Shown here in pieces: positions 1-64,000 of a stretch of 64,000 nucleotides of DNA (position 1 is the stretch's first letter; every line of letters begins with the position of its first letter). The DNA comes from an uncultured Clostridia bacterium. GTDB taxonomy: Bacteria; Bacillota; Clostridia; Oscillospirales; Ruminococcaceae. The notes below the pieces were generated by a model, which saw nothing but the letters and a program-made list of their open reading frames with translations, did no database searches and had not been told where the DNA came from. Location of the stretch: contig CAMMMX010000010.1 in NCBI GenBank assembly GCA_946498095.1, positions 1 through 64,000 of the forward strand, in the 5' to 3' direction. Position numbers and translations under genes: made by a program.

Positions 1-56
1 ATCTGATTATCGAGGTTATTCTCAACATACTCCTTGAATGATCGGCTTTGTCTCAT
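1..56 (-). CDS. Truncated gene of unknown function (N-terminus only)
   Basis: Reading leftwards from an ATG at 56-54 gives an open frame (MRQSRSFKEYVENNLDNQ) that runs off the window edge. A purine-rich AGGGGG lies about 8 bases upstream and would serve as ribosome binding site. Only about 18 residues are visible, too few for a family call. Short proteins opening with an 'SFKEYV'-like stretch occur in integrative elements of Clostridia, which would fit the accessory character of this edge, but that is recollection and inference. Confidence 0.45.
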   Translation of the reverse strand, partial: MRQSRSFKEYVENNLDNQ

Positions 57-163
57 ATGAACGCCCCCTACAGTGAAAAATGTAGGCTTTTCTCATTCAC
101 CACTCAGCGTAAATGCCGTTAATATTTAGCTGTCTTTCGCCAATTGGCAATACCTTTATAGCC

Positions 164-793
164 TTACAATAATGCATCGTTTAAATACTCTCTGACTCGT
201 TGTTCCAGTTCTTCTGCCGTAAAAGCGCAGGGCTGAAGCCGCTCCGCCCACGCACGGCCAGGATGTAAGCAATCCCAAAGAGGCATCCTGCCCCTATGAC
301 GGCCTTTTCCGGGATCGTGGTTACCAAAGCCGTCCAAAACGCGGTTCCATACCGGTTTAAACCTCTCAATCAATAAAGACTCCGTCAATGGAATCCAGAT
401 ATCGTCTACGGAAAGAAATCGACAACGGAAGTCCTCCAATTTTAGATTTGTTGCAGCATCCAGGGATTTGGCATGGTCGGTTAACCGTTTGAATAACGCC
501 GTTCCGGGATCAACATCATCGCCTTGTCCACCTTTCCTGGCACCGTCAGGAACCGCCTTCCCCACATAGATGGGGCAGGCATACTGGCCGTTGCGGTTTA
601 CTTCTGCGAGAACTTCATAAGCAGGAAAGTCGCCCAGATAGTACAGTGCATATACTCCGGCTCCGATGAATGGCTCTGGCGGCAAAGGATACGTCTCAGA
701 CTCCAAAAGAGCATTTGCTACGCTTGCGCCCAAGTGCCGTTTATCCAGTGGGTTGAAGGGTTCAAATACCGGATAATCTGATTTCTTAGCCAT
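164..793 (-). CDS. Eco29kI-family type II restriction endonuclease (GIY-YIG fold)
   Basis: Predicted type II restriction enzyme, 209 residues. Around residues 45-80 the sequence reads GVYALYYLG... followed by CPIYVGKA, the two halves of a GIY-YIG nuclease core. Downstream come R/H/E positions (LFKRLTDHAKS, ESLLIERFKPVWNR) in which the glutamate and the final asparagine match GIY-YIG catalytic positions. This arrangement is typical of Eco29kI, which cuts CCGCGG. The ATG overlaps the methyltransferase stop by 8 bases, so the pair is translationally coupled with the protective enzyme made first. The CCGCGG specificity is inferred from the family only. DNA here is AT-richer than the his operon to the right, consistent with acquisition. 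Confidence 0.85.
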   Translation of the reverse strand: MAKKSDYPVFEPFNPLDKRHLGASVANALLESETYPLPPEPFIGAGVYALYYLGDFPAYEVLAEVNRNGQYACPIYVGKAVPDGARKGGQGDDVDPGTALFKRLTDHAKSLDAATNLKLEDFRCRFLSVDDIWIPLTESLLIERFKPVWNRVLDGFGNHDPGKGRHRGRMPLWDCLHPGRAWAERLQPCAFTAEELEQRVREYLNDALL

Positions 794-1967
794 TGTGTTT
801 CACCAGTCCTTTCATCTGTGTAATGACGGAGTCGCCGACTGCCTTCGCTAATTTCACAGGCACCGCATTTCCGATTTGTCTCATACTCTCAGTCCAGGAT
901 GCACTAAAGATATAATCATCCGGGAAAGTTTGTATCCGCGCACTTTCTCGAACTGTATAGTAGCGGACACTGCCATCATCCAGTACAACCATGTTTTCGC
1001 CGCCGGGCACGCCGTGTGCGCCAGCCTTGATAGTCTTGGACGGTTCGTCCATTTTACTGCCTGAATGCCCCGCATAAATCCGGGCGCCATCTCTGAACTC
1101 ATGATTATAGTAAGCACCAACCCCATGCTCATCGGCGGGATTAGGCAAGTCTCCAATCGCATCTCGAACGGTCTGCCACCTCTGCAGCGGTGTGTCCGTT
1201 TCCTCAACAGCACGACGTACTGAACGCAGTTGTGCTGTTGACAGCGGCATTTCGCTCGGCTTTTTCATGTCGTGTTCCTGCCAATAATCACCGGTAACCC
1301 ACTTGGAATATAGCAAAGATTCCTGTGAGTGGGTAGCATTCGGAAAGCTCCAGCTTATATTGCTGTCACTTCTGAAGCCTACGATAATAACACGGTGCCG
1401 GGATTGCGGCACACCGTAGTCAGCGGCATTCAGCAATCGAAAAACAACATTGTAGGACAGACCATCGTCATGCCCGGCCGTGTGGTGCTTTTCCAGCAGC
1501 GACATGTGTTCTTCCCATGTCATATTCTCTTTTTTTACGATCTCCGGGTGCTGAAGCTGTAGCAGAATATAATTAAAGTAGGAGCTAAAAGACTTCCTTA
1601 AAAGCCCTTTTACATTTTCAAATATAAATGCTTCAGGCTGCGTCTCGCGCACAGCGCGCACGGCTTCAGGAAACATATCCCGCTTATCATTGTAGGCCTG
1701 ATGCTTTCCGCCTAACGAAAATGGCTGGCACGGTGGTCCTCCAGCAACAAGTTGGATACTCCCCGTATAGCCATTATAATTTACGGTTCTTACATCCGTT
1801 TGGTATACCTTCCAATCTCTAACGCCCGGATATCCATTTGCGATATTTTCCTTGATGTTTTCGCAAGAGGCCTTATCCCACTCAAAAAGAGCCTTATGGT
1901 CAAATCCCGCCTGCTGCAAGCCAAGTGCCAATCCGCCCGTCCCGCTAAATAATTCTATCGAATTCAT
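786..1967 (-). CDS. DNA (cytosine-5) methyltransferase of the R-M pair
   Basis: C5-cytosine methyltransferase, 393 residues, expected to protect host DNA from the adjacent nuclease. Conserved motifs are visible in order: motif I FSGTGGLALGL (AdoMet site, residues 6-16), motif IV GGPPCQPFS with the catalytic Cys (about 77-85), motif VI ENVKG, motif VIII QSRHRVIIVG and motif X GNAVPVKLA near the C-terminus. The stretch between VIII and X is the expected target-recognition region. It follows the small XRE regulator by 37 bases and overlaps the nuclease gene downstream, giving the order regulator, methylase, nuclease. Length and motif set are complete, so it should be active. Confidence 0.93.
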   Translation of the reverse strand: MNSIELFSGTGGLALGLQQAGFDHKALFEWDKASCENIKENIANGYPGVRDWKVYQTDVRTVNYNGYTGSIQLVAGGPPCQPFSLGGKHQAYNDKRDMFPEAVRAVRETQPEAFIFENVKGLLRKSFSSYFNYILLQLQHPEIVKKENMTWEEHMSLLEKHHTAGHDDGLSYNVVFRLLNAADYGVPQSRHRVIIVGFRSDSNISWSFPNATHSQESLLYSKWVTGDYWQEHDMKKPSEMPLSTAQLRSVRRAVEETDTPLQRWQTVRDAIGDLPNPADEHGVGAYYNHEFRDGARIYAGHSGSKMDEPSKTIKAGAHGVPGGENMVVLDDGSVRYYTVRESARIQTFPDDYIFSASWTESMRQIGNAVPVKLAKAVGDSVITQMKGLVKHNG

Positions 1968-2004
1968 AATACCTCAATCCTGTCTTTCCGTGGTAAAAAG
2001 TAAT

Positions 2005-2214
2005 CTATTTTGCATCTTTGACATATTCAACTATGTCTCCGAAATCCGCATCTAACACAGCACAAATCTTCTCAAGCACTGACATGGTCACTTCCTGGTC
2101 TTTCTTCATACGGGTAACCGTGTTGGGTGCAATATCTGCGGCCCTGCGCATTTCAGCGACACTCATGTTTTTATCTATCAACAACTTCCAGAGTCTGTTA
2201 TATGAAACTGCCAT
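2005..2214 (-). CDS. Small XRE/Cro-type HTH regulator (possible R-M controller)
   Basis: A 69-residue protein that is almost entirely a helix-turn-helix: SVAEMRRAADIAPNTVTRMKKD gives helices 2-3, and MSVLEKICAVLDADFGDIVEYV the following helices. It resembles the short Cro/CI proteins of the YozG type. A strong Shine-Dalgarno (GGAGGA) precedes the ATG. As the first gene of the regulator-methylase-nuclease operon it could act like a C protein, timing nuclease expression. That role is inferred from position. Many such small XRE proteins are simply carried by mobile elements. Confidence 0.8.
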   Translation of the reverse strand: MAVSYNRLWKLLIDKNMSVAEMRRAADIAPNTVTRMKKDQEVTMSVLEKICAVLDADFGDIVEYVKDAK

Positions 2215-2285
2215 ACCTATCCTCCAACTCTTACAGCCACAAACGGCAATACTGACTCTTCAACCATCAAGAGAACTTAATAGAT

Positions 2286-2314
2286 ATTGTACCACATGAC
2301 AGCCCTCATTACAA
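2286..2314 (-). promoter_or_regulatory. Sigma-A-type promoter of the R-M operon
   Basis: On the minus strand TTGTAA (2314-2309) and TACAAT (2291-2286) are separated by exactly 17 bases, about 72 bases upstream of the XRE start codon. Both hexamers differ from consensus at one or two positions. Start of transcription is expected near 2279. No other good promoter is visible between here and the regulator gene. Confidence 0.6.
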
Positions 2315-2895
2315 TAGCTTTTCGCATTAAATTGCGAGTTTTTACCCTCTCGATTCGAGAACGCTTGTTCCTGTATGTTGATAGCTCTCTAAAAAGAAAC
2401 CATAGCACATCTTAACGATAGCCCTACTCTGTAACGATAGCTTTTCTATCGTTACAGAGTACCACCAAAATGGTGAACCGCCTTGTCAAAACCGCCATTT
2501 TGCCTATGCCACCACAGTGTTGAAAATAGAAAAACCGCCCAGAAACGGCGGATTTACGGCATTTTTGAGGGTATGGAATTGTATCAATCTCGGCGTGGTT
2601 TTGTCAAGAACACGTTTGTTTTTTTCCGATAACCGACAACGCAAATTCCACATCACTAATATCCGTTTGATCCATGTCGTACATATCGGAAATCCATTTT
2701 GAAATAATTGATTCTTCGTTATACAATACGATTTCCTCCATTTTTAAAGCATAGTTTCCCTCCTGTTATATATTTCTACAAATAATATGATATATTTCAT
2801 ATCAATCATCCCTTTCAGGTAAAATATTTTGCAGAATCTTAAGTGATATAAACAAGATGCGTGAACAATTCATTTTGAGTATACCATATAAAAAG
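2315..2895. other. Gene-poor AT-rich stretch, probable decayed accessory DNA
   Basis: No convincing gene was found in either direction. The stretch carries several short inverted repeats: a 15-bp hairpin at 2426-2460, CACCA/TGGTG at 2463-2475, and CCGCC...GGCGG around 2536-2552. The only open frames are short and lack ribosome binding sites. Composition is like the R-M operon and unlike the his operon, so it is probably remnant mobile-element sequence. Confidence 0.5.
2426..2460. repeat. Perfect 15-bp inverted repeat with AACGATAG iterations
   Basis: ACTCTGTAACGATAG (2426-2440) and its exact reverse complement (2446-2460) enclose a 5-base CTTTT loop. The core AACGATAG also occurs as a direct repeat at 2414-2421, giving two direct copies and one inverted copy within about 40 bases. 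There is no T-run after either arm, so it is not a standard intrinsic terminator. It could be a protein binding site or a mobile-element end. Confidence 0.7.
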
Positions 2896-2937
2896 AAAAA
2901 AGTATAGTACAGGAAATTTCTTGTACTATACTTTTTT
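2896..2937. terminator. Bidirectional intrinsic terminator-like hairpin
   Basis: AAAAAAGTATAGTACA (2896-2911) pairs perfectly with TGTACTATACTTTTTT (2922-2937) around a 10-base loop. The arm ends in T6 on either strand, so it should stop transcription both ways. No gene directly feeds it. On the minus strand it lies 60 bases past the structured repeat at 2997-3251, so it could end a transcript reading through tRNA-Pro and that repeat. Confidence 0.75.
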
Positions 2938-2996
2938 GGAAGGGGAGTCATTTTAGATGCAACCTCCGACACGAGAACCTTGTTCGGACAAGTCAG

Positions 2997-3251
2997 GCCC
3001 CCCGGCAAAGCCGGGGGCTTGAGTAAGCCCTAGAAGGGCATCGTACCGGCAAGCCTCTCAAGAGGCACTGAAAAGATCTACCACTTGCATCACTTGCCCC
3101 ACAACCCGTAAACGGGCCTTTGCGTACTAACACAGCTTTTCTTATGTAGCAAAATTGCTGTTTATATCTCGCTTCGCTCAGTACTTGAATCTAATGTTTA
3201 TTTACTCTCCCCAGCCGAGCTGGGGGTTCTTCTTGTGCTAAAGCATTTAAA
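2997..3251 (-). mobile_element. Structured repeat, copy 1 (non-autonomous IS200/IS605- or HEARO-like element)
   Basis: On the minus strand this repeat begins TTTAAATGCTTTAG (3251-3238) and ends in a C5-GGC-TTT-GCC-G5 hairpin near 2998. It matches the copy at 56046-56291, which lies in opposite orientation, almost base for base: I see a 9-base indel near the start and about five substitutions over some 230 bases. Both ends are strong palindromes, and the interior has several small GC stem-loops. There is no open reading frame. This fits a non-autonomous element or the RNA part of an IS605-type (IscB/TnpB) element. It starts directly behind the tRNA-Pro terminator, sharing its T-run. The family name is not certain. 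Confidence 0.7.
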
Positions 3252-3286
3252 AAGAAAAAAGTCTGAACGCGAACTGCATTCAGACT
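3249..3286 (-). terminator. Intrinsic terminator of tRNA-Pro
   Basis: On the minus strand, AGTCTGAA pairs with TTCAGACT, the stem extends inward by about three pairs, and TTTTTTCTTTTT follows. It sits 5 bases past the tRNA 3' end. The last bases of its T-run coincide with the first bases of the structured repeat. Confidence 0.85.
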
Positions 3287-3291
3287 CGATA

Positions 3292-3368
3292 TGGTCGAGG
3301 TGACAGGACTTGAACCTGCGGCCTCTGCGTCCCGAACGCAGCGCTCTACCAAACTGAGCCACACCTCG
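3292..3368 (-). tRNA. tRNA-Pro (anticodon CGG)
   Basis: The minus strand folds as a full cloverleaf. The acceptor stem is CGAGGTG/CACCTCG, the D-arm GCTC/GAGC, the anticodon stem CTGCG/CGCAG with loop TTCGGGA (anticodon CGG), and the T-arm GCAGG-TTCAAGT-CCTGT. The discriminator base is A and the CCA end is encoded at 3294-3292. It has its own promoter and terminator. The accessory region begins just past its 3' end, a usual integration site, but I found no duplicated tRNA 3' end in the window. Confidence 0.95.
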
Positions 3369-3390
3369 TTTTGTCTTGACGACGATATAT

Positions 3391-3419
3391 ATTATACTAC
3401 GATAGAAAGGGAATGTCAA
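3391..3419 (-). promoter_or_regulatory. Consensus promoter of tRNA-Pro
   Basis: The minus strand has TTGACA (3419-3414), a 17-base spacer and TATAAT (3396-3391), a perfect sigma-A promoter. It lies about 23 bases upstream of the mature tRNA 5' end, as expected for a stable-RNA gene. Confidence 0.9.
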
Positions 3420-3553
3420 GAGCAGTCGAAAAATTTATTTTACAGAGATCCTTCCTGCTCCTGACATTTTTTCATCCATTTTTCACATACGTACCAGGAA
3501 GCAGCCGTTTTATTTCACCCGACTGGTTCCTTTGCTACGTCATTTGTGAGACG

Positions 3554-3880
3554 TTACGTGTTTTTGTCCGTTTGATGGAATTGCTTGAGGTTGCCGATCT
3601 TGTTCCGGCGTTCTTCCAGAACCTTTTCGACCTCGCTGATATCCAATCCGCACTGCGCCATCATCACCAGGACGTGGTACGTCAGGTCGGCAATCTCGTT
3701 GGCCAGCTCGACCGGATCGCCGTTTTTGGCCGCGATGATCATCTCCGCGTTTTCTTCCCCGCATTTTTTGAGGATCTTATCCAGCCCTTTCTCAAAAAGA
3801 TAGCAGGTATAAGATCCCTCCTGCTGAACGCCTTTGCGCTGCAGGACGATGTCGTATAGTTCATGCATCACATTGCTCAT
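3554..3880 (-). CDS. hisE: Phosphoribosyl-ATP pyrophosphatase
   Basis: Second step of histidine synthesis: hydrolyses phosphoribosyl-ATP to phosphoribosyl-AMP and pyrophosphate. The 108 residues contain the all-alpha MazG-like fold with the metal-binding [12 protein letters not shown] (about 41-52) and [14 protein letters not shown] (61-74). The frame stays open far upstream, but the start at 3880 is chosen because AGGAAG precedes it and everything upstream is hisI in another frame. It overlaps hisI by 20 bases. HisI and HisE are separate here, not fused as in enterobacteria. It is the last gene of the his operon; no clear terminator was found before the tRNA-Pro promoter. Confidence 0.93.
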
Positions 3881-4223
3881 TAGATTCCGCTTCCTTCCAT
3901 ATTTCCTTAAAGAAACAGCTGTATGCCCCCGTATGGCAGGCCACTCCTGTCTGGCGGACGGTAACGAGTAAGGTATCGTCGTCGCAGTCCGCGCGTATAC
4001 TGACCACCTGCTGCAAATGCCCCGACGTCGCTCCTTTATTCCACAGCTCCTGCCTGGAACGGCTATAAAACCAAGTATATCCCGTCTCACGTGTTTTGGC
4101 CAGACTTTCCCGGTTCATATAGGCCAGCATCAACACCGCCTTGGTGCTTTCATCTACGACAATGGCCGGGACAAGCTCCGATTTGGCAAACAGACGTTCC
4201 CAATCATAATTGACATCTTCCAT
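3861..4223 (-). CDS. hisI: Phosphoribosyl-AMP cyclohydrolase
   Basis: Third step of histidine synthesis: opens the purine ring of phosphoribosyl-AMP. The 120 residues show the zinc/magnesium core: [20 protein letters not shown], then [15 protein letters not shown] with its paired cysteines and histidine. The start at 4223 follows GGGAGATATAAAG. An upstream in-frame ATG at 4274 would overlap hisF and lacks a binding site. The gene lies 28 bases after hisF and overlaps hisE, consistent with coupled translation. Confidence 0.94.
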
Positions 4224-4251
4224 CTTTATATCTCCCTTGACGTAAGGTAAT

Positions 4252-5010
4252 TTAGATGCGCGCCGGTATCCCACGTTCCCGCAGATGCGCTTTGACCTGC
4301 CCGACGGTCAGCTCTTTGTAGTGAAACAGCGACGCTGCCAGCGCGGCGTCCGCTCCCGTACGCTCAAAGACCTCGGAAAAATGGCGCAGGCTCCCGCAGC
4401 CGCCTGATGCGATCACCGGGATCCCCAGCCGGGGACAGATCGCATTGAGCAACTCATAGTCGAAGCCGGCTTTCGTCCCGTCAGCGTCCATCGATGTGAG
4501 CAGGATTTCGCCTGCGCCGAGCTGCTCCGCACGCTGCGCCCATTCCACTGCGTCGACGCCGGTATCGATGCGCCCGCCGTTGACGACGACGGTGAAACCG
4601 CCGTCCTCTTTGCGTCGCGCGTCGATGGCGACAACGACGCACTGGCTGCCGAAGCGCACCTTCGCTTCCCGAATGATATCCGGATTGCGTACCGCGACGG
4701 AATTGACCGAAACCTTATCCGCACCGGCACGCAGAAGTTCCTTAAAGTCATCCGCCGTACGGATACCGCCGCCGACTGTCAAGGGGACGAATACCTGCCG
4801 CGCCGTACGACGCACGACGTCCACCATGGTGCCCCGCCCTTCATGCGTCGCCGTGATATCCAGAAAGACGATCTCGTCCGCACCCTGGCGTGCGTACTCC
4901 GCTGCGTACTCCACCGGATCGCCTACTTCTTTAATCCCGACGAAGTTCACACCCTTGACCACTTTCCCGTCCCGCACGTCGAGACAGGGGATGATCCGTT
5001 TCGCCAGCAT
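4252..5010 (-). CDS. hisF: Imidazole glycerol phosphate synthase, cyclase subunit
   Basis: Uses ammonia delivered by HisH to turn PRFAR into imidazole glycerol phosphate and AICAR. A 252-residue (beta-alpha)8 barrel. The N-terminal [16 protein letters not shown] carries the catalytic Asp, VVVAIDARR carries the second, and phosphate loops appear at TVGGGIR and ASGGCG. Length is the family norm. It starts 8 bases after hisA. Confidence 0.97.
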
Positions 5011-5018
5011 ACAGCCAC

Positions 5019-5753
5019 CTACCCTTCCCTGACGTTCTGCTCTCCCGCGGCGTCAATCGCCTGTGCCAGATCGAGCGTCCCCTTGTAAATCGACTTGCCG
5101 CAAATCGCGCCGTACACGCCCTGCGCCGTCAGGTTCCGGATATCGTCTAGGCAGGAGATCCCGCCGCTGGCGATGACGTTGCAGGGCACGTTTTCCCGCA
5201 GCATCTGTAGCTGGGAGAAATTTGGCCCTTCCAGCGTGCCGTCCTTGGCGATGTCGGTAAAGATGATCGTCTGCACGCCAGCTGCGCACATCTCCTTTGC
5301 CAGATCGACGTAATGGACGCGGCTGTCATCCAGCCAACCTTCGGCGGACGCATAACCGTCCTTGGCGTCAATGCCGACCGCGATTTTACCGCAGTATTCC
5401 TTGACCGCCTCCCGGACGAGAGCGGGATTTTTCAGCGCCGCCGATCCAAGGATGACACGGGCGATACCCTTGGACAGGTAATACTCTACCGTGTCCATAC
5501 TGCGGATCCCTCCGCCAACCTCCACCTTGAGCGACGTCTTCCTAGCTACGCCGGTAAAGATGTCCGCGTTGACCGGAGCGGCGTCCTTGGCGCCGTCCAG
5601 ATCCACCATATGGATCCATTTCGCACCGGCGTCCTCGAAACGCCGGGCTGTCCGCAGCGGATCGTCCGCCACCTGTTCGGCAGTGCTGAAGTCGCCTTTG
5701 TATAAACGGACGCAATTGCCGTCCTTAATATCGATAGCCGGTAAGATAATCAT
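5019..5753 (-). CDS. hisA: ProFAR isomerase
   Basis: Isomerises ProFAR to PRFAR (fourth step). The 244-residue barrel is homologous to His[18 protein letters not shown] holds the catalytic Asp8, [15 protein letters not shown] a phosphate site, and [14 protein letters not shown] the second acidic site with ASGGIS after it. The ATG overlaps the hisH stop by 4 bases (ATGA), a coupling junction. It is not the PriA/TrpF bifunctional type as far as I can tell; no trp genes are nearby. Confidence 0.96.
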
Positions 5754-6355
5754 TTCGTCAACGCTCCAAAATTCTTCAGGATCTGCAGCCCTGCTTCACC
5801 GCTTTTTTCTGGATGGAACTGTGCGCCGAAAGCGTAGCTGCCGTCATAAACCAGTCCCGGGACCTTCTGCCCGTATTCGCAATAGGCGGAAATCCGCTGC
5901 GCCGAAGTATAGGCGCAGTAGGAGTGTACGAAATAAACATACGCCCCCTCCAGTCCCTGTGACAACGCGCAAGGATTTTGAACATGCAGCTCGTTCCAGC
6001 CCATGTGCGGGATTTTCAAGCCTTCCCCGCCCTGCAGGCGTCGGACCTGGCCGTCGATTAAGGACAGCCCGTCACAGGATTCGAATTCGTCGCTGTTTTC
6101 AAACATCAGCTGCATACCGAGGCAAATCCCCAAAAAGGGCTTTTGCTTGGCCTGCCGGCACAATACAGACGTCAAGCCCTGCTCGGACAACATCCGCATC
6201 GCGTCCGGAAACGCCCCGACGCCAGGCAGGATGAGACCGTCGGCGCGCTCCAACTGCACCGGTTCCTTGGTCAAAACGCTGGGGATGCCCAGATAGTCCA
6301 GCGCGTTTGTCACGCTGAACAGGTTCCCCGCACCGTAATCCACGACTGCTATCAT
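5750..6355 (-). CDS. hisH: Imidazole glycerol phosphate synthase, glutaminase subunit
   Basis: Class I glutamine amidotransferase that feeds ammonia to HisF. The 201 residues include the nucleophile elbow FLGICLGMQLMFE (Cys about 81) and the His-Glu pair in AFGAQFHPEKSGEAGL. DYGAGNLFSV at the N-terminus is the usual oxyanion/substrate strand. It sits 36 bases after hisB and overlaps hisA. Confidence 0.96.
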   Translation of the reverse strand: MIAVVDYGAGNLFSVTNALDYLGIPSVLTKEPVQLERADGLILPGVGAFPDAMRMLSEQGLTSVLCRQAKQKPFLGICLGMQLMFENSDEFESCDGLSLIDGQVRRLQGGEGLKIPHMGWNELHVQNPCALSQGLEGAYVYFVHSYCAYTSAQRISAYCEYGQKVPGLVYDGSYAFGAQFHPEKSGEAGLQILKNFGALTK

Positions 6356-6391
6356 GTCAAACCGTCCTTTTTATCCGAAATGCCCGGACGC

Positions 6392-6976
6392 TCACAGCGT
6401 CCCCTTCGTCGACAGCACGCCGCTGTCCCCGTTGAAGGATTTTGCCGTCCGCAGCGCATGGGCGAACGCCTTGAACAGCGCCTCACACTTGTGATGGTCA
6501 TTTTCTCCGTACAGGCAGCGCATGTGCAGCGTGATACCGGAGTGGAAAGCCGCAGCGCGCCAGAATTCCTGAACCATACAGGTGTCCATATCGCCGATTC
6601 GCTCGTTGTGGAAGGCACAGTCAAAAACGAGGAAGGGGCGCCCGCTGATGTCAAGCGACGCAAATCCAAGTGCTTCGTCCATCGGGATATAGGCGCTACC
6701 GTAACGGCAAATGCCCGCTTTCTCCCCCAGCGCCTGTCCAAGCGCCTGTCCCAGGACGATACCGGTGTCCTCGATGGTGTGATGGCAGTCGACGATGAGA
6801 TCGCCGTCCACCTTTGCCTCGAGATCCATCCCGCCATGGACGGCCAGCGCCGTCAGCATATGGTCGAAGAAGCCAATGCCGGTTGCAATGTCGGTCTTAC
6901 CTGTCCCATCCAAATTCAGCCTTAAGAAAATATCCGTCTCTTTGGTGACCCGTGTCACCGTTGCCGTCCGAAGCAT
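6392..6976 (-). CDS. hisB: Imidazoleglycerol-phosphate dehydratase
   Basis: Dehydrates imidazole glycerol phosphate to imidazole acetol phosphate. The start at 6976 is preferred over the in-frame ATG at 7009 because AGGGGTGCTGAT precedes it and the resulting MLRTATVTRVTKETDI matches the usual N-terminus; the product is then 194 residues. Manganese ligands are visible in GFFDHML and DCHHTIEDTGI and again toward the C-terminus (ENDHHKCEALFKAF). There is only the dehydratase domain: the N-terminal histidinol phosphatase domain of enterobacterial HisB is absent. Confidence 0.95.
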   Translation of the reverse strand: MLRTATVTRVTKETDIFLRLNLDGTGKTDIATGIGFFDHMLTALAVHGGMDLEAKVDGDLIVDCHHTIEDTGIVLGQALGQALGEKAGICRYGSAYIPMDEALGFASLDISGRPFLVFDCAFHNERIGDMDTCMVQEFWRAAAFHSGITLHMRCLYGENDHHKCEALFKAFAHALRTAKSFNGDSGVLSTKGTL

Positions 6977-7035
6977 ATCAGCACCCCTTATCGCCGTCTC
7001 AGCGGCCATGATTTATTCCGGGACCGCCCGGTGTG

Positions 7036-8103
7036 TTATCCTGCCCGCAGGATATCCGCAAACGCCTGTAAAAACTGACGGTTTTCGTCCGGCGTTCCTG
7101 CCGTGACCCGGAGGAACGCACCCATCCGGCGAATGATAATGCCGCGCTCCATCAGTTTATGGAACACACGCTCCGATTCCTGCTGGGAAGGAAAGCGGAG
7201 GAAAACAAAATTTGTTTTACTCTCGTACAGAAGGATCTCTTTACCACATGCTGCAAGCGTCCGGTCAATACCCGCATACAGCTCATCCCGGGACGCTAGA
7301 ACCTTTTCTTTGCATCGCTGCAGAAGGGAGCCCTGACGCAGCACGGCGGTCCCCACGGCCTGCGTCAAAAGGTTGACGTTATAAGGCGATTTCGCCGCCC
7401 GCAACGCACCCGTCAGCGTAGGGTTGGCGACCGCAAAGCCCAGCCGGATTCCTGCCAGTCCGATCGCCTTGGAACAGGTTTTGAGTACAATCAGGTTGTC
7501 GTACTGTGCCGCTTCCTTTACAAGTCCTTGGTCCCAGAAATCCATATACGCCTCGTCAAGCACGACAAGCGCGTCGGTACCCTGTATCAGCCGGCGCATT
7601 TCGTCTGCGCTTTTGCCCAGCGACGTCGGGTTGCAGGGATTGGAGAAGATGATCATTTTGACGTTATTGTGCCCCGCGTACGATAGAAGCGCGTCAATGC
7701 TGTAATCGAGGCTGTCGTCCTTGGCGTATTCCAGCACCGGATTTTCATAAAGCTGTCCGTAAAACCGGTACATGGAGAAATCCGGGTAGAGCGTCAGGAT
7801 CGCCTCCCCTTTCTGCAGGAAGGAAGAGACGATAACGCTAATCAGCTCGTCTGACCCATTCCCCGCCGTCACATGTTGCGGCTGCAGGCCGTACAGCTCA
7901 CAGAAACTGTCGATAAGCTTGACCGCGTAAGGATCCGGATACCGGTTCAGCGGCAGCGCTTGGACAGCCTGCACAATCTCCTGTCCCAGCATGTCGTTTG
8001 CATTGAGAAAAGACTCGTTGGCGTCCAGACGTACCGGGAAACTCCCTTCTATCGGATCGTAGGGCGTCAATGCCCGCATTTTTTCGTTGAGCGTATACGC
8101 CAT
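7036..8103 (-). CDS. hisC: Histidinol-phosphate aminotransferase
   Basis: PLP-dependent class I/II aminotransferase, 355 residues, converting imidazole acetol phosphate and glutamate to histidinol phosphate. Seen: RLDANESF at the N-terminus, AGNGSDELI (PLP phosphate), SNPCNPTS, DEAYMDF and the Schiff-base Lys in TCSKAIGLAGIRLGF. It is placed between hisD and hisB with short gaps. Family members sometimes accept aromatic amino acids; operon position makes histidine the main role. Confidence 0.95.
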   Translation of the reverse strand: MAYTLNEKMRALTPYDPIEGSFPVRLDANESFLNANDMLGQEIVQAVQALPLNRYPDPYAVKLIDSFCELYGLQPQHVTAGNGSDELISVIVSSFLQKGEAILTLYPDFSMYRFYGQLYENPVLEYAKDDSLDYSIDALLSYAGHNNVKMIIFSNPCNPTSLGKSADEMRRLIQGTDALVVLDEAYMDFWDQGLVKEAAQYDNLIVLKTCSKAIGLAGIRLGFAVANPTLTGALRAAKSPYNVNLLTQAVGTAVLRQGSLLQRCKEKVLASRDELYAGIDRTLAACGKEILLYESKTNFVFLRFPSQQESERVFHKLMERGIIIRRMGAFLRVTAGTPDENRQFLQAFADILRAG

Positions 8104-8118
8104 AGCTGTCCCCTTCCT

Positions 8119-9405
8119 TTATTCAAAACGGACTTTGATCGCGTTGGCGTGGGCAGTAAGCCTTTCCTTTTCCGCAATCAAAATAACGTCGTCCTTGGCC
8201 TGTTCCAGCGCGTCGCGGGTGTAGTAGATGAAGCTGGATTTTTTGATAAAGCTATCCACCGATAAAGGAGAGAAGAAGCGCGCCGTTCCGCTGGTGGGCA
8301 ATACGTGATTGGGTCCCGCATAATAGTCGCCGAGCGGCTCCGGCGCGTAATGCCCCAAAAAGACCGAACCGGCATTGTCGATCCGCCCGATGTACTCCAT
8401 CGGATTCTCAGCGCAAACCTCGAGATGCTCCGGGGCCAGCTCGTTGGCCAGCTCAACTGCCTGCTCCATCGACCGACACAGCACGATTGCCCCATAGTCC
8501 CGTAGCGAAGCCTCGATGATATCCCGGCGGGACATCTCCTGACACTGACGCGCAAGCTCCTGCGCCGTCTCCTGCGCGACACGTTCACTCGTCGTCAACA
8601 GGATAGCGGATGCCAGACGGTCGTGCTCAGCCTGCGACATCAAATCTGCGGCGAGGAATTTGGGGTTGGCGCTGTCGTCGGCAATGACGAGGATTTCACT
8701 CGGGCCCGCGATCATATCGATGTCCACCGTGCCGTAGAGCAGCTTCTTCGCCGTTGCGACAAAGATGTTGCCCGGACCAACGATTTTGTCCACCTTCGGT
8801 ACGGTTTCCGTTCCATACGCCAGCGCCGCTGCGGCCTGTGCTCCACCCATGAGGAAGACCCGGTCCACGCCGCACAGCGCCGCCGCGACAAGGATATCCT
8901 GGTTCGGCGTGCCGTCCTTGAGCGGAGGCGTTGTCATGATGATCTCCTCCACACCGGCAATTTTCGCCGGGATGGCGTTCATCAGCACCGAGGAGGGGTA
9001 AGCGGCCGTGCCGCCAGGGACGTACAGCCCGACTCGTTTGAGTCCGCGTACGCGCTGCCCCATGATAACGCCGTTTTCCTTTGTGGTGAGGAACCCCTGC
9101 CGCTTCTGTCGGGTATGGTAATCGGTGATGTTCTCCACCGCGTTGAGCATCGCGTTTACGAATGCCGGATCCGCTTGCGTCAGCGCATCGTTGATCACGT
9201 CACGAGGCACTTCGCGGTACTGTGGCAGCTTGCCGTCAAACTTCAGCGTATACGCGTCCACCGCTGTGTCGCCCCGTTCATGTACGTCGTCCAGAATGGC
9301 GGAAACCGTTTCGGTTACCTGTTTGTCTACTTCCCCGCTGCGCTTTTTCAGCGAGGAGAGAAACTCATATTCAGATTTGCCGTCCGCCTTGAGAGATGTA
9401 ATCAT
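8119..9405 (-). CDS. hisD: Histidinol dehydrogenase
   Basis: Last two oxidations of the pathway: L-histidinol to L-histidine with two NAD+. At 428 residues it is full length. Conserved GLYVPGGTAAYPSSVLMNAIPA, GPGNIFVATAKK and AGPSEILVIAD form the NAD and substrate regions, and HVLPTSGTARFFSPLSV the zinc-ligand segment. The ATG overlaps the hisG stop by 4 bases. The gene product must receive histidinol from a phosphatase that is not encoded in this operon. Confidence 0.97.
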   Translation of the reverse strand: MITSLKADGKSEYEFLSSLKKRSGEVDKQVTETVSAILDDVHERGDTAVDAYTLKFDGKLPQYREVPRDVINDALTQADPAFVNAMLNAVENITDYHTRQKRQGFLTTKENGVIMGQRVRGLKRVGLYVPGGTAAYPSSVLMNAIPAKIAGVEEIIMTTPPLKDGTPNQDILVAAALCGVDRVFLMGGAQAAAALAYGTETVPKVDKIVGPGNIFVATAKKLLYGTVDIDMIAGPSEILVIADDSANPKFLAADLMSQAEHDRLASAILLTTSERVAQETAQELARQCQEMSRRDIIEASLRDYGAIVLCRSMEQAVELANELAPEHLEVCAENPMEYIGRIDNAGSVFLGHYAPEPLGDYYAGPNHVLPTSGTARFFSPLSVDSFIKKSSFIYYTRDALEQAKDDVILIAEKERLTAHANAIKVRFE

Positions 9406-10064
9406 TGCCTGTCCGTCCTTTCCCGGGCAATAGCGTGTTCCACGCTGTCCGCAAAATTCTCGATTTCTGTCTGCCTGAACTTGAGGCTGGCCGTGTTGAC
9501 AATCATCCGCGCAGAAATGGCAGCGATTTCCTCAAAAACCTCGAGTCCGTTTTCTTTCAGCGTCGTCCCCGTTTCAACAATGTCGACGATCGCGTCGGAC
9601 AACCCCAGAAGCGGCGCCAGCTCGACGGAGCCTTCAATCTTGACGATGTCCACGTCCATCCCCTTGCTTTCAAAAAAGCCGCGAGCGACGCGGGGATATT
9701 TCGTCGCAATCGTTTTGACTGCATAGCCCTCATAGAAATGGTCGCCCTTCCTGCCAGCAAGGGCAAAGTGGCATCGCCCGAATCCAAGATCGGCGATTTC
9801 AAACACGCTGCGCCCCATTTCCATAATGGTGTCCTTGCCGACGACCCCCAGATCGCAGACGCCGTGCTCGACGTAGGTGATCACATCGTTGGCCTTTGCC
9901 AGTACGACCTCCATATTTAAATCCGGTATCCGCAGAAACAGCCTGCGGCCCTTGTCACGCAGGTCAGAGCAGTCGTGCCCCATGCGCTCGAACAGCCCCA
10001 CCGTGTCCTTTTCCAGACGCCCTTTGGTCAGCGCAATGCGCAAAGGCTTCTCATGATTGAGCAT
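9402..10064 (-). CDS. hisG: ATP phosphoribosyltransferase, short form
   Basis: Committed step: ATP and PRPP to phosphoribosyl-ATP. At 220 residues this is the short HisG lacking the C-terminal histidine-sensing domain, so it needs HisZ, which is encoded just upstream. Motifs: RIALTKGRLEKD, GVCDLGVVGKDTI, and the PRPP loop DIVETGTTLKENGLEV. It overlaps hisZ by 14 bases behind a GGGAGGAAAC site. Histidine feedback is expected to act through HisZ. Confidence 0.96.
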   Translation of the reverse strand: MLNHEKPLRIALTKGRLEKDTVGLFERMGHDCSDLRDKGRRLFLRIPDLNMEVVLAKANDVITYVEHGVCDLGVVGKDTIMEMGRSVFEIADLGFGRCHFALAGRKGDHFYEGYAVKTIATKYPRVARGFFESKGMDVDIVKIEGSVELAPLLGLSDAIVDIVETGTTLKENGLEVFEEIAAISARMIVNTASLKFRQTEIENFADSVEHAIARERTDRQ

Positions 10065-11271
10065 CCGCGTTTCCTCCCACCGTTATGGACTCGATTTCGC
10101 CGCCAACGACATCGATACGGCGAATATGCATAAACTGTGCATAGCTGCGTGCTTCGTCCAGCGACGCGGACAGCGCGTTTTCTACACACAGTCCGCTTTC
10201 AATGAGCCTGTTGGCATGCAAAAGCCCCTTCATCTCATAGCCGTCCTGCGCGTACACCAGCACGTCCGGCGCTTTGGAAAGCGAACCTTGTTTCTCCCGC
10301 AGCAGGACGTTGGCCACCGCGTCGACGTTCACACCAAACCCAATAGCCGGCATATCCACGCCAAAACCGCTGATCAGCGCGTCATAGCGCCCACCGGAAA
10401 GCACCTGCTCGCCGAAGCCCTGCACATAGCCGCAAAAAACCACGCCGGTATAGTAATCGTTGCGATTGACGATGCCCAGATCGATGACGATTTTCCCGTC
10501 ATGCCCCAGCATAGAGAGCTGGCGGTAGGTACGGCGCAGGCGCTTCAGTACCTCCTGGATCTGCGGATCGTCGAACAGAGCGGAGCATCTGTCCAAGACC
10601 TCTTCGCCGCCGAAGAGCCTTGGCAGCTGCTTGAGAGCGTCCGTTACCTCATTGTGCCCGATTTTGTCCAGCAGGTCATTGAGGGCCGGATAGTTCTTCC
10701 GTTCGATGAGCGTACGGATTTCCTCCACGGTATCTTCGTCGACGCACAGCTTTTTTGAAAGGGTGCGGAAAACGCCGATATCGCCGATTTCCAGCCGAAA
10801 GTCCCCGGTATCGCAGACGGACAGAGCTTCAATCGCTGTCGCCAATACTTCCAGGTCGGCGCGCTCTGAATTGCAACCGATGAGCTCCAGCCCCGTCTGC
10901 ATCACCTCATCACGACGCCCGCTCATACTGGGATTGATGGTATGAATGTCCTGGTTATAATACAGCCTCAGGGGCAGCACCGCATTTTTCAGGCGCGTGG
11001 CAACCAGGCGTGCGATGGGCAGCGTGGAGTCGGGACGCAATACCATCAGACGCCCCTTCTGATCCACAAGCTTATACAGAATCTCCTGTGCATAATGGCG
11101 CGTACCGCTGTTGAACACATCGTAAAACTCGACAGCGGGCGTGACCACCTCACAGTAGCCCCTGCTCTGATAGACATGATTCAGTTTACGTTCGATCAGG
11201 CGGCGTGCCTGGCACTCGTCAAACAAGAGATCCTTCGTACCCTCCGGCGTAATCAGATCATTGCGCTTCAT
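10051..11271 (-). CDS. hisZ: ATP phosphoribosyltransferase regulatory subunit
   Basis: Histidyl-tRNA synthetase paralogue, 406 residues, that binds HisG-short and confers activity and histidine feedback. A class II synthetase core is visible (TPAVEFYDVFNSG, LVDQKGRLMVLRPDSTLPIAR, then GIVNRNDYYTGVVFCGY and SGGRYDALISGFG). The anticodon-binding domain typical of a true HisRS is not apparent. Coupling to hisG supports HisZ over HisS. First gene of the his operon, 62 bases after the NUDIX gene; I could not identify a separate his promoter or leader in that gap. Confidence 0.93.
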   Translation of the reverse strand: MKRNDLITPEGTKDLLFDECQARRLIERKLNHVYQSRGYCEVVTPAVEFYDVFNSGTRHYAQEILYKLVDQKGRLMVLRPDSTLPIARLVATRLKNAVLPLRLYYNQDIHTINPSMSGRRDEVMQTGLELIGCNSERADLEVLATAIEALSVCDTGDFRLEIGDIGVFRTLSKKLCVDEDTVEEIRTLIERKNYPALNDLLDKIGHNEVTDALKQLPRLFGGEEVLDRCSALFDDPQIQEVLKRLRRTYRQLSMLGHDGKIVIDLGIVNRNDYYTGVVFCGYVQGFGEQVLSGGRYDALISGFGVDMPAIGFGVNVDAVANVLLREKQGSLSKAPDVLVYAQDGYEMKGLLHANRLIESGLCVENALSASLDEARSYAQFMHIRRIDVVGGEIESITVGGNADAQS

Positions 11272-11333
11272 GAGACTTCTCCATTCTTTTTCGCTTTATC
11301 ACGCTAATATATTATCATAATCAAGCACATCTG

Positions 11334-11780
11334 TCAAGGCTTTTCTTGACCGTCGTCCAAGCTGCTACCCCATAGGATTTGCTCTTTGTACATCTCCACC
11401 TGCTGCAGCATATGGCCGATGTTGCCCTCCCCGGCGTAAAGCGCCATGTCGAAGAAATCATGATAAAGATCGCTCCAATACAGCGGATGCGCCTCTTCAC
11501 GCAGCGTTACGGAATGAGAAAGGCGTCCGGCGTAAACCTGGACGTAACAGTCCTGATAATAATAAGTGAAGTCCATGATATGGGAAAGGCGGATGTCCGC
11601 GCGGGAGATACCCGTTTCTTCATACAGCTCACGGTAAGCCGCGGATTCGCCGTCTTCTCCTGGTTCGATCTTGCCGCCTGGGAAGTTGGAGAGACCCTTG
11701 TACGGCTCCTTCCGGCGGCGACACATCAAGACATGCGCGCCGTCCGGTGCGTATACCATCACGCAGTTATACCCTCTCAT
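11334..11780 (-). CDS. NUDIX hydrolase (8-oxo-dGTPase-like)
   Basis: A 148-residue NUDIX protein with box GGKIEPGEDGESAAYRELYEETGI (residues about 35-58; key G, E, REL and EE present). It opens with NCVMVYAPDGAHVLMCRRRKEPYKGLSNFPGG, the arrangement of MutT-type enzymes that sanitise nucleotides. Substrate is not determinable from sequence. It sits 42 bases downstream of polC and 62 bases upstream of hisZ on the same strand. Confidence 0.85.
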   Translation of the reverse strand: MRGYNCVMVYAPDGAHVLMCRRRKEPYKGLSNFPGGKIEPGEDGESAAYRELYEETGISRADIRLSHIMDFTYYYQDCYVQVYAGRLSHSVTLREEAHPLYWSDLYHDFFDMALYAGEGNIGHMLQQVEMYKEQILWGSSLDDGQEKP

Positions 11781-11822
11781 TCTCCCGCTTCCTTCCTTGG
11801 ACGAACAAAAACGCCCTGCTTC

Positions 11823-14800
11823 TTAACCAAACAACGAAATCTGACTGGATTTCGGCAGTCCCGACATGGCTCCCGCCGCCTCCAACGTCTCAATCACCGC
11901 TTTGGAGACGCCGCTGCGCGACTGTACGTCCTCCATTGAAATGTACGGCCCCTCCTGTGACGCCTTTTGCAAGTTCTGCGCAGCAGCCTCGCCAACCCCC
12001 TTCAGGGCGGTGAAAGGAAGGCGGATTTTCCCGTCCTCCAACGTATACCGCGTCGCGTCCGACTTGTAGATGTCGACCGGCAGGAACTCATAGCCACGGC
12101 AAAGCATTTCGTTGATAATCTGCAATGTTGTATAGGTATCCTCGTCCTTGACGCTACGTTCGTTGCCCATCGCTTTCAGTTCGTCCAGACGCATCCGGAC
12201 AGCTGCCTTCCCTTTCACGGCGGATTCCGCGTCAAAATCGCCGCCGCGCACGGTAAAGAAGGCCGCGTAGAATTCCAGCGGATAGTAAATCTTGTACCAT
12301 CCCAGGCGGATAGCTGCAATGACGTACGCCGCAGCGTGCGCCTTGGGGAACATGTATTTGATTTTCATACAGCTGTCAATATACCATTGGGGTACGTCAT
12401 GGCTAAGCATGGCGTCAATATGTTCCTGGGTCAGCAGCTTGGACGCGTTGCCCTTACGGGTAATCTCCATGATTTTGAAAGCCATCCCCGGTTCCAGCCC
12501 TTTATATATGAGGTAGGTCATGATACTGTCACGCGTACCAATGACCTCGCTGATGGTGCAAACGCCGTCCCGGATCAGATCCTGCGCGTTGTTGAGCCAG
12601 ACATCGGTACCATGGGACAACCCGGAAATCTGTAAAAGGTCGGAAAAAGTCTTAGGCTGTGCGTCAATCAGCATACCGCGGACAAAGTTTGTGCCCATTT
12701 CCGGCAACGCAAAGGTCCCTGTTTCACTGTCGATGTCTCCCGGCGTCACGCCCAGGGCCTCCGTTGACGTAAACAGACTCAGCACTTTGGGATCGCTCAT
12801 GGGAACGTCATTTGTTTTGTAGCCGGTCAAATCCTCCAGGTGCTTGTACAGCGTCGGTACATCATGCCCGAGGATATCCAGCTTGAGGATGGTGTCATGC
12901 AGCGAATGGAAGTCGAAGTGGGTGGTGATGATGTCGCTGTCCACGCTGTCTGCCGGATGCTGCACCGGCGTAAAGTCGTAAACCTCGTAGTCGTTGGGGA
13001 CGACGACCATCCCGCCCGGGTGCTGCCCCGTTGTCCGCTTGACGCCCGCGCAGCCCTTGGACAGCCGGTCCTCCTCCGCTTTATGTACGACCAGTCCCTT
13101 GTCGTCGAGGTACTTTTTGACAAAGCCGTAGGCCGTCTTATCCGCGACGGATGAAATTGTACCTGCCTTGAAGACGTGGTCGGATCCGAAGAGCTCTTCG
13201 GTGTACTTATGGGCGCTTCCCTGGTACTCGCCGGAGAAGTTGAGGTCGATATCCGGCGACTTATCGCCATTAAAGCCAAGGAAGGTCTCGAAGGGGATGT
13301 CATGCCCGTCCTGCTTCATGCGCGTGCCACATTTCGGACAGTCCTTTGGCGGCAGGTCGAAGCCGGAGCCGACAGTACCGTCCGCGATAAACTCGCTGTA
13401 CTGGCATTGGGGGCAGACATAATGCGGCGGCAGCGGGTTGACCTCTGAAATGCCGGACATCGTCGCAACAAACGACGACCCGACGCTTCCCCGTGATCCG
13501 ACGAGGTAACCGTTTTCCTCCGATTTAGCCACCAGCTTCTGGGCGATCATGTACAATACCGCAAAGCCGTGCTTGATAATGGAACCAAGCTCCCGATCCA
13601 GACGGTTTTTGACAATATCGGGAAGCGGATCCCCATAGATCGCTTTGGCGCGCTCCCAGGTGATACGCTGCAAATCCTCGTCCGAGCCTTCAATAGACGG
13701 CGGATAAGTCCCTTTCGGGATGGGGCGGACATCGGGATCTATCATATCCGCAATTTTATTCGGGTTCTCGATGACGACCTCACGCGCTTTTTCCTCCCCC
13801 AGGTAAGAAAATTCGTCCAGCATTTCCTGCGTCGTACGGAAGTAAAGCGGAGGCTGGTTTCCCGCGTCCTTGAACTTCATACCTGCCATCAGGATTTCGC
13901 GGTAGATTGCGTCCTCTTTATTGAGGAAGTGTGCGTCACAGGTTGCAACCACAGGCTTGCCGAGCTTTTCGCCCAGGCGAATAATCGTCCGATTGTATTC
14001 CTTCAGCTTCTCCGGCCCCTCCACCATACCGCTGCGGATCATAAATTCGTTATTCCCCAGCGGCTGGATTTCCAGAAAATCATAAAACTCCGCGATGCGA
14101 CACAGCTCCGCCCAAGGACGTCCTGACGCAACTGCCTGGTATAGCTCCCCCGCCTCACAAGCGCTGCCGACCAACAACCCCTCCCTAAGCTTGATGAGCT
14201 CGCTCTTGGGGATACGCGGGTTTCTGTAATAATATTTCAGATGCCCCATGGACACCAGCTTATACAGGTTTTTCAAACCTGTTTTGTTTTTTACGAGTGT
14301 AATTTGATGGTAGGCGCGCAACTTAGCGGGATTGGACTCTCCAAGTCCACCGTTAATCTGTGAGACGGACTCGACGCCCTTTTCCGCCAGCATTCGGGTA
14401 AAGCGCAGGAAAATCGCCGCCAGCATCCGCGCATCGTCACAGGCGCGGTGATGGTTAAACTTGCCCAGTTTCAGCGCGTCAGCGACGGTATTGAGCTTAT
14501 GGTTGGAAAGGTCGGGCAGCAGTCCGCGCGCCATGACCACCGTGTCGATCGACGTGTTGTTGTAAGTACGGGAGCAGCGCTCGCAGGCTGCGCGAAGGAA
14601 GGATGTGTCAAAGGGCGCGTTATGCGCCACCAGGACGGCGTTTTCACCGCAAAAGGTGTAGAACTGTTCCAGGGCCTCCTTTTCCACAGGGGCGTCTTTG
14701 ACCATTTCGTCCGTAATACCAGTCAATTCGGTAATCTTTGCCGGAATGGGCTTGAGCGGGTTGACGAAGGTGTTGAACTCCTCGACCACTTCTCCATTCT

Positions 14801-16142
14801 TAACCCGAACCGCACCGATTTCGGTGATCTGTTCCGTGGCGCTGCTCAGCCCCGTTGTTTCCAGGTCGAATACGATAAACTCATCGTTTAAGGGCCGATC
14901 ATCGTCGCCGTCAACGGCGGACATGCAGTCATTGACCGAATAGGCCTCCACGCCGTAAATGACCTTGAACTCGCCGCCGTCCTTGCGGATTTTCTCCACC
15001 GCGTTCATCGCGTCAGGATAGGCCTGCACCACGCCATGATCCGTAATAGCGATCGCCTTATGTCCCCATTTGTAGGCGCGTTCGATCACCTCGGCTGTTT
15101 TAATGGTGGCGTCCATCGTAGACATATTGGTATGTAAATGAAGCTCGACACGTTTTTCCGGCGCGTCGTCCGTCTTTTCCTCAAGTTTCGCCATCATAAT
15201 GTCCACCGGACGGATGACCACCTCATTGTCGTAGCGGTCAAGGCTGGCTTCGCCGCGTACAACCACCGCGCAGCCTTTTTTAATTTTTTCCACCGGCTCG
15301 GCTTTCGCGTTTTCCAGGATGATTTTCAGCGTGTTGGAGCTGGTATAGTCCGTAAAATTGATGGAAAAAATCTGCTTGGAACCGTCCCGTGTCGCACGCT
15401 GTTCGACTGCGAATACCTCGCCCCAGACAACAACACGCCCACTTTCCGCAGTCACGTCCCGCAATGGGATTGGCGTATCGTTGATTTTACGCCCAAGCAC
15501 CACGACGACGCCTTCATTGGAAAGCGGCAGCCCGGAAAAATCTACACGTATGGTCTTTTCGGTCACAGATGCCTTCGGCTTGTCCGGCTTCTGCGGTAAT
15601 ACGGCAGGCGGTGCGACCTGAGCGATCGACTGTGCGTGCGCTTTTTCATCGATAGACAGAATGCCGTCAAAAGCGACCGTTATATGCAAGGAATACTGCT
15701 CATGAATAAGCTGTGACAGCTGCTGGTCAAAGCCGGAATGGAGCAGCAAGCTATGCCCACCATGTGCAAGCGTCAAGGTCAGCACCTTTTCCTGCGGGTC
15801 ATAGTCCGCTACCGCGTCGTCGAGGTATCCGTTGACGACGCTGGCGCGTCGCTTGAGTTCTGGCACCAGATCCGGAAAGGCGTCCGCGCTAAACAGGTCC
15901 GGCGTATATTTCGGCAATACCTGAAACTGCCGGATCCGCATGGCTTCCTGCATCACCTCACCGAACGCCTCCAGCTCCCGCGAAGAAATCCGCTGGCGGA
16001 ACACCGCTGTTACCGTTACGGAACATTTTTCCCTGCTGATTTCCAGGGACAACACTTCTCCTGTTCTAAGCTTGTCCGGAATGACTTGTCTATGTTGGGA
16101 AAACAATTCCTCCAAAAACCGCCGTCCCGTCTCTTGCGACAT
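11823..16142 (-). CDS. polC: DNA polymerase III alpha subunit, Gram-positive PolC type
   Basis: Main replicative polymerase with built-in proofreading, 1439 residues. Domain order is that of PolC: N-terminal domain, OB fold (about 200-310), PHP beginning [16 protein letters not shown] (about 335), a DEDD 3'-5' exonuclease inserted in PHP ([13 protein letters not shown] and [10 protein letters not shown]), the rest of PHP, then polymerase palm/fingers. [16 protein letters not shown] and the catalytic [13 protein letters not shown] surround a zinc-like CPQC...CPKC motif. The C-terminal HhH region precedes a KSSQISLFG end. Start 16142 (MSQETG) has AGGAAGG 8 bases upstream; the ATG at 16208 has none. 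Confidence 0.97.
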
Positions 16143-16241
16143 CCTACTGTTCCTTCCTTTCGACACGCCGGCCGCTTGGAATCCCAAAACGTCGCCGGCT
16201 ATCCACACCGCCGTATGCGGCGTGCGTAGATCACAGCTTCC

Positions 16242-17291
16242 CTATAAGTTCTCTATCTCTTCCAGCAGCTGCTTTAACAGCTCATCTTCCGGCACTTTAC
16301 GCAGAATCTTCCCTTTCTTGAACAGCAAGCCGCAACCGTCCCCTCCCGCGATACCGAGATCCGCTTCGCTTGCTTCCCCCGGTCCATTGACGGCACAGCC
16401 CATGACTGCGACCTTGATGTTCTTATGGATGTCCTGAACGGCCTCTTCCACTTCCTGTGCAAGCTTTATCAAATTGATCTTGGTCCGTCCGCAGGTCGGG
16501 CAGGACACGACTGTCACTGTCGGCCGGCCGTACCTGTCCAAAGCGCGCAGGATGTCCCGTGCCGCGTAAACTTCCCGTACCGGATCCGCAGTCAGCGAGA
16601 CACGGATCGTATCGCCAATCCCGTCCAGCAGCAATGCGCCGATCCCAATCGCAGACTTGATAAGCCCCATCCGTTCGCTTCCGGCTTCCGTCACCCCAAG
16701 GTGCAGCGGATAGTCGCATTGCTCTGCCAACAGCCGATACGCCTGCGCCATCATCGCTACGTCGGAGGACTTGAGGGAAATCACGATGTCGTCGAAGTCA
16801 TGCTGGTTGAGCAGTCGCACATGGTACAGGGCGCTGTCTATCATCGCCTGTGCGGTCGGATGGCCATACCGTGCCAGGATCTCCTTTTCCAGCGAACCCG
16901 CGTTGACACCAATCCGGATGGGGATGCCTTTTTCCCGACAAGCCTTCGCCACCTGAGCAACCCGGTCGTCCCCGCCGATATTTCCGGGATTAATGCGGAT
17001 TTTGTCCACCCCGGCAGCTACGCATTCCAGTGCGATACGGTAATCAAAATGGATGTCCGCTACAACCGGAACAGACACCGCTTCTTTTAGGGCCGGGATG
17101 AGCCGCACGCTTTCCAGATCCGGAACTGCAGCACGGATGACCTCGCATCCTGCCCGCTCCAGTTCCTGCGCTTGCCCGACACTGCGCCCAATGTCCCGCG
17201 CCGGGACGTTGAGCATGGATTGGATGGACACGTAGCCGTCGCCGAATGTGACGCCGCCTGCACGCACTTGTTTGACTGTCCTTTTTTTCAT
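16242..17291 (-). CDS. ispG: (E)-4-hydroxy-3-methylbut-2-enyl-diphosphate synthase
   Basis: Iron-sulfur enzyme of the MEP isoprenoid pathway, converting MEcPP to HMBPP. The 349-residue bacterial form has a TIM barrel (VADIHFDYRIAL, KIRINPGNIGG) and a C-terminal [4Fe-4S] domain with SCPTCGRTKINL and MGCAVNGPGEASEADLGIAGG supplying three cysteines and the glutamate ligand. It lies between polC and rseP, with dxr of the same pathway two genes upstream. Confidence 0.97.
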   Translation of the reverse strand: MKKRTVKQVRAGGVTFGDGYVSIQSMLNVPARDIGRSVGQAQELERAGCEVIRAAVPDLESVRLIPALKEAVSVPVVADIHFDYRIALECVAAGVDKIRINPGNIGGDDRVAQVAKACREKGIPIRIGVNAGSLEKEILARYGHPTAQAMIDSALYHVRLLNQHDFDDIVISLKSSDVAMMAQAYRLLAEQCDYPLHLGVTEAGSERMGLIKSAIGIGALLLDGIGDTIRVSLTADPVREVYAARDILRALDRYGRPTVTVVSCPTCGRTKINLIKLAQEVEEAVQDIHKNIKVAVMGCAVNGPGEASEADLGIAGGDGCGLLFKKGKILRKVPEDELLKQLLEEIENL

Positions 17292-17338
17292 ACGTCCTCC
17301 TACCCCCTGGCGGGGAAAAGATCGGTATCCCGCAGCCG

Positions 17339-18373
17339 TCAGAACAGCCGCAGGATATCGTTAATCGTAACAAATATCATCAAGAGGAACAGCAGTATCA
17401 TTCCGGCAAAATGGACATATCCTTCGTACTGCGGTTTGATTGGCTTGCGCCGGATCGCCTCAATAATGAGGAAGACAAGCCGTCCCCCATCCAGCGCTGG
17501 TAGGGGTAACAGATTAAAAATACCGACGTTTATCGTAATGAATGCGACAATATTCAGCAATGCGCTGATATCGATACTGGCTGCCTGCCCGATGGCGTCG
17601 ATGACGCCCACCGGACCGGATAGATCGTTGAGGCCGTACCGCCCTGTTACCAGATCGATTAACGTCACCCATATCAAGCGCGCGGTCGACGCCGTCTGCC
17701 GGAAAGTGTAGTTCAGCACATTGAGAAACGTCTTCGGTGTGGCCTTGACTACAAAGTCAGGAACGATCATCCTCTGGCCATTTTCTTCCTTCATCTGGAA
17801 CTGCACCGCGTCCAGCTTGACCTTCTTGCCGTCGCGAAGAACCACCATATCCACGATGCCGTCGCTGTCGTTGAGCATCTCGTAGACAATATCGTTGCTG
17901 ATGAACATGGTACGTCCTTTGACCTTGAGGATGGTATCCCCCTCCTGCAGGCCGGTCTGTTGCGTCGTCGCCCCTTCGCTGAACTGGCTGACTGTCGTGG
18001 AACCGAGGGCTGGCGAAGTCGACACCATAATCAGCACGACGATAAAACCAAGGATGAGGTTCATCACCGCACCGGCGGCTACCACACAAATCCGCACCCA
18101 TACCTTTTTATTGCAAAACGCACGGTTATCCTCGCTTTCGCTGTCTTCCCCTTCCATCTGGCAAAAGCCGCCGATTGGCAGTAGCCGCAGCGCATATTTG
18201 GTTTCGCCTTTGGTAAAATGAAAAAGCGTCGGCCCCATACCGAGCGCGAACTCCTGCACCCGGATGCCCGCCGCCTTAGCCACTAAGAAATGGCCCAACT
18301 CATGGATAAATATAATCAGTCCAAAAACGAGTATCGCGATAATGATTCCGACCAAGCCCTCATCCCTTTCCAT
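17339..18373 (-). CDS. rseP: Site-2 intramembrane zinc metalloprotease (RseP/RasP)
   Basis: Cleaves membrane-embedded anti-sigma factors and remnant signal peptides. The 344 residues begin with a membrane helix holding HELGH (24-28), have a PDZ-like domain (about 115-190: LQEGDTILKVKGRTM), a second zinc-ligand segment NLLPLPALDGGRLVF, and C-terminal membrane helices. The ATG overlaps dxr by 14 bases but has a poor ribosome site. A TTG at 18355, after AAAGGGATGAGGGC, would give MVGIIIAILVF and is a credible alternative start. Confidence 0.94.
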   Translation of the reverse strand: MERDEGLVGIIIAILVFGLIIFIHELGHFLVAKAAGIRVQEFALGMGPTLFHFTKGETKYALRLLPIGGFCQMEGEDSESEDNRAFCNKKVWVRICVVAAGAVMNLILGFIVVLIMVSTSPALGSTTVSQFSEGATTQQTGLQEGDTILKVKGRTMFISNDIVYEMLNDSDGIVDMVVLRDGKKVKLDAVQFQMKEENGQRMIVPDFVVKATPKTFLNVLNYTFRQTASTARLIWVTLIDLVTGRYGLNDLSGPVGVIDAIGQAASIDISALLNIVAFITINVGIFNLLPLPALDGGRLVFLIIEAIRRKPIKPQYEGYVHFAGMILLFLLMIFVTINDILRLF

Positions 18374-19532
18374 TCAAACTGTGTTCTGTCCGGCTATACA
18401 CATATTCCCGTGCAGCAGCATCGGCCTGCAATACGTCGCTGACAGAGGTAAGCGGCTGCACGCCTTCCTGTAGGATTTTTTCCAAAGCCCCGGACACCAG
18501 CTCCCCGATGCGGGAAAAACCGATTTGCCCTTCGCGGAACAGTGCGACAGCAGCCTCATTGGCGCCGTTGACAAAAGCTGGCGCCGTCCCCCCTTTGCGT
18601 ACCGCCTCCCGGCAAACGGGCAGGCAGGAAAAGGTACCTTCGTCAGGCTGCGCAAAGGTCAGGCTTGCACATTGCGTCAGCGACAGGGGTTCTGCTGGAC
18701 TCGGAAGACGTTGCGGGTAGAGCAATGCGTACTGAATCGGAAGGCGCATATCCGGCGTCCCCAGCTGCGCCATCACAGCACCGTCTTCATACTCGACCAT
18801 CGAGTGCACGATGCTTTCACGGTGTATGACAACATCGACTTGGTCAGGCGCGACATCAAACAGCCGGACCGCTTCGATCAGTTCCAGGCCCTTGTTCATC
18901 AGTGTTGCGGAGTCGATGCTCACCTTCGCGCCCATGCTCCAGTTAGGATGCCGCAAGGCGTCCTCCAGTGTCACACGCCGCAGATCGTCCGGCGTATAGC
19001 CGTAAAAAGGTCCGCCGGACGCGGTTAGAATAAGGCGCCGGACCCGGTTGATAGTATTTCCCTGCAAGCACTGAAATATCGCGCTGTGCTCGCTGTCCAC
19101 CGGCAACACTTCGGCGCCGTTTTCCCGCGCAGCATGCATGACCAGCTCCCCTCCGGCAACCAGCGTTTCCTTATTGGCCAGCGCGACCTTCTTCCCCATC
19201 TCCACCGCCGACAATGTTGGCAGCAGTCCGTCCATGCCGACCAAGGCATTGAGAACGGTGTGAGCGCTGTGGAGTGAAGCTACTTCACACAACCCCTCCA
19301 TCCCGGACAAAACACGGATATCCGTATCCGCGAGACGCTGTTTCAGATCACCATAAAACTGCTCGTCAGACACACAGACGCAGTCAGGGTGAAATTCACG
19401 CGCTTGTTTTTCCAGAAGACGGGTGTTGGTATGCCCTGTCAAGCCCCTTACCCGGATCTTATGCAGCCTTGCGACGTCACATGCCTGGGTGCCGATCGAA
19501 CCTGTCGATCCCAAAATAACGATATCTTCCAT
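18360..19532 (-). CDS. dxr: 1-deoxy-D-xylulose 5-phosphate reductoisomerase
   Basis: NADPH-dependent first committed MEP step, 390 residues. The nucleotide-binding ILGSTGSIGTQACDV is at the N-terminus. Substrate and metal site: ALANKETLVAGG, LPVDSEHSAIFQCL, and LTASGGPFYGY. ATG 19532 is chosen because AAGGA lies 9 bases before it; a TTG two codons upstream is also in frame. Neighbours cdsA, rseP and ispG follow the usual Firmicutes order. Confidence 0.96.
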   Translation of the reverse strand: MEDIVILGSTGSIGTQACDVARLHKIRVRGLTGHTNTRLLEKQAREFHPDCVCVSDEQFYGDLKQRLADTDIRVLSGMEGLCEVASLHSAHTVLNALVGMDGLLPTLSAVEMGKKVALANKETLVAGGELVMHAARENGAEVLPVDSEHSAIFQCLQGNTINRVRRLILTASGGPFYGYTPDDLRRVTLEDALRHPNWSMGAKVSIDSATLMNKGLELIEAVRLFDVAPDQVDVVIHRESIVHSMVEYEDGAVMAQLGTPDMRLPIQYALLYPQRLPSPAEPLSLTQCASLTFAQPDEGTFSCLPVCREAVRKGGTAPAFVNGANEAAVALFREGQIGFSRIGELVSGALEKILQEGVQPLTSVSDVLQADAAAREYVYSRTEHSLNGKG

Positions 19533-19595
19533 CTGCAAAATTCCTTACGTCAGACAAATGAAAACCCGCCCCGGCGGAGAGCTGGGACAGCTTCT

Positions 19596-20426
19596 TTAAT
19601 GGATCAAAGTCACATACTTGAGCATGATATACATAAACGGCGCAACCGTCAGGACGCTGTCAAAACGGTCCAGAACGCCGCCGTGTCCCGGCATGATGTT
19701 GCCAAAATCCTTGATGGAACACTGCCGTTTGACCACGGAAGCGGAAAGATCGCCGATCAGCCCGATCAATGTGCAGGCAACCCCCAGCAAAGCCAGCATC
19801 CCATAGGACACCGTGACATCCGTCCCCTGGTAGGCCAGTATTTGCTGGTAGATAAACCCCATCAGCAGAAAAGCTGCGGCGGTGCTGACAATGCCGCCGA
19901 CGAGCCCCTCCACTGTTTTCTTGGGGCTGATGATAGGCGTCAGTTTATGCTTCCCGAAGAAGGTTCCTGCAAAATAGGCACCCGTATCGCCGATCCATGC
20001 GCCGGCCAAGGTCAGGAGAATCAGGAATAGCCCGTCACGTTCAAAGCGGTCCCGGATGAAAACCAATGTGGTCAACGACAGCGGAATCAAGGTACCGATT
20101 AAAAAGGTCAGTCCAACCGCTTCAATCCGTAGCGTAGTATGCGCCGCGATCATGATCAGAAGCAGCGCCAGTACAAAAAGCAGCACAGCCGGCGCCATCA
20201 GATTCCATTGCATAAAAAACGTCATAAAGGGTACCAGGACCACAAACAGGGTGCAAATCGTCAACAAGGCTTTGTTGCGGATATAACTCGTTGCTGTCAG
20301 CACTTCATACACCGCGATGGCGGAAATCAGGCTGATTGCAAGGTTGAGTACGACGGTATGGTACATAAACAAAATCAGGATCAGGAGCAAAATTGCCACC
20401 GCCGCAGAGATAATCCGTTGTTTCAA
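19596..20426 (-). CDS. cdsA: Phosphatidate cytidylyltransferase
   Basis: Makes CDP-diacylglycerol for phospholipid synthesis in the membrane. The 276 residues contain about eight hydrophobic segments and the CDP-alcohol-forming signature near the C-terminus: VVKRQCSIKDFGNIMPGHGGVLDRFDSVL. The start codon is TTG, preceded by GGGGGAG, and lies 2 bases after uppS. UppS and CdsA adjacency is conserved across bacteria. Confidence 0.95.
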   Translation of the reverse strand: MKQRIISAAVAILLLILILFMYHTVVLNLAISLISAIAVYEVLTATSYIRNKALLTICTLFVVLVPFMTFFMQWNLMAPAVLLFVLALLLIMIAAHTTLRIEAVGLTFLIGTLIPLSLTTLVFIRDRFERDGLFLILLTLAGAWIGDTGAYFAGTFFGKHKLTPIISPKKTVEGLVGGIVSTAAAFLLMGFIYQQILAYQGTDVTVSYGMLALLGVACTLIGLIGDLSASVVKRQCSIKDFGNIMPGHGGVLDRFDSVLTVAPFMYIMLKYVTLIH

Positions 20427-20428
20427 AA

Positions 20429-21163
20429 CTAAACTCCCCCAAACCTTCTGTTACGGCTTGCGTAGTCCCGCAACGCTTGATTCATGGCATCCTCGTTAAA
20501 GTCAGGCCATAAGGTATCCGTAAAATAATACTCCGCATACGCGCTTTGCCACAGGAGAAAATTGGACGTACGGTATTCCCCGCTGGTCCGGATAATCAGA
20601 TCCACCGGCGGCAGCGACGCGGTATACATTTCGGCCTCCATACGTTTTTCGTCGATGTCCTCCACGCGTAATGTCCCTTCCTGCACCTGCTTTGCCAGAT
20701 GTTTTGCCGCGCGGACAATTTCATCCCGTCCACCGTAATTGAGTGCGACATTGAAACGGATACCGGTCCGGTTACAGAAGGTCTCCTCAGTCAGCGCGAT
20801 TTTCCTTTGCAGCTCTTCGTCCAGACGGGAACGGTCGCCGATGACCTGGGGACGGATATTATCTTTGAGATACATCTCCATATTCCCCAAATGCTTTTTC
20901 ATCAGCTTCATCAGCTTACTGACCTCATCTTCAGAGCGCGACCAGTTTTCCGTGGAAAACGCATAGACCGTCAGAGCCTCTATCCCGATAGCGTTACAGT
21001 AACGTACCATATGCCGCAGTGTGATCGCCCCCTGCCGATGCCCGAAAAAGCGCGGCAGCCCACGTTTTTTCGCCCATCGGCCGTTGCCGTCCATAATAAT
21101 GCCGATATGCCGCGGCAGTTTGTCCCTGGGGATATCCGGCGGCAATGATTTCAGGTGTGACAT
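20429..21163 (-). CDS. uppS: Undecaprenyl diphosphate synthase (isoprenyl transferase)
   Basis: cis-Prenyltransferase making the C55 lipid carrier for peptidoglycan. Motifs of the family: HIGIIMDGNGRWAKKRG (catalytic Asp), HRQGA, TVYAFSTENWSR, NVALNYGGRDEIVRAAK and DLIIRTSGEYRTSNFLLWQ. Start 21163 (MSHLKS, 244 residues) is used because GGAGGA directly precedes it; the ATG at 21175 would place that sequence inside the gene. It links the isoprenoid genes dxr/ispG in this cluster to cell-wall synthesis. Confidence 0.96.
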   Translation of the reverse strand: MSHLKSLPPDIPRDKLPRHIGIIMDGNGRWAKKRGLPRFFGHRQGAITLRHMVRYCNAIGIEALTVYAFSTENWSRSEDEVSKLMKLMKKHLGNMEMYLKDNIRPQVIGDRSRLDEELQRKIALTEETFCNRTGIRFNVALNYGGRDEIVRAAKHLAKQVQEGTLRVEDIDEKRMEAEMYTASLPPVDLIIRTSGEYRTSNFLLWQSAYAEYYFTDTLWPDFNEDAMNQALRDYASRNRRFGGV

Positions 21164-21286
21164 AGCTTCCTCCATCTACTTGCAGGAGAAGGGACGTGGC
21201 GCCCGCCTGTTCCGTTGCCGGCTGGCCCGACAAGCGGCTTGGCATGACGTCACCGTCCCTTCCCCTCTTTTATCCGGCGTAAGCCG

Positions 21287-21841
21287 TTAGATTGACAAAA
21301 CCTCTTTTTCCTTCGCCGCAGCGGCATTTTCAATTTCCTTGCAATATTTATCCGTCAGGTTCTGCACATCTTTTTCGCAGGTTTTGAGGTCGTCCTCGGT
21401 GATTTCGGCGGCCTTCTTCATCGCTTTGAATTTCTCCATTGCGTCGCGGCGGATAGAGCGGACCGCCACCTTCGCGTCCTCTTCCATTTTACGCACCTGC
21501 TTGACGACTTCGCGGCGGCGTTCCTCCGTCATCTGCGGGAAAACGATACGGATGACCTTGCCGTCATTGGTGGGATTGATCCCGATATCGGACGCCTGGA
21601 TCGCTTTCTCAATCAGGTTGAGGGTGGACATATCCCAAGGCTGGATGACGAGTACACGCGCTTCAGAGACGGAAACCGCCGCCATCTGGTTGATGGCAGT
21701 CGGTGCGCCGTAATAATCCACCGTCACCTTATCTAGCACAGCCGGGTTGGCGCGTCCCACACGGACGGTGCTGTATTCATGGTTGAGGTTTGCCAGGGTT
21801 TTCTCCATTTTTTCCTTTGTCTTCTGCATTTGCTCTTTCAT
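21287..21841 (-). CDS. frr: Ribosome recycling factor
   Basis: Splits post-termination ribosomes with EF-G. The 184-residue protein has the expected two-domain helical pattern with VRVGRANPAVLDKVTVDYYG, LVIQPWD and IRIVFPQMTEERRREVVKQVRKMEEDAKVAVRSIRRD. ATG 21841, one base after the pyrH stop, has GGAGGA at 8 bases. An ATG at 21850 abuts that site and is less likely. Confidence 0.96.
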   Translation of the reverse strand: MKEQMQKTKEKMEKTLANLNHEYSTVRVGRANPAVLDKVTVDYYGAPTAINQMAAVSVSEARVLVIQPWDMSTLNLIEKAIQASDIGINPTNDGKVIRIVFPQMTEERRREVVKQVRKMEEDAKVAVRSIRRDAMEKFKAMKKAAEITEDDLKTCEKDVQNLTDKYCKEIENAAAAKEKEVLSI

Positions 21842-21842
21842 A

Positions 21843-22559
21843 CTACGCATCCTCCTCCGTGACTATCGTCCCTACCGGCTCGCCCTGCACGGCCTTTACG
21901 ATATTCTCCGGTTCATTTAGATTAAATACCAAAATCGGCAGATGGTTATCACGGCACATTGACGCCGCCGTACTGTCCATCACCTCTAGCCCTTTGGAAA
22001 GCACCTCGCTGAAAGTCAGCTTATCATACTTGACTGCATCGCTAAACTTATGCGGGTCCTTGTCATAAACGCCGTCCACCATCGTGGCTTTGAAGATGAT
22101 ATCCGCCTCGATCTCTGCGGCACGCAGCGCCGACGCCGTATCGGTGGAAAAGAACGGATTACCGGTGCCACAGCCGAAAATGACAATCCTGCCCTTTTCC
22201 AAATGCCGCACCGCACGGTTGCGGATATACGGCTCTGCAACCTGATGCATTGAAATAGCCGTCTGCACCCGTACAATAGCGCCCAAATCCTCCAGCACAT
22301 CGGCAACAGCCAGAGCGTTCATCGTTGTCGCCAGCATCCCGATATGATCCGCCCGGGTACGATCCATCGCCCCGCTGGAACGTCCGCGCCAGAAGTTTCC
22401 GCCGCCGACGACAATGGCAATCTCCGCGCCCAGTTCCTGCGCTTTCTTGATGCTTTTGCAGATGTTGATAATGGTTGGGTAGTCCAAACCTGTTTTCTTC
22501 TCGCCCGCGAGCGCTTCGCCGCTGAGTTTCAGTAAAATCCTTTTATATTTCGGATCCAT
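21843..22559 (-). CDS. pyrH: UMP kinase
   Basis: Bacterial hexameric UMP kinase of the amino-acid-kinase fold, 238 residues. [42 protein letters not shown] and [11 protein letters not shown] are the ATP/UMP-binding segments. The pyrH-frr pair is almost universal in bacteria. Upstream (22560-22780) no tsf or rpsB is found, unlike many Firmicutes; that gap holds only a weak hairpin. Confidence 0.97.
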
Positions 22560-22780
22560 GTGTGTTCCATGCCTTTCCGGCCTTGCACATGACGGTACAA
22601 AACCTGTTCCATATCCTTACTTCATGTTTACGACACTGCTTATATTTTACAATATCCCGAATAGGATGTAAAGTCCTTCTTGCCGTTTCGTAAAGACCGT
22701 CTACCTGCTACCTGGAGCATTTGCGTCGAACGCCTTCAGCGTGTCTAGAAAACGGCAGAAGGCCCGTCTAACGACCGGCG

Positions 22781-23731
22781 TTACTTTTTCAGCTCAAACG
22801 CTTTTTTTGCCTGTGCCGCGATATTGTCTGCACAAAGCCCGTACAGTTTCAGCAGCTCTGTCGCGGGGCCGGACATGCCGAAAGTATCCTGCACACCGAT
22901 TTTGGTTACCGGGACAGGGTATGCCGCGCAGACGGCGTCACAGACCGCGCTGCCCAGACCGCCGATGACGCTGTGCTCCTCTACGGTAACAATGGCTCCA
23001 GTTTCTTTTGCCGCTTTCACAATGATATCGGTATCCAGCGGCTTGATGGTATGGATGTTGATCACACGGGCAGAAATTCCCTGTTCTTTCAGGATATTGC
23101 AAGCCGTCAGTGCCTCGGAAACCATCAGTCCGGTTGCGACGATGGCAATGTCGTTCCCTTCGCGCAGCGTGATGCCCTTGCCAAGTTCAAAGCGGTAGGT
23201 ATCGGCGTTATTGAACACCGGGGCTGCCAGACGCCCGAAACGCAGGTAAACCGGGCCGTCATGGAGGATAGCCGCTTCCACGGCCGCCTTTGCTTCCACA
23301 TCGTCCGCAGGATTGATGACCGTCATGCCCGGAATGGTCCGCATCAGGGCGATATCCTCATTGCACTGATGGGTCGCGCCGTCCTCGCCTACCGAGATGC
23401 CGGCATGGGTCGCGCCGATCTTGACGTTGATATGTGGGTAACCGATGGAGTTGCGCACAATTTCAAACGCGCGTCCCGCCGCGAACATGGCAAAGCTGCT
23501 GGCAAACACGATTTTCCCCGTCGTAGCCATACCTGCCGCGACTCCCATCATATTCGCCTCCGCAATTCCGCAGTCAAAAAAACGGTCGGGAAACTTCTTC
23601 TTAAAAATACCGGTCTTAGTCGCCGCTGCCAGATCGGCGTCCAGGACAACCAGATTTTCGTATTTGTCGCCCAGGGAAGCAAGTGCCTCGCCGTAGCTTT
23701 CCCTTGTTGCCTTCTTCACTACATCCGCCAT
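22781..23731 (-). CDS. Transketolase, C-terminal subunit
   Basis: Second half of a split transketolase, 316 residues, joining the pyrimidine-binding and C-terminal domains. Seen: RESYGEALASLGDKYENLVVLDADL, CGIAEANMMGVAAGMATTGKI, GATHAGISVGEDGATHQ (substrate His) and TVEEHSVIGGLGSAV. The start is set at 23731, two bases after the N-terminal subunit, with GGAGG inside that gene's end. The frame remains open upstream but there it is only antiframe of the partner. It carries out pentose phosphate interconversions, which may feed the PRPP needed by the his operon nearby. Confidence 0.94.
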   Translation of the reverse strand: MADVVKKATRESYGEALASLGDKYENLVVLDADLAAATKTGIFKKKFPDRFFDCGIAEANMMGVAAGMATTGKIVFASSFAMFAAGRAFEIVRNSIGYPHINVKIGATHAGISVGEDGATHQCNEDIALMRTIPGMTVINPADDVEAKAAVEAAILHDGPVYLRFGRLAAPVFNNADTYRFELGKGITLREGNDIAIVATGLMVSEALTACNILKEQGISARVINIHTIKPLDTDIIVKAAKETGAIVTVEEHSVIGGLGSAVCDAVCAAYPVPVTKIGVQDTFGMSGPATELLKLYGLCADNIAAQAKKAFELKK

Positions 23732-23732
23732 C

Positions 23733-24578
23733 TTATTTGCCCTCCAAATCCGCAAGAATTGCGCGCAGTTCGCCCATCGCCTGTTCATACTGTTCCGCAT
23801 TCGGCGCCGTACCGTGCCAAGAAACGTTGTTCTCCATGAACGAAACGTCCTTACCCTTGATGCTGTTTTGTACGATTGCGACCGGCTGTCCGCTGATTTT
23901 GGACGCCTCATCAAAAGCGCGCTCGATATCGTCGAAATCATGGGCATCCATTGTGATGACATGCCAGCCAAAGGCGGCAAACTTGTCCGTTATCGGTTCA
24001 GGAGAGTTTACTTCGGTGGTTTTGCCGTCAATCTGCAAGCCGTTACGGTCGATAATGGCGATCAGGTTGTCCAGCTGGTAATGAGCGGCAAACATCGCCG
24101 CCTCCCAGACCTGTCCTTCCTCTACCTCGCCGTCGCCGAGGATGGCGTAAACCATATAATCCTTTGCAGACAGTTTACCGGACAAAGCCATTCCGCAGGC
24201 GGCTGAGATACCCTGTCCCAAGGAACCGGTACTCATGTCGACGCCGGGAGTGCCCTTCATGTCGGGATGTCCCTGCAGCATCGCCCCTACCTTGCGCAGC
24301 TTTTTGATTTCCGATTCGTCAAAATACCCGCGCAGCGCCAAGGCTGCGTAAAGGCCGGGTGCGCAGTGCCCTTTGGAAAGAACGAGGCGGTCCCGATCCT
24401 CCCATTTGGGGTTGTTCGGATCCACGTTCATCTTTGCAAAATAGAGATATGCCAGCGTATCCGCAATGGAAAGCGATCCGCCCGGATGCCCGGACTTCGC
24501 CTGATAAGTCCCTTCGATAATGTTCATCCTGATTTTGCACGCCGCTATGGACAGCTTCTGTTTTTGCACCGCATCCAT
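23733..24578 (-). CDS. Transketolase, N-terminal subunit
   Basis: First half of a split transketolase, 281 residues, binding thiamine diphosphate. GHPGGSLSIADTLAYLYF, SKGHCAPGLYAAL, STGSLGQGISAACGMAL and the diphosphate/metal motif GDGEVEEGQVWEA...DRNGLQIDG are in order. Two-gene transketolases are common in Clostridia and archaea. A split DXS was considered because MEP genes are close, but DXS is a single longer chain with different motifs. Confidence 0.95.
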   Translation of the reverse strand: MDAVQKQKLSIAACKIRMNIIEGTYQAKSGHPGGSLSIADTLAYLYFAKMNVDPNNPKWEDRDRLVLSKGHCAPGLYAALALRGYFDESEIKKLRKVGAMLQGHPDMKGTPGVDMSTGSLGQGISAACGMALSGKLSAKDYMVYAILGDGEVEEGQVWEAAMFAAHYQLDNLIAIIDRNGLQIDGKTTEVNSPEPITDKFAAFGWHVITMDAHDFDDIERAFDEASKISGQPVAIVQNSIKGKDVSFMENNVSWHGTAPNAEQYEQAMGELRAILADLEGK

Positions 24579-24601
24579 CTTCTGTAGACCTCCTGTTTGC
24601 C

Positions 24602-25432
24602 TTATTCTTTTCTAGTATCGCATAAATTCATCAAATAGTCAATCACTTCGCTGATGGCTCCGTCCTCACAATTACAGACGACAACGTCCGCCGCCGCTTT
24701 TACAGGCTCCGTCGCGTTGCCTACGGCAAAACCGATCCCGGCGCGCCGGACCAGCTCAAAATCGTTGTCGTAATCCCCCGCCGCCGCGATATTTGCTACA
24801 TCCTGGCCGATGAGCCCCGCCAGCTTTTCCATCGCATGGCCCTTGGACACGCCGGCCGGTAGCATCTCATAATAATGCAGCCAGGACTCGATGAAATAAT
24901 AGTCTCCATCCTTTGTCAAACGCTTTATATAGGCGTCGAATTCGGGGATGAGCGCGTGATCCAATGCGAATAGAACCTTCAGCCATCCGTCCGGCACATC
25001 CTCCAGCCTGCTTAATACGCAAGGCGTATGCTCTTCCTCCAGGTGGCGCCGCTCGTATTCGTTCATCTGCACCACATAGATTTTCTGTCCCACCAGGATT
25101 TCCGCTCCCACCTGGGGATAGTCCTGCAAGACCTGGTACAGGTAACGCATGGTCTGTTCCTTAGGGAGCGACGCGCTCCATACGACCTTTTGTGCAGCAT
25201 AGTCATAAATCTGCGACCCGTTGTACAGGATGACGGGGCAGTCGGGCTGCAGCTGCTGGAGATACGGCTCGGCAGCTGCATACCCCCGCCCCGTCGCAAT
25301 GGTGAAGCGTCCACCTGCCGCACGAAAGCGTGCAATAGCAGACAAATCCCTGCTTCCCACTCTCTTGCTTTTGGGAAGCAGGGTACTGTCCAAATCCGAT
25401 ATCAAAAGCAGATTGGCGATCTTGTTTGTCAT
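24602..25432 (-). CDS. Cof-type HAD-superfamily hydrolase
   Basis: Predicted small-molecule phosphatase, 276 residues from the ATG at 25432 (site AGGAAAGGA). HAD motif I is LISDLDSTLL (two catalytic Asp), motif II TGRGYAAA, motif III the Lys in PAGVSKGHAMEKL, and motif IV AAGDYDNDFELVRRAG. A C2b cap region lies between. Substrates of this class (sugar phosphates, flavin precursors) cannot be told from sequence. It is the closest HAD phosphatase to the his operon, but nothing specific marks it as a histidinol phosphatase. Confidence 0.88.
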   Translation of the reverse strand: MTNKIANLLLISDLDSTLLPKSKRVGSRDLSAIARFRAAGGRFTIATGRGYAAAEPYLQQLQPDCPVILYNGSQIYDYAAQKVVWSASLPKEQTMRYLYQVLQDYPQVGAEILVGQKIYVVQMNEYERRHLEEEHTPCVLSRLEDVPDGWLKVLFALDHALIPEFDAYIKRLTKDGDYYFIESWLHYYEMLPAGVSKGHAMEKLAGLIGQDVANIAAAGDYDNDFELVRRAGIGFAVGNATEPVKAAADVVVCNCEDGAISEVIDYLMNLCDTRKE

Positions 25433-25563
25433 CCTAACCGTCCTTTCCTCAGCAAAACACGGCCGACACAGATACGGCTCTGTTGTCCGCAAGCTGGTCC
25501 TTTCTTTTTGCCGTCAGCGTGTTCCTTCAACCGATCCATTCCCGCGGCAATGGTCAGAGACGG

Positions 25564-26502
25564 TCATACTGTCTCATCGGTATTGCCTTGCCGAAGCTTA
25601 CGAAGAAATGCCGTAAAATAGTTCGGGAGGGCGCTTTCAAATTCCAGCCACTCGCCGGTGCGCGGATGGCGAAAACCGATATGCCGGGCATGTAGGCATT
25701 GCCCATTCAGCTGCCGGATTACCTTTTTAGGGCCGTAGACGTCGTCGCCGGCGACCGGATGTCCGATATAAGACATGTGAACGCGGATCTGGTGCGTCCG
25801 GCCCGTTTCCAGACGCAGCCTGATATAGGTAAAGGCACCGAAACGTTCCAGCACACGGTAATGCGTCACAGCGGACTTGGCGTTTTTGTCGGTCACAGCC
25901 ATTTTTTTCCGATCCGACGGATGGCGTCCGATCGATGCGCAGACAGCCCCTTCGTCCTGCTTGACATTCCCGTATACTACCGCTTCATATTCACGCAAAA
26001 AGCTGTGCGTCTGGATTTGTTGTGCAAGCCCCATATGCGCGGTGTCGTTCTTGGCAACGATCAGCAGCCCACTGGTATTTTTATCAATCCGGTGCACAAT
26101 GCCGGGTCGAAGGACGCCCCCTATGCCGGACAGGCTGCCCGCGCAGTGGTGCAGCAGTGCATGTACAAGCGTCCCTTCATAGTTCCCGGCAGCCGGATGG
26201 ACTACCATCCCCTTGGGCTTGTCGACCACAAGCAGGTCACTGTCCTCATAGACGATGTCCAGCGGGATATCCTGTGCTTCCAGTTCCAGCGGACGTGGCT
26301 GGGGTACCTGCACCAGGATCTCTTCCCCCCCGCGAATGATATAGTTTTTTCCGACTTCCTTCCCGTCTACGCACACCTGCCCGGACTCCATCAGCTTCTG
26401 CAGGGCAGACCGCGTCATTTCAGGCAACTGTCCGGGTAGCCATTTGTCCAGGCGTTCCCCCGCAGCTTCCGGTGGCAACACAAAGCGGTAATCGTTACTC
26501 AT
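25564..26502 (-). CDS. rluD: RluD-family 23S rRNA pseudouridine synthase
   Basis: 312 residues: an N-terminal S4 RNA-binding domain (GERLDKWLPGQLPEMTRSALQKLMESGQV) and an RluA-type catalytic domain with VVDKPKGMVVHP, GIVHRIDKNTSGLLIVAKN (catalytic Asp) and ETGRTHQIRVHMSYIGHPVAGDDVYG. The start at 26502 (MSNDYRF) gives an 8-base overlap with lspA. The lspA-rluD pair is standard in Firmicutes. Confidence 0.94.
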   Translation of the reverse strand: MSNDYRFVLPPEAAGERLDKWLPGQLPEMTRSALQKLMESGQVCVDGKEVGKNYIIRGGEEILVQVPQPRPLELEAQDIPLDIVYEDSDLLVVDKPKGMVVHPAAGNYEGTLVHALLHHCAGSLSGIGGVLRPGIVHRIDKNTSGLLIVAKNDTAHMGLAQQIQTHSFLREYEAVVYGNVKQDEGAVCASIGRHPSDRKKMAVTDKNAKSAVTHYRVLERFGAFTYIRLRLETGRTHQIRVHMSYIGHPVAGDDVYGPKKVIRQLNGQCLHARHIGFRHPRTGEWLEFESALPNYFTAFLRKLRQGNTDETV

Positions 26503-27007
26503 GCGCAGTGTGTTCCGCCTCGAGTTCCGGCGTCTTTTCCTCCTGCTTTTTACGTCCTTCAAAGAAAACAAGGTAAACCAGCAGGAGAATGGTCCCGATC
26601 ACGACGCAGCAATCAGCGAAATTGAAGATAGCGAACCCAATCAGCCGGAAATCAATGTAGTCAATGACGTAACCGCGAAAGATCCGGTCAATCAGATTGC
26701 CCACGCCTCCGGCGACAATCAGCATCACCGTCCAGACGACGAACGGCGTCTTTATCTTTTTGAATAGGATCAAGAGGACGAGAACAATCAGCACGATAGA
26801 GGTAAAACCGACCAAAAACCAGGTCTTGCCCTCCATCATACTAAATGCAGCGCCCCTATTTTCATGATAGGTCAGGTTCAGCACCTCAGTTGTGCCGAAT
26901 TTTATCAAGGAAACGCTCTCCCCCTTGATGTTAACCAGTGCCAGCCACTTAAACAGCTGATCCAGCCCAATCAATCCTGCCGCCATAAGAAAAGAAAGAT
27001 AAATCAT
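26495..27007 (-). CDS. lspA: Lipoprotein signal peptidase
   Basis: Aspartic protease that removes signal peptides from prolipoproteins, such as the solute-binding lipoprotein at 51773. The 170 residues include four membrane helices. ENRGAAFSM, the Asp of GGVGNLIDRIFRGYVIDYIDF and the Asp of IFNFADCCVVIG are the conserved and catalytic segments. The C-terminal tail is charged and longer than usual (EGRKKQEEKTPELEAE). Confidence 0.95.
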   Translation of the reverse strand: MIYLSFLMAAGLIGLDQLFKWLALVNIKGESVSLIKFGTTEVLNLTYHENRGAAFSMMEGKTWFLVGFTSIVLIVLVLLILFKKIKTPFVVWTVMLIVAGGVGNLIDRIFRGYVIDYIDFRLIGFAIFNFADCCVVIGTILLLVYLVFFEGRKKQEEKTPELEAEHTAHE

Positions 27008-27026
27008 AGATGTCCCCCAAACACCA

Positions 27027-27055
27027 GTATAAGTTGCCTTAACGGCAACTTATAC
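27027..27055. repeat. Perfect 12-bp inverted repeat between divIVA and lspA
   Basis: GTATAAGTTGCC (27027-27038) and its exact complement (27044-27055) flank TTAAC. In the minus-strand transcript it forms a stable stem-loop about 20 bases before the lspA start, after the divIVA stop. No T-run follows, so it is an mRNA stability or partial attenuation element, or a protein site, not a canonical terminator. Confidence 0.7.
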
Positions 27056-27086
27056 CTGAATCTCTTGTTAGAATTTTATCAATACG

Positions 27087-27722
27087 CTATTCTTCTTCGC
27101 CTTCGTCGATATAAAAACGTCGGCGGGAACGCGGCGCTTCCTCAACCGTATCAGCCGCAGCCGCTTCGCCGGACGTCGTGACAGCTTCAGTATCAGGACT
27201 TTCTGTGGTGTCCGGCGCCATCTCCGGTGCCTCTTCCTTCGGTTGTGGCGCTTCCTGCTCCTCCTGCTTGATTTCCGGCAAGGCTGTAATCAAATCCAGG
27301 TGCTGCTTATACAGGGAAAGAAGCTTGGACTTAAACGCGGTTACCTCCTGCTGGACGCGAACCAACTCCTCTTTTTCACTTTCAATCGTCTCATGTGTAT
27401 TTCCGACGATGGATTCTGCCTGCGCCTGTGCCTGACGAATCAGCTCATCCGCTTTTGCCTGTCCCTCATTGACAAGTTCGTTATAACGTTTCTGGGCGGA
27501 AATCAAAACCTCTTTGATGCTGTCCTCATCCTTCCGGTATTCCTTCACCCGTTCCGCAAGGATTTGTAGCTTGGTTTCGAGGCTCTTATTTTCGTCCAAA
27601 AGCTTTGCTACGCCCTGGGCAAGCTCTCCCAGGTACGCTTCAACATCTTCCGGGTCGTAGCCGACCATTCTGTGCTTTTCAAACGTAATTTGCGCAATTT
27701 CATTCGGATCCATATTGATCAT
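27087..27722 (-). CDS. divIVA: DivIVA-family cell-pole/septum protein
   Basis: A 211-residue membrane-curvature protein. It has the N-terminal DivIVA module (DPNEIAQITFEKHRMVGYDPEDVEAYLGEL), a long coiled coil (about 30-130) and an acidic low-complexity tail with proline, glutamate and alanine ending RRRFYIDEGEEE. ATG 27722 has AGGGG at 7 bases; a GTG at 27731 is too close to it. It sits downstream of ylmH and sepF in the division cluster. Confidence 0.92.
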   Translation of the reverse strand: MINMDPNEIAQITFEKHRMVGYDPEDVEAYLGELAQGVAKLLDENKSLETKLQILAERVKEYRKDEDSIKEVLISAQKRYNELVNEGQAKADELIRQAQAQAESIVGNTHETIESEKEELVRVQQEVTAFKSKLLSLYKQHLDLITALPEIKQEEQEAPQPKEEAPEMAPDTTESPDTEAVTTSGEAAAADTVEEAPRSRRRFYIDEGEEE

Positions 27723-27772
27723 CCTGTTCACCCCTGTACATTAATATCACACGCGGCCATCTTTGCCCCAGA

Positions 27773-28546
27773 TCAGACATATTTCCAGACCGTCAGACGT
27801 ATCCGGCCCTTTTTGTTTTCGTCGCCAACAGCGTGAAGGATGTATTTCCCATAGCCGGAAATGGAAATCACATCGCCTTCCTTCAGACGCGTGTCCGTCT
27901 TTCCTTGCGAAAGGTGGTTGACCAGAACACGGCCTTCACGCACCAGCGCCGCGCCGTTTTCCCTGCTTTTCCGCGTCAGAGAGCTGACCAAGCTGTCCAG
28001 CCGCAGGGAAGCCTCCGTCAGAGGGATTTCCTCAAACTTTTGGCAGGCGATCATCCGCTCCTCGATAGACGGCTCATACAACGTAACGCCGACACGACCG
28101 ACTTTGCTGAGGTTCTCCTGTACGACCTGCCGCACACTGTCCAGCAGATAAAAGTTCGCTTGTCCGGCGTCAATGACAATATCGCCTACCGCCTCGCGCT
28201 TGATGCGAAGCGCCATAAGCGCCCCCAGCACATCGCGGTGCCCAAGCGTATATTCCTTTTTATACCGGATGCCGAGGCAGGAGATCGGAAAATCGCTGTC
28301 TGGATCCGGTTCCATCCAATCAGGGAAGAAGCCCAGCATCCGCCTGACGCCTGATTCTGGCCCCGAAAAAGCGTAAACGCAATCCGGATGCCGCCGCGCC
28401 TCCAGCCACATCCGGGCGACCGCCTGCTGATGTTCATCCAAAAAGGCGGTAAACCTAGGCGCGTTACGTTGCGCACATGCCCGCGACAAGTCCTCCAAAC
28501 GCGCTGTCAACAGCACATCCGAACTGTAAGCGTCCTGTGTATCCAT
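27773..28546 (-). CDS. ylmH: YlmH-type S4 RNA-binding protein
   Basis: 257 residues; a C-terminal S4 domain (RLDSLVSSLTRKSRENGAALVREGRVLVNHLSQGKTDTRLKEGD) follows an N-terminal region with a YlmH-type fold (FSGPESGVRRMLGFFPDW; LGHRDVLGALMALRIKREAVGDI). Members act on the ribosome in quality control and are encoded next to sepF. It starts at the base after the sepF stop and lacks its own visible ribosome site, suggesting translational coupling. Confidence 0.9.
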   Translation of the reverse strand: MDTQDAYSSDVLLTARLEDLSRACAQRNAPRFTAFLDEHQQAVARMWLEARRHPDCVYAFSGPESGVRRMLGFFPDWMEPDPDSDFPISCLGIRYKKEYTLGHRDVLGALMALRIKREAVGDIVIDAGQANFYLLDSVRQVVQENLSKVGRVGVTLYEPSIEERMIACQKFEEIPLTEASLRLDSLVSSLTRKSRENGAALVREGRVLVNHLSQGKTDTRLKEGDVISISGYGKYILHAVGDENKKGRIRLTVWKYV

Positions 28547-28990
28547 TTAGAAAAAGACGCCGTTGTTTTCCAGTTCGTCGAGCAAGTCGCCCATAATGTT
28601 GACATTATAAGGCGTGATGATAAAAGTACTATTTGCAACCCGTTTGATTTTACCATTGTTCGCGTAGGCGACACCGCCCAGGAAATCCAGCAGGCGCTTG
28701 GAGACGTCCTTATTGGTAGATTCCAGGTTGAGCACTACCGTCTTTTTCGCGTTGAGATGATCCGCAATCGCCTTGACATCGTCATACTGCTCTGGCTTTA
28801 CCAGGATGACCTGCAACTGTGCCGTCGCATGGATGTTGACGACCTTGTTCTTGGCGTCCGGGTTGTCGTCTTCGTAACGGCCTCTGTTCGCCGCCTGCTC
28901 GTCGTCGATGACATTCATATCGTCATCATACTCGTCATCGTACTCATCACCCGCACCCATCATATCTTTAAATTTCTCAAAAATGCTCAT
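28547..28990 (-). CDS. sepF: Cell division protein SepF
   Basis: FtsZ membrane anchor and Z-ring organiser, 147 residues. It opens with an amphipathic MSIFEKFKDMMG, then a very acidic linker (DEYDDEYDDDMNVIDDE), then the SepF core VVNIHATAQLQVILVKPEQYDDVKAIADHLNAKKTVVLNLE...DFLGGVAYANNGKIKRVANSTFIITP. Placement with yggS, ylmH and divIVA is the standard dcw-flanking cluster; FtsZ itself is not in this window. Confidence 0.95.
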   Translation of the reverse strand: MSIFEKFKDMMGAGDEYDDEYDDDMNVIDDEQAANRGRYEDDNPDAKNKVVNIHATAQLQVILVKPEQYDDVKAIADHLNAKKTVVLNLESTNKDVSKRLLDFLGGVAYANNGKIKRVANSTFIITPYNVNIMGDLLDELENNGVFF

Positions 28991-29029
28991 GTTTTTTCCT
29001 CCTCATGATTTTACTTATCGTATCCAGCG

Positions 29030-29758
29030 CTATCTGCCGTCCCGGGCGCCAAAAAGCACGGTGCCCAGGCGGATCAAAGTGGAACCATGGCGGATGGCGC
29101 TTTCATAATCCATCGACATTCCCATCGATAGGACGTCCATATGAATATTATGGATGTTTTTGCCCTTCATGTCAATAAATAAATTTTCCATTTTTGCAAG
29201 GTAGCGCTCCGCATCCTCCTTTGGGGGGATACACATCAGTCCCCGTACCGAGATCCGGTCCATCTGGGATACTTCGCACAACGCTTCGTACAGCATGTCG
29301 TCATAAAATCCGCTCTTGCTGTCTTCCCTGCCAATATTGACCTGCAAGAGCACCGGCAGGCACGGGATGTCCTTTTTCAGCGCCTGCCTGCTGATTTCCC
29401 TAGCCAACGCAACGGACGAGACCGACTCGATACAGTCCACTTTATCGATGATGTATTTGACCTTATTGCTTTGCAGATGTCCGATAAAGTGCTTCTCACA
29501 GGGCAGGTATTCGTCGTTTTTGCTGAGGAATTCCTGCACCCGGTTTTCACCGATCAAATCAATACCACAGCGCAACGCCTCATTCACCCGCTTTGCTTCG
29601 ACCGTCTTGGTTACTGCCATGATACGGATATCGTCGTGCTCCCGTCCACAGCAGGCCTTGGCTTCTTCTACGCGATCCAGCACCGACTTCAGGCGCTCGT
29701 CGAACGGCTTTTGCTGCATCGGCGGCCATTCATTTTCTTGTGACAGGTTTTTGGTCAT
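29030..29758 (-). CDS. YggS/PLPBP pyridoxal-phosphate homeostasis protein
   Basis: A 242-residue alanine-racemase-fold protein binding PLP without known catalysis. IMAVTKTVEAKRVNEAL holds the PLP Lys; LIGENRVQEFLSK, HFIGHLQSNKVKYI, VNIGREDSKSGF, RGLMCIPP and LSMGMSMDYESAIRHGSTLIRLGTVLFG are family signatures. ATG 29758 has AAAGGA 6 bases upstream and overlaps the HlyD-like gene by 29 bases. Known as ylmE in Bacillus. Confidence 0.93.
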   Translation of the reverse strand: MTKNLSQENEWPPMQQKPFDERLKSVLDRVEEAKACCGREHDDIRIMAVTKTVEAKRVNEALRCGIDLIGENRVQEFLSKNDEYLPCEKHFIGHLQSNKVKYIIDKVDCIESVSSVALAREISRQALKKDIPCLPVLLQVNIGREDSKSGFYDDMLYEALCEVSQMDRISVRGLMCIPPKEDAERYLAKMENLFIDMKGKNIHNIHMDVLSMGMSMDYESAIRHGSTLIRLGTVLFGARDGR

Positions 29759-30950
29759 ACAAATCCTTTCCCCTTACCACCACTTCGTCATACACGGCGA
29801 CATATGCATCGTCCTGTACAGCGCGAGACAAAACAAAAACGTCGTTCCGAAAGAGGATGTCCAGCTTCTTGAAAACGATCGTATCGTTTTCAATCACATA
29901 AACGCCGGCGACCTCGTCCTGATAACGGACAGCTTCTGCCGGAATACGGATCCCCTGATAGGCGGCGTTTGACATGACAATCTGCGCGGTGCGCAGCTGT
30001 GAGACCTCTTCGTTCATCCGGTCGCAGCTGATGATCACAATCGCATCGGAGGAGCCCTCCGGTACGCGAATTTCGGATATGGTCGCCTGCATCTTGTCCC
30101 GCACGCCGGAAATCGTAAGGTCTATTTCGTCATTGACCGCATAATATGCCAGATCGTCCTGTGGGACGACCGCCGCAATTTGGTACCTAAAGTCGGTCAC
30201 GACTTTTCCCACATACTGCTTATCTTGCGGCAAACTGGGCTTTTGTACAATTTCCTGCAATTGCTGTACGGTAATGTCCGCCAAACTATCCGTGGTCAGC
30301 GTACCCTCATAGCCGTCGGTCTGATCCACATAATAACCGGATTCCGAAGCGGTAACCTGCTTGGGGCTGAGCACGGCGTCGGAACCGAGCGAATCAATCT
30401 CCGCTTCCAGCTGTGCAATCGTATCCTGATACCCCGTCACTTTTTTCGTGACGACCTGTTTGTGCAGCAGCAGCTGATCCAGCTGCGCCTGAAGGCGCTG
30501 CGCTTCTTCCAAATCACCGCTGTGGACGGCGGCGCTGACATCGAAAAATTTCTCCGACACGGAAGTGTTAAGCGAGTCCAGGTGGGTATTTTCTGCGGAA
30601 TCGGCGCTTTGCGCCTGCGTCAAAAGTGAAATCTGCTCCCTGCACTGCTCAATGCGGTTATATTTGTCCGCTGTTTCCTCCGAATCGAAAACATAGGCGA
30701 TGCAGGCGCCTTTGATTACCTTGCTCCCATTTGGGTACAGGGACTCGACAACTCCTGCGGGGCTTTCCTGTAAAAGGGTTTCTTCCCGGAAAAAGACGCC
30801 GTCGAAACGCACCTCGTCCTCGATTTGATAGGACATCGCTACCTCCGTTTTGTAGGGGTTGTATATGTATTGGTAGACCTGGTAGCCGATGTTTACAAGC
30901 AGAAGCAGCGAGAGCAACGCAAGTAGCACTTTGACCGCCTTGGAATTCAT
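29730..30950 (-). CDS. HlyD-like membrane-anchored adaptor protein
   Basis: 406 residues: an N-terminal membrane anchor (about 6-28), a short beta segment EVRFDGVFFREETLL, a coiled-coil hairpin (about 90-180) and C-terminal beta-barrel repeats (ISEIRVPEGSSDAIVIIS; QGIRIPAEAVRYQDEVAGVYVIENDTIVFKKLDIL). This is the outline of periplasmic adaptor subunits. No ABC or RND partner is adjacent; instead it is wedged between hfq and yggS of the division cluster and overlaps yggS. A role in division or envelope spanning is possible but unproven. Confidence 0.75.
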   Translation of the reverse strand: MNSKAVKVLLALLSLLLLVNIGYQVYQYIYNPYKTEVAMSYQIEDEVRFDGVFFREETLLQESPAGVVESLYPNGSKVIKGACIAYVFDSEETADKYNRIEQCREQISLLTQAQSADSAENTHLDSLNTSVSEKFFDVSAAVHSGDLEEAQRLQAQLDQLLLHKQVVTKKVTGYQDTIAQLEAEIDSLGSDAVLSPKQVTASESGYYVDQTDGYEGTLTTDSLADITVQQLQEIVQKPSLPQDKQYVGKVVTDFRYQIAAVVPQDDLAYYAVNDEIDLTISGVRDKMQATISEIRVPEGSSDAIVIISCDRMNEEVSQLRTAQIVMSNAAYQGIRIPAEAVRYQDEVAGVYVIENDTIVFKKLDILFRNDVFVLSRAVQDDAYVAVYDEVVVRGKDLYDQKPVTRK

Positions 30951-30965
30951 GCCGCTCCTCCCTGC

Positions 30966-31208
30966 TTAGTCCTCCGTTTTTTCCAAGCTGTCCAGAATGG
31001 AAATCGGCCGGAAAGGGATTACGGTGGAAATGGCATGCTTATATACCAGGTTCTGCTTGCCATCTGTGTCCAGAATGACGATATACGAATCAAAGCCCTT
31101 TACCACGCCTCTAAACTGAAAGCCGTTGGTCAGATATATGGTAACAGGAATCTTTTCTTTACGCACCTGGTTCAGAAAGACATCCTGCAAATTCAAATTC
31201 TTTAACAT
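30966..31208 (-). CDS. hfq: RNA chaperone Hfq
   Basis: 80-residue Sm-like protein. Sm1 motif [25 protein letters not shown] and Sm2 [15 protein letters not shown] contain the Q-x-x-x-x-G and Y/F-K-H residues of the RNA-binding ring. The miaA-hfq order is conserved from Firmicutes to enterobacteria. It lies 60 bases after miaA and 15 before the HlyD-like gene. Confidence 0.96.
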
Positions 31209-31268
31209 ATCTTCTCCTCCTGATATTTCATTGTCGGTTTCAACTTATTTACCGATTTTATCATTATA

Positions 31269-32222
31269 TCATAAGATTGCGGACTTTTCTATGATTTCCA
31301 TAGATTTTTTTTTTATTTTTTTTAGGCTGCCTTCCCGGTCGACGTCTATCCAGGAAATACGACTATCCCGCTGGAACCAGGTCATCTGCCGTTTGGCATA
31401 GCGGCGCGTTTCCCTTTTGAGCGTTTCCACCGCTTGAGCAAGGGTGCAGGTTCCGTTGAAATAGCCCTTCAGCTCTTTATAGCCGATCGCTTGGGCGGAG
31501 GTTTGCAGATCTTCGCGTTTGAGAAAGCGCCGTGCTTCCTCTTCCAGCCCCGCTTCCATCATTTGGTCGACGCGGGCGTCGATGCGTGCGTACAGTGCCT
31601 GCCTATCCTGAAAACGCAGCCCCAGCATGCAAAGCCGGTAAGGGGACGGGGTCCGGCGGCTTTCTGCTTTGCATTGCGCAATCGTTTTGCCAGTCGCTTC
31701 ATACACCTCCAGCGCGCGGACAATGCGCTTGATATTGTTGGGGTGCAGCTGTGACGCTGTCAATGGGTCGACCTTCCGCAAAGCCTCCAGGACAGCCTCG
31801 TTCCCTTTTTCCCTCGCCAATGCAAGGTACCTCTCACGTGTTGCCGGATCGGACACCTCCTCCTGAAAAGAGAGGTTATCCACCAGGGAGCTGACGTACA
31901 GGCCCGTCCCGCCTACGACAATGGGAAGCCTGCCGCGTGCATCAATCTGGCGAGCCAGCAGATGCGCCTGTTCAACGTACGCAGCTACACTGTAGCTCTC
32001 CGCCGGCTCCAGAAGGTCCATCATATGATGGGGGATCCCCTGCTGTTCCTGGACGGTTGGCTTTGCCGTCGCAATATCCATGCCCTTGTAAAGCTGCATG
32101 GAATCCGCGGATATGATCTCGCCGCCATAAGCCTTTGCCAGCTCAATCCCCAGCGCGGTTTTCCCTGACGCGGTCGGCCCGACGATGACGAGTAGAGGGA
32201 TCCCTTCCCGTTTTTCCGCCAA
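31269..32222 (-). CDS. miaA: tRNA dimethylallyltransferase
   Basis: Adds dimethylallyl to A37 of tRNAs, using an isoprenoid from the MEP pathway encoded at 16-19 kb; MiaB (37464) then thiomethylates it. 317 residues with P-loop VGPTASGKTALGIELA, ISADSMQLYKGMDIATAKPT, VGGTGLYVSSLV and RYAKRQMTWFQRDSRISWID. The last 20 residues are encoded across A8-T-A10 (31305-31323), giving KKIKKKS. Polymerase slippage there would change only the tail. Confidence 0.96.
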   Translation of the reverse strand: MAEKREGIPLLVIVGPTASGKTALGIELAKAYGGEIISADSMQLYKGMDIATAKPTVQEQQGIPHHMMDLLEPAESYSVAAYVEQAHLLARQIDARGRLPIVVGGTGLYVSSLVDNLSFQEEVSDPATRERYLALAREKGNEAVLEALRKVDPLTASQLHPNNIKRIVRALEVYEATGKTIAQCKAESRRTPSPYRLCMLGLRFQDRQALYARIDARVDQMMEAGLEEEARRFLKREDLQTSAQAIGYKELKGYFNGTCTLAQAVETLKRETRRYAKRQMTWFQRDSRISWIDVDREGSLKKIKKKSMEIIEKSAIL

Positions 32223-32243
32223 AAAGCATCCTCCTTTTACGTG

Positions 32244-34199
32244 TTACAGCGTCCTTTTGAACTGCTTTTCCAGCGCCTGACGGGTAATCGTCACCGTTAC
32301 CGGCCTCCCGTGGGGACAGTAGCGGATATCCTGCGATGCGTAAATCCGCTTGACAAGCTCGGTTAGTTCCACCAGATCGGTCGTATCGTTGGCCTTAATC
32401 GCCGCTTTGCAGGCGACGGTGTGGTACATTTCGTCGATGACATCAGGCGTGACGTTATTTTTGTGGTTTTTCAGGTTGCAGGCGATTTCCGTTATCACCT
32501 CGCTGGCATTGAAACGGTCCAGCAGCATGGGAACCTCGCGCACGATGACGGTGGAGTTGCCGTAATCCTCAATCAGAAACCCGAGCCTGCTCAGCGTATC
32601 CTGGCTGCGCAGCAGCGCGTCGTACTCATCATAGGCCAGAACCAATGTAAACGGCGAAAGAAGGATTTGCCGGTCGCCCTCCTCCCCGCGCTGCTTCAGC
32701 TGCTCAAAAATAATCCGTTCATGCGCTGCGTGCTTATCGATAAAGACCAGATCGTCGTTGATTTGCGCAATGATATAGGTCTTGAACGCCTCCCCGATGA
32801 TTTTGACGTTGGCATACGCCTGCGCAGGCTGTTGCTCGTCTGTGAGCGAATCGCCATCGCTGGACAGATACATCGCAGAAGTATCCGGTGTAGTGGCCGG
32901 CTTGGGCTGCGGCTGCTCTGACGCGCCGGAGGACGGCTCCGCTTTTGGCATGTCGGACAAAAAGGGCGTCTTTGCCGTCTCCATGGCTTTCTCCCCTGGA
33001 ACGCCTTTTTGAACATTCATGGACAAATCCACCGTTTCCGGCTTATGTGCAGCCGGGGGACGGGGCGAGGCTTGCTGTGCCTGTATCTGCCTTTCCAGAT
33101 GGGTCTGCGGCAACGGCAGCTGTTCGCCTTTGGTCAGCTCGGACGGGGGCGCGACCGGAATGAGCCGCCGGGCAGGCGCTGCCTGTAGATTCTCGATCTG
33201 CTTGACAGTATCCCGCTGGTACAGCGCGTCCTTGACGGCCAGGAAAACCGCGTTGTACACCTCCTTTTCGTCGGAAAAGCGTATCTCTATCTTTGCCGGA
33301 TGCACGTTGACGTCCACCGCGTCGGTACGCAATGCAATCCGGAGGACACAAACCGGGAATTTGCCTGTCATCACACTGCCCCGGTAGGCCTCCTCCAGCG
33401 CAACCATCGCCGTCTTGGTACGGACAAAGCGCCCGTTGACGAAAAAAACCTGCAGATTACGGTTGGAGCGACAGAAAATCGGCTTGGAAACGTACCCATC
33501 AACCTGGATGTCGCCGACCGTATACCGTACTTCAATCAGGGAAGAGGCAACCTCCCGCCCCATGACCGCGTAGATTGCGGAAAGCAGCCTGCCGTCCCCC
33601 GCCGTACGGAACTCTGAGCGGCCGTCGCGGATGAACTGGAACGCAATCTGCGGATGGGACAGCGCAATCTTGTCGATGACGCCCGCCACCGCATTGCCCT
33701 CGGTGACATCCTTTTTAAGGAATTTCAGCCGCGCCGGCACATTATAAAACAGATCCCGCACCGTGATACTGGTCCCGTCGGGGCAGCCCGCCTGCTCATA
33801 AGCAGTTTCCTCCGACCCGTCGATGCAGTAACGCGTTCCAAAGTCATCTTCCCGCGTTTTTGTCAGCAGCTCGACACGGGATACCGCGCAAACGGACGCC
33901 AGCGCCTCCCCCCGGAAGCCGAGCGTTGCGATATGGTCCAGATCCTCACCGCTGCGCACTTTGCTTGTCGCGTGGCGCAGGAAGGCGCGCGGGACATCGT
34001 CGTAAGCGATACCGGATCCGTCGTCGGTGATACGCATAAACGTAATCCCTCCGCGGCGGATTTCTACTGTGATATGGGACGCGCCCGCATCGATGGCGTT
34101 CTCTACCAGCTCTTTGACCACACTGGCAGGCCGTTCAATGACTTCCCCTGCCGCAATCAGCTCCGCAACGTTTTTGTCTAGGACATTGATCCGTGCCAT
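32244..34199 (-). CDS. mutL: DNA mismatch repair protein MutL (endonuclease type)
   Basis: 651 residues from ATG 34199 (site AAAGGCGAAG). The N-terminal GHKL ATPase shows ELIAAGEVIERPASVVKELVENAIDAGA, DDGSGI and GFRGEALAS. A proline-rich linker (about 340-450) follows. The C-terminal domain has DKHAAHERIIFE, the metal-binding endonuclease motif of MutL proteins from bacteria lacking MutH, plus ACKAAIKAND and CPHGRPV. It should nick the daughter strand. Confidence 0.96.
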   Translation of the reverse strand: MARINVLDKNVAELIAAGEVIERPASVVKELVENAIDAGASHITVEIRRGGITFMRITDDGSGIAYDDVPRAFLRHATSKVRSGEDLDHIATLGFRGEALASVCAVSRVELLTKTREDDFGTRYCIDGSEETAYEQAGCPDGTSITVRDLFYNVPARLKFLKKDVTEGNAVAGVIDKIALSHPQIAFQFIRDGRSEFRTAGDGRLLSAIYAVMGREVASSLIEVRYTVGDIQVDGYVSKPIFCRSNRNLQVFFVNGRFVRTKTAMVALEEAYRGSVMTGKFPVCVLRIALRTDAVDVNVHPAKIEIRFSDEKEVYNAVFLAVKDALYQRDTVKQIENLQAAPARRLIPVAPPSELTKGEQLPLPQTHLERQIQAQQASPRPPAAHKPETVDLSMNVQKGVPGEKAMETAKTPFLSDMPKAEPSSGASEQPQPKPATTPDTSAMYLSSDGDSLTDEQQPAQAYANVKIIGEAFKTYIIAQINDDLVFIDKHAAHERIIFEQLKQRGEEGDRQILLSPFTLVLAYDEYDALLRSQDTLSRLGFLIEDYGNSTVIVREVPMLLDRFNASEVITEIACNLKNHKNNVTPDVIDEMYHTVACKAAIKANDTTDLVELTELVKRIYASQDIRYCPHGRPVTVTITRQALEKQFKRTL

Positions 34200-34311
34200 A
34201 TCTTCGCCTTTCCGCACCGCATGGGTGCATTTTGTGTTTGAAAAAACTTTCGCTCCCCAATAGATAGCACAGGCCGGAAGGCGCTGCCTCCCGGCCCGGC
34301 GGCCATTTCTA

Positions 34312-36921
34312 CTACAGCAGCTTTGTCAAATCGTGGACCAGGTTCATGCAGTCCATCGGGGACATGCTGTTGATGTCTACTTGTTCCAGCCGATGGATAA
34401 TTTCTTCGTGGTTCAAATTTCCAAAGCTCACCTGGGACGCCGGCTCCGCCGGTTTTTCCCGCGGGCTCAGCTGACCTCCCTGCTGCTCCAGTTGCCTGAG
34501 AATTTCTGCGGCCCGGTGGGTCACCTTCTGCGGGACGCCCGCCAGCCGTGCTACCTCGATCCCGTAGCTCTCATCTGCTGCGCCTTTGACGATTTTCCGG
34601 AGGAATATAATATCCTCCCCACGCCGTTTCACCGCGACGGAGAAGTTGTTGACGCCCTTGAGCTCGTCCTCCAGGCAGGTCAGCTCATGGTAATGCGTCG
34701 CGAACAAGGTCTTGCAGCCTAAGGAACGCGTATTGACAATATGCTCCACCACTGCTTTTGCAATGCTCATTCCGTCAAAGGTGGAGGTGCCGCGTCCGAT
34801 CTCGTCGAGTATGACCAGACTGTTCGGCGTTGCGTTTTTTAAAATATCGGCTACCTCGGTCATTTCCAGCATAAAGGTGGACTGTCCTGCTGCCAGGTCG
34901 TCCGACGCCCCGACGCGGGTGAAGATCTTGTCCACAATCCCTATTGTTGCACTGCTCGCCGGGACAAAACTGCCGATTTGCGCCATAATGGTAATAATCG
35001 CGACCTGCCGCATATATGTCGACTTACCCGACATATTCGGCCCGGTAATGATGGACAGGCGGCTCTCCGACGTATCCAGATAGGTATCGTTGGGGACGAA
35101 AACGTCGTCTCGCAGCATCTTTTCCACAACGGGATGCCTGCCGTTTTTGATTTCTATCGTACCTTTGGCGGTGATATGGGGCTTGCAGTAGTTGTTCTGG
35201 AGGGCAACGTTGGCAAACGAGGCCAATACGTCCAGCGCGGCGACCGCCTGGGAGGTTTTGATGATCCCGTCGTATTTGTCGGCGATAAAGCGGCGCACCT
35301 CAGTAAACAGCTCGTATTCCAGCGACTGGATCCGGTCGCTCGCCGTCAGGATGCGGCCTTCCAGCTCTTTGAGTTCCTCGGTGATGTAACGCTCGCAGTT
35401 TGCCAGCGTCTGTTTGCGGATATAGGTATCCGGCACCAGCTCCAGGTTGGATTTGGTTACCTCGATGTAATAGCCGAAGACACGGTTATAGCCGATTTTC
35501 AGCCCCCGGATGCCGGTACGCTCCTTTTCCTGCGTTTCCATCTGCGCGATGACATCCTTACTACCGGTCAGCAGCGTACGGATCTCATCCAGCTGCTCGT
35601 TGTAGCCCGTCTTGATGATGCCGCCTTCCCTGACCTGGATCGGCGGATCGTCGACAATGGCGCGGTCAAGCAGCTCGCAGGCGTCCTCCAGCGTTTCCAA
35701 GTTGCGGCACAGCTCTTTGAGCATACCGGCGTTCAGCTGCTCCGTTACCTGTTTCAGCGGCGGGAGGCGGCGGAAAGTCTGACCGAGCGCCTTCAGCTCG
35801 CGGGGGTTCGCGCTCCCGTACATGACCCGCGTCATCAAGCGTTCCATATCATAGATACCGCCCAGTGCATCGGTGAGGCTGCCGAGCAAGATGGGGTTTT
35901 GGACCAGCTCTTCCACCGCGTTGAGGCGCTTGGTCAGCAGCGCGCAGTTGACCAGCGGCTGTTCGACATAGGTGCGCAGCAGCCGTTTCCCCATCGCGGT
36001 TTTCGTCTGGTCGAGCACCCACAGCAGACTCCCTTTTTTCTCCTTGCTGCGCATGGTCTCCACCAGCTCGAGGTTGCGTCGCGCCGTCAGATCCAGCGCC
36101 ATGAACTGCTCGCGCTCATAGACGTCTATGCCGGCAAAATGCACGTTGACCGCACGCTGCGTCTCGGCAATATACTGCAGCAGAATCCCCAGGCTAACGA
36201 CGCAGTCGGGCTTATCCGCAAGGTCGCAGTCAGACAGGCTTTGACAACCTGTCGCCCGCAGCACCACACCAGCCATTTTATCGCAATTGAGCTCCTCCTG
36301 CTTGACAACCTGCGTGATGCTGTGGAGCTTGTCCTTGATGTAATTGCACACCTCGGTATAAGCGAACATGCGCTCATTGAAAAGGATCTCCGAAGGCGTA
36401 TAACGGGAAAGGTCGGTAATCATCTCCGCGGAGAGGTTGCGGCATTTTTTCGCCAGCGTCGTCAGCGTGCCGGTGGAGACGTCGGCGGCGCTGAGGCTGT
36501 AGCCGTCGTCACTGATATAGAGCATGCAAAGGTAATTGTTGCGCGCCTCGTCGAGCATGCTGGATTCCGTCACCGTGCCGGGCGTGACGATACGCACCAC
36601 CTCGCGGGTAACAAGGCCCTTGCTCTGTGCCGGATCGCTGGTCTGCTCGCAGATGACGACGCGGTAGCCTTTATCAATCAGGCGCTTGATATAGACCTCG
36701 CTGCTGTGGTGCGGTACGCCGCACATCGGCGCGCGCTGTTCCAGGCCGCAGTCGCGCCCTGTCAGCGTCAGCTCAAGCTCCCGCGATACCGTCTGGGCGT
36801 CGTCGAAAAACATTTCGTAAAAATCACCCAAACGGTAAAAGACGATATCATCCTGGTATTGACGTTTGACCTCGAGGTACTGCTTCATCATCGGCGACAG
36901 CTTACTCTCATCGATCGTCAT
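34312..36921 (-). CDS. mutS: DNA mismatch recognition protein MutS
   Basis: 869-residue MutS1. FYEMF with the mismatch-wedging Phe is at about residues 30-34 (RLGDFYEMFFDDA). The connector and lever/clamp helices follow, then ABC-type ATPase ITGPNMSGKSTYMRQVA (Walker A), VILDEIGRGTSTFDG (Walker B) and TLFATHYHEL. The start 36921 (MTIDES) follows GGGAG. It lies upstream of mutL in one transcript; miaA and hfq continue the operon. Confidence 0.97.
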   Translation of the reverse strand: MTIDESKLSPMMKQYLEVKRQYQDDIVFYRLGDFYEMFFDDAQTVSRELELTLTGRDCGLEQRAPMCGVPHHSSEVYIKRLIDKGYRVVICEQTSDPAQSKGLVTREVVRIVTPGTVTESSMLDEARNNYLCMLYISDDGYSLSAADVSTGTLTTLAKKCRNLSAEMITDLSRYTPSEILFNERMFAYTEVCNYIKDKLHSITQVVKQEELNCDKMAGVVLRATGCQSLSDCDLADKPDCVVSLGILLQYIAETQRAVNVHFAGIDVYEREQFMALDLTARRNLELVETMRSKEKKGSLLWVLDQTKTAMGKRLLRTYVEQPLVNCALLTKRLNAVEELVQNPILLGSLTDALGGIYDMERLMTRVMYGSANPRELKALGQTFRRLPPLKQVTEQLNAGMLKELCRNLETLEDACELLDRAIVDDPPIQVREGGIIKTGYNEQLDEIRTLLTGSKDVIAQMETQEKERTGIRGLKIGYNRVFGYYIEVTKSNLELVPDTYIRKQTLANCERYITEELKELEGRILTASDRIQSLEYELFTEVRRFIADKYDGIIKTSQAVAALDVLASFANVALQNNYCKPHITAKGTIEIKNGRHPVVEKMLRDDVFVPNDTYLDTSESRLSIITGPNMSGKSTYMRQVAIITIMAQIGSFVPASSATIGIVDKIFTRVGASDDLAAGQSTFMLEMTEVADILKNATPNSLVILDEIGRGTSTFDGMSIAKAVVEHIVNTRSLGCKTLFATHYHELTCLEDELKGVNNFSVAVKRRGEDIIFLRKIVKGAADESYGIEVARLAGVPQKVTHRAAEILRQLEQQGGQLSPREKPAEPASQVSFGNLNHEEIIHRLEQVDINSMSPMDCMNLVHDLTKLL

Positions 36922-37001
36922 CTCACGCACTCCCATCCTGGTTGTCTTCTTGCCCTGTCCCCGGCCCTTGTCCAAAGAAGTTTATCCCGCGCAGCGCCGT
37001 C

Positions 37002-37406
37002 TTAGTGGCACCCGGCACAGCTGTCGCAGCTTCCGCTGCAGGAAGGGGATGCTTCGCAGGTCGCCGGATCTTCCCCGTTGGCGGACAACGTCAGGATCAT
37101 CTTGATCTGGTTCATCAGCGCGTCAAATTCCTGCTTTGCCTCGTTGTAGTGCTGCATATTCTCGTTTTCCATAATGCGGGTATATACTGCGCGCATCTCG
37201 CCGTCCAGCCGCTTTATTTTTTCCTCGTCCTTGTCGGGCTTGGAAACTTCCTGGTTGATAGCGACGCGTTTAAGGTTAAATTCGCCGATCATATCCTGCA
37301 GCGCTTCGTCTTCGTCATTGCGAATGCGGGCAGCATGGTAATTCTTGTAGGCCTCCTCCTGCTGTAGCAGTTTCCCTAGTTCCCTGGTCATTTCAATCGT
37401 GTTCAT
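37002..37406 (-). CDS. YlbF/YmcA-family protein with a cysteine-rich tail
   Basis: 134 residues. The helical body (MNTIEMTRELGKLLQQEEAYKNYHAARIRNDEDEALQDMIGEFNLKRVAINQ and MENENMQHYNEAKQEFDALMNQI) matches the Com_YlbF family, whose Bacillus members form an iron-sulfur-bearing complex that helps RNase Y process mRNA. The final 20 residues hold six cysteines in CEASPSCSGSCDSCAGCH, a plausible metal or Fe-S site. It lies between miaB and mutS. Family call is firm at superfamily level; whether it equals YlbF or YmcA is open. Confidence 0.82.
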   Translation of the reverse strand: MNTIEMTRELGKLLQQEEAYKNYHAARIRNDEDEALQDMIGEFNLKRVAINQEVSKPDKDEEKIKRLDGEMRAVYTRIMENENMQHYNEAKQEFDALMNQIKMILTLSANGEDPATCEASPSCSGSCDSCAGCH

Positions 37407-37463
37407 GATATTTTGCCTTCCTTTCTTTGCTTTTCTTCGACTGCCCTGTCATGCCGTATCTGC

Positions 37464-38918
37464 TCACACAGAGCTTCCTGACTGCTGGGGCGCGATTTCT
37501 CCGACGAGTGCACCCCGCCGCACACCGCGTGCCCTTACCTGGACGAACTGCCCGATAAGGGAAGCGTCACCCGGGAAGCAGACGACAGCGTTTTCCTCGC
37601 TGCGTCCGGTCAAAAGTCCCTCCCCGGTTTTTTCGTACCCTTCTACCAGAACCCGCAGCGTCCGTCCTACATAGCTTGCCAGACGCTGTGCGCCGATTTC
37701 CTCCTGCACCCCAAGCAGCTCGCGGAACCAGATTCCCTTCTCCTCTCGAGAAATGGGATCCTCCATCTGTGCAGCCTTGGTTCCCCGGCGTGGCGAATAA
37801 ATAAAGGTGTACAGGCTGTCATAGCGAACCTGCCGGATCAGCGCGAGGGTGGCGGAAAAGTCCTCGTAGGTTTCACCGGGAAAGCCGACGATAATGTCGG
37901 AGGAAAAGGAAATCCCCGGCATGGCGCTTCTGGCGTCGTCGATCAGACGCAGGTATTCTTCCACGCTGTAACGGCGGTTCATCCGTTCGAGGATGCGGTT
38001 GCTGCCGCACTGGACGGGAAGGTGCAGATGCTTGCAGACCTTCTCACAGCGCGCCATCGTCTCGAACAGGCGCTTGGACGCGTCCTTGGGGTGGGACGTC
38101 ATAAAACGGATACGGAAGTCGCCCTCAATCCCGTTTACTTTTTCCAATAGCCCCGAAAAGTCGATCTCCTCTGCCAGACCTTTGCCATAGGAATTGACGT
38201 TCTGTCCCAGCAGCATGACTTCCTTGTATCCCTGTGCAACGAGCTCTCGCACCTCCTGGACAACCTGCGCGCTTTCCCGGCTGCGTTCCCGTCCGCGTAC
38301 ATAGGGGACGACACAGTAGGTGCAGAAATTATCACAGCCGTACATGACCGGGACCCACGCCTTGGCCCCCTCGCCGCGTACGACCGGAAGTCCTTCTACG
38401 ATGCCGTTTTCGCTGTCGGTGATATCCACCACCATATGTCCCGACGTCGCCGCCTCCCATAAAAGGCGCGGCAGGGTATGCATGACATGGGTTCCGAAAA
38501 CCAGATCGACATGTCGGTAGCTGCGCCGGATCCGGTCCGCGACATGTTCCTGCTGCACCATACAGCCGCACAGGCCGATGATCATCGACGGCTTCTTTTC
38601 CTTATTGTGTTTGAGCTGCCCCAAAAGGCCGTAAACGCGGTCCTCCGCGTTCTCCCGCACCGCACAGGTGTTGTACAGCACAACGTCTGCCTCGTCCAGC
38701 TCGTCCGTGGGCTGATACCCCATCTGCACGAGCATCCCTTTGAGCTTCTCCCCATCGCTGACATTTTGCTGGCATCCGAAGCTGTGCACCAGCGCTTTGG
38801 GATGCACGCCGGTACGGGTGTACGCCTCCTCATTCAGCCGTATGACCCGGCTGACGTATTCCTCCTGATCCGCCCAAGCTCCCGCTAGGACGTCTCTGTT
38901 TTCCTGCGCTTTCTGCAT
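37464..38918 (-). CDS. miaB: tRNA-2-methylthio-N6-dimethylallyladenosine synthase
   Basis: Radical SAM methylthiotransferase acting on the MiaA product, 484 residues. UPF0004 domain: SFGCQQNVSDGEKLKGML and NTCAVRENAEDRVYG with LCGCMVQQEH give the three auxiliary-cluster cysteines. The radical SAM CDNFCTYCVVP (CxxxCxxC) and a C-terminal TRAM domain follow. ATG 38918 has AAGGAG at 9 bases; ATG 38924 is also in frame but only 3 bases from it. Long upstream frame to 39077 is not credible. Confidence 0.95.
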   Translation of the reverse strand: MQKAQENRDVLAGAWADQEEYVSRVIRLNEEAYTRTGVHPKALVHSFGCQQNVSDGEKLKGMLVQMGYQPTDELDEADVVLYNTCAVRENAEDRVYGLLGQLKHNKEKKPSMIIGLCGCMVQQEHVADRIRRSYRHVDLVFGTHVMHTLPRLLWEAATSGHMVVDITDSENGIVEGLPVVRGEGAKAWVPVMYGCDNFCTYCVVPYVRGRERSRESAQVVQEVRELVAQGYKEVMLLGQNVNSYGKGLAEEIDFSGLLEKVNGIEGDFRIRFMTSHPKDASKRLFETMARCEKVCKHLHLPVQCGSNRILERMNRRYSVEEYLRLIDDARSAMPGISFSSDIIVGFPGETYEDFSATLALIRQVRYDSLYTFIYSPRRGTKAAQMEDPISREEKGIWFRELLGVQEEIGAQRLASYVGRTLRVLVEGYEKTGEGLLTGRSEENAVVCFPGDASLIGQFVQVRARGVRRGALVGEIAPQQSGSSV

Positions 38919-39172
38919 CGACATAAACTCCTTACTTTCTACCCAATTATTATATCGAAAAAAAAAGTCTTTTACAAGTACCCGTTTCTTTTCGCGGCGG
39001 CAGAGACGAAAAATACCGACGCACTCGACATCATGAGGATCCGTAACGGAGACGATAAATGCGGGTACAGCCGTCAAAAAAGCTGCACCCGCTTTTACTG
39101 TCCGAAAGTGTCCAAACTGCTATGACGCTTTCGAACGATGTCCGAAAAGCTCTCCTGTAGGTAGAGTTGCGC

Positions 39173-39604
39173 TCATCTTGTTCGCATAATAAAGGCATTT
39201 GATTGAATAAGCACATCCTTCTGTTTTTGATTCGTTAATGCCGACAAGGCTTCTTCAAATGGTAACAATTTTACATCCAGCAGCTCGCTATCATTCAAAA
39301 TAATCTCTTGACGGTCATATGTCGCACAGTAATAGGTGGTTTGTTTCATATTGCCGTTTCCCATCTCGTATGCGATTTGCATGGTAAAACCATCTAAAAT
39401 AACAGCGGAAATACCTGTTTCTTCTTTTATTTCTCGCAGTGCTGTTTCTTTCTCAGTTTCACCCTTTTCGATATGCCCTTTTGGGAGCCCACAGTGTCCG
39501 TCCAGTTCCATAACGATAACATATAGAATCATACCGTTCCTTACCGTATATAAAACAGCACCGCTACAGTATTCATATTGCACGATGATACGCCGCCTGA
39601 TCAT
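39173..39604 (-). CDS. NUDIX hydrolase (Ap4A-hydrolase-like), AT-rich
   Basis: 143 residues with NUDIX box GHIEKGETEKETALREIKEETGI (about 42-64). The phrase VMELDGHCGLPKGHIEKGE resembles diadenosine tetraphosphatases. ATG 39604 lacks a ribosome site, so a GTG at 39583 after AGGCGG may be the true start. Base composition is clearly AT-richer than the flanking miaB and AEC genes, suggesting separate acquisition. It sits between the arg operon end and miaB. Confidence 0.8.
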   Translation of the reverse strand: MIRRRIIVQYEYCSGAVLYTVRNGMILYVIVMELDGHCGLPKGHIEKGETEKETALREIKEETGISAVILDGFTMQIAYEMGNGNMKQTTYYCATYDRQEIILNDSELLDVKLLPFEEALSALTNQKQKDVLIQSNAFIMRTR

Positions 39605-39718
39605 TTATTTTAGACATAACTATAACAATATACGCGGCCAGAACACAACGCTCTAACCGCGTAATCAACACTTTAATCCTTTACCTCGGATAGCCGCACT
39701 GTACGAAGATTTTCTCAG

Positions 39719-40669
39719 TTATATGAGGGCCAGGGCCTTGAGTAAGTAGATGATGACGAACATGGTCAGCACCGAAAACAGCGTGGTGGAAACAACAATC
39801 TGTCCGGCCAGTTCGCCGTCGCTTCCCATATTCTCGGCCATGATGTAACTGGAAACCGCGGTAGGCGACGCAAATATCACCAAAAGCGCGCCCAGCTCGG
39901 GGCCGCGGTACCCCAGCAGCGCGGCTGCGGCCAATATGACACCGGGGACGACTAGGAGGCGGCATGCCGTCACGGCAGATAAGGCTTTTGCGTTGGAGCG
40001 CAGGCTTTTCAGTTCAAACTGTCCGCCCAGCACGATGAGTGCCAGAGGCGTCGCAATAGCGGCAACGTCTTCGACGGCGCTGTTGAGGAACTGGGGCAAG
40101 GGTATACGCAGCCCGGAGAACAAAAGCCCTGCCGCCACACCGATAATCAAGGGGTTGGTGATGATTCCCTTCAGAATCGGGAGCAGCCGTATTTGCTTCT
40201 TGTCACCTTGCGGTGCAAACACGGTCAGCAGGATTACCGCCAGCACGTTGAAAAGCGGTATGACGACCGCCACCAGCATCGACGTTACGCCCAGGGCGCT
40301 TTCCCCGAACATATTCAGGGCAAGCGGCACGCCGAAAAGGACAAAATTGGAACGGAAAATCCCTTGAACGACTGCGCCGCGCCGACGGTTGTCCTTCACA
40401 ACAAGCATCGTTCCGGCGCATGCCGCCACGGCCGTCAGCAGGATGGCGATAACGGTAAAGGCGATAAGTCCGCCATTGAAAACGTCCCCCATCTGCGAGG
40501 TGCGGATGTTTTGGAACAACAGCACCGGCAGGGTCACCTTGAAGCCGAACTTATTTCCCACCTGGAGAAATCCATCACTGAAAAAACCGACCCGCCTCAG
40601 AACAAACCCCAGCACCATCAGGACAAACAAAGGCAGGACGACGTTGAGCGAAAAGCTGAGATTCTCCAT
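39719..40669 (-). CDS. AEC-family (auxin efflux carrier-like) permease
   Basis: 316 residues with about ten membrane helices in two inverted halves: NVVLPLFVLMVLGFVLRRVG...VTLPVLLFQNI and ITNPLIIGVAAGLLFSG...VLGGQFELKSL. These match bacterial AEC transporters of organic acids or amino acids. The start codon overlaps the argF stop (TAATG), so it is translationally tied to the arginine operon. Transport of arginine, ornithine or a related compound is an inference from that. Confidence 0.85.
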   Translation of the reverse strand: MENLSFSLNVVLPLFVLMVLGFVLRRVGFFSDGFLQVGNKFGFKVTLPVLLFQNIRTSQMGDVFNGGLIAFTVIAILLTAVAACAGTMLVVKDNRRRGAVVQGIFRSNFVLFGVPLALNMFGESALGVTSMLVAVVIPLFNVLAVILLTVFAPQGDKKQIRLLPILKGIITNPLIIGVAAGLLFSGLRIPLPQFLNSAVEDVAAIATPLALIVLGGQFELKSLRSNAKALSAVTACRLLVVPGVILAAAALLGYRGPELGALLVIFASPTAVSSYIMAENMGSDGELAGQIVVSTTLFSVLTMFVIIYLLKALALI

Positions 40670-41574
40670 TATGCCCCCAGCAGCTTAACCAGGACTGCTT
40701 TCTGTGCATGCAGACGGTTTTCCGCCTCATCAAAGATTTCCTTCGCGTGCGCTTCAAACACCTCGGTGCTGATTTCTTCCTCACGATGTGCGGGCAAGCA
40801 GTGCAGTACCATCGCACCGGGATTGGCCTGTTTTAGCAGCTCGCTGTTGATCTGGTATCCATGGAATGCCTTACGGCGGATTTGTGCTTCCCCTTCCTGC
40901 CCCATCGATGCCCAAACATCGGTGACAAGGATGTCGGCGCCTTGCGCGGCTTGCGCCGGAGATGTGACAAGTTCAAATCCTTTACAGGTGTTTGCGTAAT
41001 CCAAGACATCTTTTGCAGGGGCGTAATCCGCTGGGCAGGCCGCTGAAACCGCCATCCCCACTTTGAGCCCCCCGACGATAAGGGAATTCGCCATGTTGTT
41101 GCCGTCGCCGACATAGCACATCTTCAGCCCTTCCAGACGGCCCTTATATTCACGGATCGTCATCAAATCGGCAAGTACCTGACAGGGGTGGCAATAGTCG
41201 GTTAGGCCGTTGATCACCGGGATAGAACCGTACTGCGCCAGCGTCTCGACCTCTTTCTGCTCAAAGGTACGGATCATGATACCGTCGAGGTAACGGGACA
41301 GCACGCGGGCGGTATCCTCGATGGGTTCCCCACGCCCGATCTGCAGCTCATGCGACGACAGGAAGAGTGCCTGTCCGCCCAGCTGGTACATCCCTGCTTC
41401 GAAAGAAACGCGTGTACGGGTGGAAGCTTTTTGGAAAATCATGCCCAGCGTCTTTCCCTCAAGATGCTTGTGCGAAATCCCATGCTTCTTTTCATATTTC
41501 AGCTGGTCCGCCAGATTCAGAATATCGATGATTTCGTCCTTGCTCAAATCCGCAAGCTTCAGCAAATGCTTCAT
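40669..41574 (-). CDS. argF: Ornithine carbamoyltransferase
   Basis: Converts ornithine and carbamoyl phosphate to citrulline, 301 residues. KASTRTRVSFEAGMYQLGG is the carbamoyl phosphate loop, NGLTDYCHPCQVLADLMTI and YVGDGNNMANSLI the middle segments, and MVLHCLPAHREEEIS the ornithine site. It lies 39 bases after the two tiny membrane protein genes. The anabolic role is supported by the seven arg genes on the same strand. Confidence 0.95.
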   Translation of the reverse strand: MKHLLKLADLSKDEIIDILNLADQLKYEKKHGISHKHLEGKTLGMIFQKASTRTRVSFEAGMYQLGGQALFLSSHELQIGRGEPIEDTARVLSRYLDGIMIRTFEQKEVETLAQYGSIPVINGLTDYCHPCQVLADLMTIREYKGRLEGLKMCYVGDGNNMANSLIVGGLKVGMAVSAACPADYAPAKDVLDYANTCKGFELVTSPAQAAQGADILVTDVWASMGQEGEAQIRRKAFHGYQINSELLKQANPGAMVLHCLPAHREEEISTEVFEAHAKEIFDEAENRLHAQKAVLVKLLGA

Positions 41575-41613
41575 GGCCAGTTCTCCTTTTCAAGCCGCTA
41601 CAACGGCGTATTT

Positions 41614-41751
41614 TTATCTCGTATAAGTGTTCCCGCAGTCGTTTCCGCTGTGATTGCCGATTCCATATTTGAGGGGGAAAAGAAGGAATCCACCGACGAT
41701 CCCAATCAAAAAGAGCAATACCGACCAAAGAAAAACCGTTCCTGGTTTCAT
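41614..41751 (-). CDS. Tiny membrane protein B with GIGNHSGN motif
   Basis: A 45-residue open frame with a strong site (AAGGAGGGG, 5 bases before ATG). It has one predicted membrane helix (about residues 6-26, WSVLLFLIGIVGGFLLFPL), then LKYGIGNHSGNDCGNTYTR. The last 18 residues match those of the upstream neighbour at 41748, so the two are tandem paralogues. Its ATG overlaps the neighbour's stop (ATGA). I do not recognise a family. Topology with the motif outside the membrane is likely from the short N-terminus but not certain. Confidence 0.75.
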   Translation of the reverse strand: MKPGTVFLWSVLLFLIGIVGGFLLFPLKYGIGNHSGNDCGNTYTR

Positions 41752-41918
41752 TCCTTCCCCTCCTTGCTACTGGGCGCATCCTCTTTGCGGATGGTGTTTC
41801 CGCAATTGTTCCCGCTGTGATTGCCAATGCCATCCCTGACCGGGGACACCAGAAATCCGATGCTCATCCCGAGAAAGAAAGATATGGCGGGAATCAGAAC
41901 ACCCGTTCTCATTTTCAT
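41748..41918 (-). CDS. Tiny membrane protein A with GIGNHSGN motif
   Basis: A 56-residue open frame starting 23 bases after argD, preceded by AAAGGGCGG. One membrane helix (about 6-24, GVLIPAISFFLGMSIGFLV) is followed by SPVRDGIGNHSGNNCGNT and a charged tail IRKEDAPSSKEGKE absent from its paralogue. The shared GIGNHSGN(N/D)CGNT signature and identical placement suggest duplication. No function can be assigned. Being inside the arginine operon, it should be transcribed with argD and argF. Confidence 0.75.
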   Translation of the reverse strand: MKMRTGVLIPAISFFLGMSIGFLVSPVRDGIGNHSGNNCGNTIRKEDAPSSKEGKE

Positions 41919-41941
41919 TCGATCCGCCCTTTTACTAACAG

Positions 41942-43114
41942 TTATCCCAGCACCTCTTCCAGGATGGCTAAGCCCTGGTCAAGCTCTTCATAGGTGATCG
42001 TCAGCGGTGGTAAAAGGCGCAGCTTTTCTTTCGCTGTGAGGATGAGAAGCCCCTTCGACACGCATTCCTGCGCCGCCTCCAGCGACGTTTTCTCTCGTAA
42101 TGCGACACCGAGCATCATCCCCTTGCCTGTCACAGCGGCGACGCCCTCCATCTGGGACAGGCGCTGCGAAAGATACACGCCTTTTTCTGCCACCGACGCC
42201 AGCAGCGCGTCGTCGATCTGGTCCAGCACTGCGTTTGCGCCGGCACAGACGACGGGATTACCGCCGAATGTCGTGCCATGATGGGACTTGCCTAGCACCC
42301 CGCTGCAGCTTGGATCCGCCAAAACAGCTCCGATTGGCAGCCCGCCGCCCAGCCCCTTGGCCATCGTCGTGACATCCGGGCGGATGCCATAATGCTCGCT
42401 GGCTAGGAATTTCCCGGTTCTCCCCGCGCCGGTCTGTACCTCGTCAGCAATCAGGGTCAGATCATGCTCCTGACAAAGCTGTGCAACCTGGTGGACAAAA
42501 TCGGCTTCCAGCTCGATCACGCCGCCTTCCCCTTGGATAAACTCCAGCATGACGGCGCAGACCGTACCGTCCACCAGTGAGGCGACGCTATCCAAGTCAT
42601 TGGCGTTCGCGTAGAGGAACCCGTCCGTAAAAGGGAAGAAGAAGTCGTGGAAGACGTCCTGACCTGTCGCGGCCAGCGTTGTCACCGTACGCCCGTGAAA
42701 GGAATTTTTCAGCGTAATAATGCTGGTGCGCTTTTTGTCGCCATACTTGTCGTAGCTTTTCTTCCGGGCAATTTTGATGGCACATTCGTTGGCTTCGGCG
42801 CCCGAATTGCACAGGAACACCTTGTCGTAGCCGGTTCGTTCTACAAGGCGCTGTCCCAGCTCAGCGCCGGGGGCGGTATAGTACAGGTTGGAGATATGCT
42901 GTAACGTCCCCGCCTGTCTCGTTACGGCGCTTACCCAGGCGTCGTTACAGAAGCCCAGGCTGTTGACGCCAATACCGCTGGTAAAGTCCACGTAGGTACG
43001 CCCGTCGGCGTCCGTCAGCGTCGCGCCTTTTCCCTGCTGTGCGCAGACGTCGAAACGGCCGTAGGTATGCATCAGGTATTTCTGATCCTTTTGCTTGATA
43101 TCCGAAAAATCCAA
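41942..43114 (-). CDS. argD: Acetylornithine aminotransferase
   Basis: PLP enzyme, 390 residues, making N-acetylornithine from the semialdehyde. Seen: DFTSGIGVNSLGF, FLCNSGAEANECAIKIAR, SFHGRTVTTLAATGQ, LIADEVQTGAGRTGKF and the Schiff-base Lys in TTMAKGLGGGLPIGAV. Length and motifs are standard. Follows argB by 21 bases. Confidence 0.95.
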   Translation of the reverse strand: MDFSDIKQKDQKYLMHTYGRFDVCAQQGKGATLTDADGRTYVDFTSGIGVNSLGFCNDAWVSAVTRQAGTLQHISNLYYTAPGAELGQRLVERTGYDKVFLCNSGAEANECAIKIARKKSYDKYGDKKRTSIITLKNSFHGRTVTTLAATGQDVFHDFFFPFTDGFLYANANDLDSVASLVDGTVCAVMLEFIQGEGGVIELEADFVHQVAQLCQEHDLTLIADEVQTGAGRTGKFLASEHYGIRPDVTTMAKGLGGGLPIGAVLADPSCSGVLGKSHHGTTFGGNPVVCAGANAVLDQIDDALLASVAEKGVYLSQRLSQMEGVAAVTGKGMMLGVALREKTSLEAAQECVSKGLLILTAKEKLRLLPPLTITYEELDQGLAILEEVLG

Positions 43115-43135
43115 AATTCGTCCCTCCTTTTCCCT

Positions 43136-43993
43136 TCAATGCAGCAACGTACCGATGCCTTCATTGGAGAACAGTTCGATTAAAAGAGAATGGGGGATCC
43201 TGCCGTCGATAATCGAGGTAACATGGACGCCCCGGCGCACAGCTTCGACACAGCAGTCGATTTTCGGGATCATCCCGCCGGAAATAATCCCCTGCGATTT
43301 CAGGTATGGCACGTCGCTGACGTTGACGTCAGGGATGAGGGAATCCTCATCATCCTTGTCGCGTAGCAGCCCGCGGATATCGGTCATCAGCAGAAGGTTC
43401 TCGGCCTTCAGCGCCGCTGCAATCTGCGCCGCCGCCGTATCGGCGTTGATGTTGTACACCTGCCCGTCCTTCGACGACGCTACTGTGGCGATGACCGGTA
43501 TATACCCGTCCTTGAGTGCGTCCAGCACCGGATCGACATTGACGCTGGTCACCTCGCCCACATACCCGAGATCCACATCTCCCTGCTTCTTCTCCGCTAG
43601 GAGGAGCTGCCCGTCCAGACCGCACAATCCAAGCGCTTTGCCGCCGTGGCTGTGCAGCAGCGACACCAGATCCTTATTCACCTTTCCTGCCAGCACCATC
43701 TGGACGATTTCCACCGTCTCCTTATCGGTGTAACGTAAACCGCCGACAAAACGGCTTTCGATCCCGACACGCCCTAGCATATCGTTGATTTCCGGCCCCC
43801 CGCCGTGGACCAGCACCACTTTGATGCCGACCAGCGACAGCAGGACGATGTCGCTCATGACCGCCTGTTTTAACTCGTCATTGGTCATCGCGTTCCCGCC
43901 ATATTTGATAACGATGACTTTATCGGCGTATTTCTGGATATACGGAAGCGCGTCGATAAGGACCTGCGCTTTTGTCTTGTTTTCGATATTCAA
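43136..43993 (-). CDS. argB: Acetylglutamate kinase
   Basis: Amino-acid-kinase fold, 285 residues, phosphorylating N-acetylglutamate. VIKYGGNAM and VLVHGGGPEINDML are the ATP and substrate loops; RFVGGLRYTD and NINADTAAAQIAAAL follow, and the final ISGGMIPKIDCCVEAVRRGV is typical. Its N-terminus, MNIENKTKAQVLIDALPYI, is of the kind seen in arginine-sensitive enzymes, so feedback by arginine is plausible. Confidence 0.96.
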   Translation of the reverse strand: MNIENKTKAQVLIDALPYIQKYADKVIVIKYGGNAMTNDELKQAVMSDIVLLSLVGIKVVLVHGGGPEINDMLGRVGIESRFVGGLRYTDKETVEIVQMVLAGKVNKDLVSLLHSHGGKALGLCGLDGQLLLAEKKQGDVDLGYVGEVTSVNVDPVLDALKDGYIPVIATVASSKDGQVYNINADTAAAQIAAALKAENLLLMTDIRGLLRDKDDEDSLIPDVNVSDVPYLKSQGIISGGMIPKIDCCVEAVRRGVHVTSIIDGRIPHSLLIELFSNEGIGTLLH

Positions 43994-44032
43994 CCCTGTT
44001 CAGCTCCCCTATTGTCTCGATGGACTCGCCCA

Positions 44033-45274
44033 TCAGGTGCGGTAGTCCGCGTTGATTTTGACGTAATCGTAGGTCAGATCGCAGCCCCAGGCAACGGCGC
44101 GCCCCTTTCCTTCGCCGACATTGACCAGGATACGGATTTCGTCTTCGTTCAAAATCGTCTTGGCCTGCTCCTCGGAAAACGCAACGCCGCTTCCGTTCTC
44201 GCAGACACGGATCGTCCCCTGAGAGGAAGCAAGATCAACGCTGACCCGGACAATGTCGAACGATGCGTCGGCATAGCCTATCGCACAGAGGATCCGTCCC
44301 CAGTTGGCATCGGCCGCAAACATGGCCGCTTTCAGCAGGTTGGAGGTGATGACCGCCTTTGCGATGGTTTCCGCTGTTTCCTCATCCTCCGCACCGGTAC
44401 AGACGCATTCCAGCAGCTTGGTCGCGCCCTCTCCGTCCCGGGCAATTTCCCGGGAAAGGTTCATCAGCAGGACATACAGCGCGTTGACAAAGATCTCATA
44501 ATCCTCGTTCTCATAGGTGATACAGGCGTTGCCCGCCAGCCCTGAAGCCAGGATACTCACCATATCGTTGGTGGAGGTATCTCCGTCTATGCTGACACGG
44601 TTAAAGGTAACCTTCGTGACGCGACTGAGCGCCTTTTGCAGGACATCTGCCTCGATGCAGACGTCGGTCGTCAAAAAGCACAGCATCGTCGCCATATTGG
44701 GATGGATCATCCCGCTCCCCTTGGCCATACCTGCCAGGCGGCATTCCTTGCCTCCCAAGCGGAAGGAGACGGCGATTTCCTTCTTGCGTGTATCGGTCGT
44801 CATGATGGCAAAAGCGGCGTCCTGCGCCTGCTGGGGAGTACGTCCCAGCGCGGCGACGAGGGCGTCCATGCCGCCTTCGATTGCCTCAATCGGAAGAGGC
44901 TGCCCAATTACGCCGGTTGAGGCGACGATGACATCCTTTGGATCGACGGGCAGTTTCTGCGAGACAAGCTCGCACATACGCTGCGCCTTCTCCTCCCCGT
45001 CGGCGTTGCAGGTATTGGCGTTGCCGCTGTTGCAGATCACCGCACGGGCCTTCCCGTCGCTTAAATTTTGGCGCGTCACCAAAATAGGAGCGCCTTTGAC
45101 CTTGTTTTGCGTATAACATGCAGCAGCGGTGCAATCCTTCTCACAGAAAATGAGCGCCAGATCCTTTTTCTCTTTGTTCTTCCGAATACCGCAGTGCACG
45201 CCAGAGGCCTGAAACCCCTTCGGAGCGCAAACGCCGCCGTCGATAAAGTCGAATCCCTCAAATTTTACTAACAC
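44033..45274 (-). CDS. argJ: Bifunctional ornithine acetyltransferase / N-acetylglutamate synthase
   Basis: Recycles the acetyl group from acetylornithine to glutamate. It is made as a precursor that self-cleaves before the Thr in MIHPNMATMLCFLTTD. GGVCAPKGFQASGVHCGIR is near the N-terminus, and ICNSGNANTCNADG, ASTGVIGQPLP and the C-terminal DLTYDYVKINADYRT are all conserved. The GTG at 45274 is taken as start (AAAGGA 9 bases upstream; 413 residues). In-frame ATGs at 45298 and 45313 lack sites. Presence of argJ explains the absence of argA and argE. Confidence 0.94.
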   Translation of the reverse strand: MLVKFEGFDFIDGGVCAPKGFQASGVHCGIRKNKEKKDLALIFCEKDCTAAACYTQNKVKGAPILVTRQNLSDGKARAVICNSGNANTCNADGEEKAQRMCELVSQKLPVDPKDVIVASTGVIGQPLPIEAIEGGMDALVAALGRTPQQAQDAAFAIMTTDTRKKEIAVSFRLGGKECRLAGMAKGSGMIHPNMATMLCFLTTDVCIEADVLQKALSRVTKVTFNRVSIDGDTSTNDMVSILASGLAGNACITYENEDYEIFVNALYVLLMNLSREIARDGEGATKLLECVCTGAEDEETAETIAKAVITSNLLKAAMFAADANWGRILCAIGYADASFDIVRVSVDLASSQGTIRVCENGSGVAFSEEQAKTILNEDEIRILVNVGEGKGRAVAWGCDLTYDYVKINADYRT

Positions 45275-45312
45275 GTTGTCCCGTCCTTTCTCTTCCATGG
45301 TCCCGGCAGGCA

Positions 45313-46356
45313 TCAGAACGCCGGAGGTATTAGGTCCAGCCCCGTCGATTCTTCGATCCCCATGATAAGGTTCATGTTCTGGATCGCCTGCCCGGCAGCT
45401 CCCTTGACCATGTTGTCAATGGTGGAAACGAGGATGAGCTTGCCCGCGCGGGCGTCGTGATGGAGTGAGATGTCGCAGTAGTTGGAGTACTTGACGTTTT
45501 TCAGATTGGCGATCTCTCCCTGTGGAAGGACACGCACAAACTTTTCTTTCTCATAAAACGCTTCATATGCCGCTACGATGTCGGAAAAGTCGACGCCCTG
45601 CGCAACATCCGCGTAAATCGTCGACACGATGCCCCGGTTGACAGGCAGCAGATGCGGGACGAACGTTACCGTCACCCGCTTCCCTGCCATATGGGATAAC
45701 GTCTGCTCAATTTCCGGTGTATGGCGGTGGCAGGCAACTTTATAAGGGGCAAAGGCCTCGTTGCAGTCGGGGTAATGGGTATTCTGTGTCAGGCCGCGAC
45801 CCGCGCCGGTCACACCGGATTTGGAGTCGATGACGATACCCTCCGTACGAATCAGGCCCTTGGAGACGGCCGGCGCCAGCCCCAGCCCGATACTGGTGGG
45901 ATAGCAGCCAGGATTCGCAACCAACCTGCTCTCCCCGAGGTTTTGCCTATGAAGCTCGGGGATGCAGTAAACCGCCTGGGAATGGAGCTGCGGCTTGTTA
46001 TAGGACAGCCCGTACCACTCCTTGTAATCCTCCTCCGCTTCCAACCTAAAGTCGGCGCCGAGATCGATAAAAGCCTTGCCCGCCGCCGCACACTTTTCCG
46101 CCAGCTTCTCGCTCAGCCCGTGCGGGAGCGAGGCAAAAACAACGTCGCTTTTCCCGATAACGGCGTCCTCGTTTTGCAGCACGTCGTCGCAAATGCCGCG
46201 CAGGGACGGGTAAACGGCACTCAGCGGCTTCCCTTCAAAGCTGACCGAGCTGACCGCCGCTACCTCCGCGCCGGGATGGCTCATCAGCAGCCTGACCAGC
46301 TCGGCGCCCGCGTAACCGGTCGCCCCGATAATGCCTGCTTTTATTTTACTGCTCAC
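45313..46356 (-). CDS. argC: N-acetyl-gamma-glutamyl-phosphate reductase
   Basis: NADPH reductase, 347 residues. Rossmann GIIGATGYAGAELVRLL is at the N-terminus, the catalytic Cys is in NPGCYPTSIGLGLAPAV, and HRHTPEIEQ and FVPHLLPVNRGIVSTIYA complete the family pattern. The start is a GTG at 46356, with AAAGGAAG about 9 bases before it, overlapping the argH end by 11 bases. An ATG 27 bases upstream lies inside argH and has no site. Confidence 0.94.
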   Translation of the reverse strand: MSSKIKAGIIGATGYAGAELVRLLMSHPGAEVAAVSSVSFEGKPLSAVYPSLRGICDDVLQNEDAVIGKSDVVFASLPHGLSEKLAEKCAAAGKAFIDLGADFRLEAEEDYKEWYGLSYNKPQLHSQAVYCIPELHRQNLGESRLVANPGCYPTSIGLGLAPAVSKGLIRTEGIVIDSKSGVTGAGRGLTQNTHYPDCNEAFAPYKVACHRHTPEIEQTLSHMAGKRVTVTFVPHLLPVNRGIVSTIYADVAQGVDFSDIVAAYEAFYEKEKFVRVLPQGEIANLKNVKYSNYCDISLHHDARAGKLILVSTIDNMVKGAAGQAIQNMNLIMGIEESTGLDLIPPAF

Positions 46357-47725
46357 AACCAAGCACTTCCTTTGCCTTTTCAATCTGTTTCAGGACGCTT
46401 TCCTTTGCAGGTCCCGAATAGACCTTACGCTCCGCTACGCAGGTATCCAGGCTGATCGCCTGATAAACGTCCTCGTCAAATGAGGGGCAGGCTTTACGAT
46501 ACGCATCCAGCTCCAGTTCCTCCAGCGTTGTACCCCTCTCGATGCAAACGGCGACAAGGTGCCCGGTGATTTTGTAAGCGTCCCGGAACGGCAGGCCTTT
46601 TTTCACCAGGTAATCCGCGCAGTCGGTTGCGTTGATAAAGCCTTTGGCGGCGACAGCGCGCATGTTGTCCTTGAGCACGCGCATGGTCCGCAGCATCGGG
46701 ATCATGGTGGACAGGCACAGCTTGACGGTGTCCACCGCGTCGAACACCGCTTCCTTGTCCTCCTGCATATCCTTATTGTACGCAAGCGGCAAGCCCTTCA
46801 TCATGGTCAGCAGCGTGACGACGTCCCCGATGACGCGCCCCGTTTTGCCGCGGACAAGTTCGGTGATGTCCGGGTTCTTTTTCTGCGGCATGATACTCGA
46901 GCCAGTAGCATAAGCGTCATCCAGCTCGATGAATTTGAACTCCCAAGAGCACCACAGGATAATTTCCTCAGAAAGGCGCGACAGGTGCATCATCAGCATC
47001 GCGATGTCGCCTGCAAGCTCGATACAGAAATCCCGGTCGGACACACCGTCAAGGCTGTTGTCCGTCACCGACGAAAACTGCAACAAATCACATACCCGCT
47101 GGCGGTCGATCGGATAGGTCGTGGAGGCCAGCGCGCCGCTGCCCAGCGGCATGACATTGATGCGCTCCGCGCATTGGTCCAGGCGCTGTATATCCCGCAA
47201 AAGCATCTGGACATACGCCATCAAGTGATGGGCAAAGGTGATGGGCTGCGCGCGCTGCAGGTGGGTGTAGCCCGGCATGACCGTTTCGGTATGCTGCGAT
47301 GCGATGTCGCAAAGCGTCAAAGCCAAATCGCGCGCCAATACGCGGATTTCTTTTGCTTCGTCGCGCAAATACAGGCGGATGTCCAGCGCCACCTGATCGT
47401 TACGGCTGCGCGCGGTATGCAGCCGCTTGCCCGCGTCCCCGATCCGGCTTGTCAGCTGCGCTTCGACAAACATATGGATATCCTCCGCAGTAGGATCGAA
47501 CGTCAGCGCGCCGCTTTCGATATCCGCGAGGATCCCTTCCAGCCCCTTGACGATGCTCTCCGCATCCGTTTTATCGATGATCCCCGCTTCCCCCAGCATG
47601 GTTGCGTGGGCGATGCTGCCCTGTATGTCGTGCCGGTACATCCGGCAGTCGAAAGAAATAGAGGAATTAAAGTCGTTGACCTTTTCGTCAACCTCCTTGG
47701 AAAACCTGCCTGCCCATAACTTCAT
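46346..47725 (-). CDS. argH: Argininosuccinate lyase
   Basis: Final step to arginine and fumarate, 459 residues. MKLWAGRFSKEVDEKVNDFNSSI at the N-terminus, TARSRNDQVALD, HLQRAQPITFAHHL and the fumarase-superfamily signature GSSIMPQKKNPD are present. ATG 47725 is preceded by AAAGGTG. A further in-frame ATG at 47761 is unlikely. It lies 117 bases downstream of argG. Confidence 0.96.
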   Translation of the reverse strand: MKLWAGRFSKEVDEKVNDFNSSISFDCRMYRHDIQGSIAHATMLGEAGIIDKTDAESIVKGLEGILADIESGALTFDPTAEDIHMFVEAQLTSRIGDAGKRLHTARSRNDQVALDIRLYLRDEAKEIRVLARDLALTLCDIASQHTETVMPGYTHLQRAQPITFAHHLMAYVQMLLRDIQRLDQCAERINVMPLGSGALASTTYPIDRQRVCDLLQFSSVTDNSLDGVSDRDFCIELAGDIAMLMMHLSRLSEEIILWCSWEFKFIELDDAYATGSSIMPQKKNPDITELVRGKTGRVIGDVVTLLTMMKGLPLAYNKDMQEDKEAVFDAVDTVKLCLSTMIPMLRTMRVLKDNMRAVAAKGFINATDCADYLVKKGLPFRDAYKITGHLVAVCIERGTTLEELELDAYRKACPSFDEDVYQAISLDTCVAERKVYSGPAKESVLKQIEKAKEVLGCEQ

Positions 47726-47842
47726 GGCTTGTATCACCTTTTCGTTGGATTTGTTGTCCATCCGGCCCCTGCCGGAAGAAAGATTGACAGCAATGGGGGC
47801 GCTTCCCGTCCTCCATTGCTGCGCAATTGCCGTCAGGCGGCC

Positions 47843-49066
47843 TTATTTGACGTTCCTTTTCTCGTCCAGCATCGCTTTGACCTTAATCGGCAGACCGAAC
47901 AGGTTGATGAAGCCCTGCGAGTCCATCTGGTCATAGACGTCGTCCTCGCCGAAGGTGGCGACCTCCTCGTCGTACAACGTATACGGCGAGCAAACGCCGG
48001 CGTTGATGATGTTGCCTTTGTACAGCTTCAGCTTCACGTCCCCGGTTACGGTCTCCTGCGTCGAATCGACGAAAGCGCTGAGCGCTTCCCGCAGGGGCGT
48101 GTACCACTGCCCGTAATAGACAAGGTCCGCAAATTTCAGCGCAACCTGCTGTTTGTAATGCATGGTGTCACGGTCGAGGCAAAGCGTCTCCAGCACCTCA
48201 TGCGCGTGATAGAGGATGGTGCCGCCGGGGGTTTCGTATACGCCCCTGGACTTCATGCCCACCAAACGGTTTTCAACAAGGTCGGCAATGCCGATACCGT
48301 TTTTGCCGCCGAGCTCGTTGAGCTTCTGAATCAGTTCCACGCCGCCCATTTTTACGCCGTCCAGTGCAACCGGGATGCCCTTTTCGAACGAGATGGTCAC
48401 GTAGGTGTCCTCATCGGGCGCCCGTTCCGGGGAGACGCCCATCTCAAGGATTTTATCGTAATCGGGTTCGTTCATCGGATCCTCCAGATCCAGTCCTTCA
48501 TGGGAGAGGTGCCAGAGGTTCTTGTCCTTGGAATAGTTGGTCTCCCGCGTCAGCGCAATCGGAACGTTTTTGGCGATCGCGTAGTCGATCTCCTCGTCAC
48601 GGGATTTCAGCTCCCAGACCCGCCACGGCGCGATGATCTTCATGTTCGGCGCAAAAGCCTTAATCGCCAGCTCGAAACGAACCTGATCGTTCCCCTTGCC
48701 GGTGCAGCCGTGGACGATGGCGTCCGCGCCCTCCGCTTTTGCAATTTCGACAATCCGCTTGGCGATAATCGGACGCGCAAAGGAAGTGCCCAGCAGGTAT
48801 TTATTTTCATAGACCGCGCCGGCCTTTATCGTTGGGAATATGTAGTCCTCCACGAACTCTTTGGTCAGATCCTCGATATACAGCTTGGAGGCGCCGGTTT
48901 TGATGGCCTTCTCATGGAGGCCGTCCAGTTCACCGCCCTGGCCGACGTCGGCTGCCACGGCGATAACCTCGCAGCCGTAGTTCTCCTTCAGCCACGGAAT
49001 GATAATGGAGGTGTCCAGCCCTCCTGAATATGCAAGCACGACTTTTTTAATCTGGGTATCCTTCAT
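47843..49066 (-). CDS. argG: Argininosuccinate synthase
   Basis: Joins citrulline and aspartate using ATP, 407 residues. [18 protein letters not shown] is the PP-loop; [48 protein letters not shown] and [18 protein letters not shown] follow. First gene of the arginine operon, with a promoter and a leader hairpin upstream. Confidence 0.97.
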
Positions 49067-49097
49067 ATTGATGCGCTTCCTTTCTTCACATGTTACC

Positions 49098-49124
49098 GAA
49101 ACAGGCTGCGGATGTGCCTGTTTC
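49098..49124 (-). promoter_or_regulatory. Leader hairpin of the arginine operon
   Basis: GAAACAGGC (49124-49116) and GCCTGTTTC (49106-49098) on the minus strand pair perfectly over 9 bp around a 9-base loop. It starts about 7 bases after the predicted transcription start and 30 bases before argG. There is no T-run, so it is a 5' stabilising or protein-binding stem rather than a terminator. Confidence 0.6.
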
Positions 49125-49137
49125 CTCCTCAGTGAAT

Positions 49138-49166
49138 ATTATACATTGATATGCATTCGTTTGCAA
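49138..49166 (-). promoter_or_regulatory. Arginine operon promoter with possible ArgR boxes
   Basis: The minus strand reads TTGCAA (49166-49161), 17 bases, TATAAT (49143-49138), followed by a predicted start near 49131. The spacer and flanks contain AATGCATAT and TGTATAATATTCA, which resemble degenerate ArgR/AhrC half-sites (TGAAT-AT-rich-ATTCA). The promoter call is solid. The operator call is a guess from similarity and from the expected regulation of this operon. Confidence 0.65.
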
Positions 49167-49234
49167 TATTTTATACATTAAAATAATCACCAATGTTTTC
49201 TCCCCATCCCGCGCGTTTTTAAGCGGATTTTCCT

Positions 49235-49294
49235 ATAAAAGACTTATCCGGCCGCAGCGAAAGCGGGGCGGGCCTCCGCCTACCCGTCTTTTAT
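49235..49294. repeat. Long GC-rich hairpin closed by ATAAAAGAC/GTCTTTTAT
   Basis: ATAAAAGAC (49235-49243) and GTCTTTTAT (49286-49294) are exact complements. Between them lies a GC-rich stretch that can itself fold (GGCGG/CCGCC). The arms end in A- or T-rich sequence, so it could stop transcription in either direction between the divergent argG and flavin reductase genes. No other feature was seen in the 49170-49440 gap. Confidence 0.5.
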
Positions 49295-49445
49295 TATAAT
49301 CAATCAGACCTGAAAATACAATGCTTTTCCGGGAAAGGCCTACTTTTTTCGCTTGTGTTGTGTTATACTGAATACAGCGGCAACTGCATCCGTTTACCTG
49401 CCAGCGAATAGACTGGTAACGTACACTGAAATAGGAGGTCATCAA

Positions 49446-49952
49446 ATGGGCACTTTTATGAAACGCGACATCAGCAGCGTCGCGATCAAACCCTATGACT
49501 TAATCGGCAAGGGGTGGTTTCTGATTACGGCCGGGACGCCACAGGACCATAACACCATGACAGCAAGCTGGGGGATGACCGGCGTTCTCTGGGGCAAAAA
49601 TGTCGTCTGCGTCGCTATCCGCCCGCAGCGCTACACCTTCGGTTACGTGGACAAAGGCGATACCTTCACGCTTTCCTTTTTCCATGAGGAGCATCGCCGC
49701 GCCCTATCGATCTGCGGCTCGAAATCCGGACGGGACTGCGACAAGGAAAAGGAAGCCGGCCTGACCAGCGTCACGGTGGACGGGCACCTGACTTATGAGG
49801 AAGCATACGCTTTCGTCGCCTGCAAAAAGCTTTACTGCCAGGATATCGACCCCGCTATGTTCATCGACCCGTCGCTGGACAATGCTCATTATCCCCAGAA
49901 GGACTACCATCGGATGTTTATCGCGGAAATTACCGACCTCTATGTGAAATAA
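49446..49952 (+). CDS. Flavin reductase-family protein (FMN-binding split barrel)
   Basis: 168 residues from ATG 49446, which has AGGAGG 7 bases upstream. WFLITAGTPQDHNTMTASWGMTGVLWGKNVVCVAIRPQRYTFGYVDKGDTFTLSFF is the FMN-binding barrel pattern, with HNTMTASWG at the phosphate site. Such proteins reduce FMN or act as small oxidoreductases. It is first of a plus-strand series with pyrB (20 bases later) and thioredoxin, which could suggest a redox link, though this is speculative. Confidence 0.87.
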   Translation: MGTFMKRDISSVAIKPYDLIGKGWFLITAGTPQDHNTMTASWGMTGVLWGKNVVCVAIRPQRYTFGYVDKGDTFTLSFFHEEHRRALSICGSKSGRDCDKEKEAGLTSVTVDGHLTYEEAYAFVACKKLYCQDIDPAMFIDPSLDNAHYPQKDYHRMFIAEITDLYVK

Positions 49953-49972
49953 AGAAAGGCTGAAATTAGGAA

Positions 49973-51070
49973 ATGACAGGATGTGCAATTACCCTATCCT
50001 ATCCCCGCCGCAACCTCATCGATCTCAGCGATTTCTCAGCTGAGGAGGTAAACGCGCTGCTCGCGCTTGCTGCGGACATCAAGAAGAATCCGGCGGCCTA
50101 CCAGGACGCCTGCCGCGGGCGGGTTATGGCTACGCTGTTTTACGAGCCCTCCACCCGGACGCAGCTGTCCTTCCAGACGGCCATGCTGCGGTTGGGCGGA
50201 TCGGTGATCGGGTTCGACAACCCCGGGAATTCCTCTGTTTCCAAGGGGGAATGCCTGACGGATACCACGACCATTGTCAGCGGCTATTCCGACGTGCTGG
50301 TTATCCGTCACCCCAAGGAGGGCGCCGCGCGGGCGGCTTCCCTCAAATCCAAGTGCAGTGTCGTCAACGCCGGCGACGGCGGGCATCTGCACCCGACCCA
50401 GACGCTCACCGACCTGCTGACGCTTTCCCAGGAAAAGGGGCGTCTCACCGGGCTGACCATCGGCTTGTGCGGCGACCTGAAAAACGGGCGTACGGTACAT
50501 TCCCTCATCCGCGCTATGAGCGCCTACCCGGGAAACCGTTTCATCCTGATCTCCACGCCCTATCTGGCGCTGCCGGATTATTCCAAGGCCGTGCTCGAAG
50601 CGTCCGGCTGTGCGTATGAGGAGGTCAGCAGCCTGGAAGAAGCCATCCCCCAGCTGGACGTTCTGTATATGACGCGGATCCAGAAGGAGCGTTTTGAAAG
50701 CGAGGAGGCCTACCGGCAGGAGAAGGATGTTTATATCCTGACCAAGGAAAAGCTGGAGAAAGGCAAACAAGACCTGCTCGTACTGCATCCCCTGCCGCGG
50801 GTGGACGAGATTTCCTACGAGGTGGACGACGATCCCCGGGCGATGTACTTTGACCAGGCGGTGTACGGGATGTATGTGCGGATGGCGCTGGTATATACCT
50901 TGTTGCTCGGTACTCCTGCCCCGTTGACGGACACCTTCATCAAAGCGCCTGCGCACACCTGCTCTAACCCCAACTGCATCACGAGAAGCGAGCCGAACCT
51001 GCCCCACTATTACGTCATGGAGACCGGTTCGGAGCAATGTGCCTATTGCAGCCATGCTCCCCTGCGTTAA
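49973..51070 (+). CDS. pyrB: Aspartate carbamoyltransferase with PyrI-like zinc tail
   Basis: First committed pyrimidine step. Residues 1-320 are a full catalytic chain: YEPSTRTQLSFQTAMLRLGG (carbamoyl phosphate), GDGGHLHPTQTLTDLLTL, LCGDLKNGRTVHSLI and LVLHPLPRVDEISYEVDDD. The last 35 residues read CSNPNCITRSE...HYYVMETGSEQCAYCSH, four cysteines in the CxxxxC...CxxC spacing of the zinc domain of the regulatory chain PyrI. The allosteric nucleotide-binding half of PyrI is missing. At 365 residues it is about 50 longer than a plain PyrB. No separate pyrI is in the window. Confidence 0.93.
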   Translation: MTGCAITLSYPRRNLIDLSDFSAEEVNALLALAADIKKNPAAYQDACRGRVMATLFYEPSTRTQLSFQTAMLRLGGSVIGFDNPGNSSVSKGECLTDTTTIVSGYSDVLVIRHPKEGAARAASLKSKCSVVNAGDGGHLHPTQTLTDLLTLSQEKGRLTGLTIGLCGDLKNGRTVHSLIRAMSAYPGNRFILISTPYLALPDYSKAVLEASGCAYEEVSSLEEAIPQLDVLYMTRIQKERFESEEAYRQEKDVYILTKEKLEKGKQDLLVLHPLPRVDEISYEVDDDPRAMYFDQAVYGMYVRMALVYTLLLGTPAPLTDTFIKAPAHTCSNPNCITRSEPNLPHYYVMETGSEQCAYCSHAPLR

Positions 51071-51108
51071 GCCGGCCGGTGAGGCGTTAAGCAGAAAGGA
51101 CGATAGAA

Positions 51109-51426
51109 ATGAGTGAGAAGATAAAAATGATCGAGGGCGACCTGGAAAAGGTAATCGCCCAAGCGGATAAGCCTGTTCTGGTGGACTTTTATTCAGTTAC
51201 CTGCGGTCCCTGCCGGATGCTGGCTCCTATTATGGACGAGATTGCCGACGAACTGTCTGACCAGGTGCTGGTCTGCAAGGCGAATGTAGCGGACAACATG
51301 GAAAGCGCCCAAAAATATGGGATTATGGGCGTCCCTACGGTGATCCTGTTCCGGGACGGCAAGCCCGATAAGGTTTCCGTCGGGCTGCGGGACAAGGCGT
51401 TCCTGCTGGACATGATTGGGGAATAA
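51109..51426 (+). CDS. trxA: Thioredoxin
   Basis: 105 residues with active site TCGPCRMLAPIMDE (CGPC), the buried Asp in VLVDFYS, and cis-Pro in IMGVPTVILFRDG. GAAAGGACG precedes the ATG. It lies 38 bases after pyrB and ends just before a strong terminator, so it probably closes that transcript. Several thioredoxin paralogues are usual in such genomes; this one is a complete, ordinary member. Confidence 0.93.
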   Translation: MSEKIKMIEGDLEKVIAQADKPVLVDFYSVTCGPCRMLAPIMDEIADELSDQVLVCKANVADNMESAQKYGIMGVPTVILFRDGKPDKVSVGLRDKAFLLDMIGE

Positions 51427-51440
51427 CTGCCTGCGGGAAG

Positions 51441-51476
51441 GGCGCGTTCTCTTGATGGAGAGAACGCGCCTTTTTT
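51441..51476 (+). terminator. Intrinsic terminator after thioredoxin
   Basis: GGCGCGTTCTC (51441-51451) pairs with GAGAACGCGCC (51460-51470) and is followed by T6. It sits 15 bases after the thioredoxin stop codon. Confidence 0.92.
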
Positions 51477-51772
51477 CTGTCGCCGGGTTGTTCCGATACA
51501 TGGCAGTGCCGAATCGGTTACAGCATCACGGGATCAATTTTTAAATATACATTTAGTAAATATTCTATCTAAATCAACAAAAAAACATCATAAAAATATG
51601 GAGCGAAACGTTTATTTTAAATGTTGCACAAATTTTTTTATGATATTTTATGCATTAAATCAATATACTTTTGGGGATAAATTGGTTTATAATGATGTCA
51701 TAGGACGGACAGGGAAAGAAACAACGCTTCGCCCTAACACAAGTATCTCAATGAACAAGGGAGGTTACTATT

Positions 51773-53125
51773 TTGAAACACTTGAAAAACAGCTTGGCAT
51801 GTATCCTGTGTACCGCCGCATTGCTCAGTGTGACGGCGTGTGGAAATGGCGGCGGCCAATCCGAGGAGCCTGAAAAAACTTCTTCCGAAATTGTATTGAC
51901 CAACAAAACGTTAAAATGGATGTCCAATTGGGCGATGAATCCCGAAGAAGGAGGAGAGGATCGCCCGGAACTGAAGATGTTCAAAGAAAAATACGGCGGA
52001 CAGGTGGAAGATACCGTGGTCGTCTGGGATGAGAGAGTGGATGCGATCACTTCGGCTGCCATGAGCGATGATTGCCCGGATATGACCGGTTTCTGGTACG
52101 AATTGATGCCCGCCGGCTTTCACAATGGCCTTTATCGCCAAGTCGACGATATCATTGATGTCAACGCGGCGGGTTGGAAAAACCTCAGACCGGTTCTCGA
52201 TCTGTATACCTATGACGGGCATCATTATGTACCGACGCCGGTCGTTTCCGATTATGGCATCCTCATCTATAACAAGGAAACGATAAAAAAATATAATTTG
52301 GAAGATCCGCGTGAGTTGTTCCGCCAAGGCAAATGGACGTGGGATAAAATGCTGGACATGATGAAACAATTCACCAATCCGTCGGACACACAGGGAGGGA
52401 AATTCGGCCGTTACGGAATCGACGGCGGGAGCTATGCCTATAACATGCATATGACGAGCGGAACCCCGTTTGTCAGCTTGACTTCAGATTGTAAACTGCA
52501 AAGCAACCTGCGCAGCAAAGATGTTGAGGCATACATGAATTTCATCTCGGATATGAAAGAAGCCGGCGTAATGTTCCCACAATGGGAGAATGGAAACGCG
52601 ATTGTCGAGGACAGTGTTACAACCGGTAAGACCTTGTTCTTCGACACCGGGTTGTGGGCCTACTCGAATTATACCATCAAGAAATACGCAATGTATGACA
52701 ACGCCTCGTTTGTACCTTACCCAAAGAATCCTTCCTCCGACAAATATTATCGTGGCATCAGTATTGATCCGCATATGGTTTTTGGCGGCGCTAAAAATAT
52801 TGAGGGGATCAAAGCCTGGCAAGAGTGCCGGATATTAGTCAACCAGGACCCCGTCGAAAAAAAGAAGACGGAAGCCGTTCGCATGAGCCAGGATCCCGCT
52901 GTAGGCGAAGGCTACAGCCAGGACGATATGGATTTTTATTACGAAATGGCGGATTTGAGTCAATTTAGCCCTGTGGTGGACTGGAGTAACGGACTGGGCG
53001 TGGACGGCGTCAACGGCAGCGCTCTCGTACACGGAGTCTGGGTGGAGGATAAGCCTTGGGCGACTGTCCGTGAAGAATACGCCCCCTTGTTTGACGCGGC
53101 GATCAGCCAGGCAAACGGCGACTGA
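51773..53125 (+). CDS. Extracellular solute-binding lipoprotein (ABC importer type)
   Basis: 450 residues. It has a lipoprotein signal, MKHLKNSLACILCTAALLSVTAC (lipobox SVTAC, Cys about 23), then a Gly/Glu linker and a family 1 solute-binding fold (FVPYPKNPSSDKYYRGISIDPHMVFGGAKNIEG and similar). This class usually binds sugars or oligosaccharides. The start is TTG with GGGAGG 8 bases upstream. No permease or ATPase gene is adjacent, which is unusual. The preceding 270 bases (51500-51772) are AT-rich and must hold its promoter; I see no clear consensus. A terminator follows. Confidence 0.88.
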   Translation: MKHLKNSLACILCTAALLSVTACGNGGGQSEEPEKTSSEIVLTNKTLKWMSNWAMNPEEGGEDRPELKMFKEKYGGQVEDTVVVWDERVDAITSAAMSDDCPDMTGFWYELMPAGFHNGLYRQVDDIIDVNAAGWKNLRPVLDLYTYDGHHYVPTPVVSDYGILIYNKETIKKYNLEDPRELFRQGKWTWDKMLDMMKQFTNPSDTQGGKFGRYGIDGGSYAYNMHMTSGTPFVSLTSDCKLQSNLRSKDVEAYMNFISDMKEAGVMFPQWENGNAIVEDSVTTGKTLFFDTGLWAYSNYTIKKYAMYDNASFVPYPKNPSSDKYYRGISIDPHMVFGGAKNIEGIKAWQECRILVNQDPVEKKKTEAVRMSQDPAVGEGYSQDDMDFYYEMADLSQFSPVVDWSNGLGVDGVNGSALVHGVWVEDKPWATVREEYAPLFDAAISQANGD

Positions 53126-53158
53126 CCATTCCCTTATGGTTTGCTTTCAAGGGACAAG

Positions 53159-53190
53159 AAAACGGCCGTCCTGAAAAGGACGGCCGTTTT
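53159..53190. terminator. Bidirectional terminator between converging genes
   Basis: AAAACGGCCGTCC and GGACGGCCGTTTT pair around a short TGAAAA loop, with A/T runs at both ends. It separates the plus-strand lipoprotein gene from the minus-strand NUDIX gene and can serve both. Confidence 0.9.
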
Positions 53191-53674
53191 AGGATTCACT
53201 GTCCCCCACACCGTAAAGGGAATAGGGACCTTTTGCAGCGTTGGAGCGAAAATCCATCGCCCCGTAGGACTGTTCGCCATGTTGCAGAAGGGATTGAAGC
53301 AGTACACGCGTCAAGTCCGTCAGGTGGGGGTGCTGGAGGGCGTCCGGTACGGGCAGGAAGAGCGCTTCGCTGTTCTCCTTCCCATCGGACACCGCCTCGC
53401 CGCCCAGATAGGACATCAGAAACACCGCGTACCAGTCCCTTTTATTAAAGCGCATCGCAAGCAATCGCTGTGCCCGCGCCTCTATCCTGGTTTCTTCCCG
53501 CACTTCCCTGGCTGCCGCATCCTCCGGAAGTTCCCCCTTGTGGAGGTAGCCGCCGGGAATCAGCAGCTTGCCCTGCGCCGGGCCGTATGTATGCCGGACC
53601 AGCAGCACCTGGTTCCCTTTCAGGACGACGCATCCGACTGATTTTTCAAAATTTTCGATTTCTAAATCTTCCAT
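53189..53674 (-). CDS. NUDIX hydrolase
   Basis: 161 residues; the box is GGYLHKGELPEDAAAREVREETRI (about 41-64), with the usual Glu residues but Arg in place of the final Gly in EETRI. The N-terminal part KSVGCVVLKGNQVLLVRHTYGPAQGKLLIPGG fits ADP-ribose or nucleotide-sugar pyrophosphatases. The stop codon is at the base of the shared terminator. Substrate unknown. Confidence 0.85.
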   Translation of the reverse strand: MEDLEIENFEKSVGCVVLKGNQVLLVRHTYGPAQGKLLIPGGYLHKGELPEDAAAREVREETRIEARAQRLLAMRFNKRDWYAVFLMSYLGGEAVSDGKENSEALFLPVPDALQHPHLTDLTRVLLQSLLQHGEQSYGAMDFRSNAAKGPYSLYGVGDSES

Positions 53675-53755
53675 ATCGCTTTTCCCCTTTTTTCATGCAG
53701 TCCTGCCCGTATAGAATCGCCGGATCAGGCAAATACTACCGGCGAGGTGATAAAC

Positions 53756-53929
53756 ATGTCTGCGAAAATGCATTTTGACCGTGAGGCACAGGAATACTTC
53801 GATTCGCTGCCGAAATTCATTCAAGAATCCGTGATGCAGGGAAACCAGGACATCTGCTCCAAAGAAGAACTGATGCAGTGCGCGAAAAACCTGATGAACC
53901 AAAACAGCAATCCGTCACAGCATGCCTGA
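53756..53929 (+). CDS. Small uncharacterised protein (57 residues)
   Basis: MSAKMHFDREAQEYFDSLP, then a helical, acidic stretch with Cys at about 34 and 42, and a Ser/Asn-rich end. ATG 53756 is preceded by GCGAGGTG at about 6 bases; a GTG at 53747 is in frame but sits within that site. No membrane segment or known motif is visible. A strong terminator follows 12 bases after the stop, which supports a real gene. Confidence 0.65.
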   Translation: MSAKMHFDREAQEYFDSLPKFIQESVMQGNQDICSKEELMQCAKNLMNQNSNPSQHA

Positions 53930-53940
53930 GAACGCCTGGA

Positions 53941-53968
53941 AAGGGCCGGAGCCGCCGCTCCGGCCCTT
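53941..53968. terminator. Terminator shared by the small protein and amidohydrolase genes
   Basis: AAGGGCCGGAGC (53941-53952) pairs with GCTCCGGCCCTT (53957-53968) over a 4-base loop. It lies between converging genes, with a short TTT on the plus strand and TTCC on the minus strand. Confidence 0.8.
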
Positions 53969-53970
53969 TG

Positions 53971-54765
53971 TCATGGGGACAGGAAAGCCCGCTCAAAATT
54001 GTCCCAAAGTATGGCCCGCGTCGTCTCCTCCCCCAGGCCCAGCCCCAGCAGACGGTCCAGCTCCTTTCCATGGTCCCACATGGGGAAATCCGTGCCGAAG
54101 AAAAAACGCGAGGGCGGCAGGGATCGAAAAATACGGCGGACATCCTGCTCGGACAGCCATAGCAGCGAGCTGCTGGTGTCATAATACACATTAGGGAGCC
54201 CCAGCGTACGTGCCGCTTCCTCCCACTCGGACCATCCGCCGAAGTGCGGCGCGATGATCCGCAGCTGTGGAAAATCCCGTGCGACCCGCGCTAAGCGTCC
54301 GGGGTTGGAAAAAGAGTAACGCTTGTCCCCGCTGTGGCACAGCAGCCAAAGCCTGTGCTGTGCCATCGCGTCGTACACCGGATACATCTGCCTATCGTCG
54401 ACGCAAAACTGCTGGAAGTCCGGGTGCAGCTTGACGCCCAACAGCCCCAGCCCGGCAATGCGCTCGACTTCTTCTACCGCATCCCGTTGCAGCGGATGGA
54501 GCGTCCCCAGGCCGATAAACGCAGGATGTGCGGCGCAGGCGTCGTGGATAAAGCGGTTAATGGAGGCCGCCTGCTCCGGTTTGGTCGCGGTGGAGAACAC
54601 CAGGTATTTTTCCACCCCGATCTGTTGTCCCGACGCCAGCAGCGCCTCGACGCTTCCAACATGTTCCATCGGCATCGAATAGAAGCCCCCGATGGACTGT
54701 GCGGCTTTCTGTGCGATTTTGTCTGGGAAGATATGGGCGTGTGCGTCGGCTATCCGGTATGACAC
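53971..54765 (-). CDS. Amidohydrolase-superfamily protein (ACMSD-like)
   Basis: 264 residues with a TIM-barrel amidohydrolase pattern: IADAHAHIF (HxH metal ligands, residues 7-11), GVKLHPDFQQF, LCHSGDKR, APHFGGWSEWEEA and FFGTDFPMWDHGKEL (Asp ligand). This is the Amidohydrolase_2 type, metal-dependent hydrolases or decarboxylases. Substrate is not predictable. The gene converges on the small protein gene and is followed by a shared terminator. Confidence 0.87.
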   Translation of the reverse strand: MSYRIADAHAHIFPDKIAQKAAQSIGGFYSMPMEHVGSVEALLASGQQIGVEKYLVFSTATKPEQAASINRFIHDACAAHPAFIGLGTLHPLQRDAVEEVERIAGLGLLGVKLHPDFQQFCVDDRQMYPVYDAMAQHRLWLLCHSGDKRYSFSNPGRLARVARDFPQLRIIAPHFGGWSEWEEAARTLGLPNVYYDTSSSLLWLSEQDVRRIFRSLPPSRFFFGTDFPMWDHGKELDRLLGLGLGEETTRAILWDNFERAFLSP

Positions 54766-54925
54766 TTTAAATCCGTCCTTTCAATTAATGAAACAAAACA
54801 ATCACCATTAACCTATAAACTTTTTCATTTTCTCCTTTTTTCTTCATCTTAATAGCATGATCCTCTTCATTTTATCATGTATAATGTCTATGTTTACTTT
54901 TGTGACATAGAATCGGAGGATTTTC

Positions 54926-55993
54926 ATGGGGAAACGTATCGATTGGATTGATGTACTGAAATTTTGTGGCATATTTGCAATATATGTTGGACATTTTGGA
55001 ACGATCTCCGGTGAGGCGTATGAGTTCGTTTTTAGTTATCATGTTCCGCTGTTTTTCTTTGCTTCTGGAGTATTTGCCAATAAAAGTTGCCCTGAGAACT
55101 TCTTACAATTTGTATGGAAGAAAATAAAGGCGATTGTTCTTCCATATTTCTTCTTCTCCATTCTTTCATTAATAGTAATTATCTGTGATTCATCCCCATC
55201 TCCGCACGACATATTAGACATGCTTTTAGATTGTCTGCTGGGAATCAGGAATCATTTATTTGCTTCACCGTTGTGGTTCTTGCCCTGTCTTTTTGTGGTC
55301 AGCATTACATTTGAACTGTTAAGACGGATTTTTAAAAAAAATATCATCATACTATTTCTATCTGTTGTGCTTTTTTATGTCGCTGAATCCCTCTTGCCAT
55401 TTCGTCCTTTTATTGAACCTTCCTGGTTTTTTAATTGTGACAGCGCCATGTATTACCTATTGTTTTACGCAATTGGTGCGGCTACATCATACTTCTTACT
55501 TCATTTTTCTTTTTCTCAATCATCTTTCCAAATGAAAATCCTTATTCTATTATTAGGAATATCCTCTATTATTTATAGCGCCACAATATATTTTCAAAAA
55601 GATTTTTTAGGGAACTGGTTGTCGGATGTTGCTGTTATTGGTATTTTCTATCCAGCTATCAAAGCACTTCTGTTAATCATCTGTCAGATAGTCTTGGCCA
55701 AGTTGCTATCCTTCAGTAAGCTTCTGCAGCATTTAGGTGAAAATACACTTTATTTATGCGGAAATGAGTACCTGGTTAAACAGCTGATACCCATTATTCT
55801 GTCAATGATTGGACTGAAGCTAACGGTGTCCAATCTTCTTGATGTTCTGTTGTATTCATTTGGAGCAATGTTAGCCGTTTACTATATCCTGATGCCCATT
55901 GAAAAAAGAATTTATCAACGATTAGGCAATTTGATTATTATGATTGTTTCTTCCTTTAAACCTTTTGGCGTAAAATGTAAGAGGGAAAAATAG
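54926..55993 (+). CDS. Membrane acyltransferase (Acyl_transf_3), AT-rich
   Basis: 355 residues with about ten hydrophobic helices. The N-terminus RIDWIDVLKFCGIFAIYVGHF holds the conserved His of acyltransferase-3 proteins, and SYHVPLFFFASGVFANK the second motif. These O-acetylate surface sugars or lipids. GGAGGA lies 5 bases before the ATG. Base and codon usage is strikingly AT-rich compared with neighbours (many TTT, TTA, ATT), a sign of transfer. A terminator and then the structured repeat follow. Confidence 0.88.
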   Translation: MGKRIDWIDVLKFCGIFAIYVGHFGTISGEAYEFVFSYHVPLFFFASGVFANKSCPENFLQFVWKKIKAIVLPYFFFSILSLIVIICDSSPSPHDILDMLLDCLLGIRNHLFASPLWFLPCLFVVSITFELLRRIFKKNIIILFLSVVLFYVAESLLPFRPFIEPSWFFNCDSAMYYLLFYAIGAATSYFLLHFSFSQSSFQMKILILLLGISSIIYSATIYFQKDFLGNWLSDVAVIGIFYPAIKALLLIICQIVLAKLLSFSKLLQHLGENTLYLCGNEYLVKQLIPIILSMIGLKLTVSNLLDVLLYSFGAMLAVYYILMPIEKRIYQRLGNLIIMIVSSFKPFGVKCKREK

Positions 55994-56016
55994 CAACAAC
56001 GCATGTAATGCTAGAA

Positions 56017-56044
56017 AAAGGAGCCGTCCACCGGCTCCTTTCCT
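56017..56044 (+). terminator. Intrinsic terminator after the acyltransferase
   Basis: AAAGGAGCCG pairs with CGGCTCCTTT around a 5-base TCCAC loop, 23 bases past the stop. The structured repeat begins two bases later, as in copy 1, where it directly follows the tRNA-Pro terminator. Confidence 0.88.
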
Positions 56045-56045
56045 G

Positions 56046-56291
56046 TTTAAATGCTTTAGAACCCCCAGCTCGGCTGTGGAGAGTAAATAAACATTAGATT
56101 CAAGTACCGAGCGAAGCGAGATATAAACAGCAATTTTGCTACATAAGAAAAGCTGTGTTAGTACGCAAAGGCCCGTTTACGGGTTGTGGGGCAAGTGATG
56201 CAAGTGGTAGATCTTTTCAGTGCCTCTTGAGAGGCTTGCCGGTACGATGCCCTTCTAGGGCTTCCTCAAACCCCCGGCTTTGCCGGGGGGC
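56046..56291 (+). mobile_element. Structured repeat, copy 2 (inverted relative to copy 1)
   Basis: This copy runs in the plus direction from TTTAAATGCTTTAG to a terminal CCCCCGGC-TTT-GCCGGGGG hairpin (56271-56289). Conserved stem-loops with both copies agreeing are CCCG-TTTA-CGGG (56172-56183), GCCTC-TTGA-GAGGC (56222-56235), GCCCT-TCT-AGGGC (56249-56261) and AGCAA-TT-TTGCT near 56132. The first hairpin is CCCCCAGC-TCG-GCTGTGG, imperfect in this copy. No protein is encoded. An IS200/IS605-related non-autonomous element or a HEARO/omegaRNA-like RNA are the best guesses. On the minus strand, the end hairpin lies just past the rhamnosidase stop and could serve as its terminator. Confidence 0.7.
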
Positions 56292-56312
56292 ATAACTTCA
56301 GACTTTCTACAG

Positions 56313-58601
56313 TTACATGGCGAAATACAGGATATTCTCCCCGACAGCAAGCTCCTCTTCCCGACCGTCCGGATAAACGAACACACTGTCCGCCAGCGGT
56401 GTAACCACTTTAAAGCGGACGCCGTCCTCCCCAACGGTATAACTGACGCTGACCTTCCCGTGCCGCGTCTGATGCGAGGCACTGACCTGGCGGATCCGGC
56501 GCTGCGGGTCGACGCAGGGCTGGATAATGACACGGTCAAAGCCGGCGTTGTCCATCGTTAGACGGATCCCCGCCATATAACCGTACATCCATTCGCAGAC
56601 CGAACCGAGCGAGTAATGGTTGAAGGAGTTCATCCCGATGTCCCCAAAACCGTCCTCCTTGGTGTAGGAGTTCCAGCGCTCCCAGATGGTCGTCGCACCA
56701 TTCTTAATCGAATAGCCCCAAGAGGGATAGGTGTCGTTGAGCAGCAGCGTGTAGGCAAGATCCGCCGCGCCAATGTCGCACAGCACTGGTAGCAGGTAGG
56801 AGACGCCGACGAAGCCCGTCGTCAGATGGGTGTCCGCTGCCAGGACGCTTTCCTTCAGGTGTCCGGCTATCTTCTCCTCCATTTCCCCCTGTGCCAGCTC
56901 GAACTTGAGCGGCAGCAGATAGGACGTCTGACTGTTACACTTTGTTTTTCCATCCTCGTCGTAGAATTCCGCAAAGAAAGTGCGCGTTACGTCCTCGCTG
57001 AGCTTCGTATAATGCGCCTGCCCCTCAGCGTCCTCCACGATACCGCACATCTCGGAAAGCAGACGCGCCGAATAGGCGAAAAATGCCGTCCCGATCAGGC
57101 TCTTCTGGGTGTAGGAGTTCTCGCCGATCGCCAGCCAGTCGCCGTATCCGTCGTCGATGCGGGTCAGCTTGCCGAACTTGGACAGGGCTTCCTGCTCCAT
57201 AAAGTCTACCCAGCGCTTCATGCTGGAAAGATTCTCATAGATAATCTCCGTGTCCTTGTAGAACAGGTAAAGCATGTACGGCACGATGATCCCCGCGTCT
57301 GCCCAGGCGGGAGAACCGCCTCCGATGTCCCAGACCTTCGGCGCGACGTCGCGGTAAATGCCGCATTCATACTGGCCGTCGCGCAGGTCACGCAGCCACT
57401 TCTTGTAAAACTCCAGCGCGTCCATATTGTAGCAGGCGCTTTTGCAGAATACCTGCGCGTCGCCGCTCCAGCCCAGACGCTCGTTGCGCTGGGGACAGTC
57501 GGTCGGCACGCTGATGAAGTTGCTGCGCTGCCCCCACAGGATGTTGCTGATCAGCTGATTGACCATCGGATGGTCGCAGGAAATCTCCCCTGCCGGCGCA
57601 AGGTCGTTCCACACGGCATTGACTGTCGGTTCAAAGGAAACCAGCTCCCCTTCCTCGACCGTCAGCTCCATGTAACGGAAGCCATGGAAGGTGAAGCGGG
57701 GGCAGAACACCTCATCCGGCTCGCCTGACGCGATATAGACGTCGGTCTGGGTGGACAGCCGCAGGTTCTCCACATAAAGCGTCCCGTCGTCATAGAGCAT
57801 CTCGCCGTGGCGCAGGCGGATTTTCGTCCCAGCCGACGCGTTGATCACCGCGTTGACGAAGCCGGACATGTTCTGTCCGAAATCGTAGATGGTCGTCGCT
57901 GCGTCCGGATGCGTGATCTGTTTGGGGTGCAGGCAGGCGCCGACTCGCACCGGCGGATCGCTTTGCAGCCACAGCGTCTCCATCGGCTTAACCACGATCA
58001 CGACATTCTCCCACTTGCCGTCGCTTTCGACAGCAAAGCGATCCTGCGGCACAAGGCGCGCATCGACGCACTCGCCCATCTGCATGTCGCTGTAGACGAT
58101 TTCGCTTTTGGTTGCGGTAAAGCTCTCGTCGGAAACAAGCATCAGCTGGCGGCCGTCGGTGTAACTGCCATAAAGACAGCACAGGAAGGCCAGCGGGTAG
58201 TCGCCAAAGCAGCCGCGGCCGTCCCAGCCAACGTTGCCGGTATACCAGCCGTCGCCAAGGTAGACCGTCAGGACGTTTTCTCCCTTGTTAAGCAGCCCGG
58301 CGACGTCGTATACCTGCGCCTGCACCCGCACGTCGTACTGGGTAAAGCCTGGATCGAAGACGCTGTCGTTGACGCGTACGCCATTGAGGTAGACGACGTA
58401 CAGGCCATATGCGCTGCAAAGCAGGCTCGCTTCACGTACGTCATTTTCCGCGGTAAAGACCTTTTTCAGCACTGGGCACGGCATCCCGAGGGACGCCGTC
58501 TTGCGCTGTGTGACGTATTCCTTGTCCGTAACATAGCCGATCCATTTGGCACCAAAGGTATCCAGCCGATGGAGGTTTTTCTCAAAAAAGCTGTTTTTCA
58601 T
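56313..58601 (-). CDS. Alpha-L-rhamnosidase (GH78), intracellular
   Basis: Releases L-rhamnose from plant glycosides or pectin fragments. 762 residues from ATG 58601 (AGGCGGGGCGG upstream). N-terminal beta-sandwich (YGLYVVYLNGVRVNDSVFDPGFTQYDVRVQAQVYDVAGLL), Bac_rhamnosid middle domain (FGQNMSGFVNAVI; RFTFHGFRYMEL), (alpha/alpha)6 catalytic domain with DCPQRNERLGWSGDAQVF, GIYRDVAP, DGYGDWLAIGE and TTIWERWNSY, and a C-terminal beta domain. No signal peptide is seen, so it works on imported substrate. Last gene of the rha operon. Confidence 0.93.
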   Translation of the reverse strand: MKNSFFEKNLHRLDTFGAKWIGYVTDKEYVTQRKTASLGMPCPVLKKVFTAENDVREASLLCSAYGLYVVYLNGVRVNDSVFDPGFTQYDVRVQAQVYDVAGLLNKGENVLTVYLGDGWYTGNVGWDGRGCFGDYPLAFLCCLYGSYTDGRQLMLVSDESFTATKSEIVYSDMQMGECVDARLVPQDRFAVESDGKWENVVIVVKPMETLWLQSDPPVRVGACLHPKQITHPDAATTIYDFGQNMSGFVNAVINASAGTKIRLRHGEMLYDDGTLYVENLRLSTQTDVYIASGEPDEVFCPRFTFHGFRYMELTVEEGELVSFEPTVNAVWNDLAPAGEISCDHPMVNQLISNILWGQRSNFISVPTDCPQRNERLGWSGDAQVFCKSACYNMDALEFYKKWLRDLRDGQYECGIYRDVAPKVWDIGGGSPAWADAGIIVPYMLYLFYKDTEIIYENLSSMKRWVDFMEQEALSKFGKLTRIDDGYGDWLAIGENSYTQKSLIGTAFFAYSARLLSEMCGIVEDAEGQAHYTKLSEDVTRTFFAEFYDEDGKTKCNSQTSYLLPLKFELAQGEMEEKIAGHLKESVLAADTHLTTGFVGVSYLLPVLCDIGAADLAYTLLLNDTYPSWGYSIKNGATTIWERWNSYTKEDGFGDIGMNSFNHYSLGSVCEWMYGYMAGIRLTMDNAGFDRVIIQPCVDPQRRIRQVSASHQTRHGKVSVSYTVGEDGVRFKVVTPLADSVFVYPDGREEELAVGENILYFAM

Positions 58602-58627
58602 ATCCGCCCCGCCTATCTCTGACAATT

Positions 58628-59740
58628 TTAGAATTTTTCGTTGTGCATTCGGTCGCAGTAGTACTGCACCAGCTCGAACTTGGCGTCCGGTGCGATACGG
58701 TGGTCTGGGCAAGGGATGTAGCCGCCCAGCGCGACCAGGCGCTTCAGGCGCTCGATTTCCTCGTCGACCGCCTTGCGGTCACGGGAGAAGACTGTCTTAT
58801 TCATGCCGCCCACGCCCTTAATGATTTTGCCGTACTTCTCACGCCACGGCGCAATGGAGGCGTTCCAGGTGCCGACCTCGATGGGGAACATGATTTCCAC
58901 ACCGTTGTCCAGCCAGGTGGGGATCAGCTTGTCGATGCAGCCGTCGCAGTCCACTGAGATGAAGTCCACGCCGTGCGACTTAGCCAGCTCGCTGATACGT
59001 CCGTAATGCGGCCCGACGAACTCCTCAAAGAAGCTGGGGGTGATCAGCGGCCCGTTCTTGAAGCAGACGTCCTCCCAGTAATGGATATAGTCGATCTTGA
59101 CGCCAGATTCCAGCAGCTTTTTTGTCTCCTGATACCGCAGCTCGCCGATGGTGTCGACGATTTCCTTCATCAGATCCTCATCGTCCGCGTAGATGTACGC
59201 CAGGCCCTCCACGCCGATATAGTTGCGGATTTCGCCAATCAGGCTGCCGGCAAAATATCCGACCGGAACCTCGCTGTTTTCCCGGTTTTTCATCGTCTGG
59301 ATAAACTGCTCCGGCACACGGTTTTCATCGTATTGCAGCTTGGGCAGGTAATATTTCTCCCACGACTCTCTGTCTTTGAGCAGGTGGTCCACCTCGCCTG
59401 GGATACTGCCCGCTTCTGGCTTATGCACCTCGACGGCGCCCACCGAATTGCGGATATGCTGTGTCCCGTCCGGGAACTCGGCCACGACTTCCGGCTCAAA
59501 TGGCGGCTGGATGGCGTTCCAGCAGTCCGGTGCGCCCCAAGCAAGACCTGACCAGTCGAAGTCCGCGTCGAAGCCGCAGTAACGCGCGGCGGTGGTATAG
59601 TCATGCCCGCAGGATTCCGGCAGGTAGCCCTCCTGCGTCCATTTGTCGATGGTTTCGTTCCAGAACCCGAAATGGGTCACCGGAAGCTTGTCAAAATCCT
59701 GGTATTTCAGGATGGCCATGGCCGTTTCTCTCAGATTCAT
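58628..59740 (-). CDS. Uroporphyrinogen decarboxylase-fold protein in the rha operon
   Basis: 370 residues of the UROD/MtaA superfamily (LPVTHFGFWNETIDKWTQEG; VDFISVDCDGCIDKLIPTWLDNGVEIMFPIEVGTW; GVGGMNKTVFSRDR; GGYIPCPDHRIAPDA). It is longer and more divergent than heme-pathway HemE, and HemE active-site signatures are not evident. Close relatives include methylcobamide methyltransferases. It sits 48 bases downstream of rhaB and 26 upstream of the rhamnosidase. A role in handling an O-methylated sugar or a glycoside is an inference from context. Confidence 0.75.
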   Translation of the reverse strand: MNLRETAMAILKYQDFDKLPVTHFGFWNETIDKWTQEGYLPESCGHDYTTAARYCGFDADFDWSGLAWGAPDCWNAIQPPFEPEVVAEFPDGTQHIRNSVGAVEVHKPEAGSIPGEVDHLLKDRESWEKYYLPKLQYDENRVPEQFIQTMKNRENSEVPVGYFAGSLIGEIRNYIGVEGLAYIYADDEDLMKEIVDTIGELRYQETKKLLESGVKIDYIHYWEDVCFKNGPLITPSFFEEFVGPHYGRISELAKSHGVDFISVDCDGCIDKLIPTWLDNGVEIMFPIEVGTWNASIAPWREKYGKIIKGVGGMNKTVFSRDRKAVDEEIERLKRLVALGGYIPCPDHRIAPDAKFELVQYYCDRMHNEKF

Positions 59741-59788
59741 CTTCTTTTCAACCTTTCTTGTGATGAGGCGGCATCCTACCGCCGCTTA

Positions 59789-61267
59789 TTAGACTTTACG
59801 CTCCAGCAGCGCGGCAAAACGCGTATAGGCGTTGTCCCATTGGCCGCTTCCCTGCGGCGCAAAGCGTTTCAGGGCAAAGGAGTCCCGTATCAGCGCACGG
59901 GCTTGACCGACGCCTTCCAATTGGCCACAGGCAATGAGCTGCGCGCAGAGGTTCCCGATTGCCGTCGCTTCGATTGGGCCAGCGCAGAGCTCGACACCGC
60001 AGCAGTCCGCCGTAAAGCGGCAGAGCAGTCCGTCCTTGGTCCCCCCGCCGATGATATGGATACAGGGGTAGCTGCGTCCGGCCAGCGCTTGCAGCTGCCC
60101 GAAAACGTACCGGTACTTCAGCGCGAGGCTCTCGTAGATGCAGCGCATGACCTCGCCCGTATCCTGCGGGACATGCTGCCCGGTCTCGGCGCAATAGGCG
60201 CGGATACGGGACGGGATGTCCCCCATCCTGTCAAAGCGCGCATCGTCGGGGTCGATGAAGCTTTGCAGCGGTTTCGCTTGCAGGGCAAGCCGCTCCAAAT
60301 CCGCATAGGAGTAGGACTGCCCTTCCCTTGCATACTGCCGCCTCGACTCCTGGATCAGCCACAGCCCCATGATATTCTTCAAAAGCCGTGTGGTCCCGCC
60401 GTAGCCGCCCTCATTGGTGAAGTTGTAGCCAAACGCCTCCTCGCTGATGGCGGGGCTGTCGAGCTCCGTCCCCATCAGCGACCATGTCCCGCAGCTGATG
60501 TAGACCGCAGGCTCCTGTGACGGGACGGCCAGCACCGCGCTGGCGGTGTCATGAGAAGCCACATGGATAACCGGGATGCCTTCCAGCGCCAAACCGGGAA
60601 CCGTGCCGGGCCGGATCGTGCCGCAGACGCTGCCGCTTTTCACCAAAGGCGGCAAAATGCCGGTTGGGATGTCAAGGCTGCGCAGCAGGTCGGTATCCCA
60701 TGTTTTGTCATAGGGGTTGAGCATTTGGGTGGTGGAGGCCATCGTCTCCTCCGCGTGCATCTCCCCGGTCAAAAGGTAAGCGAACAAATCCGGCATCGGC
60801 AGGATGGTGCGGCACTGCTTCAGCGTCTGCGGCTCGTGCTGCGTTAGATAATACAGCTGAAAGAGCGTGTTGAAGCGCATGAACTGGATACCGGTCCGCC
60901 GGTAAATCTCCTGCGCCGGAACGCGCTGGAACGCCTGCTCCATGACGCCATCCGTCCGCTCGTCGCGGTAATGCACTGGCAGGGACATCAGCTTCCCCTT
61001 ACCATCCATCATCCCGAAATCGACGCCCCAGGTATCGATGCCGATGCTGTCAAAGCCGCCCTCGGCTGCGGCGCGGCGAATGCCCTCCTGGATATGCTCC
61101 CACAGCCCGGGCAAATCCCAGCAGACATGCCCGGACTCCTCGACAGGGATATTGTCAAAACGGTAGACTTCACGCAGGGCAAGCCTGCCTTCCTCGATGC
61201 CGCCCAGGATGGCCCTCCCGCTGGAGGCACCAAAGTCAAAGCCCAGCGCGGTATGTACCTTCGGCAT
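59789..61267 (-). CDS. rhaB: Rhamnulokinase
   Basis: FGGY-family sugar kinase, 492 residues from ATG 61267 (GGAAGGGG upstream), phosphorylating L-rhamnulose at C1. N-terminal FDFGASSGRAILG (phosphate loop), IGIDTWGVDFGMMD, HYRDERTDG and HDTASAVLAVPS, with C-terminal IIGGGTKDGLLCRFTADCCG. The pattern matches RhaB rather than xylulokinase or FucK, and its neighbours are rhaA and the aldolase. Starts 4 bases after the aldolase. Confidence 0.94.
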   Translation of the reverse strand: MPKVHTALGFDFGASSGRAILGGIEEGRLALREVYRFDNIPVEESGHVCWDLPGLWEHIQEGIRRAAAEGGFDSIGIDTWGVDFGMMDGKGKLMSLPVHYRDERTDGVMEQAFQRVPAQEIYRRTGIQFMRFNTLFQLYYLTQHEPQTLKQCRTILPMPDLFAYLLTGEMHAEETMASTTQMLNPYDKTWDTDLLRSLDIPTGILPPLVKSGSVCGTIRPGTVPGLALEGIPVIHVASHDTASAVLAVPSQEPAVYISCGTWSLMGTELDSPAISEEAFGYNFTNEGGYGGTTRLLKNIMGLWLIQESRRQYAREGQSYSYADLERLALQAKPLQSFIDPDDARFDRMGDIPSRIRAYCAETGQHVPQDTGEVMRCIYESLALKYRYVFGQLQALAGRSYPCIHIIGGGTKDGLLCRFTADCCGVELCAGPIEATAIGNLCAQLIACGQLEGVGQARALIRDSFALKRFAPQGSGQWDNAYTRFAALLERKV

Positions 61268-61271
61268 ACGC

Positions 61272-61976
61272 CTACCCCTTCCTTGCGTACTTTTTGTAGC
61301 CGGGATGCCGCCCCGGCACCTGGAACTTTTCACGCAGCTTGAGGCAGTCCGCAATCTGTTTTTGGCTCAGTTCCCGCTCGCCGCCGAGCTGGCGTGCGTA
61401 ATAGGTCAGCTTGGCGAAATGTTCCAGCGTCTCCATGCGGTAGTAGGCAGTGATTAAGTCCGCGCCAACGGTCAGCGCTCCGTGGTTCTCCAACAGCATG
61501 GTATCGTGATCGGGCAGGCAGGCGGCTACCGCGTCGGGGACCTCCTGCGTGGACGGCGTGCCGTACTGCGCGATCGGCACCGATCCCAGGAAGATGATCG
61601 CTTCCGGCATGGTGTAGCTGTCCAGCGGGATGCCCGCGATGGCGAAGGCGGTCGCAACCGGCGGGTGCGCATGAACGGCAGCTTTGATGTCGTCGCGTTC
61701 CTCATAGCAACGCATATGCATCGGCAGCTCGGAGGAGGGGCGGTAGCGCTCGTCCTCCCGCTCGATAATTTCACCCTTCCCGTTAATCAGGATGATCATG
61801 TTCGGTTTCAGGAAGCTTTTGCTGGTGCCTGTCGGGGTGACCAGGTAACGGTCCTCGTCTACCTTAACCGAGATATTCCCGTCGTTCGCCGCGACAAAGC
61901 CCAGCTGCCACAGGCGGTGGCCGACTTCACAGATTTCTTCCTTGATTTCCTTCAGATTACTCATCTTTACTTTCAT
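61272..61976 (-). CDS. Class II aldolase, probable rhamnulose-1-phosphate aldolase
   Basis: 234 residues of the FucA/RhaD family, splitting the ketose-1-phosphate to DHAP and L-lactaldehyde. AANDGNISVKVDEDRYLVTPTGTSK, then AVHAHPPVATAFA (zinc His), and LLENHGALTVGADL (zinc His). Length is nearer FucA (about 215) than E. coli RhaD (about 275), so the substrate, rhamnulose- or fuculose-1-phosphate, rests on the operon. ATG 61976 or 61964 could be the start; both have weak sites. Confidence 0.88.
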   Translation of the reverse strand: MKVKMSNLKEIKEEICEVGHRLWQLGFVAANDGNISVKVDEDRYLVTPTGTSKSFLKPNMIILINGKGEIIEREDERYRPSSELPMHMRCYEERDDIKAAVHAHPPVATAFAIAGIPLDSYTMPEAIIFLGSVPIAQYGTPSTQEVPDAVAACLPDHDTMLLENHGALTVGADLITAYYRMETLEHFAKLTYYARQLGGERELSQKQIADCLKLREKFQVPGRHPGYKKYARKG

Positions 61977-62012
61977 TTCCCTTCTTCAAAATACGGCAAT
62001 ACCCGCTTTGAG

Positions 62013-63278
62013 TTAAACCCGGGACGCCAATACTTTCCGTTCGTACTTCTGCGCGTCGGTTATCCAGTCCATGTCGGGCGCGACGCCGTTTTTCAGGCAA
62101 TAGTAATTCCAGACAAGGCCAAGCGGCATCACTTTGCATTCCTCCTGCACGGCGAGGCGGGCGGACGTATCGCCCTTCTCCTCCATTTTCCGCAAGGTGG
62201 CGTTAGGCGTCAGGAAGGCTTCCAGCAGCGCTTTCCGCATGTTCCGCGCGCCGACGGCCAGTGCAATCACCCGGTTGACGGAAGCGTCAAAGTAATCCAG
62301 CGCCACCTGGATCTTATCGAAGCGGTTGAACCTGACCAGCTCAAGGGCGGCGCGGCGCAGCTCGTCGTTATAGGCGACGACATGGTCGGAATCCCAGCGC
62401 TCCGGGCGGGACACGTGAAGGAGGACGCCCGGCACGAAGGGCAGGATCGCCGACAGCTTGCCCGACACCGTCTCCGTTGGGTGGAAATGCCCGGTATCGA
62501 GGGTGAGGTAGACGTTGCCGTGCGACACCGTATAGCCCATGTAAAACTCATGGGAGCCGGTGACATAGCATTCGCTGCCGATGCCGAACAGCTTGCTTTC
62601 CAGGCTGTCGGTCAGGCCCGGATATTTCTCCTGTAGGATTTCGTCCAAGCTTTCCCTGAGCCTTTCCCGCGGGGACAGCGTGTCGATGGGGAATTCCTTT
62701 TCCCCGTCAGGGATCCAGATATTGTTCATGACCGGCTTTCCGGTACGCTTGGCGATGTAGCCCGCAACCTTGCGGCAGCGTTTGCCGTGCTCCACCCAGA
62801 AGGAGCGGATCGCCTCGTCGGAGCTGCTGAGGGTATAGCCGCTGCTGCTTTTTTCATGGGAGAAAAAAGTCGGGTTGAAGTCCAGCCCTACGTCAAGCTC
62901 GTTGGCAAAGTCGATCCACCCGTCAAAATGCTCCGGCTCGATTTGATCCCGGTCCACCGGCTTCCCGTGGTTGTCCAGGTACATCGCGTGGATGCTGAGC
63001 TTCTTACTGCCCGGTATGTAGGACAGCGCCTTTTCGTAATCTGCTTTGATTTCGTCGAAATTGCGCGCCTTGCCCGGATAGTTGCCCGTAGTCTGGATTC
63101 CCCCGGTCAGTGCGCCGGAACGCGCTTCCAAACCGGTGCAGTCGTCAAGCTGCCAGCAGTGGACCGAGATCGGGACGCGCCCGCACGCCTTCATCGCTTT
63201 TTCCGTGTCGACGCCCATTTGCGCGTACATCTGCCTTGCCGCTTCATATCCTTGCAGAATATTGGCTTCCGTCAGCAT
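62013..63278 (-). CDS. rhaA: L-rhamnose isomerase
   Basis: Converts L-rhamnose to L-rhamnulose, 421 residues. The start at 63278 is clear: AGGAGG precedes MLTEANILQGYEAARQMYA, while the frame upstream is non-coding. Metal and substrate residues: PISVHCWQLDD, IHAMYLDN, NPTFFSHEKSSSGYTLSS, WIPDGEKE, LDTGHFHPTE and HVSRPERWDSDHVV. Length is standard for RhaA. First gene of the operon, divergent from the DeoR regulator. Confidence 0.96.
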   Translation of the reverse strand: MLTEANILQGYEAARQMYAQMGVDTEKAMKACGRVPISVHCWQLDDCTGLEARSGALTGGIQTTGNYPGKARNFDEIKADYEKALSYIPGSKKLSIHAMYLDNHGKPVDRDQIEPEHFDGWIDFANELDVGLDFNPTFFSHEKSSSGYTLSSSDEAIRSFWVEHGKRCRKVAGYIAKRTGKPVMNNIWIPDGEKEFPIDTLSPRERLRESLDEILQEKYPGLTDSLESKLFGIGSECYVTGSHEFYMGYTVSHGNVYLTLDTGHFHPTETVSGKLSAILPFVPGVLLHVSRPERWDSDHVVAYNDELRRAALELVRFNRFDKIQVALDYFDASVNRVIALAVGARNMRKALLEAFLTPNATLRKMEEKGDTSARLAVQEECKVMPLGLVWNYYCLKNGVAPDMDWITDAQKYERKVLASRV

Positions 63279-63292
63279 AAAATAGCCTCCTC

Positions 63293-63321
63293 TTGTGTTT
63301 GTGTGCCGTATCCGGTATAAT
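63293..63321 (+). promoter_or_regulatory. Promoter of the DeoR-family regulator
   Basis: The plus strand has TTGTGT (63293-63298), 17 bases, TATAAT (63316-63321). Transcription should begin near 63328, leaving a leader of about 60 bases that contains the palindrome at 63338. The divergent rhaA promoter must lie in the same 110 bases but is less clear. Confidence 0.65.
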
Positions 63322-63337
63322 AAAAGGTATCTGAGCG

Positions 63338-63355
63338 CGGGACTGTACAGTCCCG
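63338..63355. promoter_or_regulatory. Perfect 18-bp palindrome, candidate operator
   Basis: CGGGACTGTACAGTCCCG is exactly self-complementary with no spacer, and AGCG/CGCT outside it extend the symmetry past a one-base bulge. It lies in the rhaA-deoR intergenic region, about 10 bases downstream of the regulator's predicted start. A dimeric or tetrameric repressor such as the adjacent DeoR protein is the likely binder. Confidence 0.65.
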
Positions 63356-63390
63356 GCGCTGCAAGCTTTCCAGAAAAGGACGGTGCCGCC

Positions 63391-64000
63391 ATGACCGGTT
63401 TACAACGCCAAAAAGAAATCCTCTCCCTGCTCCGCCGACGCGGCGGCGTGGACGTAGAATTCCTCTGCCGGCATTTCGACATAAGCCCCGCGACCGTCCG
63501 CCGCGACCTGGACAAGATGTCCAAAGGCGGCATGATCCGCCGCACCTACGGCGGCGCCGTACTCAGCAGCGGCCCGGCGCTGGATTCCCCTTTTGCCCTG
63601 CGCGAGAGGGAAAACATCGATGTGAAACGCAGCCTTGCCGCACAGGCGATCCGGTTTTTGCAGGACGGGCAGACCATCTTCATGGACTCGTCGACGACCG
63701 TCGGCGCGATGGCGGAAATGATGCTGGATAAAACCGGCCTGACCGTCATCACCACCAGCATCAAGACGGCGCTTGTGCTTTCGGAAAACCCCGACATTAC
63801 CGTCTATTGTGCGGGCGGGATGGTACGGAAAAATTCCCGCAGCGTCACCGGCGCGCACACTGCGGACTTCCTGCGCTGCTACTACGCCGACTTCGCTTTC
63901 ATCTCCTGCAGCGGCGCGGACAGCGCGCACGGCGTTACCGAGGCGAGCGCGGAGGAAGCGCATATCAAGCGCGAAATGTTGAGCCACGCGGAAAAGACCG
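63391..64000 (+). CDS. DeoR/GlpR-family transcriptional regulator (3' end cut)
   Basis: Open to the window edge, 203 codons visible. An N-terminal DeoR helix-turn-helix (QRQKEILSLLRRRGGVDVEFLCRHFDISPATVRRDLDKMSKGGMIRRTYGGAV) is followed by the DeoRC sugar-phosphate sensor domain (IFMDSSTTVGAMAEMM, TVITTSIKTALVLSENPDITVYCAGGMVRKNSRSVTG, ADFAFISCSGADSAHGVTEAS). It is divergent from the rha operon, so it probably senses a rhamnose-pathway phosphate and represses that operon. In Enterobacteria this role belongs to AraC-type RhaS/RhaR instead. Confidence 0.92.
   Translation, partial: MTGLQRQKEILSLLRRRGGVDVEFLCRHFDISPATVRRDLDKMSKGGMIRRTYGGAVLSSGPALDSPFALRERENIDVKRSLAAQAIRFLQDGQTIFMDSSTTVGAMAEMMLDKTGLTVITTSIKTALVLSENPDITVYCAGGMVRKNSRSVTGAHTADFLRCYYADFAFISCSGADSAHGVTEASAEEAHIKREMLSHAEKT

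Follow-up and report, generated by a model that had tools for sequence, protein, structure and literature searches.

The repeat that occupies about 56051..56297 of the 64,000-nucleotide stretch of clostridial DNA analysed here (the window) is a protein-less derivative of a tnpA-only element of the IS200 group, that is, a PATE or ends-only MITE. It has probably been moved in trans by the TnpA of sister elements into the T-rich stretch behind intrinsic terminators, and both the repeat and the whole IS200 group land almost always about 9 bases behind a terminator hairpin. Terminators are computed predictions throughout. Protein-less IS200/IS605 derivatives are already known; among them the repeat represents a new family of wide distribution.

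Copies of the repeat and their IS200 ancestry

The window holds two copies, 95% identical over the span given in a sequence-only reading that had pointed them out. Copy 1 (~247 bp, about 56051..56297) lies on the plus strand and copy 2 (~256 bp, about 2991..3246) on the minus strand; their true ends are a little wider than the limits first proposed (56046-56291 and 2997-3251). The differences between them are mostly single bases, as had been described, to which one 9-base gap must be added: copy 1 lacks CACAAGAAG after CTTTAG. Copies start right after TTAA and end at TAACT or TGACT. The TTAA (56047..56050, plus strand, for copy 1) is found at the left junction of every copy in this genome and would be the end of the target; the boundaries come from comparison of copies rather than from an empty site in this genome, and the precise joining base is uncertain by a few nucleotides. 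Neither copy is covered by an ORF or gene, in keeping with the initial description of the repeat as protein-less. Copy 1 has an acyltransferase gene upstream and, on its other side, an alpha-L-rhamnosidase gene that converges with it; copy 2 sits behind tRNA-Pro(CGG).

A search of the repeat's own genome found eight near-full copies, two in the window and six elsewhere (~247-256 bp, 93-98% identity), together with at least three half copies at contig ends, for a total of at least 11 copies counted from flanks. Such copy number and identity put the repeat far beyond chance, and the half copies at contig ends imply that the repeat itself interrupted the assembly. Phage and plasmid copies were also sought, and partial or diverged matches only were found. 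One copy (C33:3234-3472) is devoid of the right-end hairpin, its homology stopping after GCTTGACTC; aberrant excision or deletion is a possible cause. At another locus (C2:41141-41168) the right-end palindrome AGTCATGCCCCCGGCAAAGCCGGGGGGCATGACT stands solo, with no other part of the element.

Homology to IS200-type elements covers the right-hand ~130 bases of the repeat, which correspond to the tail of tnpA, the 3' region and the right-end hairpin. It is seen with elements of its own genome (contig C23), with those of other genera and with E. coli IS200C, where alignment shows the same arrangement of these three parts. This homology bears out the earlier proposal that the repeat is the remnant of an IS200/IS605-family element whose protein has been lost. 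The layout is left end, short unique middle, tnpA 3' tail, structured 3' region and right end. The transposase gene is absent, the ends are homologous to those of TnpA-bearing insertion sequences of the same group, and near-terminal palindromes are present at both ends (the covarying helices 1 and 5, see below) without terminal inverted repeats. Full-length copies with tnpA, tnpB or iscB had been suggested as something to look for in other genomes, and tnpA-only parents were indeed found in relatives; they carry a Y1 TnpA of the IS200 equivalog and no tnpB. In profile searches, the TnpA of a relative matches PF01797 at 5e-41 and NF033573 transpos_IS200. The near-complete genome of one relative (G050) contains 13 identical intact tnpA-only elements that represent the whole parent, in the order left hairpin, tnpA, 3' region with hairpins, and right-end hairpin.

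The repeat's own genome has an IS200-kind Y1 transposase as fragments and a pseudogene, and further occurrences of the repeat's right end lie beside these fragments, as well as at several contig ends that mark an unassembled insertion sequence. Because no intact tnpA is readable in this draft genome, we infer the present-day helper TnpA. Behind a decayed tnpA copy on contig C39 (locus L024, about 1300-1600) there is a cobalamin-riboswitch-like sequence. The structured stretch from the tnpA stop to the right end (CCCGTTTACGGG, a GC hairpin, and the CCTTATAGG hairpin) is common to E. coli IS200C and clostridial relatives (L182/L181).

Within its family, the Gemmiger/Pygmaiobacter/Faecalibacterium-like Oscillospiraceae, some 20 or more genera have full-length relatives of the repeat (70-79% identity), with database records from Gemmiger, Pygmaiobacter, Anaeromassilibacillus, Anaerotruncus and Faecalibacterium-like genomes. 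A matching TnpA is present in 18 of 21 genomes with the repeat versus 67 of 227 without it (P-value = 6e-7; hand tally of listed rows for genomes searched with both queries). Such co-occurrence would fit mobilisation in trans by TnpA. One relative (G041, locus L055, ~1470-1530) has a minimal element of ~50 bases, in which the left-end start TATGCTTTAGCG is fused to the right-end hairpin and TCATGACT; it too lies directly behind a terminator.

The insertion address behind predicted terminators

Copy 1 follows the rho-independent terminator hairpin GGAGCCG-TCCAC-CGGCTCC of the acyltransferase gene (56020..56038, plus strand), which is outside the element and has its foot 12 nt before the insertion point. 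For copy 2, the target is the terminator of tRNA-Pro (CGG; 3292..3368, minus strand), a hairpin GTCTGAA...TTCAGAC with a T-run (3261..3285, minus strand). A perfect sigma-70 consensus promoter, TTGACA-17-TATAAT, precedes this tRNA gene (3391-3419, minus strand). Throughout the genome, 10 of 10 readable left ends follow a terminator hairpin with a T-run, each a different hairpin. Among relatives of the repeat, 40 of 48 distinct loci have a called terminator in front of the element. The eight uncalled loci include one (L237) that is a tnpA element rather than a MITE; most others show a hairpin by eye, that at L232 being the right end of another insertion sequence, and L218 and L229 have no clear hairpin before the element.

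The same address is seen for elements that carry tnpA: 79 of 89 distinct insertions lie behind a terminator versus 8.1% of control positions from the same loci. For E. coli IS200C, sampled by even spread over the collection, this holds for 14 of 14 distinct sites, including those behind fabF, guaA, creD, ecnB, pgm, emrB, wzzB, carB, potE and plaP. Copies of Salmonella IS200F and copies in Lactobacillus phage LR2 and Enterococcus raffinosus also have the terminator address; in a small control, it was seen neither in four IS605-type copies that carry TnpB nor in one distant element from Vibrio. In some cases (L131 right flank, L160, L232) the place of the terminator is taken by another IS200-type element, whose right-end hairpin immediately precedes the copy. 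An alternative raised at the outset, that the repeat could be the recurrent terminator of one gene family, does not fit: the terminators differ in sequence and serve many unrelated genes, and the repeat is an insertion behind them. Transposition of IS1541, an enteric relative of IS200, is reported to have a loss-of-antigen effect in Yersinia pestis (cited in PMC2806898). The terminator preference is thus probably not absolute, and the rule probably has exceptions.

The spacing is narrow. Counted from the hairpin's last G-C pair, the insertion point lies at a median distance of 9 nt (IQR 7-11), and a hairpin lies no more than 16 nt from the insertion at 60 of 64 sites (94%) versus 3.7% of controls, taken as positions ending in TT. 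The elements' own right-end hairpin is 8-9 nt from the element end, matching the target spacing. Orientation is fixed, in the same direction as the terminator. One exact empty site was found, for E. coli IS200C only and from lambdoid phages: Lambda_ev058 carries IS200C behind ren, and in phage lambda J02459 the flanks are joined uninterrupted (200/200 identical). For the repeat's own type, an empty site was sought across species of one genus, and in the genera tried the flanks were too diverged to give a junction-spanning match.

Conserved stems and rival explanations

The sequence-only reading had counted at least six small stems in the repeat and a palindrome at each end. Over 32 relatives, five stems covary, namely the three short-loop stems it had named and both end palindromes: the left-end hairpin CCCCCAGCTCGGCTGTGG (56062..56079, helix 1), the hairpin GCCCG-TTTA-CGGGT (56171..56184), which is homologous to the tnpA 3' end (codons ...DPFTGSK) or its 3' region, the two 3'-region hairpins GCCTC-TTGA-GAGGC (56222..56235, helix 3) and GCCCT-TCT-AGGGC (56249..56261, helix 4), and the right-end hairpin CCCCCGGC-TTT-GCCGGGGG (56271..56289, helix 5; foot ~8 nt before the element end), all on the plus strand. 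The other stems, in the variable middle, were not upheld. The five stems are paired in 95.5% of cells, and pairing drops to 37-55% in slid controls. Compensatory changes, whose absence had been named as evidence against a structured element, are present in all five, with 66 compensatory cells versus 26 in shuffles (0 of 500 shuffles reach 66). Non-Watson-Crick pairs on the top strand are G.T rather than A.C at 49:16, and this excess indicates that the top strand is the one that folds. Covariation and G.T bias fit RNA just as well as single-stranded DNA on which a Y1 transposase acts. The z-scores of the fold are modest (RNA -2.2, DNA -2.4).

One could read these stems as a solo HEARO or omegaRNA, a guide acting in trans with TnpB or IscB, as was originally suggested. 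The IS200/IS605 ancestry, the several hairpins of the 3' region, which extends to the right end and so occupies the place of omegaRNAs, and the compensatory changes on the top strand would suit it. However, the recommended comparison with Rfam HEARO (RF02033) gave no match by cmscan even at E<=10, and no Rfam family reached its gathering score; the own genome has no TnpB by PF01385 or PF07282; and tnpA-only parents, E. coli IS200C included, keep the same 3' region. Moreover, no promoter was found within the repeat, and this together with its place behind terminators does not indicate a transcribed guide. We therefore consider a guide RNA very improbable. HEARO identity as such is rejected on the absent covariance match, and a TnpB omegaRNA element on the lack of TnpB both in cis and, by the two Pfam models, in the own genome. 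The best Rfam match of the repeat is RF00627 P15, a Pseudomonas sRNA (56208-56289, plus strand; 20.6 bits against a cut-off of 70), and this weak match raises the question whether IS200-type right ends are present among the sRNAs described so far. A conserved transcribed RNA, co-opted by the host or encoded by the element as a regulator (for example, of tnpA) and only incidentally mobile, is unlikely, if somewhat less so than a guide. About 70-79% conservation over about 20 genera with compensatory changes would agree with it, and IS200 does yield a structured 5' tnpA RNA (PMC12594629), but single-stranded DNA read by a Y1 transposase predicts the same hairpins and G.T bias, no promoter was found, the post-terminator placement keeps the element silent, and copies lie behind unrelated genes.

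The address might also arise purely from selection, if harmful insertions elsewhere were lost. The region behind terminators is a safe place, and IS200 is over-represented between convergent gene pairs (PMC9208149); selection against insertions within genes could add to the pattern. Yet fixed spacing and a single orientation make selection alone insufficient, as does the excess of hairpins over controls. Near-identical recent copies (13 in G050, 9 in G275) also follow the address, whereas TnpB-bearing IS605-type relatives did not in the four cases examined. As the whole explanation, selection is about as doubtful as a transcribed RNA, or slightly more so. The same target preference is known for bacterial-C introns (PMC8919778), and one may ask whether the repeat is a degenerate group IIC intron; this is hardly credible given its homology to IS200 ends and the tnpA 3' region. 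Rfam scans of the repeat contained no group II intron family, and the candidate was rejected.

Proposed mechanism and relation to known systems

Overall, we favour movement of the repeat by a Y1 TnpA of sister IS200-type elements. This enzyme would excise the repeat as single-stranded DNA via its end hairpins and insert it, without target duplication, into the T-rich stretch behind an intrinsic terminator and in the terminator's direction. Most likely, TnpA accepts the terminator (hairpin, ~9 T-rich nt, cut) because this layout imitates that of its own right end (hairpin, 8-9 nt, cut). In a possible alternative, coupled to transcription, terminators would expose the T-rich non-template strand. 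Extended to the whole IS200 group, classical enteric IS200 included, the proposal is that targets are picked by DNA shape, with hairpin and T-run standing in for the right end and joining ~9 nt behind; at this breadth we lean towards it by a small degree only.

Known Y1 transposases of the IS200/IS605 family use a target of 4-5 bases, such as TTGAT, and to our knowledge no hairpin-shaped target has been described for them. A strict terminator address would be the first, parallel to that of group IIC introns. IS200 is among the most widespread insertion sequences and long seemed silent and harmless; insertion strictly behind intrinsic terminators would explain this appearance. If this is true, intrinsic terminators serve as insertion sites of the IS200 group in several phyla, and the harmless spread of non-coding derivatives is explained. 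In the literature we found no description of IS200 insertion behind terminators; coverage of subscription reviews was thin, and the novelty of this point is uncertain. In genome analysis, the address offers a way of locating IS200-type ends and the non-coding elements derived from them. It also calls for caution, in that multi-hairpin repeats near terminators need a search for the parent before they are read as guide RNAs.

The closest known counterparts are the palindrome-associated transposable elements (PATEs) of Haloquadratum (PMC3119063) and Halanaerobium (PMC7290912). Like these, the repeat has no protein and no terminal inverted repeats, its near-terminal palindromes match an IS200/IS605 element, and TnpA is presumed to act in trans; PATEs make no target duplication, and the repeat may likewise make none, its boundaries being derived from comparison of copies. 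Unlike them, it descends from a tnpA-only IS200-group parent rather than from IS605 with tnpB, keeps a structured 3' region across about 20 genera, and inserts behind terminators, for which we found no description in PATEs. With IS200 sensu stricto (E. coli IS200C, Salmonella IS200F) the family shares the 3' region and right-end plan, a TnpA ~62% identical to that of a family relative, and the terminator address in every sampled copy, but the repeat lacks tnpA and its end sequences differ slightly, TTAA...TGACT versus TTTTTT...TTTATT in IS200. HEARO/IscB and TnpB omegaRNAs likewise form the structured non-coding right end of an IS200/IS605-family element; the repeat differs from them in having no Rfam match and no nuclease in its own genome or parent. 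Group IIC introns also insert immediately after rho-independent terminators (PMC8919778), but they are retroelements with a ribozyme core and a reverse transcriptase and bear no sequence relation to the repeat.
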